From Peptococcaceae bacterium (GTDB taxonomy: Bacteria; Bacillota; Desulfitobacteriia; Desulfitobacteriales; Syntrophobotulaceae), in assembly GCA_012517475.1 (NCBI GenBank), contig JAAYUV010000094.1, forward strand, positions 1-50,438: a stretch of 50,438 nucleotides of DNA, read 5' to 3'. Shown here piece after piece: positions 1 to 50,438 of this stretch (its first letter is position 1; every line of letters starts with the position of its first letter). The position numbers and the translations under genes are program-made. Below the pieces are notes generated by a model. It saw nothing but the letters and a program-made list of their open reading frames with translations, was not told where the DNA came from and made no database searches.

Positions 1-65
1 ACTTATACACATGTTATCCACAAATTATGTGCCTACGAATTTTTTGGATTTTTGCCTGTGGATAA
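1..65. promoter_or_regulatory. cluster of three DnaA boxes
   Basis: Two exact consensus DnaA boxes, TTATCCACA at 14-22 (+) and its reverse complement at 57-65, plus a one-mismatch box TTATACACA at 3-11. A Spo0A-type box TGTCGAA lies at 129-135. Such clusters occur at replication origins and at DnaA-regulated promoters. No dnaA, dnaN, rpmH or gyrase gene is visible, so calling this oriC is not justified from the window alone; it may be the edge of one. Confidence 0.6.
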
Positions 66-87
66 GTCCTGAAACCCGCATGAATAA

Positions 88-113
88 AGGCACCCATATT
101 TTTATAGGTGCCT
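88..113. other. short inverted repeat (hairpin)
   Basis: AGGCACC (88-94) and GGTGCCT (107-113) are perfect inverted 7-mers; the A/T-rich interior adds three more pairs after one mismatch. It has no U-run on either side, so it is more likely a protein site or RNA hairpin than a terminator. Confidence 0.4.
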
Positions 114-179
114 AAATCTAAGAAAAACTGTCGAACACGAGTACTTGTTTGTATAAAAGACACTAAATGAAAACATATG

Positions 180-217
180 AGTGGAAGATATTGATTTCAA
201 TGTCTTCCACTTTTTTA
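180..217 (+). terminator. strong intrinsic terminator
   Basis: GTGGAAGA (181-188) pairs with TCTTCCAC (203-210); after a T-G wobble the inner ATTGA/TCAAT continues the stem to a tiny loop. TTTTTTAT follows. It would end a + strand transcript entering from left of the window, or a short transcript starting near the DnaA boxes. No gene is visible between position 1 and the hairpin. From 218 to 569 the DNA is about three-quarters A+T and I see no gene, only the leader of the CWB2 gene. Confidence 0.75.
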
Positions 218-569
218 TATCCCATATGAATTACATTTTTTGGGGGCGAGATATTACTTTTGGTTTTTACAATTTTAAATAAAAGTATGTTTATTTCTAA
301 TTTTCCGATTTAATTCCTTCTTTAACTATAACTTGAATTATTAGGATATGCAGTTAATAATTTCTGCTAATTAATTTCTTGGATATTTGCTATTATATAA
401 GAAGAAATAACAAAAAACAGAAAATAAAAATTAGAGTTGAAAAATAATGGATATATTTAAAAACTAATTAAATATTTTAAGTAAAATGTTTTAATTTGGA
501 AGTATATACATAGATTTACGTGTTATTTGCATGTTTCGTAATTAATTTAAGAAAAAGAGGTTGTTCTCA

Positions 570-3500
570 ATGAAATGGAAAAGGTCTTTAGCCATCGTAA
601 CTCTTGTTATTTTAATTACAAATATCATTCCATATCAAGTTTTTGCAGACAGTTTGGTATCCGGGAATGTCAGCAGGATTTACGGGCAGGACAGGATAGA
701 TACAGCCTTGGCTATTTGTGCAGCCGGATGGAGCACGAGCAATACGGTTATTTTAACTCCGGCCAACCAGGAAAATATGGCTGATACCCTTTCAGCATTG
801 AGTCTTGCGGGCCAGGAGAAGGCACCGGTACTATTAACTGATAAAGATCAGCTTGACAAGAGGGTTTTGGACAGAATCGATAAACTTGAAGTCCGGAAGA
901 TTTACGCAATCGGAGCCTTGTCGGATTCTCTTATAAATACCTTAAGGGGAGAAACAGAGAAGTCAGGAAAAAATATTATTATAGAAGTATTAAAAGGCCA
1001 GAACAGGCAGGAAACAGCTGATAAAATCAATAGCCTCCTCAAGAATCCGTCAGGATTATTTATAGTTGGAAAAGAGGCTCTTGTCGATGCATTGTCGGCA
1101 GGGTCTTATGCTTATGCCAATACTTTTGCCTATTCATATTCGAATTTTAACTCAAGTTCGATTTCTAAAGTAGCGACTCAAAATTACTCTGATCAAAGGA
1201 GTCTTATTCTTGGCGGACAAAACGTTGTTCAGAATATTCCAGGAGTAACGAGAATTTCAGGCGAGAATAGGTATGAAACCAATAGGGCAATTATTGATAT
1301 CCTTAATATGCGGAGTAATACAATATATATTGCCAACGGGGCAGATGACCATCTTGCAGATGCTCTCGCAGGAGCAGCACTAGCCGGAAAGACGGGCTCA
1401 CCAATTTATCTGACTGACGGTACAGGTACTGGACTTAATGATCTTATAAAAGATAAGATCAAGGCCGGGAGCTCCTTAGTGTTTTTGGGAGGAACTTCAG
1501 CGCTTTCGGAAAATGCCAGGATGAGGATTACGGGAGTAAATGACAGTCAAAATCTATCATGTGCAGTTTCTGAGCTTAAACCTCTTAATCTTTTACAATT
1601 TGCAATAGAGTTTAACAAAACGATCAACAGGGAAACCGGAGAAAATGTTGAGAACTATATTGTTGACGGTCATAATTTAACGAGTTCCGATGCATCGGCG
1701 GAATTGCAGGCTGACGGAAGGACGGTTGTAATAACCCTGAACGCACCGTTGGTTCAATTCAGCAGCACTATTGTTGAAGTAAAAGAGAACAAGGTCTTAG
1801 CAGCGGACAGAAAGACCTCAGCACCAGGATTTGAGGGGTCTATTACCGTATCGGATAAAGTAGTGCCGGTTATTCAGAACGTCATGCCGGAAGGAAGTAA
1901 AAAGCTAACCGTACGATTCTCCGAAGCAGTAAGCCTTTCTAATACGATGATGGATTACCAACTTTGGAAACTTGACGGGCAAGGGATTACGACCAGAGGC
2001 TTGCAAACCGTAAAAGTTACGAAGGGTATTGAATCGGCAGGGCGGATTTATGGGACAGAATTGGAAATGTATTTTGGAACTTCTCTAGGCAATGGAAATC
2101 ATATACTTGAGATACCCACAAAAGATGTCCCCGAGATCATTGCAGGAAGCTTATTTAAAGACGGAGCCGGTTACAGGCTTGATGGACAAGAGGTTCCGTT
2201 CTTTATTCAGGGGGTTTCGGGGAGTCCAACTGTAAAAATTGAAAAGACTGAAGGAAACACGGCATATTTGAAATTTGATAGACCCATGTACAGTAATGCC
2301 CAAAACGCAGCAAATAACGGTGATCCAGCCAGTGCTCTAAATGTGAATAACTATACAATTAATAGTGTTCAGGGAGCGGTTCTTTCAGCGGAGTTTATAA
2401 AAGGCTCTGATCAAAGCATTGTAAAACTTGTGATTTCACCTGAACGGGAAGCAATAGGAACTAACCTAATTACTTTAAACAAGAAGATAGAAGATTTGTA
2501 CGGGTGCCGTCTGGTAACAGACAGTGAGGGAGATGACATCAGACTCAACTTTACGGTAGAGGACGATAATATTAAACCACAAGTAGAAAAGCTTGAAGTT
2601 GTTGGTCAAAATGTGATCAGGGTAACCTTTAGTAAAGAAATGAACGGACTATACGCAATGAACAAGGCGAATTATTTGCTAAAGAATGCCGACGGAGTAA
2701 GTATACAAATAGATACGATTAATGTGGTGCCGAACAGTAATATGACCGTTATCCAAGGGGCATATCCCTGCTCAGACATATACGAAATCTATACCAATCA
2801 ACCGCTATATGGGGCTGGATATACGCTTAAGCTAACCAATGTTCAGGATATGGCTTTCAGACCCAATACGATAAGTGAAGTAACCTTAAGCTTTAATGGC
2901 AGGGATAATACCCATATTAAGGCTTTGGAGGTTACAGGTGAACAGGGGGGTCATAAGCTTGTTGTTCTGTTCTCTGAAGTGATGAGTCCCGGCTCAATTT
3001 TAGATACCAAGAATTACGTATTCTTAGACGGGGATAATGCATCCGGATTCAGATCATTACCTACGGGTTCGAAGATTAACGCCGGGCCCGAGAATCGTTC
3101 AGCTGTAATCACATTCCCCGATGCTTATATCATAAATACTTCAGGTATAAGTATCCCGGGTCATGATTTACGGTATCAGGTTACAGCCCTCGAGGTGATG
3201 AACGTGAAAGATGAAAAGGGGTATGTTTTGGAAGGTGGGTTTAGTCTTTTACAAGTTATCCCCCCCTCTGCCTCAGCCTATAAACCGCAGTATATTACAG
3301 ACAGCTTTATTGTTAAGGAAGGAAGCAATGACAATATCCGGGTTGAATTTAAATTGGATCAGGTATTGGAGAAATATTATTATCGGGATTTCCAGGTGGG
3401 GACAGTAGGAAACAAGATTACCGCTGACTCGGGGCAATTGAACGGCCGTACTGTTATCCTAACCTTTACTGATAGCGGAAAAATAACTGCTGTCCGTTCC

Positions 3501-3953
3501 CTAGGCAAAGATCTGATGCTGTTCATGTCCCTAAGTCCATCATCGTCTAATATCGCCGGGGTGGAACCGGCTGCTTTCCCGGCGGGCGGCTACCAAGTCT
3601 ATGATGACCAGGTAAGGCCCAGGGTTCTAGGCTGGTCCCTGGAAGAAAGTGCAGGAGATGACTATGCTCTCGTGACATTCAGTAAGGCTATTGACGGAAC
3701 GGTCACGGGACTGTACGAAGATAATTTTACCTTCTACTATGGCGGGACAGCTTTGGAAGTTAAAGGGGTCAGAATATATACCGATGTTCTGGGCAATCCT
3801 GTTCCCAATGTCCTCGTCTATGACCTTGCAGACGGCAATTATACCCGGGATGGTATGACAGTCCGGATGAATGAGAAAAATTTGGGGGTCAGGGATGTTG
3901 CTGACAGAAGAGGGGATCACAACACAATTGTTTATAAGGACGGAACCTTATAA
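570..3953 (+). CDS. CWB2-repeat cell-wall-anchored surface protein
   Basis: Predicted exported surface protein of about 1127 residues. The N-terminus has a lysine-rich start, a hydrophobic core and a cleavage-like VFADS site (signal peptide). Three cell-wall-binding repeat 2 (CWB2) modules follow, roughly residues 35-125, 135-220 and 225-325, with the family signatures RIYGQDRIDTA and RISGENRYETN. CWB2 triplets anchor Clostridia S-layer-type proteins to an anionic wall polymer. The rest (about 330-1127) is a series of beta-rich segments resembling SbsA-like Ig modules (recurrent VTFSK, VLFSEVM and VTFSKAI strands). I chose ATG 570 over TTG 561 because AGAGG ends at 560, giving a normal 9-nt spacing only to 570. 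No enzymatic domain is recognised. It is monocistronic, with an AT-rich leader. Confidence 0.85.
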   Translation: MKWKRSLAIVTLVILITNIIPYQVFADSLVSGNVSRIYGQDRIDTALAICAAGWSTSNTVILTPANQENMADTLSALSLAGQEKAPVLLTDKDQLDKRVLDRIDKLEVRKIYAIGALSDSLINTLRGETEKSGKNIIIEVLKGQNRQETADKINSLLKNPSGLFIVGKEALVDALSAGSYAYANTFAYSYSNFNSSSISKVATQNYSDQRSLILGGQNVVQNIPGVTRISGENRYETNRAIIDILNMRSNTIYIANGADDHLADALAGAALAGKTGSPIYLTDGTGTGLNDLIKDKIKAGSSLVFLGGTSALSENARMRITGVNDSQNLSCAVSELKPLNLLQFAIEFNKTINRETGENVENYIVDGHNLTSSDASAELQADGRTVVITLNAPLVQFSSTIVEVKENKVLAADRKTSAPGFEGSITVSDKVVPVIQNVMPEGSKKLTVRFSEAVSLSNTMMDYQLWKLDGQGITTRGLQTVKVTKGIESAGRIYGTELEMYFGTSLGNGNHILEIPTKDVPEIIAGSLFKDGAGYRLDGQEVPFFIQGVSGSPTVKIEKTEGNTAYLKFDRPMYSNAQNAANNGDPASALNVNNYTINSVQGAVLSAEFIKGSDQSIVKLVISPEREAIGTNLITLNKKIEDLYGCRLVTDSEGDDIRLNFTVEDDNIKPQVEKLEVVGQNVIRVTFSKEMNGLYAMNKANYLLKNADGVSIQIDTINVVPNSNMTVIQGAYPCSDIYEIYTNQPLYGAGYTLKLTNVQDMAFRPNTISEVTLSFNGRDNTHIKALEVTGEQGGHKLVVLFSEVMSPGSILDTKNYVFLDGDNASGFRSLPTGSKINAGPENRSAVITFPDAYIINTSGISIPGHDLRYQVTALEVMNVKDEKGYVLEGGFSLLQVIPPSASAYKPQYITDSFIVKEGSNDNIRVEFKLDQVLEKYYYRDFQVGTVGNKITADSGQLNGRTVILTFTDSGKITAVRSLGKDLMLFMSLSPSSSNIAGVEPAAFPAGGYQVYDDQVRPRVLGWSLEESAGDDYALVTFSKAIDGTVTGLYEDNFTFYYGGTALEVKGVRIYTDVLGNPVPNVLVYDLADGNYTRDGMTVRMNEKNLGVRDVADRRGDHNTIVYKDGTL

Positions 3954-4029
3954 AATATTTGCAAAAAAATGCGAAGCAATGGAAAACTCGCTATATTAGA
4001 AATTTTAATGGCTAAAATGTAAGATGATA

Positions 4030-4057
4030 TTGACAATAACGATGTTATGAGTATAAT
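4030..4057 (+). promoter_or_regulatory. sigma-A promoter of the tetR-hlyD-permease operon
   Basis: TTGACA at 4030-4035, 16-bp spacer, TATAAT at 4052-4057: both hexamers are perfect consensus. The start point would be near 4064, just before the first operator palindrome. Confidence 0.8.
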
Positions 4058-4067
4058 CCAAAATATA

Positions 4068-4124
4068 GCTAGTAACTAAATGGTTACTAGCTTGTTTTTG
4101 AAGCTTGGTAACTATTTGGTTACT
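4068..4124. promoter_or_regulatory. twin palindromic operators, probably for the adjacent TetR protein
   Basis: GTAACTAAATGGTTACT (4072-4088) and GTAACTATTTGGTTACT (4108-4124) match at 15 of 17 positions and each is a GTAAC-N6-GTTAC palindrome. Their centres are 36 bp apart. The first overlaps the predicted transcription start and is extended to GCTAGTAAC/GTTACTAGC followed by TTGTTTTT, so it could also act as a terminator. The position fits autorepression by the TetR gene beginning at 4194. Confidence 0.7.
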
Positions 4125-4193
4125 TAGACATTATTGAGACCAATAGCTGAAAAAAATAAGAACATGAATATTTCTCCTAAAGGAGGCTAAAAA

Positions 4194-4850
4194 GTGACAT
4201 TCCCGAAAAAAAACGTACTCAACTTTGATAAAGGTGGTGCAGACAGCAAATCGCGTATTCTAAATACTGCCACCAGTATATTTGCCGAGAAAGGGTTGGA
4301 TGGTGCCCGTGTTGATGAAATAGCAGAAAAAGCAGAGATCAATAAAAGAATGATTTATCATTATTTTGGGAACAAGGAGAATCTTTATATTGAGGTCCTG
4401 AGAACAAACCTGCAAAAAATTTGTGACGTCAGTGCTGAGGGGTATAATCCAAATGATGATTTTAAAATTAATCTCAAAAGAGTCCTCGAAAGATATTTCT
4501 ATTTTTTAGCGGCGAATGAAGAATTCGTAAGACTGATAAACTGGGAAGCTTTAAATCGCGGGGTCTATATCGATAAACTATTAAGTGAATTTCGGAACCA
4601 ATATCAGGAAAGCTTAAATCAACTGCTGGAAACCGGGATAAAAAGCGGAATTCTCAGTCAAGACCTGGATATAGAACAACTGATGTTAAGCATAGACGGA
4701 CTTTGTCTGATCTACTTTTCCCATAATGAGACGTTCAAACGGTTGTGGAGCAAGAAAAGCAATTCCAAGGAAATGCTCAATAAAAGAATTGAACATATCT
4801 ATCAATTATTAATGAACGGTATAATCTTAGAAAACAAAAAACAGGAATGA
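4194..4850 (+). CDS. TetR/AcrR-family transcriptional repressor
   Basis: 218-residue regulator starting at GTG after AAAGGAGGC. The helix-turn-helix is at about residues 39-60 (VDEIAEKAEINKRMIYHYFG), with the typical YHYFGNKENLY recognition-helix end. The remaining helical part matches the ligand-binding/dimerisation region of the family. It opens an operon with the HlyD-type adaptor and ABC-2 permease downstream, and the operator pair at 4068-4124 suggests that it represses its own transcription. The ligand is unknown, plausibly a substrate of the exporter. Confidence 0.88.
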   Translation: MTFPKKNVLNFDKGGADSKSRILNTATSIFAEKGLDGARVDEIAEKAEINKRMIYHYFGNKENLYIEVLRTNLQKICDVSAEGYNPNDDFKINLKRVLERYFYFLAANEEFVRLINWEALNRGVYIDKLLSEFRNQYQESLNQLLETGIKSGILSQDLDIEQLMLSIDGLCLIYFSHNETFKRLWSKKSNSKEMLNKRIEHIYQLLMNGIILENKKQE

Positions 4851-4927
4851 GAGTACAAGACACAAGAGTAAAAAAGAAGAATATGAGCATAAATGACAAG
4901 ACTTTGTAAGTTGGGGAGAGAACGAAG

Positions 4928-5965
4928 ATGGCAGAAACACTCAAAATAAAATTAGCGGAGATACTCAAGAGGAAAAAATTTCTGGTTATCATGAGCATGA
5001 TTATCGTTGTAATAGGGCTGTTCCTGATTAGTTATTTCGCTCAGGCCCAGGATAATGTAGTGGAATTAACGGGAAAAGTTGAAGCCAAGGAAGTGGATGT
5101 AAATACCAAAATTCCCGGGAGGGTTCTGGGAATAGTGGTTAGCGAGGGACAGGAAGTTAAAGCAGGGGACAAGATTGCCAAGATCGATGACAGAGATCTT
5201 AAAACCAACGAATCCCAGGCAATGGCCGGGCTTGCCGCAGCTGAAGGGGATTTAGCCAAAGCCGCAGCAGGTTCCAACTTGGTCGGCCAGAGCTCGGGAG
5301 CTGCCATTGAGAAGGCTCAGGCGGGAGTTATGAAAGCAGAAGCTGACGAACTTTTGGCGAAAACTACTTATCAGAGAACGGTTGAACTTCACAAAGCCGG
5401 ATTTGCATCGGATCAGGATCTGGAGAAAGTTGAAAGGGAGTACAAGGCAGCCCAGGCCGGGGTCCAGGCTGCTTATGGTGATCTGAATACCGCCAAGGCC
5501 TCGCTGTATCAGGTAGATGTTTACAATGCGGATATGAAGCGCGCTCAGGCGGCAATAGATAAGGCTAAAGCTGATCTGACCCTGATCAAAAATAATTTGG
5601 CTGAAACGGAAATTAAGGCCCCCTGCGATGGGGTTATATCTTCACTCAATGTCGAAGAGGAAGAGTTGGTTTCAACAGGAATGGCCTTGATGAGTATTAC
5701 CGATTATAAAAATAATTGGGTAAATATCAAGGTTCCGCAGACCCAACTTAACAAACTGGCATTGGATCAGGAACTGACGGTTCACCTTCCGGGGTCGGAT
5801 AAACAATATACGGGGAAAATAGAGAGTATCAGCAGCAAGCCCGAGTTTGCTGCGGCCAGAGCAACAAATGACCGCGGTGAAAAAGACATTATCAGCTACA
5901 ACGTAAAAATCAGATTGAATGTTCCTGAATTAAGACCGGGTATGAATGTTTACGTGAAATTTTAG
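4928..5965 (+). CDS. HlyD/MacA-type membrane-fusion adaptor protein
   Basis: 345-residue exporter adaptor. One membrane anchor at about residues 18-36; a lipoyl-like half at about 48-90 (GRVLGIVVSEGQEVKAGDKI); a long alanine-rich alpha-helical hairpin at about 95-225; the second lipoyl half with the family motif IKAPCDGVISS; then a beta-barrel domain ending RPGMNVYVKF. It resembles adaptors of YbhG/YhiI-type ABC exporters. Its start at 4928 follows a GGGGAGAG site. It lies between the TetR gene and an ABC-2 permease, only a few bases upstream of the permease, so the two presumably form one complex. Confidence 0.85.
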   Translation: MAETLKIKLAEILKRKKFLVIMSMIIVVIGLFLISYFAQAQDNVVELTGKVEAKEVDVNTKIPGRVLGIVVSEGQEVKAGDKIAKIDDRDLKTNESQAMAGLAAAEGDLAKAAAGSNLVGQSSGAAIEKAQAGVMKAEADELLAKTTYQRTVELHKAGFASDQDLEKVEREYKAAQAGVQAAYGDLNTAKASLYQVDVYNADMKRAQAAIDKAKADLTLIKNNLAETEIKAPCDGVISSLNVEEEELVSTGMALMSITDYKNNWVNIKVPQTQLNKLALDQELTVHLPGSDKQYTGKIESISSKPEFAAARATNDRGEKDIISYNVKIRLNVPELRPGMNVYVKF

Positions 5966-5971
5966 GCGGTG

Positions 5972-7147
5972 ATGGAATTGATTATAAAGTCTCTGGCTAT
6001 CAGGGAATGGCAGTACATCTTAAGAAACAAGAGGCTGTTCCTGATTATGTGCGTTATGCCGACCGTATACATTTTACTTTTTGGGTATATGTATATCGAT
6101 CATACCGTAAATAATATCAGCACCGTTGTTCTCGATTATTCCAATACTGGTATAAGCCGCAGCATTATCCAAAGTTTTGATGATTCAGATCGCTTTGATG
6201 TCAAGGGTTATGTTCATTCCGAAGAAGAAATAAGAGAAGCAATGGGCAAAAGGGAATATGTAGCCGCTTTGATTTTGCCGGGGGATTTGGAACAAAACCT
6301 GAAAAAAGGAACCAGCTCCGAAGTGCTTGTCGTTGTAAACGGAAGCAATATGCTTTTCAGCAACTCGGTAATGTCCTCTGCCAATGAAATTATATCTACT
6401 ATCTCTGCAGGGATCAGCACAAAAATGGTTGGTTCGAAACAAGGGATATCGGCGGAAGCAGCGATGGGAGAATCCCTGCCTTTAAGTTTTAGGACTAAAA
6501 TTTGGTACAACCCTACATTTAACTATACAAATTTTCTGCTTCTGGGTTTAATGGCAACGGCAATTCAGCAGATGGTATTTCTTTATGTAGCGGTATCTTT
6601 TTGCAGGGAGAAAGAATTAAATCTGTTTGGTTCTTTACTAAAAGAATATAAGCCTTACCAATTGGTAGCGGGGAAAATAGCAGCCTACCTGTTAATCAAC
6701 TTGCTCAGCGCAAATCTTGTTTTAAGTGTTTGCATTTTTATCTACAAGATACCTTTCAGGGGAAGCCTGTTGGCTCTGGAGTTATTGTATGCCACATTTA
6801 TTATTGCCATATCGGGTTTGGGAATATTTCTTTCTCTGATTTGCAAAAGTGAGTTGGAAGCCACACAGCTTTCTATGCTCGTTGCGGTACCATCTTTTCT
6901 TTTCTCGGGTTTTACCTGGCCAAGCAGCAGTATGCATGGTATAGCCAAGATACTCAATATCATACTCCCGTTGACTTATTTGGTTAATGACGTAAGAAAC
7001 ATTGCCCTGCTCGGCATAGGCCTTAAGGATATGTACGGAAGTATTCTTGTTTTAATGGGAATGGCGGCAGTATTTCTGCCGGTGTCCACCTGGCTCATAA
7101 AAAAGCAAGCAAAGAATAATTCTGAAAACAAAACAGGTTTGATTTAA
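5972..7147 (+). CDS. ABC-2 type transporter permease
   Basis: About 391 residues: one N-terminal membrane helix (about 22-42), a long extracytoplasmic loop, then five or six membrane segments in the second half. This is the ABC2_membrane_3 (YhhJ/YbhR) architecture, in which the permease works with a HlyD-type adaptor and a separate ATPase. The start is ambiguous: GTG 5969, ATG 5972 and TTG 5978 share the frame, and the SD-like AGGCGGTGA (5964-5972) best suits 5978. No ATP-binding-cassette gene follows; the next gene has its own promoter and encodes a metabolic enzyme. The ATPase would therefore have to come from elsewhere. Confidence 0.85.
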   Translation: MELIIKSLAIREWQYILRNKRLFLIMCVMPTVYILLFGYMYIDHTVNNISTVVLDYSNTGISRSIIQSFDDSDRFDVKGYVHSEEEIREAMGKREYVAALILPGDLEQNLKKGTSSEVLVVVNGSNMLFSNSVMSSANEIISTISAGISTKMVGSKQGISAEAAMGESLPLSFRTKIWYNPTFNYTNFLLLGLMATAIQQMVFLYVAVSFCREKELNLFGSLLKEYKPYQLVAGKIAAYLLINLLSANLVLSVCIFIYKIPFRGSLLALELLYATFIIAISGLGIFLSLICKSELEATQLSMLVAVPSFLFSGFTWPSSSMHGIAKILNIILPLTYLVNDVRNIALLGIGLKDMYGSILVLMGMAAVFLPVSTWLIKKQAKNNSENKTGLI

Positions 7148-7186
7148 AGTAAACGCTATCAAGGGAAACTAAAAAGGTACAGCTAA

Positions 7187-7214
7187 TTGCTATATCAACA
7201 AGAAGGGTTATAAT
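7187..7214 (+). promoter_or_regulatory. promoter of the SAH hydrolase gene
   Basis: TTGCTA at 7187-7192, 16-bp spacer, TATAAT at 7209-7214. The hexamers are close to sigma-A consensus, and this separates the following metabolic genes from the exporter operon. Confidence 0.6.
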
Positions 7215-7243
7215 AAATAATATATAACCTAGAGATCGCAATT

Positions 7244-7274
7244 AGGAGGTGGCCCGACCTGTCGGGAATGAATG
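7244..7274 (+). promoter_or_regulatory. distant ribosome-binding site bridged by a hairpin
   Basis: AGGAGGT at 7244-7250 is an excellent SD but lies about 21 nt before the start ATG at 7272. Between them CCCGAC (7253-7258) and GTCGGG (7261-7266) are inverted repeats. Folding this hairpin would reduce the effective distance to a normal value. An in-frame TGA at 7269-7271 rules out an earlier start. Confidence 0.55.
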
Positions 7275-8519
7275 AAATCTTCAATTAGGGATATTACACT
7301 TGCCCCGAGCGGGCAGAAAAAAATTGATTGGGTGGCGGCCCACATGCCCGTGCTCAATCGTTTGCGCCGGGAATTTGAGAAAGAACTTCCTTTTCGGGAC
7401 AAAAGAATTGTGATATGTTTGCACCTGGAAGCCAAGACCGCTTATCTGGCGAAAGTGATCCAGGCTGGGGGAGCGGAAGTTGCGGTAGTGGCCAGTAACC
7501 CATTATCAACCCAGGATGATGTCGTAGCGGCGCTGGTCGAGGGAGGAATCACGGCTTTTGCCTGGCATGGCGCGACGGATGAGGAATATCACCGGCATCT
7601 GAACCAGGCCTTGGATTTTCAGCCGGATTATATTATTGACGATGGCGGGGATCTTGTTTCAACTCTGCATACCAATCGGCAGGAATTGCTGTCTAAAGTT
7701 CTTGGGGGAGCGGAAGAAACCACTACCGGAATACTGCGGTTGAAAGCGATGGAACGGGATGGCAAACTTGGATTCCCCATGATAGCGGTCAATGACGCAC
7801 TGTGCAAATATCTCTTTGATAACCGGTATGGTACCGGCCAGTCTGTCTGGGACGGAATCATGCGGACAACCAATTTGGTGGTAGCTGGGAAAACCATAGT
7901 CGTGGCCGGATACGGCTGGTGCGGCAAGGGAGTTGCCTTAAGGGCCAAAGGCCTTGGAGCAAGAGTAATTGCCTGTGAGGTTGATCCGGTAAAAGCGAAT
8001 GAAGCCTGGATGGACGGTTTCGAAGTAATGCCGATGATCGAGGCTGCGCCGCTGGGGGACGTTTTTATTACGGTTACGGGAAACAAAGATGTGATCACCG
8101 GGAACCACTTTAAAGCAATGAAGAATGGCGCCATCATGTGTAATGCCGGTCACTTTGATGTGGAGATTAATAAAAAGCACCTTGCCGATCTGTCTGAAAC
8201 CAGGCGTGTGGTCAGACCCAATATAGAGGAATATCAATTCAAAGACGGCAAAAAGTTATATTTGCTGGCGGAAGGGCGCCTCGTCAATCTGGCAGCAGGG
8301 GACGGGCATCCGGCCGAAGTGATGGATATGACCTTTGCTTTACAGGTACTCTCCTTGAAATATTTGGCGTATCACGCTGAAAACTTAAGTCCGTCCGTTT
8401 ATCCTGTTCCCAAAGAAATCGACGAGAAGGTTGCTTTTCTGCGTTTAGAGTCTTTAGGACTTAAGATTGATGAATTATCACCGGAACAAAAAGCATACCT
8501 CGAAGCCTGGCGTGAATAG
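7272..8519 (+). CDS. S-adenosyl-/S-inosylhomocysteine hydrolase family protein
   Basis: 415-residue AhcY-family enzyme, the short form lacking the insert of eukaryotic enzymes. It would split S-adenosyl- or S-inosylhomocysteine into homocysteine and nucleoside. Visible signatures: EETTTGI and NDALCKYLFDNRYGTGQS in the substrate domain, a Rossmann NAD site VAGYGWCGKGVA, and GHFDVEI near the second substrate contact. In the purine-binding loop, CLHMTxE of classical enzymes reads CLHLEAK here (H51, E53, K55), a pattern that could favour a 6-oxo purine. It is followed by a deaminase gene that could supply S-inosylhomocysteine. This subfamily assignment is inference; membership of the AhcY family is firm. 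Confidence 0.9.
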   Translation: MKSSIRDITLAPSGQKKIDWVAAHMPVLNRLRREFEKELPFRDKRIVICLHLEAKTAYLAKVIQAGGAEVAVVASNPLSTQDDVVAALVEGGITAFAWHGATDEEYHRHLNQALDFQPDYIIDDGGDLVSTLHTNRQELLSKVLGGAEETTTGILRLKAMERDGKLGFPMIAVNDALCKYLFDNRYGTGQSVWDGIMRTTNLVVAGKTIVVAGYGWCGKGVALRAKGLGARVIACEVDPVKANEAWMDGFEVMPMIEAAPLGDVFITVTGNKDVITGNHFKAMKNGAIMCNAGHFDVEINKKHLADLSETRRVVRPNIEEYQFKDGKKLYLLAEGRLVNLAAGDGHPAEVMDMTFALQVLSLKYLAYHAENLSPSVYPVPKEIDEKVAFLRLESLGLKIDELSPEQKAYLEAWRE

Positions 8520-8601
8520 CCGGGCTTCATGTAAGTCTAGTTACCCCGAATTAGGTCTGGGTGCCATAGTTCCAGTATCAGCGGAGCATGGATGCGGAGC
8601 G

Positions 8602-8634
8602 CGGCTCTTTGCGCCACGGATGGCGCAAGAGCCG
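8602..8634. repeat. GC-rich palindromic repeat-like hairpin
   Basis: CGGCTCTTTGCGCCA (8602-8616) and TGGCGCAAGAGCCG (8621-8634) form a near-perfect hairpin with a 4-nt CGGA loop and a single bulge. It lies in a G+C-rich stretch (about 8575-8645) unlike its AT-rich flanks. No U-run follows, so it is not a classical terminator. It looks like a small dispersed palindromic element; this needs a genome-wide copy count. Apart from it and the mtaD promoter, 8520-8778 holds nothing that I recognise. Confidence 0.5.
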
Positions 8635-8730
8635 ATAGCGGAATTGTAGCACACAGACCAACCCGAAATCACAATTGAGTAGTTATTTATAGAATAACGT
8701 ACTAACTTGCGTTAAAATTCGGTAGCTTTA

Positions 8731-8739
8731 TGCTATAAT
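8731..8739 (+). promoter_or_regulatory. extended -10 promoter before the deaminase gene
   Basis: TGCTATAAT is a perfect extended -10 element (TGnTATAAT). The -35 region is weak (GTTAAA at 17 bp spacing). It lies about 40 bp upstream of the start codon at 8779. Confidence 0.55.
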
Positions 8740-8778
8740 TTGTTAGATATTGGTTTTTGGTGAAAGAGGGATAACAAT

Positions 8779-10080
8779 ATGACGAAGTATTTAATCAGGG
8801 CCATGGTCCTGCCCATGACAGGTCCTGAAGACTTTTTCGAACAGGGTGAAATCGCCGTTGACGGGGACCGGATTGTCTCCGTAGGGGAAAAAGGTTCCGC
8901 ACCGGCCGGTTTTGTTCCGGACAGGATTCTGGATCTCCACAATGATGTGGTAATGCCCGGCCTTATTAATACGCATACTCATGCGGCTATGACGCTTCTG
9001 AGAGGATATGCCGATGATATGCCTCTGATGCCCTGGTTGGAAGAAAAGGTCTGGCCTTTTGAAGCAAAAATGAACGAAGAAGACATTTATTGGGGAAGCG
9101 CGCTGGCTTTATGTGAGATGATCCGTTCGGGTACAACCACCATGGTGGATATGTATATCGAGCAGGAGCAAACTGCGAGAGCAGTACTTGAAGCGGGTAC
9201 CAGGGCTGTTCTTTCACGAGGAATGACTGCTTTTGAACCTGCAGCAGCTGATAAGGCTCTGCAGGAAAATATAGACTTATTTCATGCGTATCATAATGCC
9301 GGAGAAGGAAGAATCAAGGTTTTCCTGGGTCCCCATGCACCTTACACTTGTCCGGGAGAATTTCTGCAAAGGGTAAAACAGGAGGCGGACCGGTTAGGGA
9401 CAGGCATTCATATCCATGTAGCGGAAACGCAGGCTGAACTGGCCACAATCCGGGAAAGATACGGAACAACTCCGGTTCGCTGGCTTCTGGAGCAAGGACT
9501 GTTCGGGGGACCGGTGATAGCGGCTCACAGTGTGTATTTAGACCAGGAGGAATTAGAAATTTATAAACAATATGGAGTGGGGGTAGCCCATAATCCAGAG
9601 AGCAACATGAAATTAAACAGCGGCACAGCTCCTATTCCTCAAATGCTTTCCAGGGGAATACCGGTCGGAATCGGGACGGATGGGACTTCCAGCAATAATG
9701 ATCTGGACATGTTCGGGGAAATGCGGTCGGCTTCTTTTCAGCAAAAGCTCACAGGCAGCCCAGATAAACTCAATGCCTATGAAGTACTGGATATGGCCAC
9801 TAACGGAGGGGCTAAAGTTACCGGCTTACAGGAATTGGGACGCCTGGTTCCGGGATATAAAGCCGATTTGATTTCCATAGATATGGATCAACCGCATTTT
9901 TACCCAAGATTCTCGATACCTTCCCATTTGGTATATTGCGCCAGGGGAAGTGATGTAAGGACAGTGATGGTAGACGGAAAAATCCTGATGGAAGAACGGC
10001 AGCTTTTGACATTGGATCCCCGAAAAATCTGCCTGGAGGTAGAAAAAAGGGCCAAGAGAATTGCGTCAGAGGTATCTTAA
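8779..10080 (+). CDS. mtaD: 5-methylthioadenosine/S-adenosylhomocysteine deaminase
   Basis: 433-residue amidohydrolase of the MTA/SAH deaminase family, which removes the 6-amino group of SAH, MTA or adenosine and related nucleosides. The metal site is readable: NTHTHAAM near residue 67, IHVAETQ, AHSVYLD and IGTDGTSSNNDLD. Length and motif order agree with the family. An AGAGGG site precedes ATG 8779. Its pairing with the hydrolase at 7272 makes S-adenosylhomocysteine recycling, perhaps by way of S-inosylhomocysteine, the likely role. Confidence 0.9.
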   Translation: MTKYLIRAMVLPMTGPEDFFEQGEIAVDGDRIVSVGEKGSAPAGFVPDRILDLHNDVVMPGLINTHTHAAMTLLRGYADDMPLMPWLEEKVWPFEAKMNEEDIYWGSALALCEMIRSGTTTMVDMYIEQEQTARAVLEAGTRAVLSRGMTAFEPAAADKALQENIDLFHAYHNAGEGRIKVFLGPHAPYTCPGEFLQRVKQEADRLGTGIHIHVAETQAELATIRERYGTTPVRWLLEQGLFGGPVIAAHSVYLDQEELEIYKQYGVGVAHNPESNMKLNSGTAPIPQMLSRGIPVGIGTDGTSSNNDLDMFGEMRSASFQQKLTGSPDKLNAYEVLDMATNGGAKVTGLQELGRLVPGYKADLISIDMDQPHFYPRFSIPSHLVYCARGSDVRTVMVDGKILMEERQLLTLDPRKICLEVEKRAKRIASEVS

Positions 10081-10138
10081 AATAATAAAAAATATGCTAA
10101 AATAATATGAGATATGACATAGTGGGGGTAGTAGCTCG

Positions 10139-11683
10139 GTGAATCTTGTAGAAATCATTGATCATTATGCTTCTGTTTGTCCTGATAGAATTGTTCACAG
10201 TTACCGGGGCAGCAGTCTTACGTACCTGCAGTTAAAGGAGAGGTCCGATGCGCTGGCCTCTTATCTTATTGATACCTATGGTGAAGACAAAACCCCTATT
10301 GTGGTATTTGGGCATAAACAGCATGAAATGCTGATCTGCTTTTTGGCCTGTGTCAAATCCGGACATGCCTATATTCCAATCGATGAATCCCTCCCGGTGC
10401 AAAGAATTCGGGATATCATAGAGAGCTCCCGGACCAAACTCGTATTGGAAGTAAGCGGCCTGGGCAGTGAAACAGCAGAAGGGGAATTCCATGTTTTGTC
10501 CGGAAATGAGATGAATTCAAGGATTGAAGGCTATTTAGGGAAAAAACCTTCTGTGGAATCCCAGGTTCAAAAGGAAGAAACCTATTACATTATCTACACT
10601 TCCGGCAGTACAGGTAAGCCCAAAGGGGTGCAGATTACCCTGTCGAACCTGGAAAGCTTTGTGGGCTGGGGATTGGGGTTGTGTTCTTTGGCAGGAACCG
10701 GGGAAGTATTCCTCAATCAGGCACCTTTTTCTTTTGACCTTTCCGTGATGGACCTCTATCTGGCGCTGGCTTCCGGATCTACCCTCTACAGTATCGATAA
10801 GACCATGATCGCTAACCCGAAGGAATTATTTGCGTTTTTCCGGCAGTCCGGAGTATCTGTTTGGGTATCCACCCCTTCCTTTGCCGAGATGTGTCTGGCG
10901 GATTCCGGTTTTAATGAGGAACTGCTCCCTGCTCTGAAGGTTTTGCTGTTCTGCGGGGAGACTTTGAGCAATAACTGCGCCAGAAAACTATACCAGAGGT
11001 TTTCTGATGTTAAAGTAATCAACTCGTACGGACCTACCGAGGCTACGGTGGCCGTTACGGCACTTCATGTAGACAGGGAGATGTGCGAAATCATAGAACC
11101 TCTTCCTGTGGGTTATGTAAAAAATGATTGCAGGATATTGATTGTGGACCCAGAGGGCGTCCCGGTTGCGGAAGGGGACAGGGGCGAGATTGTCATCGCA
11201 GGGGAAAGTGTCAGTCCGGGCTATTACAGGAATCAGGAAATGACGGCAAAGGCCTTTTCCATAAGGACAATTGACTGGACTGGCCATTCCAAAACAGTAA
11301 GAACTTACCGGACAGGGGATGAGGGGTACCTGAAAGAAGGTCTGCTTTACTACTCAGGCCGGATAGACTTTCAGATCAAACTCAATGGTTTTCGGATTGA
11401 GCTGGAGGACATTGAGAACAATCTCAGAAAACTGGAATTTATCGAAAATGCAGTGGTTTTACCCATACGCAAAGAAGATAAGGTCCAGTACTTAACCGCA
11501 GTGGCGGTACTCAACCGGAAACTGGAACAAAAGGAATTTGAAACGGTTTTATTCATCAAGAATGAATTGAAGAAATATTTGCCGGAATACATGATTCCGA
11601 GGAAAATAGTTCTGCGGGAGTCTATTCCCATGACGGTAAACGGGAAAATCAACAGGGCAAAACTTTTGGAGGAAATAAAATGA
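10139..11683 (+). CDS. dltA: D-alanine--[D-alanyl carrier protein] ligase
   Basis: 514-residue adenylating enzyme that activates D-alanine and loads it onto DltC for teichoic acid esterification. It has the phosphate-binding core YIIYTSGSTGKPKG (about residues 150-163), the aromatic/acidic motif NSYGPTEATV, the hinge YRTGDEG and the C-terminal catalytic lysine loop VNGKINR. Translation starts at GTG 10139 behind GGGGG. It is the first gene of dltABCD; its stop overlaps the dltB start (ATGA). Only 58 bp separate it from mtaD, where I see just a weak extended -10 (TGCTAAAAT). Confidence 0.93.
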   Translation: MNLVEIIDHYASVCPDRIVHSYRGSSLTYLQLKERSDALASYLIDTYGEDKTPIVVFGHKQHEMLICFLACVKSGHAYIPIDESLPVQRIRDIIESSRTKLVLEVSGLGSETAEGEFHVLSGNEMNSRIEGYLGKKPSVESQVQKEETYYIIYTSGSTGKPKGVQITLSNLESFVGWGLGLCSLAGTGEVFLNQAPFSFDLSVMDLYLALASGSTLYSIDKTMIANPKELFAFFRQSGVSVWVSTPSFAEMCLADSGFNEELLPALKVLLFCGETLSNNCARKLYQRFSDVKVINSYGPTEATVAVTALHVDREMCEIIEPLPVGYVKNDCRILIVDPEGVPVAEGDRGEIVIAGESVSPGYYRNQEMTAKAFSIRTIDWTGHSKTVRTYRTGDEGYLKEGLLYYSGRIDFQIKLNGFRIELEDIENNLRKLEFIENAVVLPIRKEDKVQYLTAVAVLNRKLEQKEFETVLFIKNELKKYLPEYMIPRKIVLRESIPMTVNGKINRAKLLEEIK

Positions 11684-12825
11684 TTCCGTATGGAACCCTA
11701 TTTTTCTTTTACGTGACTGCAATCGTTTTGCTCCCTGCGTTAATTCTGGGAATACTGGAAAAACCAATCAAGCTTTATGGACTGTTTGCTTCGGTATTGA
11801 TCATCGGGCTCCTTTTTTCTTCGTCCAAAACCCAGCTTGCTTGCCTTATTCTTTTTTACCTGGGGGAGTTATTCCTGGTCAAAACCTATTTGATGATCAG
11901 GCAGAAATATCCCCAGCGCTGGATTCTCCGCTTATACATTGTTTTTTCCCTGCTTCCCCTGGCTTTGGCAAAATGGGGCAATATTTTTACCGAAAGACAC
12001 CTAGGGTTCCTTGGAGTGTCTTATCTGACGTTCAAGGTGATTCAAATGCTTCTGGAGATCAGTGACGGTTTGATCAAAGAAGTCAAGGTGTTGGATTTTA
12101 CCTATTTCCTGCTTTTTTTCCCTACTTTAAGCTCAGGGCCGATTGACAGGTCCAGACGGTTTTTGGATAATGCAAGGGATGTCATGCCCAGAGCGGAATA
12201 CCTGGATCAGGTTGCCCTTGGCCTGAAGAAAGTCTTTATGGGGGCGGGTTATAAATTCATTCTCGGGAGCGCCATCAACACCTACTGGCTGGGCAAGATC
12301 CCGGAGGGGCACAGTTTCCTGCATACCCTCAATTATATGTATTCCTACAGCCTGTACCTGTTCTTTGACTTTGCCGGCTACAGCCTGATGGCTATCGGGA
12401 TAAGCTATTTTCTCGGAATAAAGACCCCGGAAAACTTTGATAAACCTTTCTTAAGCAGGGATATCAAAGATTTCTGGAATCGCTGGCATATGACGTTGTC
12501 CTTCTGGTTCAGGGATTATATCTATACCCGGTTTGTAATGGCTTCCATCAAAAAGAAAAGGTTTAAAGGGAGATTCACCGCTTCCTATCTGGGATATCTC
12601 CTGACCATGACCACCATGGGCATCTGGCACGGGACAGAATTCCAATATATCCTATATGGTTTTTACCATGGCGCTTTGATAGTCGGGACGGACTTTTTCC
12701 AGAGAAAAAGCGGATTGTATAAAAAGTATAAGAACCACAAGGCCTGGATAATCGGATCAACGTTTGTTACCGTAAATTTAATCTGTTTTGGATTCCTGAT
12801 TTTTTCAGGCTATTTATTTAAGTAA
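11680..12825 (+). CDS. dltB: MBOAT-family D-alanyl transfer protein
   Basis: 381-residue polytopic membrane protein with about ten membrane helices. MBOAT signatures are present: the re-entrant region DFWNRWHMTLSFWFRDYIY and the conserved histidine in GIWHGTEFQYILYGFYHGA. In the Dlt pathway DltB accepts D-alanine from DltC-phosphopantetheine and passes it outward across the membrane. The start codon overlaps the dltA stop by four bases, indicating translational coupling. Confidence 0.92.
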   Translation: MIPYGTLFFFYVTAIVLLPALILGILEKPIKLYGLFASVLIIGLLFSSSKTQLACLILFYLGELFLVKTYLMIRQKYPQRWILRLYIVFSLLPLALAKWGNIFTERHLGFLGVSYLTFKVIQMLLEISDGLIKEVKVLDFTYFLLFFPTLSSGPIDRSRRFLDNARDVMPRAEYLDQVALGLKKVFMGAGYKFILGSAINTYWLGKIPEGHSFLHTLNYMYSYSLYLFFDFAGYSLMAIGISYFLGIKTPENFDKPFLSRDIKDFWNRWHMTLSFWFRDYIYTRFVMASIKKKRFKGRFTASYLGYLLTMTTMGIWHGTEFQYILYGFYHGALIVGTDFFQRKSGLYKKYKNHKAWIIGSTFVTVNLICFGFLIFSGYLFK

Positions 12826-12842
12826 GTAGGAGGATACTAATC

Positions 12843-13070
12843 ATGGAAGAAAAAATTCTGGAAATATTGGAAGCTATCTCCGGCACAGATGAAGTCAGAA
12901 ATGACCGCGATCTGAACCTTTTCGAGGCAGGCCTGCTCGATTCTCTGGGGGTTATTGAGCTTCTGGTAGGGATTGAAGAGCAGCTGGGGATCAAGATTGA
13001 ACCCACGGAAGTAGACAGAAAAGAGATAGACACAACCAATAAAATCCTGTCGTATATCGCGAAGAGGTAA
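12843..13070 (+). CDS. dltC: D-alanyl carrier protein
   Basis: 75-residue acidic carrier protein. The 4'-phosphopantetheine attachment serine is S34 in AGLLDSLGVIEL, and length and charge fit DltC. It is preceded by AGGAGG and lies 17 bp after dltB. DltA charges it with D-alanine and DltB receives the residue. Confidence 0.93.
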   Translation: MEEKILEILEAISGTDEVRNDRDLNLFEAGLLDSLGVIELLVGIEEQLGIKIEPTEVDRKEIDTTNKILSYIAKR

Positions 13071-13078
13071 CAACTTTA

Positions 13079-14251
13079 ATGAAGAGATTTATTCCCTTGC
13101 TTTTATCCCTGGTGGTGGTATATTTTGTCTTGAGCGGAGTGGATAAGGCTTTTACATCAAAGGTAGAATCCAGGTATTATCCCGCTTTTGGCGATGAGCT
13201 GAATGACCGGAAGAACCAGGGAATGGCCCTGCAGGAGGCTGCGCTAAAGAGAGGGGACAGTATTCCCATCTACGGATCTTCCGAGTTATCCGGGACGCAA
13301 AAACCTTACCATCCAGTGACATTTTTTGCTTCCTGGGATGATGGGATCCAGGTGAATCTGGTGGGCAGGGGGTATTGCCAGAGTCTCATTCATTTAATTA
13401 ATTTCGGGGCACTGGGTGATTCTCTGCAAGGGAAGAAGATAGTAGTCATTATCTCCCCCCAGTGGTTCAGCAAATACGGTCTGACAGCTGATAACTTCAA
13501 AATGAATTTTTCGGAACAGCAATACCTGGCATTTATGAATAATACTCAGATTTCTCCGGAGATGAAGGCCGCAGTGGCTAAACGGGTTCAGCTTCTGAAT
13601 CAGGGCGGAAGTCCCGAAGTCAATTACTTAAGCGCCCTCTATTCCAGGGGTACCGGACCTGCCAAAGGGCTGCGCTTGCTGCTGAATCCGTATTTCCAAT
13701 TTGAAGAATATCTCTTGTCGTTAAAAGACAAAGTGAAGTCTTCTGAAATATTGTCGGCGAGGAACCCGTCTCCCAGGCAGGGCAAGTATTCAAAGGAAAA
13801 AACAAACTGGGATCAAGAACGGAAAATTGCTCAGTCACTGGGTCAAGCGGCGACAACGAACAACAGTTTTTCTATTGAGAACGGTTATTATGACAAATAT
13901 ATCAAAGACAACCTGGCAGCCTATAAAGGAAAGATGAAAAACGATTCCTATTTGGAATCACCGGAATATGGGGATTTGGAACTGCTGCTGAAATTATGTA
14001 AAGAACTGGAGATGAAGCCGCTGTTCGTCAGCGTTCCTGTCAATGGCTGGTGGTATGATTATTGCGGTTTCCCGAGAAATGACAGGGAACAGTATTACGC
14101 AAAAATCAGGCAGATGATTTCTTCTTACGGTTTTGAGCTGGCGGATTTCTCCGGTCATGAATACGACCAATACTTCCTGCAGGATGTCATGCATTTAGGA
14201 TGGAAAGGCTGGGTGGACATTGATGAAGCGATTGTATCCTATTTTAATTGA
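13079..14251 (+). CDS. dltD: D-alanine lipoteichoic acid transfer protein
   Basis: 390-residue DltD with a single N-terminal membrane anchor (about residues 5-22) and an extracytoplasmic SGNH-like domain. The nucleophile region is visible as PIYGSSELSG (about residues 62-71), and the C-terminal catalytic Asp/His region as DVMHLGWKGW. DltD completes D-alanine transfer to teichoic acid outside the membrane. It starts nine bases after dltC, and its 3' end overlaps the dltX reading frame by 29 nt. Confidence 0.92.
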   Translation: MKRFIPLLLSLVVVYFVLSGVDKAFTSKVESRYYPAFGDELNDRKNQGMALQEAALKRGDSIPIYGSSELSGTQKPYHPVTFFASWDDGIQVNLVGRGYCQSLIHLINFGALGDSLQGKKIVVIISPQWFSKYGLTADNFKMNFSEQQYLAFMNNTQISPEMKAAVAKRVQLLNQGGSPEVNYLSALYSRGTGPAKGLRLLLNPYFQFEEYLLSLKDKVKSSEILSARNPSPRQGKYSKEKTNWDQERKIAQSLGQAATTNNSFSIENGYYDKYIKDNLAAYKGKMKNDSYLESPEYGDLELLLKLCKELEMKPLFVSVPVNGWWYDYCGFPRNDREQYYAKIRQMISSYGFELADFSGHEYDQYFLQDVMHLGWKGWVDIDEAIVSYFN

Positions 14252-14345
14252 CGGGCTCCTGTATTCCCTGGTGATCTTGGGGATTATGCTGATATACGTC
14301 CTGGCAGAAACCAATGAGGTCACTTTTATTTATAATCAGTTTTAA
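14223..14345 (+). CDS. dltX: DltX-like micropeptide, out of its usual place
   Basis: A 40-codon frame beginning ATG-AAG-CGA inside the dltD 3' end and stopping at TAA 14343-14345. It encodes one membrane helix (about residues 8-28: LIDGLLYSLVILGIMLIYVL) and ends in TFIYNQF. DltX peptides are about 40-50 residues long, have one membrane helix and end in a conserved FIYN-x-F motif, so the match is specific despite the small size. In Bacilli dltX usually precedes dltA; here it overlaps and follows dltD. A GGGTGG stretch lies just upstream of the ATG. Confidence 0.82.
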   Translation: MKRLYPILIDGLLYSLVILGIMLIYVLAETNEVTFIYNQF

Positions 14346-14512
14346 GAGTGAATTGTTATACTTTTCAATAGATTTGAGGCACAAATTTTCGGTATGACTG
14401 TTTTGGTAAAACCTTTTATGATAGAATAAGATCAATGGAAAGGAATTCCATATATTAAGATCATAATAGATGCCTAAAAGAAACTATTAATGGTTTTAGG
14501 GAGAGGGATGAT

Positions 14513-14851
14513 ATGGATAAAGAAGACAAAATATTAAGCCTCCTGGAAAAAATGCAATATGATATAACCGGTATCAAATCAGAAATAGGCGTACTACATA
14601 GAAAAAATGATATGATAATTGGAACAATCGCAGAGATGAAAGAGGACATAACAGTCATGAAAGAGGATATAGCTGTCATGAAAGAGGATATAGCTGTCAT
14701 GAAAGAGGATATAGCTGTCATGAAAGGGGACATAACAACCCTGCAAACAGATATGACAGTTGTGAAAGAAGATATAACCATAATAAAAGAAGAAATTACA
14801 GACAATAGTTTAAAAATAAAGATTATAGATAATAAGGTAAAAGCACTCTAA
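14513..14851 (+). CDS. small coiled-coil protein with heptad tandem repeat
   Basis: 112-residue protein of unknown function, almost wholly predicted coiled coil. Its middle is a 7-residue tandem repeat (MKEDIAV) that matches one coiled-coil heptad. It starts after GGGAGAGGG. There is no signal peptide, membrane helix or known catalytic motif. It lies alone between the dlt operon and a converging terminator. Repeat proteins of this kind vary in length by slippage; what it binds cannot be told from the sequence. Confidence 0.7.
   Translation: MDKEDKILSLLEKMQYDITGIKSEIGVLHRKNDMIIGTIAEMKEDITVMKEDIAVMKEDIAVMKEDIAVMKGDITTLQTDMTVVKEDITIIKEEITDNSLKIKIIDNKVKAL
14633..14737 (+). repeat. 21-bp tandem repeat encoding coiled-coil heptads
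   Basis: Five 21-bp units: three identical copies starting at 14654, 14675 and 14696, flanked by slightly diverged units at 14633 and 14717. The unit length equals seven codons, so copy-number change would preserve both frame and heptad phase. Confidence 0.9.
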
Positions 14852-14892
14852 AGTCTTGTTATTAGGAAGCCATTAAAGGGACAGCAAAATAA

Positions 14893-14942
14893 AAGGGATA
14901 GCCTGTTTTTGGCGGATAGCCTTATTTAAGGCTATCCCTTTT
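14893..14942. terminator. bidirectional terminator with triplicated stem arm
   Basis: AAGGGATAGCC (from 14893) pairs with GGCTATCCCTT (to 14940), with U-rich tails on both strands. A second copy of GGATAGCC at 14914-14921 offers an alternative inner hairpin with the same right arm. It separates the converging coiled-coil and YvrJ-family genes and overlaps the last YvrJ codons. Confidence 0.75.
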
Positions 14943-15086
14943 TAAACTCAGGACCTCAATGGCTCTGGCAAGATCATTGATGTTGTTGGAAAGGTCACTT
15001 AACTTTTTCTCAATGCGTATTAAAAGGTAGGCGCTGACAACAATGGGGAAACCAAAATTACTGATTTGAAGGAGCAATTCCTGCAT
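14922..15086 (-). CDS. YvrJ-family small membrane protein
   Basis: 54-residue protein starting MQELLLQISNFGFPIVVSAY, with one membrane helix and an amphipathic acidic/basic tail. This is the YvrJ pattern. The start at 15086 is preserved behind AGGAGG on the minus strand; the frame upstream is open but has no start with a better site. It is the last gene of a three-gene minus-strand set (DUF1659, DUF2922, YvrJ) that recurs in Firmicutes. Function unknown. Confidence 0.8.
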   Translation of the reverse strand: MQELLLQISNFGFPIVVSAYLLIRIEKKLSDLSNNINDLARAIEVLSLKRDSLK

Positions 15087-15158
15087 ATGGGGCAGCCTCC
15101 TTTCGAAGGGAAAGGGGGGCCATGAGAGATGGACTCTCATAACCCCTGGGATTAGTGC

Positions 15159-15398
15159 TTAAGCTGTTGGTGCATCGTAGAGGTCGTCGGTTGTCGTGTC
15201 AATAATCTTAATGTCGCGTTTGCCTGTCAGGTCTCCACCGGCTGAGGTGAAGATGTTCTTGGAGATAACCAAATCCATGGCAGCCTGGATGTCAGCGGCA
15301 GGCAGGTTTTCCTTGGGTTCAGGAAGGGTAATGCTCGTAGTACCGCCTGAGGCGGTCTCAAATGTCAGGCGCAGTATTTTTTGGGTGGTAGTTGCCAT
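15159..15398 (-). CDS. DUF2922-family protein
   Basis: 79-residue cytosolic protein. The pattern LRLTFETASGGTTSITLPEP followed by a helix and KRDIKIIDTTT fits DUF2922, small proteins usually adjacent to DUF1659 and YvrJ genes, as here. No function is established for the family. A typical SD (AAGGAGCTGAAG) precedes the start on the minus strand. Confidence 0.82.
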   Translation of the reverse strand: MATTTQKILRLTFETASGGTTSITLPEPKENLPAADIQAAMDLVISKNIFTSAGGDLTGKRDIKIIDTTTDDLYDAPTA

Positions 15399-15421
15399 AT
15401 TCTTCAGCTCCTTTTCATGTT

Positions 15422-15646
15422 TTATTGGCTGACCAAATCAAAGCGGTTGTCACGGCGCACTTCGATCAGCGGGTACTGAAGCAGGCTGAAAAGGGCTGCG
15501 GCAACATCATACACATCCTGATCCGCTGCATTGGCCTTGACCCCGGCCAGACTCTTCTGGCGGAGGAGAGGAGAACCGCTTGCAGAGACTCCTGTCTGGT
15601 AGCGGATTACTAAAATTGAATCCAATGCGGTTGACATTACTGCCAT
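15422..15646 (-). CDS. DUF1659-family protein
   Basis: 74-residue protein starting MAVMSTALDSILVIRYQTG and ending in the basic segment PLIEVRRDNRFDLVSQ, in agreement with DUF1659. The start at 15646 follows AAGGGGG on the minus strand; longer in-frame extensions lack a ribosome-binding site. It is the first gene of the minus-strand trio with DUF2922 and YvrJ. Function unknown. Confidence 0.8.
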   Translation of the reverse strand: MAVMSTALDSILVIRYQTGVSASGSPLLRQKSLAGVKANAADQDVYDVAAALFSLLQYPLIEVRRDNRFDLVSQ

Positions 15647-15774
15647 ATTTTCTTGATCCCCCTTGCTGTATTTTGACCTGCGTCTTAACATGAGTATCTT
15701 GTGCAAAACGCTTGTCCATACAATATATTCCCCTAATTCCAATAGGGTGAAAGGATAAAATTGCTAAAAAACCA

Positions 15775-15831
15775 TTGACTGAAAGGGCTTAGGCGATGTA
15801 ACATTAAACGTGTGCCGACTGACCGGTCGGT
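15775..15831 (+). promoter_or_regulatory. RND operon promoter with TetR-type operator
   Basis: TTGACT (15775-15780), 18-bp spacer, TAACAT (15799-15804). Immediately downstream ACTGACCGGTCGGT (15818-15831) is a near-perfect palindrome around GACCGGTC, a frequent TetR/AcrR operator form. The location at the start point fits repression by the TetR gene at the end of the operon (20408). Confidence 0.65.
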
Positions 15832-15908
15832 ATTTAAAGTGAAAAAGCGGATATAGTTTTAAAGGACAATGAATATCTTATTACATATGTATAATGGGGG
15901 TAACTGAG

Positions 15909-17174
15909 ATGGGCCTGAAAGACAGCCTTAAAAGCAACGTAAAAAGACTGGATCCGCGTAAGATAATGGGAAGTTTCACAAAGCTCCGTGTAAAATTTTC
16001 CGGTCTGCCGAGGAAAAAGAAGATTACATATGTCGTAATTGCTGTCATCATTCTTTTACTGATTGGGGTAAGGGTCAATGGGGCGATGAGTAAAGCAGCG
16101 GCCCAAAAAGCCGCGGAGATGAACAGGCAGACCTATACTCCTGTTGAGGCTTTAACTGTTAAAAAGCAGACCATTTCATCATCTGTTATTCTTACCGGTA
16201 AAGTCCAGGGTGATAAAGAAGCCCCCGTTATGGTCAAAACACCTGGCAAAGTAGCGGAAATTCAGGCTAAGGTCGGGGATGTGGTTAAAAAAGATCAGGT
16301 TTTGTTCAGTTTGGATAAGACCGACGCCATGATTACGTTCAGTCTGCAAAGCGCCCAATTTCAGATGGCTCAGGGAGCCTATGAAACAAGCATGCGGAAA
16401 TATGAAAATGACAAAAAAGCATTGGAGAGAACCAGGGAGTTATACAAGATCGGGGCAGTGAGCAAGGTGGAACTGGACCAGGCAGAGTTCCTGGCTTCGG
16501 ATTCCCAACGGCAGTCTATTGAAGGACAATTTGCCCAGGCCAGAGCGGCGTACGAAAGCGCATCCAAAACACTTGCCGACATGGATGTAAAATCCCCCAT
16601 TGACGGGGTTCTGACAGCACTTGATGTCAGTATTGGGGCTATGGTCTCCAATACGGCTTCTGTCGCCAAAGTGGTTGATATGGAGAAGGTATTCGTAACG
16701 GTGAGCGTCAGCGAAAAGGAAATTAACAATATCCAGAGAGGACAGGAAGTCTTGGTTGAAGTCCCTTCCGCTTCAACCAAGGTAAAGGGCAAGATTGAGG
16801 ATTTAAGTCTGGCTGCGGATAACCGGGGAAAGTATAATCTGAAAACCTATATTGACAACAAGGAAGTTTCTATCAAGCCGGGGATGTTTGCCAACGTCAC
16901 CCTGAATACTGCTACAAAAGAAAATGTGCTTGTCGTGCCGACAGATGCGGTAGTTTTTCATAAAGGAAGAAATGTTGTTTATCTGGTTGGGGAGAATGGC
17001 GCCGTTGAGAAAGAAGTCAAAACCGGTCTTGAAAACGGAATGGAGACAGAAGTTATCAGCGGGCTTCAAGAGGGAGATGTCGTAATTACCAAAGGTCAAA
17101 ACTTCCTTAGTGACGGTTCGCAGATCAAGGTTGTGACAAAAGACGGTCAGAGTCAGGAGGCGCAAAATAAGTGA
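15909..17174 (+). CDS. RND efflux adaptor (membrane-fusion) subunit
   Basis: 421-residue adaptor with an N-terminal membrane anchor (about residues 38-58), a lipoyl/barrel-sandwich half (GKVAEIQAKVGDVVKKDQVL), a short helical hairpin, the family motif VKSPIDGVLTALDVSIGAMV, a beta-barrel and a membrane-proximal domain ending LQEGDVVITKGQ. I chose ATG 15909 because GGGGG lies 7 nt before it; ATG 15894 has no such site. It works with the RND pump encoded next; its stop overlaps the pump start (GTGA). Confidence 0.87.
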   Translation: MGLKDSLKSNVKRLDPRKIMGSFTKLRVKFSGLPRKKKITYVVIAVIILLLIGVRVNGAMSKAAAQKAAEMNRQTYTPVEALTVKKQTISSSVILTGKVQGDKEAPVMVKTPGKVAEIQAKVGDVVKKDQVLFSLDKTDAMITFSLQSAQFQMAQGAYETSMRKYENDKKALERTRELYKIGAVSKVELDQAEFLASDSQRQSIEGQFAQARAAYESASKTLADMDVKSPIDGVLTALDVSIGAMVSNTASVAKVVDMEKVFVTVSVSEKEINNIQRGQEVLVEVPSASTKVKGKIEDLSLAADNRGKYNLKTYIDNKEVSIKPGMFANVTLNTATKENVLVVPTDAVVFHKGRNVVYLVGENGAVEKEVKTGLENGMETEVISGLQEGDVVITKGQNFLSDGSQIKVVTKDGQSQEAQNK

Positions 17175-20100
17175 AATTATCTGAAACATCGGTCAGACGC
17201 CCGGTCACTGTCTTAATGGTTGTCTTTATTGTGCTTATCCTGGGATTTGTGTCGTATACCAAGATACCTTTGGATCTTATGCCGGAGATGGATATTCCCG
17301 TTGCGGTAGTAAGCACCACCTATACCGGGGTGGGACCTCAGGAAATTGAAAAGCTGATTACAAAGCCTATCGAGCAGGCCGTAGCGACGGTGCAGAATCT
17401 CGATACCATAAGCTCTATCTCCTCCGAGGGAAGCTCTCTTGTTATTATCCAGTTCAATTACGGGACGAATATGGATAATGCCGCTCTGGATATCAGGGAG
17501 AAGGTTGATCTGGTCAAAGGCAGGCTTCCTGATGATGCTTCTTCACCCATGGTCATAAAAATTGACCCCAATATGCAAGCAACCTTAACTCTTTCGCTTT
17601 CTTCCGACTCTTTAACACTTACGGAGTTGAAGAAAATTGCCGAAGATGTGATCCAGCCCAGGCTGGAAAGAACGAAAGGGGTAGCTTCTGTTTCTATCAG
17701 CGGGGGAGCAAATGATATTATTGAGATTCGCACCAAAAGCGAAAAATTGCAGGGATATGGAATCAGCCTGGATTACCTGGCAAATATCCTGAGAGCAGAA
17801 AATATTAATCTTCCCGGAGGTACCGTTAAAAAAGGTTCACAGGAACTGTCCGTAAAAACAACAGGAGAATTCAGTTCGGTAGAAGAGATAGAACAAATGT
17901 TGATTCCGCTTCCTTCTGGTTCTACGGTACAGCTAAAAGATGTGGCTGATGTGGAACTGAAACCGGATGTACAAACCACCATCTCCAAAACCAATGGGAA
18001 TCCCGGTGTCAGTATTTCCATCCAGAAGCAGTCGGCCTCCAACACCGTAAAAGTATCGGAGGCCGCCCAGGCCGAGATCCAGTCTATCCAGAAAGAATTA
18101 AAAGGAGTAAATCTAACCGTAGTAAGCGATAATGCGGTATATATTAAAAGGTCATTAAAACAGGTAAGCGAGCATGGTATGGTTGGAGCTTTGCTGGCCG
18201 TTTTGGTTTTATACATTTTCTTGCGAAATGTCAGGAGCACATTGATCATTGCCTCATCCATCCCGATCTCTATCATAGCTACTTTCTGCCTGCTTTATTT
18301 TTCCAACATCACGCTGAATATGATGACATTAAGCGGTCTTATGCTGGGGATAGGACGTTTGGTAGACGACTCTGTTGTAGTCCTGGAGAACATTTACCGT
18401 TTCCGCCAGAATGGCTACTCCCGGTTTGATGCTGCCGTCAAGGGGTCTTCGGAAGTAATCATTGCGGTTATGGCCTCGACCCTGACAACTGTAGCTGTAT
18501 TTTTACCCATTGTCTTTGTGCAAGGCTTAACATCAACCCTCTTCCGGCAATTTGCCCTGACTATCGCTTTTTCTCTTGGCGCTTCCCTGGTTGTTTCCAT
18601 GACACTTGTGCCCATGCTTTCATCCATCTTATTAAAAGTTGACCGGGCAAAAACATCGGGTAACGGTTACGACTCTTTACTGGAAGCCGAAGGGGCAAGA
18701 ATAGATCTTAAAGATAACCCGAAAGAGTTTTTCCGTCCATTCAGATTAATCGGCAAACTCCTGGAAAAGTTTGATCAGGGATATCAAAGATTGGTTGAAG
18801 TTTATAAAAAACTTTTGATTTGGTCTTTAAGTCACCGTAAAAAAGTCATTGTGATTACCACTGCCATCATGTTCATTTCCATGGCTTCGATAGCCGTAGT
18901 AGGGACTGAATTCTTCCCCACGACGGATGAAGGGATGATCAGTATCAGTGTCACCTTACCCGATGGAGCCAAGGTGGAAAATACTGCCGAAATTATGAGT
19001 CAGATTGAGGAGAAAATTACCGGCATCCCGGAAATTGATACCATATTCATGAATGCCGGTTCCGGCGGGCAAATGAGTTTAAGCGGGGCCAAAGGCAACA
19101 GGGGTTCCTTTACGGTTAAACTTGTGGATTTAAGCAAAAGAGAAAGAGGAGTCCAGGAAATCTCTGATCAAATGCGGAATCTGATTAAGCATATTCCCGG
19201 GGCGAGAATCAGTATTACTGTTGCCCAGTCCATGATGATGGGCGGAACGAGCAGCCCTGTTTCTATTACCATCAAAGGGGACGATCTGGCGACCTTAAAG
19301 AAAATCGGGGATGATTTCGTTGAGATTGTTAAGAAAGTACCCGGAACGAGGGAGGTAAAATCCAGTTATGAAGACGGGATACCGGAAGTAGAAGTGAGGA
19401 TAGACCGTAAAACCGCAACTCAATATGGGCTGACTGCGGGGACGATCGCCAACGCGGTAAAGGCCAATATCTCCGGGACGACCGCCACTCAATATAAGTA
19501 TGAAGGCACAGAAATTGACGTCAAAATCAAGGGAGACGAGAGTTACAACGCGAATATGCAGGCACTGGAACAAATTCCGATCAGTACAAGCCAGGGTTTT
19601 ACCGTTACTTTGGGACAGGTCGCGGATATTGCGATTAACAGAGGGCCTGTCAGTATTAACAGGGACAATCAGGTTCGGACGATCTCGGTAACCAGTGAGC
19701 TGAGCGGCAGGGATGTCGGCAGTGTTTCCAAAGATATTCAGGCCGAACTAAGTAAATATTCTATACCGGATAAGTATTACTATGAAATGGGCGGCCAGCA
19801 AAAAGAGATGCTCGAAGCCTTCAGTGACCTTTTCCTTGCTTTGGGCTTGGCTATTGTTCTGGTCTATATGGTTATGGCTTCGCAATTTGAGTCGCTGGTC
19901 CATCCCTTTGTTATTATGTTCTCTATGCCATTGGGTTTCGCCGGTGCTTTCATGGGCCTATTCATTACCGGTAAACCATTAAGTGTCATGTCCATTATCG
20001 GGTTGCTTATGCTGGTAGGGATCGTGGTCTCCAATGCCATTGTGCTGGTAGACTATATTAACACAAGACGGAAAGTATATAACGAGGATCCCCGGACTGC

Positions 20101-20389
20101 TATCATTAACGCGGGTCCAATTCGTTTACGTCCGATCATTATGACCACCCTGACGACGGTATTGGCGATGCTTCCGCTTTCCCTGGGGATCGGGGTAGGC
20201 TCTGAACTCCAGTCTCCGATGGGGATTGTGGTTATTTTCGGATTGACTTTTTCCACCCTGGTTACATTAGTTCTGATTCCGGTTATGTATACGATTTTTG
20301 ATGAATTGGCCAATAAATTTAAGAACTTCTTTAAGATTTTCAAAAAGCCCGGTTCTCCGGTTTCCGCTGGAAATAAATATTCGGTATAG
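17171..20389 (+). CDS. RND-superfamily multidrug/solute exporter (HAE1/SwrC-like)
   Basis: 1072-residue proton-driven pump with the usual two-fold repeat: membrane helix 1 near residues 12-30, a large extracytoplasmic loop, helices 2-6, then the same again in the second half. The proton-relay aspartates are visible in GRLVDDSVVVLENIYR (helix 4). AcrB-type landmarks include the N-terminal SVRRPV and the C-terminal RLRPIIMTTLTTVLAMLPL. GTG 17171 follows AGGAGG. No outer-membrane factor gene is nearby, consistent with a one-membrane organism; B. subtilis SwrC is the known precedent. The substrate is unknown. Confidence 0.92.
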   Translation: MKLSETSVRRPVTVLMVVFIVLILGFVSYTKIPLDLMPEMDIPVAVVSTTYTGVGPQEIEKLITKPIEQAVATVQNLDTISSISSEGSSLVIIQFNYGTNMDNAALDIREKVDLVKGRLPDDASSPMVIKIDPNMQATLTLSLSSDSLTLTELKKIAEDVIQPRLERTKGVASVSISGGANDIIEIRTKSEKLQGYGISLDYLANILRAENINLPGGTVKKGSQELSVKTTGEFSSVEEIEQMLIPLPSGSTVQLKDVADVELKPDVQTTISKTNGNPGVSISIQKQSASNTVKVSEAAQAEIQSIQKELKGVNLTVVSDNAVYIKRSLKQVSEHGMVGALLAVLVLYIFLRNVRSTLIIASSIPISIIATFCLLYFSNITLNMMTLSGLMLGIGRLVDDSVVVLENIYRFRQNGYSRFDAAVKGSSEVIIAVMASTLTTVAVFLPIVFVQGLTSTLFRQFALTIAFSLGASLVVSMTLVPMLSSILLKVDRAKTSGNGYDSLLEAEGARIDLKDNPKEFFRPFRLIGKLLEKFDQGYQRLVEVYKKLLIWSLSHRKKVIVITTAIMFISMASIAVVGTEFFPTTDEGMISISVTLPDGAKVENTAEIMSQIEEKITGIPEIDTIFMNAGSGGQMSLSGAKGNRGSFTVKLVDLSKRERGVQEISDQMRNLIKHIPGARISITVAQSMMMGGTSSPVSITIKGDDLATLKKIGDDFVEIVKKVPGTREVKSSYEDGIPEVEVRIDRKTATQYGLTAGTIANAVKANISGTTATQYKYEGTEIDVKIKGDESYNANMQALEQIPISTSQGFTVTLGQVADIAINRGPVSINRDNQVRTISVTSELSGRDVGSVSKDIQAELSKYSIPDKYYYEMGGQQKEMLEAFSDLFLALGLAIVLVYMVMASQFESLVHPFVIMFSMPLGFAGAFMGLFITGKPLSVMSIIGLLMLVGIVVSNAIVLVDYINTRRKVYNEDPRTAIINAGPIRLRPIIMTTLTTVLAMLPLSLGIGVGSELQSPMGIVVIFGLTFSTLVTLVLIPVMYTIFDELANKFKNFFKIFKKPGSPVSAGNKYSV

Positions 20390-20407
20390 GAAACGGAGGG
20401 AAAAAGA

Positions 20408-20983
20408 ATGGCAAGGGAAGAAAAGAAAACAGTTATTCTTCAGGCTGCGAGCCGGATATTTTACATGAAGGGCTTTGAGGGAACAAAAATGGAGGATGTT
20501 GCCAAAGAAGCCGGAATTGGCAAAGGCACAATCTACGAATACTTTGACAGCAAACAACAGCTGTTTGAAGAGATGGTAGCTTTTAACCGGAACCTTCATT
20601 TAAATAACATCAGAGAAACTTTACAAAAAGGAAATACCTTCAGAGAAAAATTTTTGGCTCTTGCCAAATACCAGACTGAAACGGTAAAAAAACATATCCA
20701 TGTCTTTAATTCCATGGCCTGTTCCAGAATTATGGCCAGGGAGCTAGGGGCTGTCTTTTTGGAGCAAAACATCCGGATAGGGCAAATTCTCAAAGAATTG
20801 GTTGTTGAAGCGATCCAAAACAAAGAACTGCGCCCTGATATTGACCCGGAGATTGTATCCGCAGTCATGTTCGGAACGATCAACCAGTACTGCGGCAAAA
20901 AGGTAATCTTTTACAATATGGAACCGGAGGAAATAGACTTTGAACAGATTGTGGATACTGTGATGAAAGGGATAGAAAGTTAA
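20408..20983 (+). CDS. TetR/AcrR-family regulator of the RND operon
   Basis: 191 residues. The HTH is at about residues 28-50 (MEDVAKEAGIGKGTIYEYFDSK). It starts 18 bp after the RND gene behind GGAGGG and is the last gene of the operon. The palindrome at 15818-15831 by the operon start is its likely target, which would make a feedback loop sensing a pump substrate. The C-terminal ligand domain is not assignable. Confidence 0.87.
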   Translation: MAREEKKTVILQAASRIFYMKGFEGTKMEDVAKEAGIGKGTIYEYFDSKQQLFEEMVAFNRNLHLNNIRETLQKGNTFREKFLALAKYQTETVKKHIHVFNSMACSRIMARELGAVFLEQNIRIGQILKELVVEAIQNKELRPDIDPEIVSAVMFGTINQYCGKKVIFYNMEPEEIDFEQIVDTVMKGIES

Positions 20984-20988
20984 TACAA

Positions 20989-22065
20989 TTATAACTTAAT
21001 TTTTTCTATTTTAATTACCCCTACCTTAACGAGTGCCTTATAAAAAATTAATGCCAGAGGGAAAAGGAAAATACCCATAACCCCCATAACCTTGAACCCG
21101 ATCCAAAGGCTTACCAGGGTAGCCAGTGCGCTGAGACCGATCCGTTCTCCCAGAACCTTGGGCTCGATGGATTTCCTGATGACAATAATGACGATGAAGA
21201 GAATGGAAAGTCCGATTGCCAGGAAGATATTTCCCTGCAGCAGAGATACTGTCGCCCAAGGCATTAATACGGAGCCTGTACCCAAGATGGGCAGGATATC
21301 CACCAGAATGATAATGAATGAGATGACTGCGGCATATTTTACTTTCAGTATGGCCAGGCCTAGAAAGCTGATGATAAAAGTAATGGTGCTCAAGATAACC
21401 TGAGCTTTAAGGAACCCGAAGGCTGCCCTGCGTAAATCGCCGAGGATATAAATTACTTTTCTTCTGGAAGAATCCTTAAAGAAAGAATAAAAACGATTGT
21501 GAACATTATCCAGCTGGATGCAAAAAAGATATACGGAAATAAAGTAGATGAGAGAAAGGAAAAATACATTGGGTATAGCCGTAGAAAGATTGTACGTATA
21601 AGTTCCGAGTTTGGAAACCAGGTTAAGATTTGTCAGTTCATTGGCGGCATTAATAATCATTGTATTGATTTGTGCCGCCGTATCATGCGGAAGCAAGCCA
21701 ATCGTATTCTGAATTTGTTTGGTAAGGCCTAAAAACCAAATTTGAAATTTGGGACTGTTGGTTTGGATAAACGATAACAATCCCAGCAGTTGAACGTAAA
21801 TTTTATTGATTATAAAATAAGCCATGAAACCGATGATTCCCAAAAATAAGATATAAGTCAGGGTAACGGCAGGGGTCTTTTTTAATTTCGTATTTTTAAC
21901 TAGCCAGGTAATCAGCGGGTCAAGACATACTGCTGTAAAGTAGGCCAAAATAAAGGGGATAAAATGCGGAAAGATCATATAGAGCAAATAAGGAGTAACC
22001 ACAGTCGCGATGATGATCACAACCGCAACAAATACACGTTTGGAGTACTCTTTTAAAGTCAACAT
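20989..22065 (-). CDS. AI-2E-family membrane protein, YtvI-like
   Basis: 358-residue polytopic protein with seven or eight membrane helices in the PerM/AI-2E arrangement: two N-terminal helices (about 10-45), one at 60-85, a long loop, and C-terminal helices carrying DILPILGTGSVLMPWA and EPKVLGERIGLSALATLVSL. The length and these motifs fit the sporulation protein YtvI. It faces the TetR gene tail to tail. A -10-like TATAAT is present on the minus strand about 45 bp upstream. The physiological substrate of the family is uncertain. Confidence 0.82.
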   Translation of the reverse strand: MLTLKEYSKRVFVAVVIIIATVVTPYLLYMIFPHFIPFILAYFTAVCLDPLITWLVKNTKLKKTPAVTLTYILFLGIIGFMAYFIINKIYVQLLGLLSFIQTNSPKFQIWFLGLTKQIQNTIGLLPHDTAAQINTMIINAANELTNLNLVSKLGTYTYNLSTAIPNVFFLSLIYFISVYLFCIQLDNVHNRFYSFFKDSSRRKVIYILGDLRRAAFGFLKAQVILSTITFIISFLGLAILKVKYAAVISFIIILVDILPILGTGSVLMPWATVSLLQGNIFLAIGLSILFIVIIVIRKSIEPKVLGERIGLSALATLVSLWIGFKVMGVMGIFLFPLALIFYKALVKVGVIKIEKIKL

Positions 22066-22336
22066 ATCATACCTCGGAAAATAAATATCATACTTTGTTT
22101 AGATTATATTAAAGGAAAAGGCATGAATATGCAATGAAAATACTCAATGTATTCCCATTTCGGAAGAATAATTAAGATTTCAATCAATATTCAAGATTTA
22201 ATTGAAACTTAATCATAACAAAGCTGAAAATGAGCCTTTCATCCCAGTTATTAATTGGGAAAAATACCCTATAATAAAATTAAAATTAGTACGGCTTTAT
22301 GGATATTTTCGGTGGTCTGTTTCATAGGAGGGTAAT

Positions 22337-22612
22337 ATGTTTCAAAAAAGTCGGGGCCTCAAAATAGCGGCCCTTTTATTGACATTACTGCTTTTGCTTT
22401 CTCTGGCCATTCCGGTATCGGCACAGGATTATTCTACGGCTAAGCTTGTGCAGATAAACGGAAATGTTTATGTTAAAAAGGGGGGCGGTCAGAGAGAGTT
22501 TAAAGCGTTTGAGGGTATGGTCACCGAAGAGGGCGGCCAGATCCGGACGGGAGAAAACAGTGGCCATGGCAATGGCAAATAATTAGTCATTAAACCGTAT
22601 GATAAAAAATAA
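22337..22612 (+). pseudogene. truncated FecR-domain secreted protein
   Basis: Starts normally (AGGAGG, then a signal peptide ending PVSAQD) and enters a FecR-type domain (VQINGNVYVKKGGG, then AFEGMVTEEGGQIRTGENS). It stops at TAA 22580-22582, before the expected second half of the domain. The same frame reopens for nine codons to TAA 22610-22612, directly before an intrinsic terminator, as though the original gene end survived. An interrupted remnant is more likely than a functional 81-residue protein, but a short secreted peptide cannot be excluded. A -10-like TATAAT lies at 22270-22275. Confidence 0.6.
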
Positions 22613-22634
22613 GGGCTGAAAAAGCCCTTTCTTT
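22611..22634 (+). terminator. intrinsic terminator after the FecR remnant
   Basis: AAGGGCT (22611-22617) and AGCCCTT (22623-22629) flank a 5-nt loop and are followed by a T-rich stretch. It separates the remnant from the S41 protease gene. Confidence 0.75.
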
Positions 22635-22700
22635 GTTGTGTTAAACAATCCAGATAATACCACCAACAAAATAATCAATTTCTAAAGGGTTATCGATTTT

Positions 22701-22754
22701 TTTGTCGAATTACACAAAAGGCAAAATCTGTTTTTCCAACATCTATTTGCCTTT
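22701..22754 (+). promoter_or_regulatory. Spo0A-type box and 9-bp inverted repeat before the S41 gene
   Basis: TTTGTCGAAT (22701-22710) contains the Spo0A box core TGTCGAA. AAAGGCAAA (22717-22725) and TTTGCCTTT (22746-22754) are exact inverted 9-mers with a 20-nt loop. The same order of motifs, less perfectly, appears at 32422-32480 before an HD-GYP gene. Role inferred: sporulation- or stationary-phase control of the protease. Confidence 0.45.
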
Positions 22755-22816
22755 CGTACATAATTCTTACTAATTTTGTTAAAAAAGGTCCTATGGATCT
22801 TTAGGAGGAGACTGAA

Positions 22817-24451
22817 ATGAAACAAGGAAAACGTCTGAAACTATTGGTTGCAGTGCTTTTAACTGTATGTTTAACGTTAGGCGCTCCGCTCCTGGCTTAT
22901 GCCGGGGAAAATGATATGCTCTCAGAGGTACGGGCCTTACTGAAAGATAAATATGTAGAGCCGGTTTCCAATGAGGTTTTAAATGCTCCGACCATTAAAG
23001 AGATGCTGCAAAAACTTGGCGACCGGAACACACAGTATATGACCAAGTCCGAATATGAGCTATTCCTGAATACGCTTGACAGGGCCTTTTCCGGTATCGG
23101 TATTGAGCTGGAGATGGTAGCGGAAGGGGTTCAGGTGACCAAAGTCATGGATGGCTATGGGGCTGCCAAGGCGGGAATTAAACCGGGAGATATTATCACG
23201 GAAGCAGAAGGGGATTCATTTGCAGGAAAGACTTCCGAGTATTGTGTCAGCAAGCTGAGAGGACCGGAAGGAACCAAAGTGAATGTCAAAGTCAAAAGGG
23301 GAGCTGAAACCTTAAGCTTTGAGCTGGAGCGCAAGGTCATTACGCTTCCTCTGGCAGACAGCAAAATTCTTGAGGGTCATATTGGTTATATCGCTTTGTA
23401 CTCCTTTGGCACGGACACCGTTTCTCAGTTTAATACCCAGGCCAAGGCACTCATGGAAAAAGGCGTGGACAGCTGGATCATCGACCTGAGGAATAACGGA
23501 GGGGGATATACCCAGGCCGCATTGGATCTTTTAGGATATTTCATCGGGGATAAACATGCTTTAATTACGAGAGACAGATCTATTCTGGCTATAGTCTACA
23601 GTGCGACAAAACAGGACTATACCCTAAATGGACCTATAGTATTACTAACCAATGCCTATACCGGCAGCTCATCAGAAATTGTGACCGGCGCTATCAAAGA
23701 TCATAATAAAGCAACCATAATTGGGGAAACTACCTACGGCTCCGGTCGCGTGAAGGCCTTGATGCCGCTTTCCAATGGCGACTATCTGAAAATGACGGTC
23801 AACAAGTTCTATTCACCCAACTACAATGCGATCGATGAAATCGGAATTTCCCCGCATCTGGACTTAAGCGGAGTGGATGAACTGAAAACGGCAGTAATGA
23901 TGCTGAAAAATGCTAATACAGATGTTTCTAAGAATGAAAGCGGGGATAAAACAGGATACATCCGACTGAATGCGGGCCCCAACAATTTCGCTATTTCCGT
24001 AGAGGATTTTAGAAAGCAGGAGAATTGGGTACTTGGGAAAAAGATTTTGGATTCCGCTTATGTCACAACAACACTCAAACTTGGAGGGGCTAACGGTTGG
24101 GAAACCTTCCCCGAGGAATATCTGAGTGAACGTTATAAGATCTATTATCCCGGCTACATCAAAGCCGGCGACCTGCAGGGAATTCCTCTGGATAAAAAAT
24201 TCACGGTCTCTTTTGATCAGGATATGAACTGGCAGACCGTGCAGGAGGACAGCATTGAACTTATTAACTGTAAAACCGGGGAAAGAACCAAATGTGAATT
24301 TGGCTTTACCGATAAACAAACCATGAGTGTTACCCCGCAATCCGAGCTTAAAGCCGATACAGATTACTGGCTGGTAATCCATTCCGGTATAAAGGATGCC
24401 CAGGGGAGAAATATTACAGGTGGAGTGGCATTGGCGAGAACAGTCAAGTAG
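22817..24451 (+). CDS. S41-family C-terminal processing protease homologue
   Basis: 544-residue exported protein: signal peptide (about 1-29), PDZ domain (about 88-165; IKPGDIITEAEGD), S41 protease core (about 180-350), then a beta-rich tail with an SbsA-like module (about 455-544). The serine nucleophile is retained in TGSSSEIVTGA (S284). The general-base lysine, expected 25 residues later in G-K-G, is serine (S309 in TTYGSGRVK), and the usual downstream glutamine is lysine (K313). The protein may be a non-catalytic binding variant or use K313. The gene starts after AGGAGG and is followed by the sleB-like gene. Confidence 0.85.
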   Translation: MKQGKRLKLLVAVLLTVCLTLGAPLLAYAGENDMLSEVRALLKDKYVEPVSNEVLNAPTIKEMLQKLGDRNTQYMTKSEYELFLNTLDRAFSGIGIELEMVAEGVQVTKVMDGYGAAKAGIKPGDIITEAEGDSFAGKTSEYCVSKLRGPEGTKVNVKVKRGAETLSFELERKVITLPLADSKILEGHIGYIALYSFGTDTVSQFNTQAKALMEKGVDSWIIDLRNNGGGYTQAALDLLGYFIGDKHALITRDRSILAIVYSATKQDYTLNGPIVLLTNAYTGSSSEIVTGAIKDHNKATIIGETTYGSGRVKALMPLSNGDYLKMTVNKFYSPNYNAIDEIGISPHLDLSGVDELKTAVMMLKNANTDVSKNESGDKTGYIRLNAGPNNFAISVEDFRKQENWVLGKKILDSAYVTTTLKLGGANGWETFPEEYLSERYKIYYPGYIKAGDLQGIPLDKKFTVSFDQDMNWQTVQEDSIELINCKTGERTKCEFGFTDKQTMSVTPQSELKADTDYWLVIHSGIKDAQGRNITGGVALARTVK

Positions 24452-24481
24452 CCCGTTCCACCCTCTATAGGTAAAATGTAT

Positions 24482-24540
24482 AAAAATCACCTTTTTTGGG
24501 AAAGTATAGTAATAGATTTTTTCCAAGAGGTGATTTTTTG
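24482..24540 (+). promoter_or_regulatory. hairpin that terminates upstream and masks the next ribosome-binding site
   Basis: AAAAATCACCT (24482-24492) pairs with AGGTGATTTTT (24528-24538), extended by TTGG/CCAA (24496-24499/24523-24526). The right arm contains the AGAGGTGAT ribosome-binding site of the sleB-like gene and runs into its TTG start (24538-24540) through a U-tract. The same hairpin could terminate the protease transcript or block translation of the next gene. Confidence 0.6.
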
Positions 24541-25311
24541 TTCGAAGACCGACGATGCCGTAAAGTCATGGCGATTCTCCTGACTACGGTGATCATCTTA
24601 AGCGTTTCTGTTCAAAACGCCTGCGCTGCGCCTGAAAAATCAACCGATAATCTTTTTAACCGGGTTATGAATTTTAAAGAAACGATTCTCATGGATATGG
24701 CTTATCTTAGAATATTTATGGATAAGATTTCCGGTAACAACGGAAATAGAATGGCAAGCGAAGAGTCAGTCGATAACAGTATTAATTTTGTGATAGAACA
24801 GGTTCCTTTGGATCAAGTTCTCGGTTCTGATACCAAGAAGAGCAAGAGTGCTCAAAAAAACGATGTTAATCCGAGTACTAATGATAATAAGAACAAAGTC
24901 CAAAGCAAAAACACGGTGAAGACCATCTCAAATTCCCGCAGTACAGGAAACAATATTTTGCGTGAGGATCTGGAAATTTTGGCGCGTATTATATACGCGG
25001 AAGCGCGGGGAGAAAGTTTTGAAGGTAAGGTTGCAGTAGGTGCGGTAGTACTCAATCGGGTACAACATCCTGATTTCCCGAAGAGTATCAGAGAAGTCGT
25101 CTACCAGCCAGGTCAGTTTACAGCGGTAGTTGACAAGCAGATAGAATTGATTCCTGATGAAAGTGCATACCAGGCTGCTGAAGCCGCACTTGAGGGGCAG
25201 GATCCCAGTAAGGGGGCAATTTATTATTATAATCCAAAGATTGCCACGGATCAGTGGATTAAAAAACGAAACATTGTATGCAGTATCGGAAACCACAGGT
25301 TTTGCGTATAG
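24538..25311 (+). CDS. SleB/CwlJ-type spore cortex-lytic hydrolase
   Basis: About 257 residues: signal peptide or anchor (about 8-32, ending NACAAP), a low-complexity lysine/asparagine linker (about 60-140) and a C-terminal Hydrolase_2 domain (about 145-257). The domain signatures are LARIIYAEARGESFEGKVAV, with the likely catalytic glutamate, and VVLNRVQHPDFP, GQFTAV and GAIYYYNPK. SleB enzymes cut spore cortex peptidoglycan at germination; related proteins act in vegetative cells. I prefer TTG 24538 because AGAGGTGAT precedes it by about 7 nt. Confidence 0.85.
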   Translation: MFEDRRCRKVMAILLTTVIILSVSVQNACAAPEKSTDNLFNRVMNFKETILMDMAYLRIFMDKISGNNGNRMASEESVDNSINFVIEQVPLDQVLGSDTKKSKSAQKNDVNPSTNDNKNKVQSKNTVKTISNSRSTGNNILREDLEILARIIYAEARGESFEGKVAVGAVVLNRVQHPDFPKSIREVVYQPGQFTAVVDKQIELIPDESAYQAAEAALEGQDPSKGAIYYYNPKIATDQWIKKRNIVCSIGNHRFCV

Positions 25312-25332
25312 GTAGTCCCGGAAAGGCGCATG

Positions 25333-25383
25333 AAAAAGGGACGTTTCTCTTGTCTTCAGGAGACAGGGGAAACGTCCCTTTTT
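25333..25383. terminator. large bidirectional terminator
   Basis: AAAAAGGGACGTTTC (25333-25347) pairs with GAAACGTCCCTTTTT (25369-25383), with an inner TGTCT/AGACA stem. It lies directly after the sleB-like gene and ends its transcript. Confidence 0.85.
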
Positions 25384-25478
25384 CCTATGATGTATTAGTC
25401 ACTTCTTTTCCCTCATTTTCATATGATGTCATAGCAAACGATGAAGAGCATTCTTTTACGAACATAGGAGGGAAAAAA

Positions 25479-26411
25479 ATGTTCGGACATAACAATGGGT
25501 CGAGTTTATTTTCCAAGGGTTCAGGGGGACTCCTGGGAGGTTTGGGAGGGGATCCCATGGGTCCGCGCCAGCTGACCTTGATTCCTTCAGAGGGGTTTTC
25601 CGGAAATGGGATGGCTACCATCGGTATGGACAATTCGTTTTCTTTAATCGCCCATCTGCCCCCCCCGCATACGTTTAGTCCTTACGCTCCCGCCGTATAC
25701 GCAGCATACCTGGTAGATGGCAAAGGGAAAAACGGTTTTTACGCCGGAACGTTAAAAGCGGCCGGGAACGGAATGTATCAGGCCAATTTTAAGAGTCCTG
25801 TCCCATTGGTTCATTATAACCGGGTGGTTGTATCTTTGGAAAGCCCCCAGGGGATAGGTCAGGCGCCGCAAGGACCTATCGTTATGAAAGTCAAAGAAGG
25901 TTTATTGGATGGATTTGGTCCTGTTAAGAAGATGGGCGGAGATATGTGGGGCAAAGTCAAAGGTTTTATTGGAAACAGAATTGGCGGGAATAAAGGAGGG
26001 GCAGTACAGCAGCCTGCCGGCCAGCCTCCCCAGGTTCAGCAATATACCGGCCAACCAAGTTATCCGCCGCAGGGCGGCCATATTCCCCAACCCTATCCAC
26101 AGCAAGGAGGATATGCCCAGGGGGGTAATCCTGCGGGTTATCAGCCGGGCTATCAGGGTGGAGGATATCAATATAATGCCTACCCCAGAGGCAGAGGGAT
26201 GTACCCACAGGGAAATTACCAACCGAAAGCAAATTATTCTTCTCCGCCGCAGTATTCTAATCCACCGTTTCCACAACAGCAGACATATGCTCCCCCGGTT
26301 ATCCAGACTAATCCGGTCCCGCAGCCTGCTTCACAACAGGTCTCGCAAGCTCCGATGGCAAGTCAGCCGCAGCAGCCTGTACCGGCTGCCGGCGAACCCC
26401 GTATTGAGTAG
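25479..26411 (+). CDS. hypothetical protein with Gln/Pro/Tyr/Gly-rich tail
   Basis: 310 residues, start chosen at ATG 25479 behind TAGGAGGG. The N-terminal part (about 1-40) is glycine-rich. Residues about 40-150 form a compact beta-rich domain (LIPSEGFSGNGMATIGMDNS, then GKNGFYAGTLKAAGNGMYQA and YNRVVVSLESP) that I do not recognise. The C-terminal half is low complexity, dominated by Q, P, G and Y with repeated PQGG- and GYQ-like units, as in spore-coat, adhesive or phase-separating proteins. There is no signal peptide, and a terminator follows at once. Function unknown; a spore-surface role is only a guess from context. Confidence 0.7.
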   Translation: MFGHNNGSSLFSKGSGGLLGGLGGDPMGPRQLTLIPSEGFSGNGMATIGMDNSFSLIAHLPPPHTFSPYAPAVYAAYLVDGKGKNGFYAGTLKAAGNGMYQANFKSPVPLVHYNRVVVSLESPQGIGQAPQGPIVMKVKEGLLDGFGPVKKMGGDMWGKVKGFIGNRIGGNKGGAVQQPAGQPPQVQQYTGQPSYPPQGGHIPQPYPQQGGYAQGGNPAGYQPGYQGGGYQYNAYPRGRGMYPQGNYQPKANYSSPPQYSNPPFPQQQTYAPPVIQTNPVPQPASQQVSQAPMASQPQQPVPAAGEPRIE

Positions 26412-26438
26412 CTTTTCGATTCACTCCCTTTTCGTTTC

Positions 26439-26470
26439 AACCGCATAAACTATGGTTTGTGCGGTTTTTT
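26439..26470 (+). terminator. intrinsic terminator
   Basis: AACCGCA (26439-26445) and TGCGGTT (26460-26466), with AAAC/GTTT inside and TTTTTT after. It ends the low-complexity gene and lies at the 3' end of the converging minus-strand gene. Confidence 0.85.
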
Positions 26471-27029
26471 AATTTCCATTATTATTTCCTTCCAGGGGTT
26501 TCAGAGAAGGATACAGGAACCAGTAAAGAAACAGGGTAAGGAAAGCCACCACAAAGCCGGGGATGTTTTTAATTTCCAATAACTGAAGGGTATAGAGAGT
26601 TGTGGTAATACTGTTCGGAGCAGTAAAAGGGGAACTTATCGAAAAATTTATTGTCATTCCTTTCGGGAATAAGGGCGTATCATTTACCTTTCTGAAACTA
26701 TAAATCTGTCTTAGGGAGTTGAGATCGGGAACGGACTGATTAATATTACCTCGTAAGGCACCTGAGCCGTTCATCGGAATGGAAGCGGATTGAACGATGA
26801 AAGCGGTGATGACATCCGTAGCGATGATAAGCCAATAGCCAAGAGGAATGTTCAGCCTGTAAAAAGGGATAATTAAAGTTGAGGCCGGACTGAGACGGGT
26901 CAGAAATAAACTATTGGAAATAAGAATAGAAAAAGTCACAGGGATAGAGAGCAGACCGGAGAAATCATGCGAAGAACCTGAAAGTCTTCCGTTATTGCTT
27001 TGAACTCCGTATTGCGGTATTACTGTCAT
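26469..27029 (-). CDS. hypothetical protein with C-terminal membrane helix
   Basis: 186 residues, not recognised. It is rich in S, N, I, T and P and beta-like, with a hydrophobic stretch near residues 60-80 and a membrane helix near the C-terminus (GFVVAFLTLFLYWFLYP). A purine-rich AGGGGGT lies about 14 nt before the ATG, rather far. It is followed on the same strand by nothing and preceded by the YlbF-family gene 57 bp upstream, with which it may be co-transcribed. The coding call rests on length and position alone. Confidence 0.55.
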   Translation of the reverse strand: MTVIPQYGVQSNNGRLSGSSHDFSGLLSIPVTFSILISNSLFLTRLSPASTLIIPFYRLNIPLGYWLIIATDVITAFIVQSASIPMNGSGALRGNINQSVPDLNSLRQIYSFRKVNDTPLFPKGMTINFSISSPFTAPNSITTTLYTLQLLEIKNIPGFVVAFLTLFLYWFLYPSLKPLEGNNNGN

Positions 27030-27086
27030 CGGTAATTTCTCTACCCCCTTGAAAGAGATTCGGAACCGTTAAAAAAGATATATGGA

Positions 27087-27590
27087 TTATTTAAATAAGT
27101 CGTTCAGGTTAAAGTTTTCCGGCAGCTTAAATCCTTCGGGAAGTTTAAATCCTTCAGGGATTTTCATCGCAGTGCCTTCTTTGCCCCCTCCGATATTATC
27201 GAGAAGTTGCTGGGCAAGGTTTTTAAGTTCCTGGGGGAAAGGGAGCTGTTCAGCACTTGGCATACCATAAATCGTGGTGGTAATGGTCAGGTTAACGGTA
27301 GCCATCACCCTTTCAAAATCCTGCTGAAGAGTAAAGAAATTGCGGATGGAAGGATATTTGCGGATGAGCCGCATTTTGAGATCAATAAGAGCCAGGGAAT
27401 CTTTCTCAGAGGGGACTTTGCTGAACATCTGAGCGGTTACCAAGCTGCGTTCTTTTCCCTGATACTCCTCAAAGGCTTTCGCTGCTTCAGGATCCTGGTT
27501 GATTTCTGCCTCTGCTGCTTTCAGTTTGCTGACTTCAGGTGTATTCAGCAGAGCTTCCCCTAACTCGCGCGCTTTTTGAATGTATTCCAT
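27087..27590 (-). CDS. YlbF/YmcA-family protein
   Basis: 167-residue helical protein. The N-terminal 115 residues match the Com_YlbF family: EYIQKARELGEALLNTPEV, then a helical hairpin and FFTLQQDFERVMATVNLTI. The C-terminal tail (about 120-167) carries a short repeat, PEGFKLPEGFKLPENF. In B. subtilis YlbF and YmcA, with YaaT, modulate RNase Y and thereby competence, biofilm and sporulation. Start behind AAGGAGGTG. Confidence 0.8.
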   Translation of the reverse strand: MEYIQKARELGEALLNTPEVSKLKAAEAEINQDPEAAKAFEEYQGKERSLVTAQMFSKVPSEKDSLALIDLKMRLIRKYPSIRNFFTLQQDFERVMATVNLTITTTIYGMPSAEQLPFPQELKNLAQQLLDNIGGGKEGTAMKIPEGFKLPEGFKLPENFNLNDLFK

Positions 27591-27764
27591 AATTTTTTAT
27601 GGCACCTCCTTATGTATCAACTTATGCATTTTTGAATAGGTAAGTGCCAAACAATTTTACCGCGTCCAGGGGATAGTTATTGTCGTAGTTTATGGAATTA
27701 AGGTTGGTAATAGGGAGGAATTAGGAGAAAGATGTAGAAAATTACATAGAAGGAGGTATGAAAC

Positions 27765-28520
27765 GTGCGGATATACCGTTTACAGATAAGGATCATACAA
27801 CTTTCAGTATTAATAACCATAATTATCATGATTTTTGGTCTGGTTAATATTTGGCAGGGAAGTGCTAAGGGACAACCGGTTAACGGAAATAACACAGCTC
27901 AGAGCGGAAATAGTTCGGACAATGCCGGAAAAGTGAACAGCAATACCCCCCAGACCAACGCTGCTGCTCCTGTTGACAACAGTAAGCCTGCAAATACGAA
28001 GATCGTTTGCCTGGGTGACTCTTTTACTTATGGCTACCCGGGCCAGCCCAAGGATTCCTGGCCTGACCGGTTAGCTGGGGTTTTGAAGATAGAAGTTGTA
28101 AATGGGGGTAAGGTTTACCAGAACTCCGGTGATTTATTGGAGCGCTTTGACCAGGATGTTATCGCCAAAAAACCGGGCAGGGTTGTAATCTTTGCCGGAG
28201 TGGGAGATGCTCTTAGAGAGAAGAAACTTGACGAGTATCAAAAGAATATCAAATCCATGGTAGAAAAGGCTCAGGCGAATCAAATTAAACCAATTCTTGC
28301 GCTTCCCGTCCCATACCCGGGAACGGACAAACTGTGTAAAGAATACCGGGATTGGGAGCAGGCCTATGCTCGTGAGAAAAATCTTGTTACCCTGGATTTT
28401 AAAGGGGTTTTATATGATGCAGATGGGAAAATGCTGAAAAAGTATTCCGATGACGGCAAGTACCCAAACAAAAACGGCTACCAGGCAATGGGTGATTATG
28501 CGGCTACCGTACTGAAGTAA
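27765..28520 (+). CDS. SGNH/GDSL-fold exported protein with altered catalytic residues
   Basis: 251 residues with an N-terminal membrane anchor (about 8-28), an N/S/Q-rich linker (35-75) and an SGNH domain. Block I is intact (GDSFTYG, S86). Block III, normally G-x-N-D, reads GVGD (G147 in the Asn place), and block V, normally D-x-x-H, reads DGKYPNKNGY (Y233 in the His place). It is therefore predicted to be weakly active or a binding protein. Translation starts at GTG behind GGAGG. It is divergent from the YlbF-family gene; the 174-bp gap between them must hold both promoters but none is clear. Confidence 0.8.
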   Translation: MRIYRLQIRIIQLSVLITIIIMIFGLVNIWQGSAKGQPVNGNNTAQSGNSSDNAGKVNSNTPQTNAAAPVDNSKPANTKIVCLGDSFTYGYPGQPKDSWPDRLAGVLKIEVVNGGKVYQNSGDLLERFDQDVIAKKPGRVVIFAGVGDALREKKLDEYQKNIKSMVEKAQANQIKPILALPVPYPGTDKLCKEYRDWEQAYAREKNLVTLDFKGVLYDADGKMLKKYSDDGKYPNKNGYQAMGDYAATVLK

Positions 28521-28532
28521 ATATGATTAAGA

Positions 28533-29285
28533 TTAATGCGGAAGATACAAGGATATAATAATGAAAAAAACAAAACCCAGGACCCCTCCCAGCAGGGCCC
28601 AATGGGGGTGCTTTTCCCTGGAAATAGGCCAGAGTTCGGCCAAAACCAGAAAGGTCATCGCCCCTGCCGCCAGGGAGACGAAAAAACACAGGGATGAGTG
28701 GACTGCCCCCAGAGCCAGTTTTCCAAGAATTGCTCCTAAAGGAGTAAAAAAAGCGATTCCAAGAGTTAAAGCAAGGATTTTATCTTTACGGATTCCTGCC
28801 ATGAGCAAGGGGGTCGCTGTTGCCATTCCCTCGGGCAGGTTATGAAGCGCGATCCCGATGGCGATGAGCATTCCCAGGTGACTTCCCGACTCTTGACCCA
28901 CTGCAATGGCCATGCCTTCGGGAATATCATGCAAGGCTATTCCGGATGCAATCAGAATCCCGATCCGTTTCAGACGGCCTCGACGGTTTCCGGGGATGCC
29001 CGGAGGTCCTTTTTTTAAAATCCGATCTGCCCCGGCCATAAAGATGACCCCCAGGAGAAAACCTGAAAGGAATTGTGAAGCCTGCTTGTAGCTTAAGGCC
29101 AAGGGAATTAGATCTATGAGGACGACGGCCAGCATCACTCCGCCTGCACCGGCTAAAAGCGAAGCAAGAAGCCGTTCAGGAGGATTACCCATCAATAAAA
29201 CAAGAAGGCAGCCGGCAGTTGTGGCTAAACCCGCAATTGTACTGATATAAAGGAGATAAAGAGGGGACTGATCATACTGTAACAT
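28533..29285 (-). CDS. ZIP-family divalent metal transporter
   Basis: About 250 residues with eight predicted membrane helices. The metal-transport motifs are in the fourth and fifth: GIALHDIPEGMAIA and GIALHNLPEGMATA (paired H-x-x-P-E-G). This matches ZupT-like ZIP proteins moving zinc or other divalent metals. Of the available starts I prefer ATG 29285, behind GAGGAAG, over one 17 codons upstream. It converges with the SGNH gene, with 12 bp between the stops. Confidence 0.88.
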   Translation of the reverse strand: MLQYDQSPLYLLYISTIAGLATTAGCLLVLLMGNPPERLLASLLAGAGGVMLAVVLIDLIPLALSYKQASQFLSGFLLGVIFMAGADRILKKGPPGIPGNRRGRLKRIGILIASGIALHDIPEGMAIAVGQESGSHLGMLIAIGIALHNLPEGMATATPLLMAGIRKDKILALTLGIAFFTPLGAILGKLALGAVHSSLCFFVSLAAGAMTFLVLAELWPISREKHPHWALLGGVLGFVFFIIISLYLPH

Positions 29286-29379
29286 GATATCTTCCTCACG
29301 TGATATTTTCTTTCTCATGAAATATTGTGGCTGCATATTTGATGAATCTTATTAATGAAAATAGAAAAATATACTTCCT

Positions 29380-29409
29380 GTATAAATAACTTCATGAGCG
29401 GTAATAATT
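29380..29409 (+). promoter_or_regulatory. sigma-F-type promoter of spoIIR
   Basis: GTATA (29380-29384), exactly 15 bp, then GGTAATAATT (29400-29409). This matches the B. subtilis sigma-F consensus GywTA-N15-GgnrAnAnTw at all specified positions. spoIIR is a known sigma-F regulon member. Confidence 0.8.
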
Positions 29410-29450
29410 ACCAGTAAAGAAGGTTATTGAATAACAGGGAGAAAGATTAC

Positions 29451-30155
29451 ATGTTCGTATTAAAGACGATTAAAAGTGTTCAAGTGAAAAAAGGAATAAT
29501 CTGTGGGGTTATCTGCCTTGGATTATTATCCGGTGTCCTGGGGTTAGGACCGGGAACAAATACCTCTCAATTATACACGCTTTCCTGGGAAAAAGAGGAA
29601 GTAGTTAATCCGGAGAACCTGATTCGTTTTCACGTGATTGCCAATTCAGACAGCCAGGAAGATCAACTCTTAAAATACGCTGTCAGGGATGAAATTCTAA
29701 AGCAGGTTGCTCCGAAACTGGCCCAGTCATCTTCCCTGACAGAGTCCAGAGAAATCCTCAAAGGGATGGAAAACCAGCTTATTTCGATAGCAAATGAAGT
29801 GATTCACACCTGGGGAAAGGATTACGCGGTATCCCTGGAATATGGTATTGATACTTTCCCGACAAAGTCATACGGGAGCATGGTTCTTCCGGCGGGAGAA
29901 TACGAAGCCGTTAAGGTGAAAATCGGTAATGCTGAGGGCGCCAACTGGTGGTGTGTACTTTTCCCTCCTCTCTGTTTTGTCAATGTGGAAGAGTCCACAA
30001 CCCTGCAGGTAGATGGCAAACCCGGAGTCCCTTTGGATACGGCCCGCAACGAGCTGAGCAAGGCCGCAAAAAATCCGGATAAAAAACAGGCAACTGTTCT
30101 GACGACATACAAAGGTAAAAAAGTAGGGTTATTTATAGAACGTTTATTCCGGTAA
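29451..30155 (+). CDS. spoIIR: stage II sporulation protein R
   Basis: About 234 residues: one N-terminal hydrophobic segment (secretion), then the conserved core NLIRFHVIANSDSQEDQLLK and the WWCVLFPPLCFV motif. SpoIIR is secreted from the forespore into the intermembrane space, where it triggers SpoIIGA to process pro-sigma-E in the mother cell. I chose ATG 29451 because AGGGAG precedes it by the usual distance; a TTG 24 bp upstream lacks a site. A sigma-F promoter is present upstream. Confidence 0.92.
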   Translation: MFVLKTIKSVQVKKGIICGVICLGLLSGVLGLGPGTNTSQLYTLSWEKEEVVNPENLIRFHVIANSDSQEDQLLKYAVRDEILKQVAPKLAQSSSLTESREILKGMENQLISIANEVIHTWGKDYAVSLEYGIDTFPTKSYGSMVLPAGEYEAVKVKIGNAEGANWWCVLFPPLCFVNVEESTTLQVDGKPGVPLDTARNELSKAAKNPDKKQATVLTTYKGKKVGLFIERLFR

Positions 30156-30160
30156 TTGAA

Positions 30161-30922
30161 CTAAATCCCAAGAATCTCCTTCAACCGACGGGCTTGAGTC
30201 CGGCTTACAGGGACTTCGCTTTTTTCCTTGTCCTGTACCACCACGGTATAAGTGCCATTAAAATAAGGAATAAGTTCTCTCATTTTACGGATGTTAACAA
30301 GGTAACAGCGATGAGTCCGGAAAAAAGTCCGGGGATCTAAACGCGATTCCAATTCTCTCAGGGTAAAACGGGTAAGATAAGATTCGTTTTCTGTTTTAAC
30401 ATAGACATTATCTTTATCTGTCGAGATATAAATGATTTCTTCCGGACGGATAAGTATGGTTTTCCCGTTTTGTTCGGCCGGGATGACTTCCAAAGGCCGC
30501 ATATCGGTTTCTTCTTTAACCGGGGTTGTTCTGGGCTGTGCAGTGGCACAGTTTATTTTTTTGCGCTCCCTCACTGTTTGAAGTGCTTCTTCCATTCTTT
30601 TCGGGTGAATCGGTTTAAGCAGGTAATCGTAAGCGTGAACACTAAAAGCATCAAAGGCATATTCTTCGTGAGCTGTAGTAAAAATCACAGCAGGCGGGTC
30701 GGGCCTCAAAGAAAGTTTGCGAGCCAAATCAATTCCGTTGAGTCCCGGCATATTGATATCAAGAAAGATAACGGAATATCGGACATTTTCAATGAGTTCC
30801 ATGGCTTCCGGAGCATTCTCGGCTTCTCCTACGATCTGCACGTCATCAAAAGACTGCAAAAGATAGCGCAGTTCTTTGCGGGCGGGTGACTCATCATCAA
30901 CTAGCAAAGCGCGCATTTTCAT
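30161..30922 (-). CDS. LytTR-family response regulator
   Basis: About 253 residues. The receiver domain (about 1-120) has the acidic pocket VDDE and phosphoacceptor D55 in FLDINMPG. A linker follows, then a LytTR DNA-binding domain (about 150-250; FFRTHRCYLVNIRKM and PVSRTQARRLKEIL). Start chosen at ATG 30922 behind AGAGGGG. It is an orphan in this window: no LytS-type kinase gene is adjacent. Targets cannot be inferred. It is divergent from the GerM gene. Confidence 0.9.
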   Translation of the reverse strand: MKMRALLVDDESPARKELRYLLQSFDDVQIVGEAENAPEAMELIENVRYSVIFLDINMPGLNGIDLARKLSLRPDPPAVIFTTAHEEYAFDAFSVHAYDYLLKPIHPKRMEEALQTVRERKKINCATAQPRTTPVKEETDMRPLEVIPAEQNGKTILIRPEEIIYISTDKDNVYVKTENESYLTRFTLRELESRLDPRTFFRTHRCYLVNIRKMRELIPYFNGTYTVVVQDKEKSEVPVSRTQARRLKEILGI

Positions 30923-31011
30923 AATTATTACCCCTCTTCTAATTCTATTTTTTTTGGACAAAGCATATTTTTATTTTAGTTATTTGAAATTTTAGGAAAG
31001 GAGAAGTCATA

Positions 31012-31734
31012 ATGCAGAAAACAAGGTTGTTCATAACATGTATCTTATGCATCGCAGCAATTATGATGCTGGTCGGTTGTAACATTCTCAATGACCTGAT
31101 AAAGGATGGCGGCGGAAATGGGCCTCTTGGAAACCTTCTTAACAAAACTACGGATAAGAATAAAGACGGAAGCGCCGTTCCTGTCATCTCCAACTCAACG
31201 CAGGGAGAAAATCAAATCAAATTGTATTTTTCTGATAAAAGCGGAAAAAAGCTGGTTGAGGTGAACCGGACAATCCCAAAAACACTGAGCCTTGCCAGAG
31301 AGACAGTTCATCAATGGCTGGTTGGCCCGTCGGGGAGTACTGATTCTTATCCTGTTGTAAGTCCGCAGACAACCTTCCGGGATATCAGTATTAAAAACGG
31401 GATTGCTACAGTGGATTTAAGCAAGGAATTTTTGCAGCCTTACAGCAACGTTGCGGCTGAAACCACCCTTTACGGTTTAGTTAATACCGTTTCTCAATTC
31501 TCGTCTGTTCAGCTTGTTAAGATCAGGGTGGAAGGACAGGAAATCAAAACCTTCCGCGGAATAAATCTAAGTGATCTCAGGTTCCGTAATGACCTTATAG
31601 GGTTTTCAGCCGGTCCGGTTACCCAAGGAGGATCCTCCCAAACCCCTGGAGTAAGTCAGCAGGATGACAGCAAAACTGCAACAGGGTCAGAGAAAAAAGA
31701 GTCTCCTAGTACAATGAATATTTTTGTTAATTAA
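31012..31734 (+). CDS. gerM: GerMN-domain lipoprotein
   Basis: 240 residues. A lipoprotein signal peptide ends in LVGC with the lipidated C23; then comes a glycine/lysine linker and a GerMN domain (about 68-185: IKLYFSDKSGKKLVEVNRTI, then GIATVDLSKEF and TLYGLVNTVSQF). GerM is needed for spore formation and germination in B. subtilis, where the gene lies next to rph; here rph is 7 kb away on the same strand. A possible promoter is TTGGAC-N17-TAGTTA at 30954-30982. Confidence 0.87.
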   Translation: MQKTRLFITCILCIAAIMMLVGCNILNDLIKDGGGNGPLGNLLNKTTDKNKDGSAVPVISNSTQGENQIKLYFSDKSGKKLVEVNRTIPKTLSLARETVHQWLVGPSGSTDSYPVVSPQTTFRDISIKNGIATVDLSKEFLQPYSNVAAETTLYGLVNTVSQFSSVQLVKIRVEGQEIKTFRGINLSDLRFRNDLIGFSAGPVTQGGSSQTPGVSQQDDSKTATGSEKKESPSTMNIFVN

Positions 31735-31824
31735 TTATATTACAGTGATTAAAGTTAAGGCGCAAGAAGAACGTCGAAAATTTTGACTGTGTGAAAATTT
31801 ACAGTAGTAATTATTTCCGTTATA

Positions 31825-31853
31825 TGGTAAAATATTCGTACATTTAAGTGTAC
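31825..31853 (+). promoter_or_regulatory. extended -10 promoter with palindromic operator before marR
   Basis: TGGTAAAAT at 31825-31833 is an extended -10 element. GTACA (31838-31842) and TGTAC (31849-31853) form a palindrome right at the expected start point, the usual place for an autoregulatory MarR site. Confidence 0.55.
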
Positions 31854-31898
31854 TAAATATTTTGATTATTTTGATTATATTTGGGGTGGGGTGTTCAA

Positions 31899-32336
31899 AT
31901 GCTTGAAAACAAGGAGCTTGCAGGTCACCTGGATAGTTTACTGCAGAGGCTCAGCGTTTTAACCCATAAGCAGAAGAACTGTTTTGCGGAAGAAATAGGC
32001 ATTTCCAGACAGCAGTTTGATGTTTTATGCATTATTTATGAAAAAGGCCAAATTACAATGGGAGAATTGTGCAAGGAAATTTCCTCGGCCTGCAGCACAG
32101 CAACTGATTTGGCTGACAAACTGGAAAAGGCCGGGTATGTTGAAAGGCTCAGGGAAAAAAGAGATCGCAGAGTTGTAAGGCTCAATATTCTTCCAAAGGG
32201 CGAGAAACTTATTAAATCTGTAATTGAGCAACGAGCTGAAAAACTGGGTGTTATTCTGGAATCCTTTGATGAAGAAGAGCGGATGAGGACGATCTCCTTC
32301 CTGGAGACTTTAACGGATAAGCTGGAAAGGCAATAA
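31899..32336 (+). CDS. MarR-family transcriptional regulator
   Basis: About 145 residues. The winged helix is at about residues 35-100: TMGELCKEISSACSTATDLA as recognition helix and REKRDRRVVRLNILPKG as wing, with the conserved D-x-R of the family. Start chosen at ATG 31899 since GGGGTGGGGTG precedes it. It lies directly before an HD-GYP gene, but a separate leader suggests independent transcription. The ligand is unknown. Confidence 0.87.
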   Translation: MLENKELAGHLDSLLQRLSVLTHKQKNCFAEEIGISRQQFDVLCIIYEKGQITMGELCKEISSACSTATDLADKLEKAGYVERLREKRDRRVVRLNILPKGEKLIKSVIEQRAEKLGVILESFDEEERMRTISFLETLTDKLERQ

Positions 32337-32421
32337 TTACGAATAAAGTTCATAAAAAAACTAGAAAAGTAATAGTTTTATAATTGTAAATTTTACTAAT
32401 TGGTAAAAAGGAATTTAAACA

Positions 32422-32480
32422 TTTTTGTCGAATATTTCTTCGTTGGCAAAAATGTTTTTATTTTCTGATTTTTGAATTTG
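32422..32480 (+). promoter_or_regulatory. Spo0A-type box and GGCAAAA leader motif before the HD-GYP gene
   Basis: TTTTTGTCGAAT (32422-32433) contains TGTCGAA, followed by GGCAAAAATGTTTTT and a T-rich inverted repeat. The arrangement closely parallels 22699-22754 before the S41 protease gene, suggesting a shared control element. Confidence 0.45.
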
Positions 32481-32519
32481 GCATTTTTTTCTGAAAATAA
32501 AGATATAGAGGATATAAGA

Positions 32520-33110
32520 ATGCTAAACTCCAAATTGCTGGCAAAGATTGAGGAAAAGGATTCAATTACTTCCAGCCATTGTAGTAAAACTTCACAATAC
32601 GCATTAAAGCTTGGAAATACTGTAGGGCTCAATGAAGAAGAACTCTTCTTATTAGAGGTTTCCGCAAAATTACACGATGTGGGAAAAATCAATGTCCCTG
32701 ATGAAATCCTTCTAAAACCAACGACTTTAACCATAGAGGAATACGAGGTCATTAAGAATCATTCGATTTGGGGAGCGGAGATTGTAAATAATTTTTTCTC
32801 GGAAAATGAGATTTCCGAAGATGTCGTAGCACTTGTCCGGGCCATACGTCATCATCACGAAAGATTTGACGGGGGCGGTTATCCCGACGGGCTTAAAGGT
32901 GACAGCATTCCCTATTTGTCTCAAATTATTTCTGTTGCCGATGCCTATGATGCAATGACCTCCGACCGGACTTACCGTAAGGCAATGGAAATGGAGAAAG
33001 CTGTTGAAATTCTTAAGACGGAAAGCGGAAAACAGTTTCACCCTTCACTGGTAGAAGCGTTTATCAATTTGATTTCCCCGGGAATCTTACGCAATAGCTT
33101 TGCAAAATAA
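32520..33110 (+). CDS. HD-GYP-domain protein
   Basis: About 196 residues, a free-standing HD-GYP domain. Metal and signature residues are readable: AKLHDVGKINVP (H52, D53) and HHHERFDGGGYPDGLKG (GYP at about 120-122). Such domains hydrolyse cyclic di-GMP or related cyclic dinucleotides. No receiver or sensor domain is present. I chose ATG 32520, with AGAGG at 9 nt, over TTG 32472. A Spo0A box in the leader hints at stationary-phase control. Confidence 0.87.
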   Translation: MLNSKLLAKIEEKDSITSSHCSKTSQYALKLGNTVGLNEEELFLLEVSAKLHDVGKINVPDEILLKPTTLTIEEYEVIKNHSIWGAEIVNNFFSENEISEDVVALVRAIRHHHERFDGGGYPDGLKGDSIPYLSQIISVADAYDAMTSDRTYRKAMEMEKAVEILKTESGKQFHPSLVEAFINLISPGILRNSFAK

Positions 33111-33172
33111 TATTTCATGCAAATATTAATGAAAATTATTAATACACAAATGATCTAGGTTGCAGATTATTT

Positions 33173-33201
33173 AAAGATGGGCGGGTTGTCCATCTTTTTT
33201 G
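33173..33201 (+). terminator. intrinsic terminator
   Basis: AAAGATGG (33173-33180) pairs with CCATCTTT (33190-33197), followed by TTT. It ends the HD-GYP transcript. A TATACT -10 for the fumarase operon follows at 33258-33263. Confidence 0.75.
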
Positions 33202-33326
33202 CCACCATGATCAAATCTGTTTTTACACTTAGGTTTTCTTCAGGCTGCATAATGCGTTATACTAATAAAGAACGTACCGAATCTATATTTCTACTTAGAT
33301 ATTAATTTGTTGCACCGGAGGTAAAA

Positions 33327-34190
33327 GTGAAAGAGATTAATGTGCAGGAAATTATTACTGCTGTTGAAAAGCTTTGTATCGAGGCAAATTGTGAGCTGGA
33401 CAAGGATGTCATCGAAGCTCTGGAGAAGGCTTTGGAATCGGAAGAATCCCCCCAGGGCGGGGAAGTAATTGAATTATTGCTTAAGAACGCGGCGATAGCA
33501 GCCGGTGAAAGGATGCCGATCTGTCAGGATACGGGAGTCGCTGTATTATTTGTAGAAGTGGGACAGGATTTGCACGTTTCCGGAGGGGTATTGACAGAGG
33601 CAATAAACGAAGGGGTCCGAAGAGGATATGAAAAGGGCCTCCTGCGTAAATCCATTGTGAAAGACCCCTTTACCAGGGTTAACACAGGAGATAATACTCC
33701 TGCTGTGATCCATTACGATATAATCCCAGGGGATAAACTTACGCTTACCTTAGCACCGAAAGGTTTCGGCAGTGAAAATATGGGCGCCTTGAAGATGCTT
33801 AAGCCTTCGGATGGCTTGGCGGGTGTAATGGATTTCGTGGTTGAAACGGTGGATAAGGCTGGGGCGAATCCCTGTCCTCCAATCATTGTTGGTGTCGGTG
33901 TTGGAGGAACCATGGAGAAGGCAGCCATCTTAGCCAAAAAAGCTTTATTAAGGCCGATAGGGGAATCCAACCAGGAATCAGAGTATGCAAAAATAGAACA
34001 AGATCTCCTGCAGCGAATTAACAATCTGGGGATCGGGCCGCAGGGTATCGGTGGGAGAATAACGGCTCTGGCAGTCAACATGGAGGTATTTCCGACACAT
34101 ATTGCGGGACTTCCGGCAGCGGTGAATATCAATTGCCATGTTGCCCGCCACAGAAAAGTGATCCTGGAAGGGAGGGAACATTTCCAATGA
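33327..34190 (+). CDS. class I fumarate hydratase, alpha subunit
   Basis: 287 residues matching the N-terminal half of class I (4Fe-4S) fumarases. Likely cluster cysteines: C66 in ERMPICQDTGVAV, the cysteine in GANPCPPIIVGVGVGGT, and that in NINCHVARH. With the beta subunit it interconverts fumarate and malate; L-tartrate dehydratases share the fold and cannot be excluded from sequence alone. GTG start behind GGAGGT. Its stop overlaps the beta-subunit start (ATGA). Confidence 0.9.
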   Translation: MKEINVQEIITAVEKLCIEANCELDKDVIEALEKALESEESPQGGEVIELLLKNAAIAAGERMPICQDTGVAVLFVEVGQDLHVSGGVLTEAINEGVRRGYEKGLLRKSIVKDPFTRVNTGDNTPAVIHYDIIPGDKLTLTLAPKGFGSENMGALKMLKPSDGLAGVMDFVVETVDKAGANPCPPIIVGVGVGGTMEKAAILAKKALLRPIGESNQESEYAKIEQDLLQRINNLGIGPQGIGGRITALAVNMEVFPTHIAGLPAAVNINCHVARHRKVILEGREHFQ

Positions 34191-34756
34191 TGGAAATCGG
34201 CACGGCAAATGTGAAAAGAGTTACTGCCCCTTTTACTCGAGAAGAGGTTAACGCATTAAGGTGTGGAGACCAGATTCTGTTAAATGGAGTCATTTATACC
34301 GGAAGGGATGCTGCCCATAAAAAAATGACCGCTGCTTTAGAGAAGGGAGAAGAATTGCCCTTTGATTTAGAAGGACAAGTGATCTACTTTGTTGGACCGA
34401 CTCCGGCGCCTCCGGGGAAAGTAATCGGTTCTGCCGGTCCTACCACCAGCGGACGGATGGATGCTTACTCCCCAAAGCTCATAGCCCAAGGGCTAAGGGG
34501 GATGATCGGGAAGGGATTACGCTCTCAGGAAGTGATCGAAGCCATGAAGCAATATGGGGCAGTTTATTTGGGGGCAATCGGAGGCGCCGGAGCATTGCTG
34601 GCAACGCGTATTAAAAAATCAGAAATTATTGCCTATCCCGAACTGGGAACAGAAGCGGTACGCAGACTGGAAGTAGAGGATTTTCCGGTTGTTGTGCTGA
34701 TCGATAGTTTAGGACAAAATCTCTATGAACTGGGCAAGGAAAGATATAAGCGTTAA
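34187..34756 (+). CDS. class I fumarate hydratase, beta subunit
   Basis: 189 residues matching the C-terminal half of class I fumarases: VYFVGPTPAPPGKVIGSAGP, then TTSGRMDAYSP and YLGAIGGAGALLA. Start at ATG 34187, overlapping the alpha stop, with GGAGGG upstream; the next codon is also ATG. The two-gene arrangement is typical of anaerobic Firmicutes and archaea, whereas E. coli FumA is fused. Confidence 0.9.
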   Translation: MMEIGTANVKRVTAPFTREEVNALRCGDQILLNGVIYTGRDAAHKKMTAALEKGEELPFDLEGQVIYFVGPTPAPPGKVIGSAGPTTSGRMDAYSPKLIAQGLRGMIGKGLRSQEVIEAMKQYGAVYLGAIGGAGALLATRIKKSEIIAYPELGTEAVRRLEVEDFPVVVLIDSLGQNLYELGKERYKR

Positions 34757-34771
34757 TGGAGGTGTAACCAA

Positions 34772-36016
34772 ATGGTAGAACTACACAAGTTTAATCTTAG
34801 GGAATCCATGCAGCTTCTCAGGTTGACGAAGGAAGAACTTATACTCTTAAAAGAAATTAAACCATTTATCGAACAAAATGCGGATAGCATTGTTTCCAAT
34901 TTCTATGCTCATATTGGCCAAATACCCGGTATGAAGGCGATCATTGATCAATACAGCAGTATTGCAAGGCTTAGTATTACTCTCCGTGAATATCTGATCT
35001 CCCTTTTCAGTTACGATGTAACGGATAAATATGTTGAATGGAGAGTGAAGATTGGCCAGGCTCATAAGAGGATTGATCTTCCGCCGTTTTATTATATCAG
35101 CTCATATCAGGTCCTTTACGATGAGGTGATTCCCAAGATCTGTGACTACTATAAGAAAACCCCTGAGAAAGCGGGAAAACTTACGTTGGCCATGTTAAGG
35201 ATGATGAGCCTTGACCAGCAAATTGTAATGGCCAGTTATATTCAATCCTACATAGAAGATATCGATAAAAAGGCAGAGTTGGAAAGGGCCTATGCCGAGA
35301 TCGACAGTTTATATAAAAGAGTGAATGAAGCAAGCCAGGTGCTTGCCGCTACTTCGGAAGAGACAGCGGCATCAGCGGTAGAAATGAACGACACTGCCGG
35401 ACGGATCGCTCAAAATGCTTCCGAGACTGCAGAATATTCCCATAAAGTGGATGCCATCTCCAAAGAAGGGCAGAACCAGATTAATGAAATTGCGGATTCC
35501 ATGATTAAGCTGACCGGTCTTGTCGATCAGGTAAAAGTAAAAATGGAAGAACTCGATGAAAGTTCCGTGAAAATAGAAACCATTACCAAAACCATAAGGG
35601 ACATTTCCTCTCAGACTAATTTATTGGCTCTGAATGCCGCTATTGAAGCCGCAAGAGCCGGTGAACACGGGCGGGGCTTCGGTGTTGTCGCGGAAGAAGT
35701 AAAAAAACTTGCTAGCCATTCAGAACAATCCGTCAAAGAGATCAGCAATATTGTTATACAGATAAAAGGCAACACCCTGGATGTAAAAAAAGCAGTTACG
35801 GATACAACGCAGGCGATGCATACGGCTTCCCAGGAAGCCCGTAAGGTTGTGGAAAAGTTTGATGAGATTATGGGCTCAATCAATTCGAGTATTGTTCAGG
35901 TTCAGGAGATTGCCCGTCAGATCAATGAACTAACCAAGACCGCATCTCAGATTGAGGCGGCCTCAGAGGATGTTGCCGCTTCGGCCACAGAACTAGCCCA
36001 GATGGGGATGAGGTAA
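34772..36016 (+). CDS. globin-coupled chemotaxis sensor (HemAT-like)
   Basis: 414-residue soluble transducer. Residues about 1-165 are a sensor-globin (protoglobin) domain with proximal haem histidine H98 in [17 protein letters not shown] helical linker follows, then an MCP signalling domain with the hairpin [20 protein letters not shown] and [15 protein letters not shown]. There is no membrane helix or HAMP. It should sense oxygen (or NO/CO) and signal to CheA, or to another partner since no che genes are near. It is followed after 6 bp by a tandem HD protein, suggesting a gas-responsive cyclic-dinucleotide module. Confidence 0.9.
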
Positions 36017-36022
36017 TCATAC

Positions 36023-37255
36023 ATGTTTGGCATTATGACCGCAGAACAAGTCGTGCGCAGGATCTGGAGTTTTTCCAAGGCGCTTGATCTTGCTTTGATT
36101 GACGAGGAAGTCAGCAAAGGCTTTAAAATTGAAGTCGGTTACAGGCATGGAGAAAGAGTGGGTTATATCAGTTTAAGGCTCGGTCATATTCTGGGTCTGA
36201 GGGGGAATAATCTCTTTCTCTTGCTCATCGCCGGACTCATGCATGATATCGGCGCCGTTGGAGGGTTTGCGGAATATCACGGGAATTCCCGGCTGATGGA
36301 AGTACACTCTGAGTTGGGTGCCGGAATAATGAGTGATTTTCCTGGGGGAGAAGTACTGGCTGAAGCCATAAGATTTCACCATAAAACACCTGCCGATGCT
36401 GTGGAAATTCCGATCGTGGCGAAGATCATCTCTCTTGCCGATAAGCTTGATATTATCATGGGACGAAAGATGACGACTTATAAGGATAGGGCAAGGATAT
36501 TAAATCATATCAAATCCCTTACCGGAAAGGATTTCTTTCCCGAAGTGACGGATGCTTTGGTTCAACTTGCCGGGGAAGAGGCTTTTTGGTTGTACGTGAA
36601 CGAAGGAGAACTTCTGGAGCCAACCCTTACGTTTCTTTTTGAAGGAAAAGCCGATCAGAACTGTTTAGAGTTCCAGGGGATCTGTGATTTGATGTTTGGT
36701 GAACTGTTTACCAATAAACTGGCGGAAACTTTCGCTTTCTTGATAGACCAAAAAAGTACCTTTACGGGAAGACATTCCCGTTCGGTTGCAGAAAATGCTT
36801 ATGCCATGGCTGTGGAGCTCGGGTGGGACAGCACACAATGCAAGGATATCAAGATTGCCGGGTTGTTACATGACCTGGGGAAGCTTGCCGTTCCCCAAAA
36901 AATTCTGGATAAGCCGGGTTCTCTCAATGAAGAAGAAATCCAAACGATCAGAACCCATACGTATTATACCTATAACCTGCTTTCATCGGCCGGATTTCCC
37001 AAGAATATTATTGAATGGGCTTCCTATCATCATGAAAGGTTGGATGGAAGGGGTTATCCTTTTCGGACTCCCCGTGAGTCCTTGACAACAGGTTCCCGCT
37101 TGATGACGATTGCCGATATATTTACTGCCCTTACGGAAGACAGGCCTTATCGAAACGGACTATCCAAAGAAAAGGCCATGGAAATTATTCGCAACGGAGT
37201 TCACATCACTGTCGATGGTGAACTTGTAGAAATAGCAAAGAAAGCACTGCTATAG
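36023..37255 (+). CDS. tandem HD / HD-GYP domain protein
   Basis: 410 residues with two HD-type domains. The first (about 35-185) has H42, H74-D75 and H119-H120 but lacks a GYP motif. The second (about 240-400) is a full HD-GYP domain: H251, HDLGK (283-287), HHERLDGRGYP (336-346). The second should be a cyclic di-GMP phosphodiesterase, and the first may regulate it or act on another nucleotide. Start behind GAGGTAATC, 6 bp after the globin-coupled sensor, so the two are translated together. Confidence 0.87.
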   Translation: MFGIMTAEQVVRRIWSFSKALDLALIDEEVSKGFKIEVGYRHGERVGYISLRLGHILGLRGNNLFLLLIAGLMHDIGAVGGFAEYHGNSRLMEVHSELGAGIMSDFPGGEVLAEAIRFHHKTPADAVEIPIVAKIISLADKLDIIMGRKMTTYKDRARILNHIKSLTGKDFFPEVTDALVQLAGEEAFWLYVNEGELLEPTLTFLFEGKADQNCLEFQGICDLMFGELFTNKLAETFAFLIDQKSTFTGRHSRSVAENAYAMAVELGWDSTQCKDIKIAGLLHDLGKLAVPQKILDKPGSLNEEEIQTIRTHTYYTYNLLSSAGFPKNIIEWASYHHERLDGRGYPFRTPRESLTTGSRLMTIADIFTALTEDRPYRNGLSKEKAMEIIRNGVHITVDGELVEIAKKALL

Positions 37256-37256
37256 T

Positions 37257-37277
37257 AAAAACCCCTAAGGGTTTTTT
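37257..37277 (+). terminator. intrinsic terminator
   Basis: AAAAACCC and GGGTTTTTT around a CTAA loop, directly after the stop codon of the tandem HD gene. Confidence 0.7.
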
Positions 37278-37357
37278 GCTATTCAATAATGATAATTATA
37301 TAATGAAGACAATTAAGTTAACTCCTATCAAGGTGAAAAGAGTGAAGGAGTGATCCC

Positions 37358-38002
37358 TTGTTCTATCCGTTTGAACTGGAAAAATATCTTGAAGATCTTC
37401 TTCCAAACCGGGATACATTGCTGTTAGAAATGGAGCAGGCTGCCCTTGAGGAAACCATACCTGTGGTCACTCCTGGAGTTGGAAACTTTCTTCAGCTTTT
37501 GGTAGAGACTACCGGGGCTCGTTCCGTCTTGGAAATCGGGACCGCCATCGGGTATTCCACGATGTATCTTGCCAAAGGGGTAACAAAAACAGGGGGGAAA
37601 GTAGTTACCATAGATATGAACCGTGGTAGAATGGAAAGGGCGATAGAGTATCTTCGGAGAGCAGGACTTGATGCTCAGGTAGAATATAAGATAGAAAATG
37701 CACTCCATTATCTTCCTCGAGTTTCAGAGCCTTTTGATTTTATTTTTATTGATGCAGCCAAAGGGGAATATCCGCAATACCTTGATCTTCTGGTCCCTTT
37801 AGTGAGGACCGGCGGAATTCTGGTGGTTGATAATGTTTTATTCAGGGGTTGGGTTGTGCCCGGATCCACCTTTGATGAAAAATACAACAAGATGGTTGGT
37901 GCCGTGAGGGATTTTCTTAACAAATTGGTCCACTTGCCTGGTTTTAGGGTGAGTATCCTTCCATTTGGGGACGGATTGGCTATCGCCCGGAAAGAGGGGT
38001 AA
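37358..38002 (+). CDS. O-methyltransferase (TrmR/YrrM-like)
   Basis: 214-residue class I methyltransferase of the catechol/caffeoyl-CoA O-methyltransferase family. SAM motif VLEIGTAIGYSTMYLAKG (about 67-84); metal/acidic motif FIDAAKGEYPQYL; NVLFRGWV after the DN pair. Bacterial YrrM/TrmR members methylate 5-hydroxyuridine in tRNA, a plausible role here. Translation appears to begin at TTG 37358 behind GGAG. It is followed at four bases by a membrane protein gene. Confidence 0.82.
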   Translation: MFYPFELEKYLEDLLPNRDTLLLEMEQAALEETIPVVTPGVGNFLQLLVETTGARSVLEIGTAIGYSTMYLAKGVTKTGGKVVTIDMNRGRMERAIEYLRRAGLDAQVEYKIENALHYLPRVSEPFDFIFIDAAKGEYPQYLDLLVPLVRTGGILVVDNVLFRGWVVPGSTFDEKYNKMVGAVRDFLNKLVHLPGFRVSILPFGDGLAIARKEG

Positions 38003-38005
38003 CAG

Positions 38006-38716
38006 ATGTCCGGCAGAAAAATCATTGGAAGTGTCTTATCGCTTTTTAGTGCTTTTACCTTGATCGTGGTTATTCTGTTGACAATCATAGAGATGAATGC
38101 CTTTGATTTAAATTTTTACCGTTCGGAATTTACCAAGAATCATAATGCTGAGGTAATTGGGATTTCCGATAAGGAACTCATGCAAACTACCGAAGGTTTA
38201 TTGGCGTACATTAAGGGAGAACGGGAAAATCTAAAAATGGAAGCTGTAATCAAAGGGAAAAAGCAGCAGGTTTTTAACGAAAAAGAAATGGCGCATATGG
38301 TGGATGTTCAGAAACTCTATGCAACGAGTCACCGTGTCCGAAATGCCGGTATTGTTCTTTTTTTATTACTTCTGGCAGCTCTCCGTTGGGCTGCAGGCCC
38401 TAAATTTCTGAAGTTTTGGGCAGGGGGATATCTTTCCGGAGCAGGGGCATTTTTCGTTTTTTTAGGGATTTTGGCCCTAACGATATCAACAAATTTCTAT
38501 GAATTTTGGAATTATTTTCATACCCTCTTTTTTACAAATGATCTATGGCTGTTAAATCCTGAAACTGATGTTTTAATCCAGATTGTGCCTGAACAATTTT
38601 TTTTGGATTTGGTAATAAGGATCCTCATGTTTTTTTTCTTGATCCTGGCATCTCTTACAGTTCTTTCAGTAATCGTCTTGTTCAAAAATAAAAGAAGATA
38701 TGGTTATCAAATATGA
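38006..38716 (+). CDS. TIGR01906/DUF1461-family integral membrane protein
   Basis: 236 residues. Membrane helices at about 8-28, 114-132, 142-165 and 205-228, with a large extracytoplasmic loop after the first. The N-terminal pattern FYRSEFTKNHNAEVIGISDK followed by LLAYIKGER, and the later FHTLFFTNDLWLLNPETD, fit the TIGR01906 family of unknown function. Confidence 0.8.
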   Translation: MSGRKIIGSVLSLFSAFTLIVVILLTIIEMNAFDLNFYRSEFTKNHNAEVIGISDKELMQTTEGLLAYIKGERENLKMEAVIKGKKQQVFNEKEMAHMVDVQKLYATSHRVRNAGIVLFLLLLAALRWAAGPKFLKFWAGGYLSGAGAFFVFLGILALTISTNFYEFWNYFHTLFFTNDLWLLNPETDVLIQIVPEQFFLDLVIRILMFFFLILASLTVLSVIVLFKNKRRYGYQI

Positions 38717-38811
38717 TTGATATGAAAAGGAAAAGAAAATAATACAGATATATGTTTAATTCGATTTATATAGTTTTGCTAGGATAGATAGGATAGAAAG
38801 GAAGTAATATC

Positions 38812-39543
38812 ATGGCCAGATTCGACGGAAGAATGTTTGATGAGATTCGGGAGGTGAAAATTACCCGGGGATACACAGTAATGCCGGAAGGGTCAGTACT
38901 GATTGAAGTAGGTAAAACAAAAGTACTCTGTACGGCGACAGTGGAAGAGAGGGTCCCCGCGTTTCAAAAGGGTACCGGGAATGGATGGGTAACCGCTGAA
39001 TATTCCATGCTTCCCAGAGCAACGGGAACCCGTAATCAACGTGAATCGACCAAAGGAAAAGTCAGTGGACGGACCATGGAAATCCAAAGATTAATAGGCC
39101 GTGCCCTGCGTTCAGTGGTCGATACGTCTAAACTAGGCGAGAGAACGATCTGGCTTGATTGCGATGTGCTGCAGGCAGACGGTGGAACAAGGACAGCCTC
39201 CATCACGGGAGCCTATGTTGCCTTGGTGGATGCAGTGAAATATTTATTGAATAATAAAATTGTAGAGAATAATCCGTTAATCGATACAATAGCAGCTATT
39301 TCGGTCGGGAAAGTCAACGGCCAGGCAGTAGTGGACCTGGCATATGAGGAAGATTCCAGGGCAGAAGTGGATATGAATATTGTCATGACAGGATCGGGTA
39401 AATTTGTGGAACTTCAGGGGACTGCTGAAGGGCAGCCATTTGACAGGAATGATTTGGATGAATTTTTAATTTTGGGTGAATTGGGGATCAGAAAGTTGAT
39501 GGAATATCAGAAACTGGCCTTGGCTGTTGAAACTGGGAGGTAA
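38812..39543 (+). CDS. rph: ribonuclease PH
   Basis: 243 residues, the usual family length. Signatures: [35 protein letters not shown] and [19 protein letters not shown]. RNase PH trims tRNA 3' ends phosphorolytically. It is followed after 2 bp by the XTP pyrophosphatase gene, the common Firmicute pair. Its location just upstream of a tRNA cluster is suggestive but may be coincidental. Confidence 0.95.
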
Positions 39544-39545
39544 TC

Positions 39546-40148
39546 ATGCAAGTTTTGTTGGCAACAGCGAATCAAGGAAAAGTCAGGGAATTGGAAGAAA
39601 TGCTGAATGGAAAGGATATAAACGTCCTATCACTGACTGATTTTCCTGACCTTCCCGATATTGAGGAAAATGGAGAGACTTTTGCCGAGAATGCCATGAT
39701 TAAAGCCAGAACTGCAGCATCATTTACCGGTTTAGTAACCCTGGCCGATGATTCGGGACTTGAGGTGGATGCCTTGCAGGGTGCACCTGGGGTATATTCC
39801 GCCCGGTATGCCGGATTGCCCAAAGATGACGAAAGGAACATCGATAAATTACTGGCTGAACTTCAAGGAGTCTCCGAAAAAGAAAGGACCGGACGTTTCC
39901 GCTGCTGCCTTGCTATCATAAGCCCTGATGGAACCGAGATTTTAACAGAGGGTTCGGTAGAAGGGTTAATTCTTGGGCATCGAAAAGGGGAAGGCGGATT
40001 TGGCTATGATCCGGTATTTTATCTTCCTGAGCTGAATAAAACCATGGCTGAGCTAAGTCTGGAAGAAAAAAACATCCTCAGTCACAGGGCGCAAGCTTTC
40101 CGTAAAGCAGTGCCGGTTCTGACGGAGATATTAAAAAATGAAAACTGA
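39546..40148 (+). CDS. XTP/dITP diphosphatase (non-canonical purine NTPase)
   Basis: 200 residues of the HAM1/RdgB family, which clears XTP, ITP and dITP. Motifs: LLATANQGKVREL at the N-terminus, ETFAENAMIKARTAA, LADDSGLEVDAL, GFGYDPVFYLPEL and SHRAQAFRKA. It overlaps the rph neighbourhood and is probably translated with it. Confidence 0.95.
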   Translation: MQVLLATANQGKVRELEEMLNGKDINVLSLTDFPDLPDIEENGETFAENAMIKARTAASFTGLVTLADDSGLEVDALQGAPGVYSARYAGLPKDDERNIDKLLAELQGVSEKERTGRFRCCLAIISPDGTEILTEGSVEGLILGHRKGEGGFGYDPVFYLPELNKTMAELSLEEKNILSHRAQAFRKAVPVLTEILKNEN

Positions 40149-40253
40149 AAATCCTCTTAAATTTAGAATGTTAAACAATTTAAATTTAGAATACTAATAA
40201 AAAATCCTTTAGAAAGTTGCAGCACGGCAGCTTAATTTTTCAAAAAATGCTTC

Positions 40254-40282
40254 TTGACTAGATATTTTTCTTGGGATATACT
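40254..40282 (+). promoter_or_regulatory. tRNA cluster promoter
   Basis: TTGACT (40254-40259), 17-bp spacer, TATACT (40277-40282): strong sigma-A promoter with a predicted start near 40289, 15 bp before tRNA-Pro. It presumably drives all three tRNAs and the intervening element. Nothing else is recognised in 40149-40253. Confidence 0.8.
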
Positions 40283-40303
40283 ATTCATTGTCACAAAAAC
40301 AGA

Positions 40304-40380
40304 CGGGGTATAGCGCAGTTTGGTAGCGCGCCTGCCTTGGGAGCAGGAGGCCGGGGGTTCAAATCCCTCTGCCCCGACCA
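40304..40380 (+). tRNA. tRNA-Pro (anticodon TGG)
   Basis: 77 nt with encoded CCA. Acceptor CGGGGTA/TGCCCCG; anticodon stem CCTGC/GCAGG with loop CTTGGGA; T-arm GGGGG-TTCAAAT-CCCTC. All arms pair. Confidence 0.97.
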
Positions 40381-40541
40381 GCAAAAACGCTAATTGTGCA
40401 GAGGGATTTGAACAGAAAATGCGCCCCATGGAAGCATTTTCCGGCTGTGCCGTCGGACAAGGAAATGCGCCCTATGGAAGCATTTGCCAGCCCCGGCGTG
40501 ATAGCCGCGAAGCGGCGGAGCAAATCCCTCTGCCCCGACCA
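40381..40541 (+). repeat. tRNA-Pro-associated hairpin element with copied tRNA 3' end
   Basis: Directly after tRNA-Pro. Order: a 17-nt spacer; GCAGAGGGATTTGAAC (40398-40413), the exact reverse complement of tRNA-Pro 40357-40372; a 28-nt palindromic module (40415-40442; AAAATGC/GCATTTT arms around a CCCATGGA loop); a CGGC-TGT-GCCG hairpin; a second copy of the module (40461-40488); a 26-nt core (40495-40520) containing GCCGCGAAGCGGC; then an exact 21-nt copy of the tRNA-Pro 3' end (40521-40541 = 40360-40380), from C56 of the T-loop through CCA. There is no coding capacity. The inverted and direct copies can also pair with each other over 13 bp, closing the whole element. Confidence 0.85.
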
Positions 40542-40566
40542 TACCGAAAATGAGAGCTCTAGTTAG

Positions 40567-40643
40567 GCGCCTGTAGCTCAGCAGGATAGAGCATCTGCCT
40601 TCTAAGCAGGTTGTCGGGAGTTCGAATCTCTCCAGGCGCACCA
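40567..40643 (+). tRNA. tRNA-Arg (anticodon TCT)
   Basis: 77 nt with encoded CCA. Acceptor GCGCCTG/CAGGCGC; anticodon stem TCTGC/GCAGG with loop CTTCTAA; T-loop TTCGAAT. Unlike its two neighbours it has no trailing repeat element. Confidence 0.97.
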
Positions 40644-40652
40644 TTTTTACAT

Positions 40653-40729
40653 GGTGGATGTGGCGAAGTGGTTAACGCACCGGATTGTGGCTCCGGCACT
40701 CGAGGGTTCAAGTCCCTTCATCCACCCCA
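40653..40729 (+). tRNA. tRNA-His (anticodon GTG)
   Basis: Acceptor GTGGATG/CATCCAC with an additional G-1 (40653) opposite discriminator C73, as required for histidine identity; anticodon stem CCGGA/TCCGG with loop TTGTGGC; encoded CCA at 40727-40729. Confidence 0.97.
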
Positions 40730-40932
40730 AAACGAAGACTAAGTTTTTCCGATAATAAGATGAAGAGACTTGAACGGGCGGAAAAGGCCGCTTCTGGCCA
40801 TCCATGGCCCCGCGGCACTAGCGAAAACCATGGTTTTCGCAGTGGCCGTCGAAAATGCGACCTATGGGAGCATTTACCCGCCCGGGCGTGATAGCCGCGA
40901 AGCGGCGGAGCAAGTCCCTTCATCCACCCCAA
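40730..40932 (+). repeat. tRNA-His-associated hairpin element with copied tRNA 3' end
   Basis: Order as after tRNA-Pro: a 29-nt spacer; an inverted copy of the tRNA-His T-arm (40759-40775, one mismatch to the reverse complement of 40706-40722); a palindromic middle with the perfect 20-mer GCGAAAACCATGGTTTTCGC (40821-40840); the 28-nt module (40851-40878); the same 26-nt core as the Pro element (40885-40910); then an exact 22-nt copy of the tRNA-His 3' end (40911-40932 = 40709-40730), again from C56 through CCA. No coding capacity. Confidence 0.85.
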
Positions 40933-41053
40933 TTCCTAAGCTGACTGCTTCTTTGGTGAATATCGAAGAAGTTTTTTTGATTTTTCTTTTTATTACCATA
41001 ATTATTATATTTTAGAATGTTTTAAATAAGCAGATAATTGACGGTTTTAAGTA

Positions 41054-41082
41054 TTGACTAAATATTTAATGTTAGGCATACT
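41054..41082 (+). promoter_or_regulatory. promoter of the iclR-type gene
   Basis: TTGACT (41054-41059), 17-bp spacer, CATACT (41077-41082), about 37 bp before the GTG start. 40933-41053 is AT-rich and otherwise featureless. Confidence 0.6.
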
Positions 41083-41118
41083 TATTTGGGGGGAAGATAG
41101 TAGATTGGAGGCCTGTTT

Positions 41119-41904
41119 GTGACAGAAAGATATGTACAGACCCTGGAGAGAGCATTGGATATATTAGAAGTTCTCGCTCGCTCTGAAGAATCTTTAGGGG
41201 TAACGGAAATCGGCAACAGAATAGGTTTGCATAAAAGTACGGTTCACAGGATACTCCAGACGCTTTGCTACCGGGGATATGTTGAGAAGGAAAAGGACCG
41301 GGAGCGATACCGCTTGGGGATTAAGATCATTGAGTTGGGAATTCGGTTTTTTAATGATCTGGAAATTCGGAAAGTCGCTGCCAATTTTCTTGGCCCTTTA
41401 GCAAAATCCTTTGACGAAGTGGTTCATCTTGTATTGCTGGATGACGGTGAAGTTGTTTATATTGATAAAAGGGAAAGTTCCCAGTTGGTAAGTCTGCATT
41501 CCAAGGTTGGACGCAGGGCGCCCATGCATTGTACTGCGGTTGGCAAAGCTATTTTATCTACCTTACCGGAAGAAGAAGTGCGGCATATTCTTAAAACAAA
41601 AGGGATGCCTGGTTTTACCCATAAAACCATTACGGATCCGGATAGATTGATAGAACAGCTGCGTGAGATTAGAAGACTGGGCTATGCACTTGAGGCAGAG
41701 GAAAATGAGGTTGGAATACTTTGTCTCGGGACTCCGATCTTTGACTATTCAGGCCGCGCGATTGGTGCAATCAGCGTTTCCGGGCCTATAAACCGTATGA
41801 AGGAAAAAGGGACGGAAAGAATCGGAGAAGAAATCAAACACGCCGGTCTGGAAATGTCAGCCAAATTGGGATATGGGTATTTCAGGCATAACAATGAAGG
41901 ATAA
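41119..41904 (+). CDS. IclR-family transcriptional regulator
   Basis: 261 residues. Winged helix at about 7-65 (LDILEVLARSEESLGVTEIG, then GLHKSTVHRILQTLCYRGYV) and the IclR effector domain at about 85-250 (HLVLLDDGEVVYIDK, RRAPMHCTAVGKAILSTLPE, GISCLG-like and GAISVSGP motifs). Such regulators sense small organic acids. GTG start behind GGAGG. The repeated TGAAAC-N3-GTTTCA palindromes at 41969-42129 and 42797-42813 are likely its sites, placing the downstream genes under its control. Confidence 0.9.
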   Translation: MTERYVQTLERALDILEVLARSEESLGVTEIGNRIGLHKSTVHRILQTLCYRGYVEKEKDRERYRLGIKIIELGIRFFNDLEIRKVAANFLGPLAKSFDEVVHLVLLDDGEVVYIDKRESSQLVSLHSKVGRRAPMHCTAVGKAILSTLPEEEVRHILKTKGMPGFTHKTITDPDRLIEQLREIRRLGYALEAEENEVGILCLGTPIFDYSGRAIGAISVSGPINRMKEKGTERIGEEIKHAGLEMSAKLGYGYFRHNNEG

Positions 41905-41968
41905 TATTTTTTCAAAAATCCTACTTGACTGATAACCAAAATAGGTACATAATATTATTAAGCGAAAA

Positions 41969-42129
41969 ATGAAACAGTGTTTTACATAGTAAAACTCGAA
42001 AAATGGCTGAATGGTGAATCTTTTTTAACAAACTGCATATGATAGTACAGAATTAGTCTTAACTGGAATGCTTAGAATTGGAACTTTTATTTTTAACCTA
42101 AGAATGAAACGATGTTTCGAATAGTAAAA
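41969..42129. promoter_or_regulatory. two direct copies of an IclR-type operator unit
   Basis: TGAAACAGTGTTTTA (41970-41984) and TGAAACGATGTTTCG (42105-42119) are palindromic, and each is followed one or two bases later by ATAGTAAAAC, giving two copies of a roughly 27-bp unit 135 bp apart. They lie between the iclR-type gene and the next gene; IclR/KdgR-family sites commonly have the TGAAAC-N3-GTTTCA form. Confidence 0.6.
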
Positions 42130-42151
42130 CAAGCACGGAGGTGAACGAAAG

Positions 42152-42769
42152 ATGATGAGAATTGCTTCTATATCCTACAACGAAGCCAGAGATTGCATGG
42201 GATCCGGAGTCAGAGATGAGAAACAGATATCTACCTATATCCTTTCCTTTCAAATTGCTGATCAATTTCTCAGAAGATTTGAAGGCAATTGGAAATTTAC
42301 GCAGAGTGAGATTATCCTGAATTTAAATAGCTTGGCCAACCCTTTAATGATAGAATTCCATACCGGGACAATAAATTATGGTACCCTGACAACCCGTTTT
42401 TATCACAGGTATTCTCCGGAAAAGGGTGTAAGCGGTTTAGTCGAAGAACTTTGTTCCGACCTTGCTATTCCGGGCCGCGAAGCAAAAAGAAACACAAATT
42501 TTCTTTTTAACGTTTTTGTTAAATTGGTCGAGATTTTCCATGCCCGTTGCGACCTTCGTATAGCTCCCGGAAAAGCTGAGGGCGAATGGGAGATTCATTT
42601 AAGCGAACAAGGTCCGGTTGGTTGGATTAGTGAAGATGGAATAGCTGAAAACCGTTTCGGAGAAAAAATTGATATTTGTCAATGGGAAACCTTAAGACCG
42701 GAAAAGACTGCTACTTATATTTTCGGTTTCAACCGGTTCTGCAAACATTTCCAATGTCCTATGAAGTAA
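42152..42769 (+). CDS. hypothetical protein in the IclR region
   Basis: 205 residues, not recognised. It is soluble, mixed alpha/beta, with no signal peptide and no obvious catalytic motif. The two final cysteines (FCKHFQCPMK), with C111 and C147, could bind metal, but this is speculative. Start at ATG 42152 (or 42155) behind CGGAGGTG. The operator-like repeats just upstream and downstream suggest that it is controlled with the transketolase genes. Confidence 0.7.
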   Translation: MMRIASISYNEARDCMGSGVRDEKQISTYILSFQIADQFLRRFEGNWKFTQSEIILNLNSLANPLMIEFHTGTINYGTLTTRFYHRYSPEKGVSGLVEELCSDLAIPGREAKRNTNFLFNVFVKLVEIFHARCDLRIAPGKAEGEWEIHLSEQGPVGWISEDGIAENRFGEKIDICQWETLRPEKTATYIFGFNRFCKHFQCPMK

Positions 42770-42796
42770 GGACACCGTTTTCTTTTTAATCATCGT

Positions 42797-42823
42797 GTGA
42801 AACGAGGTTTCACGTGATGAAAC
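42797..42823. promoter_or_regulatory. perfect IclR-type palindrome with extra half-site
   Basis: GTGAAACGAGGTTTCAC (42797-42813) is a perfect 7-bp-arm palindrome with a 3-bp centre, and ATGAAACG follows three bases later. It is the best copy of the TGAAAC-N3-GTTTCA site and lies between the 205-residue gene and the transketolase genes. Confidence 0.6.
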
Positions 42824-42841
42824 GAAGGTAAGATAAAAAAA

Positions 42842-42960
42842 GGGATCCCGATGCTTCCAGCTGCTGCAAATAGAGAGAAATACAGAGGGGTTAGTAATTT
42901 GAGGAGATAAAGGAAGATTACTAAGCAGCCTGGAAGTGTTTTGTTGGGTCCCGATTTTTA
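42842..42960 (+). ncRNA. candidate structured leader RNA with U-run
   Basis: Nested complementary segments. P1: GGGATCC (42842-42848) with GGGTCCC (42946-42952). P2: CTTCCAGCTGC (42854-42864) with GCAG-C-CTGGAAG (42925-42936). P3: TTAGTAAT (42891-42898) with ATTACTAA (42917-42924). A 26-nt purine-rich bulge lies between P2 and P3, the P3 loop is the purine-rich 18-mer TTGAGGAGATAAAGGAAG, and ATTTTTATT follows P1. It resembles a riboswitch or attenuator but matches no class I know; no T-box or purine/THF/TPP core is visible. It could also be just a complex terminator of the preceding gene. Confidence 0.4.
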
Positions 42961-42985
42961 TTATATTATTATAAGAAAGATTTTT

Positions 42986-43013
42986 AAAGCATGAGAATAA
43001 ACATGCTTTTGTT
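42986..43013 (+). terminator. terminator-like hairpin in the transketolase leader
   Basis: AAAGCATG (42986-42993) and CATGCTTT (43002-43009) with T-rich sequence after. Together with the structured region before it, it makes read-through into the transketolase genes conditional or requires the -10-like TATAAT at 43024-43029. Confidence 0.6.
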
Positions 43014-43113
43014 ATTGAGGAAATATAATTTCCTTTTGCGTACATATTTAAACTGGAATTTTGTTTTTAAAAGGAGTAAGATTTAATATAGCTTTAAGTT
43101 AGGGGGTAAAATC

Positions 43114-43941
43114 ATGTCACAAAGTATGGAGCAAGCACTGCAGGAAGCTAAGGCAGTTGCAAAAAACATGCGCAAAAACATTCTTGTGATGACAAATCGT
43201 GCAAAAGGAGGTCACCCCGGAGGTTGTCTTTCAGCTACCGATATCCTGGCTGTACTGTACAAGTGCTATATGAGGGTAGACCCCAAAAATCCCAGATGGC
43301 CCGGCAGGGATTATTTCTTTTTATCCAAGGGACATGCCGTCCCTGCGCATTATGCTGTTTTGATCGAAACGGGCTTTTTATCAAAAGATGAATTGAAGGA
43401 TTTCAGAGAAATAGAAGGAAGACTCCCGGCATATCCCAGTTGTGAAATTACCCCGGGGATTGATATGTCCTCCGGATCTTTAGGCCAGGGACTTTCTGTT
43501 GCCAATGGCACCGCTTTGGCAGCCAAATTAAATGGGACTGACCAAAGGGCTTACGTCATGCTTGGGGATGGAGAGCTTCATGAAGGACAAGTTTGGGAAG
43601 CAATGATGACAGCAGCACATTTCAAGCTGAATAATGTCTGCGCCATCGTGGATTATAACAAACTCCAACTGGATGGTTCCCTGGACGAAGTAAAAACCTT
43701 GGGAGATTTAAGGGCTAAGTGGGATTCATTCGGATGGCATACCATTGAGATTGATGGTCATGACTATGAGCAAATATATAATGCATTTGCTGAAGCAATC
43801 GCCTTTAAGGACGGCCCGACAGCCATTATTGCCCATACCATTAAGGGGAAAGGTGTTTCCTTTATGGAAGATGAAGTAGGCTGGCACGCGGCTGCGCCAA
43901 GCGACGAACAATTACAAATTGCCTTGAAGGAGTTGAGCTGA
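43114..43941 (+). CDS. transketolase, N-terminal (TPP-binding) subunit
   Basis: 275 residues corresponding to the N-terminal third of transketolase. Thiamine-diphosphate site GDGELHEGQVWEAMM (about 152-166) with the conserved N in VDYNKLQLDG; AKGGHPGGCLSATD near residue 30. It must assemble with the following gene's product to transfer two-carbon ketol units. Start behind AGGGGG. The pair is split as in archaea and many Clostridia. Confidence 0.92.
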   Translation: MSQSMEQALQEAKAVAKNMRKNILVMTNRAKGGHPGGCLSATDILAVLYKCYMRVDPKNPRWPGRDYFFLSKGHAVPAHYAVLIETGFLSKDELKDFREIEGRLPAYPSCEITPGIDMSSGSLGQGLSVANGTALAAKLNGTDQRAYVMLGDGELHEGQVWEAMMTAAHFKLNNVCAIVDYNKLQLDGSLDEVKTLGDLRAKWDSFGWHTIEIDGHDYEQIYNAFAEAIAFKDGPTAIIAHTIKGKGVSFMEDEVGWHAAAPSDEQLQIALKELS

Positions 43942-43942
43942 A

Positions 43943-44878
43943 ATGATGATTGCACCGCGCGAAGCTTATGGGAAAGCTCTGGTGGAATTAGGCAAAGAAA
44001 ACAAGGATGTTGTGGTTCTTGACGCTGATGTCGCCAAAGCTTCTATGACGATTTTATTTAAGGAAGTTTTTCCTGAGCGCTTTTTTGATTTGGGAATTGC
44101 TGAATCGGATATTATTGGAACCGGTGCAGGGTTTGCGGTTGCCGGTAAAATTCCCTTTGTAAATGCTTATGCCAATTTCCTTTTAGGGAACGGCTGGGAT
44201 CAAATCAGGATTTCCGTTTGTTATGCCAATAAAAATGTGAAAATTATCGGACATAATATTGGTGCTTCTTCCGGTAAAGATGGCCCGACTCATTTGCCTT
44301 TGGAGGATATTGCCCTGACCAGGGCTTTTCCCGGCATGACTGTCATCGAACCGGTAGATGGAATAGAAATAAAAAAAGCTGTGAAAGCGCTGGCCCAGCA
44401 TGTTGGCCCCGCTTATATGCGGGTAGGGAGATTGCCCATACCCGTGGTAACAAAAGAAGATGATGAATTTATCATCGGCAAAGCCAATACGATTCGCTCC
44501 GGAAGTGATGTAACCATTATTGCTTGCGGTGTAATGGTTTCCAAGGCCTTGGCAGCTGCGGAAGCACTGTCCGGGGAAGGAATCAATGCAGAAGTAATTA
44601 ACATGCACACTATCAAACCTCTTGACAAGGAGGCTATTCTTAAATCAGTGGAAAAGACCGGCGCTGTTGTGACCGCGGAAGAACATACTGTAATCGGCGG
44701 ATTAGGCGGGGCAGTTGCAGAATTTTTAGCCTGTACGAAACCGTTGCCGATGAAGATCGTTGGTTCTCAGGATAGATTTGGTGTCTGCGGCAGTTACGAA
44801 GAAATTCATCAGGTTCTGGGACTTACCTCTGAAAAAATAATAGAGGCTGCTAAAGATGTGATTAAGGCTAAAAAGTAA
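43943..44878 (+). CDS. transketolase, C-terminal (pyrimidine-binding) subunit
   Basis: 311 residues: the pyrimidine-binding domain with the catalytic glutamate in DLGIAESDIIGTGAGFA (usual Q-N replaced by S-D) and the C-terminal domain ending with TAEEHTVIGGLGGAVAEF. The region normally G-E-D-G-x-T-H-Q reads SGKDGPTHLPLED, keeping the histidine but changing its neighbours; the substrate may differ from pentose phosphates. It begins two bases after the partner's stop, with AAGGAG upstream. Confidence 0.9.
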   Translation: MMIAPREAYGKALVELGKENKDVVVLDADVAKASMTILFKEVFPERFFDLGIAESDIIGTGAGFAVAGKIPFVNAYANFLLGNGWDQIRISVCYANKNVKIIGHNIGASSGKDGPTHLPLEDIALTRAFPGMTVIEPVDGIEIKKAVKALAQHVGPAYMRVGRLPIPVVTKEDDEFIIGKANTIRSGSDVTIIACGVMVSKALAAAEALSGEGINAEVINMHTIKPLDKEAILKSVEKTGAVVTAEEHTVIGGLGGAVAEFLACTKPLPMKIVGSQDRFGVCGSYEEIHQVLGLTSEKIIEAAKDVIKAKK

Positions 44879-45031
44879 ACTCTGTCTTCTTAAATTTTCT
44901 GCAGAAAAAAGAGAACAATATATTTTATAATACCCTTGTATATTCTCTTAGTTAATAATATATTTAAATTAGAGAGTACTTCCATCTAAAACCATTTCAG
45001 TCTTGATTTACTTGACCATGGGGATGATGAA

Positions 45032-45916
45032 ATGAAATTAGGGTTTATTGGTCTGGGTAAAATGGGTAAGCCTATGGCGTTTAATTTACTCAGAGCCGGT
45101 CATGAACTAACTGTATACAACCGAAGCAGAAAGGCTGTCGATGATCTTGCAATGTCAGGAGCAATCGCAGCCTCTTCCCCTGCCCAAGTGGGGAAGAATG
45201 CCGAGGTTGTTTTCTTATGTCTTCCGGTTGGAAAGGATGTTGCCGACACGGTGACCGGACCGGAAGGAGTCCTCGTTAATGCTGCACCGGGGACTCTGAT
45301 CATCGATCATAGTACGATTGCTCCTTCTGATTCCAGACGGATGTATGAAGCATGTAAGCAAAAAAGAACAGGATTTTTGGATGCACCTGTCAGCGGCGGG
45401 GTAATCGGAGCAGAAAAGGGTACTTTAAGTATTATGGTGGGCGGGGATCATGAAGATTATATCAAAGCAGAGCCGTTACTTAAGATCATGGGTAAGAATA
45501 TCTTTTACCTGGGTCCAAGCGGAAGCGGTAACGTGATTAAACTGGTAAATAATCTATTGGTAGGAATTACCAATTCTGCTTTGGCTGAAGCTATTGTTCT
45601 GGCAGTAAAAAACGGGCTGGATCCGGGGCAAGTCTTTGACATTTTGTCGAAATCTTCCGGAGACAGCGCAACGCTGAGGCGCAATTTGCCGAATTTTGTA
45701 TTAAAAAATAATTACAGCCCTGCCTTTACCTTAGATATGTTAAACAAGGATATGGCTTTGGCGGAGGAATTGGCTATAAATCAAGGCGTGAGGCTTCTTC
45801 TGGGATCCTTGGCTCACCAAATCGGCCGGGAAGCCGCTTATTCCGGACTTGGCCAAGAGGATATGTCTGCTGTGATAAAAGTACTTCAAGGGTTCTGCGA
45901 TGTGGAAATAATTTAA
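45032..45916 (+). CDS. GarR/3-hydroxyisobutyrate dehydrogenase-type reductase
   Basis: 294-residue beta-hydroxyacid dehydrogenase. NAD(P) site FIGLGKMGKPMAFNL; substrate loop FLDAPVSGGVIGAEKGTL; catalytic lysine K170 in GSGNVIKLVNN; late motif KDMALAEELA. The family includes tartronate semialdehyde reductase, 3-hydroxyisobutyrate dehydrogenase and succinic-semialdehyde reductases. Its place between transketolase and glycolate-oxidase-type genes favours a C3/C4 hydroxyacid such as tartronate semialdehyde, by inference only. A TATAAT at 44926-44931 suggests its own promoter. Confidence 0.88.
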   Translation: MKLGFIGLGKMGKPMAFNLLRAGHELTVYNRSRKAVDDLAMSGAIAASSPAQVGKNAEVVFLCLPVGKDVADTVTGPEGVLVNAAPGTLIIDHSTIAPSDSRRMYEACKQKRTGFLDAPVSGGVIGAEKGTLSIMVGGDHEDYIKAEPLLKIMGKNIFYLGPSGSGNVIKLVNNLLVGITNSALAEAIVLAVKNGLDPGQVFDILSKSSGDSATLRRNLPNFVLKNNYSPAFTLDMLNKDMALAEELAINQGVRLLLGSLAHQIGREAAYSGLGQEDMSAVIKVLQGFCDVEII

Positions 45917-46119
45917 AATAATGTAAATTTGATATAATAAAATGATCTTTAAGACAGATTATTCTAAAATTCTTAAAATTTATAGTCAGAATAATACAAC
46001 AAATACTATGAAAGTTCGAAAAATAACGATATAATATACCGTAGGTAACAAACCAAGTTACAATATATAAAACATTATTGCCTGGACATAAGTGGCCTAG
46101 GCGAGAAGGGGGAATTAAA

Positions 46120-47358
46120 GTGGGGGTTTTGGCAGAAGTTTATGAAAAGCTGAACACATGCGGCAGATGCGGTTTCTGTCACGGAGCTTGTAAGACCTAC
46201 AAGAAAGACGGAGCCGAATACATGGTTTCCAGAGGTAGGGTTCAGCTCATCAAAGCTCTTGCTGACGGCAAAGTTGATGCTGACCATGACTACGAGGATG
46301 CTATCAACAGTTGTCTGCTTTGCGGTGAGTGTGCAATTGCCTGTCCGAGTGGCGTTAGAGCGCATGAACTGGTATTGGTTGCCCGCCGCGATCTCAAACT
46401 GAGGAAAGGTATTAAACCTTTCGCAAAATCTCTGGTACTTTCAAGTTTAACCAAACCCGGAAGACTTTCCTTCGGATTCGGTTTCTTTGCCGGTTTCGGC
46501 AAAAAAATGCTCAATGGATTGGCTAGCGGTATGCAATTCTACCGCGGTATTGACGTTCTGACCATGCCTGCTTCAAAAGTCGCATTTGCAAAGCAGGTTC
46601 CGGAAGTGATCACCGTTCCCAATCCCAAGAGAAAAGTTGCATTCTATGTTGGTTGCTTTATGAACCACTCCCTGGTTGAAACTGCGCATTCAGTTGTAAA
46701 AGTTTTAACAAAGAATGATTGCGAAGTTATCGTTCCTAGAGAACAGCCTTGCTGCGGTTTGCCGCAATACGTTTATGGCGACTTTGAAAGCGCCAAAGCT
46801 CAGGCGAAAAAAGTCATCGATAACTTTGGAAAATATGATACCATTATTACCGCATGCGCTTCCTGTGCTTCTCAGCTGAAGAAGGAAATGATAGAGCTTT
46901 TCCATGATGAACCGGCTTATCTGCCTAAAGTTCAGGAATTTGCAGCTAAATGCTATGAATTCTCGGAATTCGTTGCTAAGGAACTGGAGATTTCAGACAA
47001 ACTGAAAAATGAAACTCCTGTTATCGTTACTTATCATGATCCTTGCCATATGGTTCGCTATAATACCATTACCGAACAACCTCGCAAACTCTTGAAGAGC
47101 GTTCCAAGGCTGAACTATGTTGAAATGTTTGAAGCCAACAGATGCTGCGGCGCTGCAGGTTTAGTTCAAGCTTTCTATCATGAACTTTCTTCAGCAATTA
47201 CGGCTGACAAGGCTCAAAATATTATCAACACCGGTGCAGATGTTGTCGCAACCAGTTGTCCTGCATGTATGCTGAAAATCAACAGCGGTCTCAAACTGAA
47301 AGGTTCAAAAACGCAGATCAAGCACGTTGCAGATGTTTTAGCGGCTGCGCTTGACTAA
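46120..47358 (+). CDS. GlcF-type iron-sulfur oxidoreductase subunit
   Basis: About 412 residues. Two 4Fe-4S motifs at the N-terminus (CGRCGFCHGAC from residue 14, and CLLCGECAIACPSGV), then two CCG domains (PREQPCCGLPQ with CASCASQ, and NRCCGAAGL with SCPACM). It would carry electrons from the FAD subunits to a membrane carrier or ETF-like acceptor. Start at GTG 46120 with GAAGGGGG; a TTG 42 bp upstream is in frame but poor. The order here is F-E-D, the reverse of E. coli glcDEF. A TATAAT -10 is at 46030-46035. Confidence 0.85.
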   Translation: MGVLAEVYEKLNTCGRCGFCHGACKTYKKDGAEYMVSRGRVQLIKALADGKVDADHDYEDAINSCLLCGECAIACPSGVRAHELVLVARRDLKLRKGIKPFAKSLVLSSLTKPGRLSFGFGFFAGFGKKMLNGLASGMQFYRGIDVLTMPASKVAFAKQVPEVITVPNPKRKVAFYVGCFMNHSLVETAHSVVKVLTKNDCEVIVPREQPCCGLPQYVYGDFESAKAQAKKVIDNFGKYDTIITACASCASQLKKEMIELFHDEPAYLPKVQEFAAKCYEFSEFVAKELEISDKLKNETPVIVTYHDPCHMVRYNTITEQPRKLLKSVPRLNYVEMFEANRCCGAAGLVQAFYHELSSAITADKAQNIINTGADVVATSCPACMLKINSGLKLKGSKTQIKHVADVLAAALD

Positions 47359-47368
47359 TCTTATTCAC

Positions 47369-47417
47369 TGGTCTGACCATTCACTTTTGGCAGAGGTCTG
47401 ACCACATGGTCTGACAA
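47369..47417. promoter_or_regulatory. three GntR/FadR-type operator copies within the glc genes
   Basis: TGGTCTGACCA (47369-47379, perfect odd palindrome), AGGTCTGACCA (47394-47404) and TGGTCTGACAA (47407-47417). The TGGTC-N-GACCA form is typical of FadR-subfamily GntR regulators such as LldR and GlcC. They lie between the GlcF- and GlcE-type genes, so the FAD subunits may have separate control. No GntR gene is in the window. Confidence 0.6.
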
Positions 47418-47463
47418 TTAGATGTTATCTTATCTATCAATTCTTTAGGAAGGGCGGGTAGAA

Positions 47464-48738
47464 ATGAGCGATTTAGTTGCAAAACTTAAAGGCATTGTCG
47501 GCGATGAGTATGTTGTTACTGCTGACATGTCTCAATATTTAAGGGGAAAAGAGCAACCCGCAGCTGTTGTTTTTCCCGGGTCAACCGAGGAAGTTTCCGG
47601 TATAGTCAAAGCTGCAAATGATGCCAATGTTAAAGTAAACGTTGGCGGTAAAGTCGTTGAAACCAAAGGTTTAAGCGGCGGTATTGCCATTGTCATGTCC
47701 AGAATGAATCAGATCGAAGAGATCGACCATGAAAACCTTACCTGCTGGGTTCAAGCCGGTATGAATCATCAGGAACTTATTGAAAAACTTGCTGCTGAAA
47801 ATTTATACTTTGCCCCAGAACCGTATGCAGTATCCACCAGCTCCATTGGCGGTTGCTTTGGGATTGGGGATGTTGACACAAAAACCTTTAATTATCTGCC
47901 AACCAGGACTTTTATTCTTGCTTATGAATCAGTACTTCCCACCGGTGATATTTATAAAGTCGGCACCAAGTGTATCAAATGCGTTTCCGGTTATGACATG
48001 ATTCACTTTATCGTTGGAACACGCGCTACACTTGGAATTATAACCAGGGTTCTTGTGAAATTACTGCCGATGCCTAAGGCTTTCAGGGCTGTTATTGCTG
48101 ATATTCCTTCACTTCAGGCTGCTGCTGTTGCTTTTAAAGCCATTCAGAAGCGCAAAATTTTCCCGTCACGCATGAATGCTGTCAGTAAAGCGCTTGGCAA
48201 TGATGTGATGGATGCAAAAGGCGCTTTGGTCCTTGTTGATATTGAAAGCTATCCTGTTTCCGCTGCTCAGTATGCCAAGGAAATTGAAGCTGAACTAAGA
48301 ATTGCCGGGGCAACCTTTACCAAGGTTGTAGAAGACAAAGCGGAATATGATGAAGTTGTTGCCAAATGGCTTAAAATTCGTGAAAAGATCAGTTTGGAAG
48401 AGAATAAAGTTAAATTTACCGTTGGTCCTGCCAAAGTCGGAACGGCTCTCGCTAACTTAACCGGTATTGTTGGTAACCTGGAAGAAAATCCCTGTGTATT
48501 GGTTGAAGGGTTAAACGGTAAAATAACTGTCTTCTCCAAGAATGCTGATGCCGATGCTGTAGCAATCAACAAGATGGCTATGGGCTTGGGCGGCAATGTT
48601 AGCGGCCTGCTGGGAAGCCAGCTTCGCTGCAAAGCTTACAACGATAATGAAATGCTTGAAGAAATCTCCCGCGTTCTTAATTCCATCCGCAGCCAGTTTG
48701 ACCCCAAAGGGATCATGGCTCCTGGAATTAAATTATAG
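47464..48738 (+). CDS. GlcE-type FAD-binding oxidase subunit
   Basis: 424-residue FAD-linked oxidoreductase (FAD_binding_4 fold). The PCMH FAD domain occupies about 30-205 (AAVVFPGSTEEVSGIVKAAN, then CWVQAGMNHQEL and TRATLGIITRVLVKL). The C-terminus ends in the family FDPKGIMAPG motif. Compared with GlcD, the N-terminal loop lacks the usual PRGxGT sequence (here VNVGGKV), as in the less conserved GlcE partner. Start behind GGAAGGGCGGG. Confidence 0.82.
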   Translation: MSDLVAKLKGIVGDEYVVTADMSQYLRGKEQPAAVVFPGSTEEVSGIVKAANDANVKVNVGGKVVETKGLSGGIAIVMSRMNQIEEIDHENLTCWVQAGMNHQELIEKLAAENLYFAPEPYAVSTSSIGGCFGIGDVDTKTFNYLPTRTFILAYESVLPTGDIYKVGTKCIKCVSGYDMIHFIVGTRATLGIITRVLVKLLPMPKAFRAVIADIPSLQAAAVAFKAIQKRKIFPSRMNAVSKALGNDVMDAKGALVLVDIESYPVSAAQYAKEIEAELRIAGATFTKVVEDKAEYDEVVAKWLKIREKISLEENKVKFTVGPAKVGTALANLTGIVGNLEENPCVLVEGLNGKITVFSKNADADAVAINKMAMGLGGNVSGLLGSQLRCKAYNDNEMLEEISRVLNSIRSQFDPKGIMAPGIKL

Positions 48739-48766
48739 GAAACTTGTTTGAAAAGGAGGTAAAGAT

Positions 48767-50146
48767 ATGTTAAGCCACAGCGCCATAGATAAATTAAAGA
48801 GTATTTGCGGCGAAAAGGATGTCATCACCAGCAAAATTGGAATGTATGCTTACGGATATGACGGCACGATGTTATGGGGCGTACCCGAAGGCATCGTTAT
48901 GCCTGAATCAACCCAGGAAGTAGTTGATGTTGTTAACCTCTGCCGTGAGCAGGGGATAACCATTGTTCCCCGCGGAGCAGGGACCAATGAGAGCGGAGGA
49001 TCCGTTCCGGTTGATGGTTGTATTATCATGAACTTCAGCCGTATGAAAAAAATATTGGAAGTCGATATCGAAAACTATGTAGCAATTGTTGAGCCAGGTG
49101 TTGTAAACTGGGATATTCAGGAAATGCTCGCTAAATACGGATATTATTATCCACCCGATCCGGCTTCATGGAAAGCTTCAACGATGGGCGGTAATCTGGG
49201 TGAGTGCTCCGGTGGACCTAAATGCTTTAAATATGGTGTTACCCGTGACTTCATTTATGGTTTGGAAGTCGTTCTCCCAAGCGGCAAGGTTATCTGGGTA
49301 GGCGGCAAAGATTTCTCCAGTGAGCCGATGTATGATATGACCAGGATCTTCGTTGGTTCTGAAGGTACACTTGGTTTTATTACCAAGATCGCCATTCGTA
49401 TCCAACCGGTTCCGGCGGCCAAAAAAACCATGCTCGCTATTTATAACACTCCGGAAGATGGTTCCCAGTCCGTTGCCGATATTGTCGCAGCCGGTATTAT
49501 TCCGACGACATTGGAAATGATGGATAATCTGATCATCAATACGACTGAGGATTTTGTCCATGCCGGGAATCCCCGTGATGCCGGAGCTCTTCTCATTCTT
49601 GAGGTTGACGGACATCCGGGAGATATGGACGAGCAAGTCAAGACGATTGGTGAAATTGTCAAGAAAGCCAATGCGAGAGAATTTAAAGTTGCTACATCGG
49701 CAGATGAAGTGGATAAAATTTGGCTTGCCCGCCGTGTTGCTTTCGGATCTGTTGCTCGCGTCAGACCGAACTATGGTGTCAATGATATTACGGTTCCGAG
49801 GAGTAAATTCCCGCAAGCTATTGCTGGAATCGAAAAAGTAAAGAAAGAATTTGGTGTCACGATCGGAACTGTTGCCCATGCCGGTGACGGAAATCTTCAT
49901 CCGCTTATTCTGTTTGATCAAAGGGACAAAGAGGAAGTTGAAACCGTCCATGCTGCTGAAAAGGAGCTCTGTAAGATGGCTATTGCTCTCGAAGGTACGG
50001 TAAGTGGTGAGCACGGAATCGGCCTTCTGAAGAAACCTCTTATGATCCAAGAATATGGCCCGGCAACAATGGATGTATTCAAAAAGATCAAAAGAGCGTT
50101 CGATCCTCAGAGTCAATTTAACCCTGGCAAACTTCTTGATCTATAA
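48767..50146 (+). CDS. GlcD-type FAD-linked 2-hydroxyacid dehydrogenase
   Basis: 459 residues, usual GlcD length. FAD-binding motif VPRGAGTNESGGSVP (about 73-87), flavin-contact GGNLGECSGGPKCFKYG and SEGTLGFITKIAIRI. The catalytic C-terminal part has VAHAGDGNLHPLILFD and SGEHGIGLLK, ending FNPGKLLDL. It oxidises glycolate, D-lactate or a related 2-hydroxyacid; the three-subunit arrangement with GlcE/GlcF types favours glycolate, but lactate cannot be excluded. Start behind AAGGAGGT. Confidence 0.92.
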   Translation: MLSHSAIDKLKSICGEKDVITSKIGMYAYGYDGTMLWGVPEGIVMPESTQEVVDVVNLCREQGITIVPRGAGTNESGGSVPVDGCIIMNFSRMKKILEVDIENYVAIVEPGVVNWDIQEMLAKYGYYYPPDPASWKASTMGGNLGECSGGPKCFKYGVTRDFIYGLEVVLPSGKVIWVGGKDFSSEPMYDMTRIFVGSEGTLGFITKIAIRIQPVPAAKKTMLAIYNTPEDGSQSVADIVAAGIIPTTLEMMDNLIINTTEDFVHAGNPRDAGALLILEVDGHPGDMDEQVKTIGEIVKKANAREFKVATSADEVDKIWLARRVAFGSVARVRPNYGVNDITVPRSKFPQAIAGIEKVKKEFGVTIGTVAHAGDGNLHPLILFDQRDKEEVETVHAAEKELCKMAIALEGTVSGEHGIGLLKKPLMIQEYGPATMDVFKKIKRAFDPQSQFNPGKLLDL

Positions 50147-50157
50147 GAACAATGATC

Positions 50158-50188
50158 AAAGCAGCCCTGAAAGAGGGCTGCTTTTTTT
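50158..50188 (+). terminator. intrinsic terminator of the glc genes
   Basis: AGCAGCCCT (50160-50168) and AGGGCTGCT (50174-50182) with a GAAAG loop and a run of seven T. Confidence 0.93.
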
Positions 50189-50213
50189 GATTAGCATAAT
50201 TTTGGAAAAAATA

Positions 50214-50264
50214 TTGACAAGAAAATCAAGAAATGGTAGAGTTTCATATGTAAACGTTTACATA
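50214..50264 (+). promoter_or_regulatory. promoter with LacI-type operator before the creatininase-family gene
   Basis: TTGACA (50214-50219), 17-bp spacer, TAGAGT (50237-50242). TATGTAAACGTTTACATA (50247-50264) is a perfect 18-bp palindrome at the predicted start point; its core TGTAAACGTTTACA fits LacI-family operators and the CcpA cre consensus. It implies sugar- or catabolite-controlled expression. Confidence 0.8.
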
Positions 50265-50298
50265 AGCTATACATATAAAAAATGGGAGGTACTGTTTC

Positions 50299-50438
50299 AT
50301 GGTAATGCGTCATAATCTTTTAGAGTGTGCATTTGTAGATGCAATTGAATGGTTCAAGAAAACCGACACAGTCATCGTACCTGTCGGCAGCTGCGAAAAA
50401 CACGGCGCCCATGTTCCCCTCGGAACAGACAGCTTTAC
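50299..50438 (+). CDS. creatininase-family amidohydrolase, 5' part only
   Basis: Partial: 46 codons to the window end. Starts at ATG 50299 behind GGGAGGT. The N-terminus ends in VPVGSCEKHGAHVPLGTD, the metal-binding signature of creatininase-family proteins (P-x-G-S-x-E-x-H-G-x-H-x-P-L-x-T-D). The family includes creatinine amidohydrolase, FAPy deformylases and mycofactocin MftE, so the substrate is open. It is controlled separately from the glc genes. Confidence 0.85.
   Translation, partial: MVMRHNLLECAFVDAIEWFKKTDTVIVPVGSCEKHGAHVPLGTDSF

Follow-up and report, generated by a model that had tools for sequence, protein, structure and literature searches.

Repeats behind bacterial tRNA genes carry the end of their own host tRNA and may spread by template-switching copy-in

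We analysed a stretch of 50,438 nucleotides from a Peptococcaceae bacterium (GenBank assembly GCA_012517475.1, contig JAAYUV010000094.1, forward strand), hereafter the window, and found in it two members of a non-coding repeat family that lies behind tRNA genes, each ending in a direct copy of the end of the tRNA that it follows. The junctions of these repeats suggest spread by copy-in with template switching, a reading to which we give an even chance of being correct.

The first element of the window lies behind tRNA-Pro(TGG) (40304..40380, + strand; ARAGORN and Rfam RF00005) and spans 40381-40541 as a whole. It consists of an inverted copy of the Pro T-arm (40397..40413, +; 16/17 nt), a core that carries an additional REP-like hairpin (40414..40520, +) and whose right part is formed by GGCGTGATAG, a hairpin and CGGAG (40495-40520, +), and a direct copy of tRNA-Pro from C56 to CCA (40521..40541, +; 21/21). 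The second lies behind tRNA-His(GTG) (40654..40729, +; ARAGORN and RF00005) and is separated from its CCA by a trailer (40730..40758, +) that is unconserved and differs among elements. It begins with GATGAAGAGACTTGAAC (40759..40775, +), which matches the reverse complement of the His T-arm/acceptor strand at all but one position and serves as the 5' strand of stem P1. There follow the 5' strand of P2, GGGCGG (40776..40781, +; partner 40878-40883 by the structure model and pair counts), dispersed REP palindromes of the CCATGG type inserted within the core loop (40786..40851, +), the P3 hairpin AAATGC..GCATTT (40853..40875, +), the most conserved part, comprising GGCGTGATAG, the P4 hairpin and GGAG (40885..40910, +), and the direct copy of tRNA-His from C56 to CCA (40911..40931, +; 21/21).

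The first-pass annotation had reported that 40911-40932 repeats tRNA-His 40709-40730 at 22/22 positions; this holds, as 21 nt from C56 to CCA plus one more matching A at 40932. Its one-mismatch inverted T-arm was likewise re-read in the sequence, and the core identity of 26 bp that it had noted between the two elements was recovered, GGCGTGATAGCCGCGAAGCGGCGGAG of the His element (40885-40910) being identical to 40495-40520 of the Pro element. The two elements share a common plan, each with its own tRNA's end. Unlike tRNA-Pro and tRNA-His, the tRNA-Arg of the window (40567-40643, ARAGORN) has no repeated tRNA end behind it. In a search of the window against Rfam 15 only the tRNAs matched, and a permissive search of the element stretch otherwise gave chance-level results. 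More members occur in the same genome behind tRNA-Leu(TAG), tRNA-Leu(GAG) and tRNA-Ser(TGA), again with their own tRNA end in each case. Separately, the CCATGG-type palindromic REP-like family, GCCGCTCCTGGCCATCCATGGC..AAAACCATGGTTTT, is abundant in this same genome (G000; C44:54939, C113:66123 and over 20 further sites), where its repeats have also been inserted inside His- and Ser-element cores.

Altogether, 114 units were read in about 57 genomes of Desulfitobacteriales, gut Clostridia, Lutispora and Peptostreptococcaceae, behind His, Pro, Ser, Leu, Gly, Gln, Arg, Lys, Thr, Trp, Asp and selenocysteine-like tRNAs. The order of parts in a unit is tRNA, trailer (often with a terminator), inverted T-arm ending in ..GAAC, P2/P3 hairpin, GGCGTGATAG, P4 hairpin, CGGAG and tRNA copy from C56. 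The hairpin-forming core measures about 75 nt and whole units about 100-200 nt; arrays hold 2-4 units in tandem. Within the order, a pattern for the conserved right part gave 48 matches in 23 of 74 genomes and none when reversed; read with their flanks, these matches lay behind His, Pro, Ser (five anticodons), Leu and Gly tRNAs. A wider scan with GGCGTGATAG..GGAGCRARTCC against 84,980 genomes, one per species, returned 93 stretches, about seven of them chance matches with neither tRNA nor inverted arm. The remaining stretches came from Desulfosporosinus, Candidatus Dichloromethanomonas elyunquensis, Peptococcaceae, Lutispora, Peptostreptococcaceae, Lachnospiraceae and many gut Clostridia, with Ser, Leu, Gln, Arg, Pro, Lys, Thr, Trp and Asp tRNAs also among the hosts. 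The family is patchy, since the exact pattern was found in just 3 of 391 genomes in an even sample of the Lutispora class.

Several individual loci were recorded during this survey. An array near 1275-1480 of L182 (G012:C1:179500-182500) lies behind a tRNA-Sec-like gene (..CGTGGGTTCGAATCCCACCTTCTCCGCCA) that ARAGORN missed, and L183, L074 and L110 have the same tRNA-Sec-like kind of end. In L249, from an Oligosphaeraceae metagenome-assembled genome (contig JAAZKR010000230), both units match those of one Peptococcaceae metagenome-assembled genome (L198, L263); by this match, the contig was probably mis-binned rather than acquired by cross-phylum transfer. L121 (G034:C1:1802440-1802530) has a tRNA-Ser end in its element and no tRNA-Ser upstream, and stands immediately ahead of tRNA-Asn, as though its host tRNA had been deleted or parted from it.

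The claim that the ends are customised to each host tRNA, first made for the two elements of the window, extends to this large family. In 77 of the 114 units, the copy was identical to the tRNA just upstream from exactly C56 to the tRNA end. Across all 114, the distal 13 nt showed 86% identity (median 100%) to the unit's own tRNA, compared with 43% to tRNAs of other amino acids. The left edge of the copy was invariably C56, and tRNA genes without an encoded CCA were copied to their own last base (18/18 and 19/19 in L202 and L261). The inverted arm was customised too; intact arms matched their tRNA for 11 to 23 nt counted from G53, with a fixed inner and a variable outer edge. For 207 tRNAs that lacked a recognised element, the longest inverted match to the T-arm in the following 160 nt did not exceed 9 nt. 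The exceptions were about ten loci with matches of 11-18 nt, and almost all of these are unrecognised or decayed members. Chance is therefore excluded, because the element-free tRNAs mostly show matches of at most 9 nt and the reversed pattern gives none.

These observations bear on the scenario that the first-pass annotation had set against its own reading, namely that tRNAs were duplicated in tandem and an unrelated repeat was then inserted independently, a course that would involve no spread. It could draw on the tandem arrays and on the additional REP palindromes inside some cores; however, the core is homologous across all copies, the block always starts exactly at C56, and element-free tRNAs show nothing equivalent to the inverted arm. 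We regard this scenario as scarcely credible.

Two loci depart from the usual anatomy. L235 (356-836) is a four-unit array behind tRNA-Arg(ACG), whose distal copies keep just 8-9 nt of the tRNA end compared with the usual full copies; its first unit has kept P1 though it has lost the rest of its copy. L189 (2468-2640) consists of tRNA-Ser(CGA), a terminator and then an inverted T-arm, AGGTGGGATTCGAACCC, with no core, and may be either a remnant of an element or an early stage of one. L189 had also been considered, from Ser-TGA and Ser-GGA in one genome, as a case of a unit carrying its donor's trailer; this was discarded, the native trailers themselves being homologous.

The fold of the core was modelled from 28 aligned elements. 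Its four helices were 94.3% paired, compared with 88.2% in shuffles, and two-sided changes occurred at 11 pairs, compared with 4.0 in shuffles, a level reached in 0 of 500. P4 stem sequences vary widely with pairing kept, and GNA-type loops dominate. In the structure model, the core is a three-way-junction hairpin with covarying stems. Mismatches were G-T in 6 and A-C in 5 cases in P4, and G-T in 5 and A-C in 2 across P2-P4 in the alignment. The numbers are small and lack the wobble excess expected of RNA, so that the pattern leans towards hairpins formed by DNA.

The core also appears to travel between tRNAs. Mean core identity was 73.5% between different tRNAs of the same genome, 70.5% between the same tRNA in different genomes, and 63.1% between different tRNAs of different genomes. 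Identical P4 stem ends were shared by 17 of 62 within-genome pairs of different tRNAs, compared with 6.2% when genome labels were shuffled, a value reached in 1 of 2000 shuffles, although shuffling leaves some shared ancestry in the comparison. In G084, for example, the stem ends GCAACC..GGTTGC recur at Gln, Pro and Leu. Because different tRNAs in one genome share cores beyond the shuffled expectation, the core appears mobile and the ends re-made.

The sequence past the tRNA end was bimodal: about 23 of the 77 full copies matched at 13 or more of 15 bases, and the rest were near chance. In 54 of 77, the trailers behind the two copies were unrelated, and identity stopped at the tRNA end. In L095 and L096, which come from two related genomes within the order, both copies are still perfect despite divergence of the flanks and the core. 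A further process besides copy-in is needed, because most full copies (54/77) have unrelated trailers; judged from these comparisons, some contribution must come from selection on the distal end, from homogenising exchange between the direct repeats, or from whole units being replaced.

As an alternative to copy-in as the main reading, the unit might be a processed small RNA like the E. coli RtT/RttR, in which the copied end and P1 would be kept to provide a tRNA-like 3' end and the spread would be incidental. By analogy, the annotated RttR spans 171 nt and stops precisely at the CCA of the first repeat; the perfect distal copies in diverged flanks (L095/L096) and the survival of P1 in the first unit of L235 point the same way. 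However, a tRNA terminator precedes the element in many units, so little read-through is expected, several units have lost the distal end, and the wobble signal is weak. We judge an RNA function of this kind to be improbable.

Recent-looking single units retain more of the junction. In these, copy-to-copy identity extended past CCA through the trailer and terminator and ended where the inverted arm begins, giving a target duplication of 69-82 bp from C56 to a variable point, X. Clean single-unit duplications with X sharply mapped numbered just four, which counts against the reading. Identity past CCA was 48/48 nt in L067, ending exactly at the inverted arm, and 50/50 nt, to the inverted arm, in L117. 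In L084 and L138, the native sequence at X overlapped the inverted arm by 5 nt (AGGAT) and 4 nt (TGAA), respectively, overlaps that we read as microhomology at X. Additionally, the L145 genome also holds an element-free tRNA-His 3' half, displaced by an unrelated island; relative to this empty counterpart, the filled site shows three additions, namely the inverted arm, the core and a duplication of 69 bp from C56. The empty site could equally be a deletion product of recombination between the 69-bp direct repeats. By their structure, the C56..X duplications argue against simple conservative site-specific integration and fit template-switching synthesis through the T-arm.

The main competitor at these junctions is a site-specific cassette, in which a tyrosine recombinase acting in trans would integrate and excise a circle of C56..CCA, trailer, inverted arm and core at the T-loop, the distal copy being the displaced original 3' end. 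Such a cassette accounts for the identity that stops at the tRNA end with unrelated trailers in 54/77, for terminators in both trailers and for tandem arrays, and islands are well known to bear partial tRNA copies (PMC9897764). However, a circle with a donor's 3' end would give a hybrid tRNA in other hosts, yet recipient-specific ends were found in every genus; a conservative recombinase is disfavoured because, in bringing the end of one tRNA to another, it would destroy the recipient. Customisation extends to the inverted arm, and some duplications take in the local trailer up to X. The element was absent from the viral contigs, phages and plasmids searched, and no larger version bearing a recombinase gene occurred among the order-level matches. 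The cassette is, in our judgement, unlikely.

Islands of roughly 3 kb flanked by two copies (L141, L143, L144 and L145) were considered as autonomous versions and rejected, being anticodon-loop islands or a larger duplication that carry or displace the element. L145 (G001:C1, contig LNDB01000001), L141 and L143 contain small islands in the tRNA-His anticodon loop, separate from the element, which have displaced tRNA-His 3' halves both with and without it; the L145 island has, by eye, a truncated tyrosine-recombinase-like ORF at 3639-4028. In L144 (G007:C1:2608500-2616500), a 3.2-kb stretch separates two copies of the Pro element, and because the second copy begins at CCA plus the trailer, CCA, trailer and element were duplicated together. 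Every T-loop contains GTTC/GAAC. Readings as integron attC, group I/II intron or IS91-type element were also set aside, as the target words fit only through this GTTC/GAAC.

We return to copy-in with template switching. A strand end in the recipient tRNA's T-arm would switch onto an element, copy its core and return through the inverted T-arm; there, fold-back would copy the recipient's own strand, leaving a customised inverted arm, and the strand would rejoin at X through microhomology. One such event would make both ends recipient-specific and duplicate C56..X. Later, the distal tRNA end may be held identical to the tRNA by direct-repeat exchange, selection or both. The T-arm consensus GTTCRA..CCC is common to every tRNA gene, and because it is universal, any tRNA's T-arm could receive the switching strand. 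More tentatively, and with some doubt, these may be mini-mobile elements without fixed ends, of which the core alone would be inherited, both arms being re-synthesised from the recipient tRNA at each insertion by a T-loop fold-back template switch; the tRNA would stay intact and any tRNA gene would be a possible host. If this is true, re-making the ends from the target at each move is a mode of spread distinct from fixed-end transposition and site-specific integration.

The first-pass annotation had proposed a copying step, and the part that finds support is this step as such, since target duplications of variable length fit it better than conservative integration with one attachment sequence; its suggestion of tRNA-primed synthesis, or of any particular enzyme, gained no support. 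Y1_Tnp (PF01797) was absent from five of the nine element-bearing genomes searched (G001, G007, G012, G027 and G034), including several with recent-looking insertions and clean duplications, and a Y1 transposase in the same genome was dropped as a requirement. RVT_1 (reverse transcriptase) was present in eight of nine genomes, including all those searched that have recent-looking insertions, and was missing from G002, a complete genome with decayed elements. By presence in the genome, reverse transcriptases are neither implicated nor excluded.

A more specific version of copy-in would be target-primed reverse transcription, in which a reverse transcriptase acting in trans (from a group II intron or another source) would copy element RNA at a nick in the tRNA T-loop, with a 5' template jump at X. 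A precise right edge combined with a left edge and a target duplication that both vary, and with microhomology at the left-hand junction, is a hallmark of such a process, and every searched genome with recent-looking insertions has at least one RVT_1 match; set against this are the decayed elements of the RVT_1-free G002 and the small G-U excess over A-C (6 to 5 in P4, 5 to 2 in P2-P4), which is more DNA-like. We consider it decidedly unlikely.

Among known systems, tRNA-targeted integrative elements (tyrosine recombinase islands and prophages) insert at the 3' part of the tRNA and leave a direct tRNA-end copy at the far side (PMC9897764). Unlike these, the present units are about 100-200 bp long, lack an integrase, place one core at many tRNAs, include an inverted T-arm, and have a duplication that passes the tRNA end to a variable X. 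In place of a fixed attachment identity block shared by the element and one tRNA, the present block is recipient-specific across many tRNAs. For annotation, this is a warning that tRNA 3' fragments are not necessarily marks of islands. REP, REPIN and BIME sequences are similarly short, hairpin-forming and non-coding, with DNA-like stem evolution and several copies per genome. Unlike these Y1/RAYT-associated repeats, the present family is confined to tRNA 3' ends, its ends are customised, and Y1_Tnp is absent from 5/9 genomes.

A literature search, mostly without subscription journals, found no description of the present tRNA-end repeats and no explanation of an RtT-type mechanism. The closest likeness is to the E. 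coli tyrT repeats, to our knowledge an isolated curiosity so far; the 178-bp repeat was reportedly described in 1978, and RNA work on it is said to date from 1991. Read directly, the E. coli K-12 tyrT-tyrV-rttR locus has three tandem 178-bp units behind tyrV. Each runs from the tRNA-Tyr 3' end to CCA, through a trailer, an inverted T-arm (GGGGAAGGAT), a series of hairpins whose loops are of the GNA type, and GAG, to the next tRNA-Tyr 3' end, which is the plan of the present family, and in the Rfam RtT model (RF00391) the inverted arm pairs with the copied end. The E. coli locus gave four RF00391 matches, whereas neither the stretch in the window, even at E<=10, nor 18 other loci gave any. In the locus read, RtT matches stood only behind tRNA-Tyr, compared with about a dozen kinds of tRNA for the present family, and the RtT core is longer, with no relation by sequence search. 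That a second, multi-tRNA family with this plan occurs in a phylum other than that of E. coli suggests there is a general route by which DNA builds up behind tRNA genes, and its recent copies, target duplications, arrays and decayed copies offer dozens of natural experiments on the copying step. The present family works like RtT in its anatomy and lies outside RF00391 by covariance model; the plan was already known, and what is new is the range of tRNAs.
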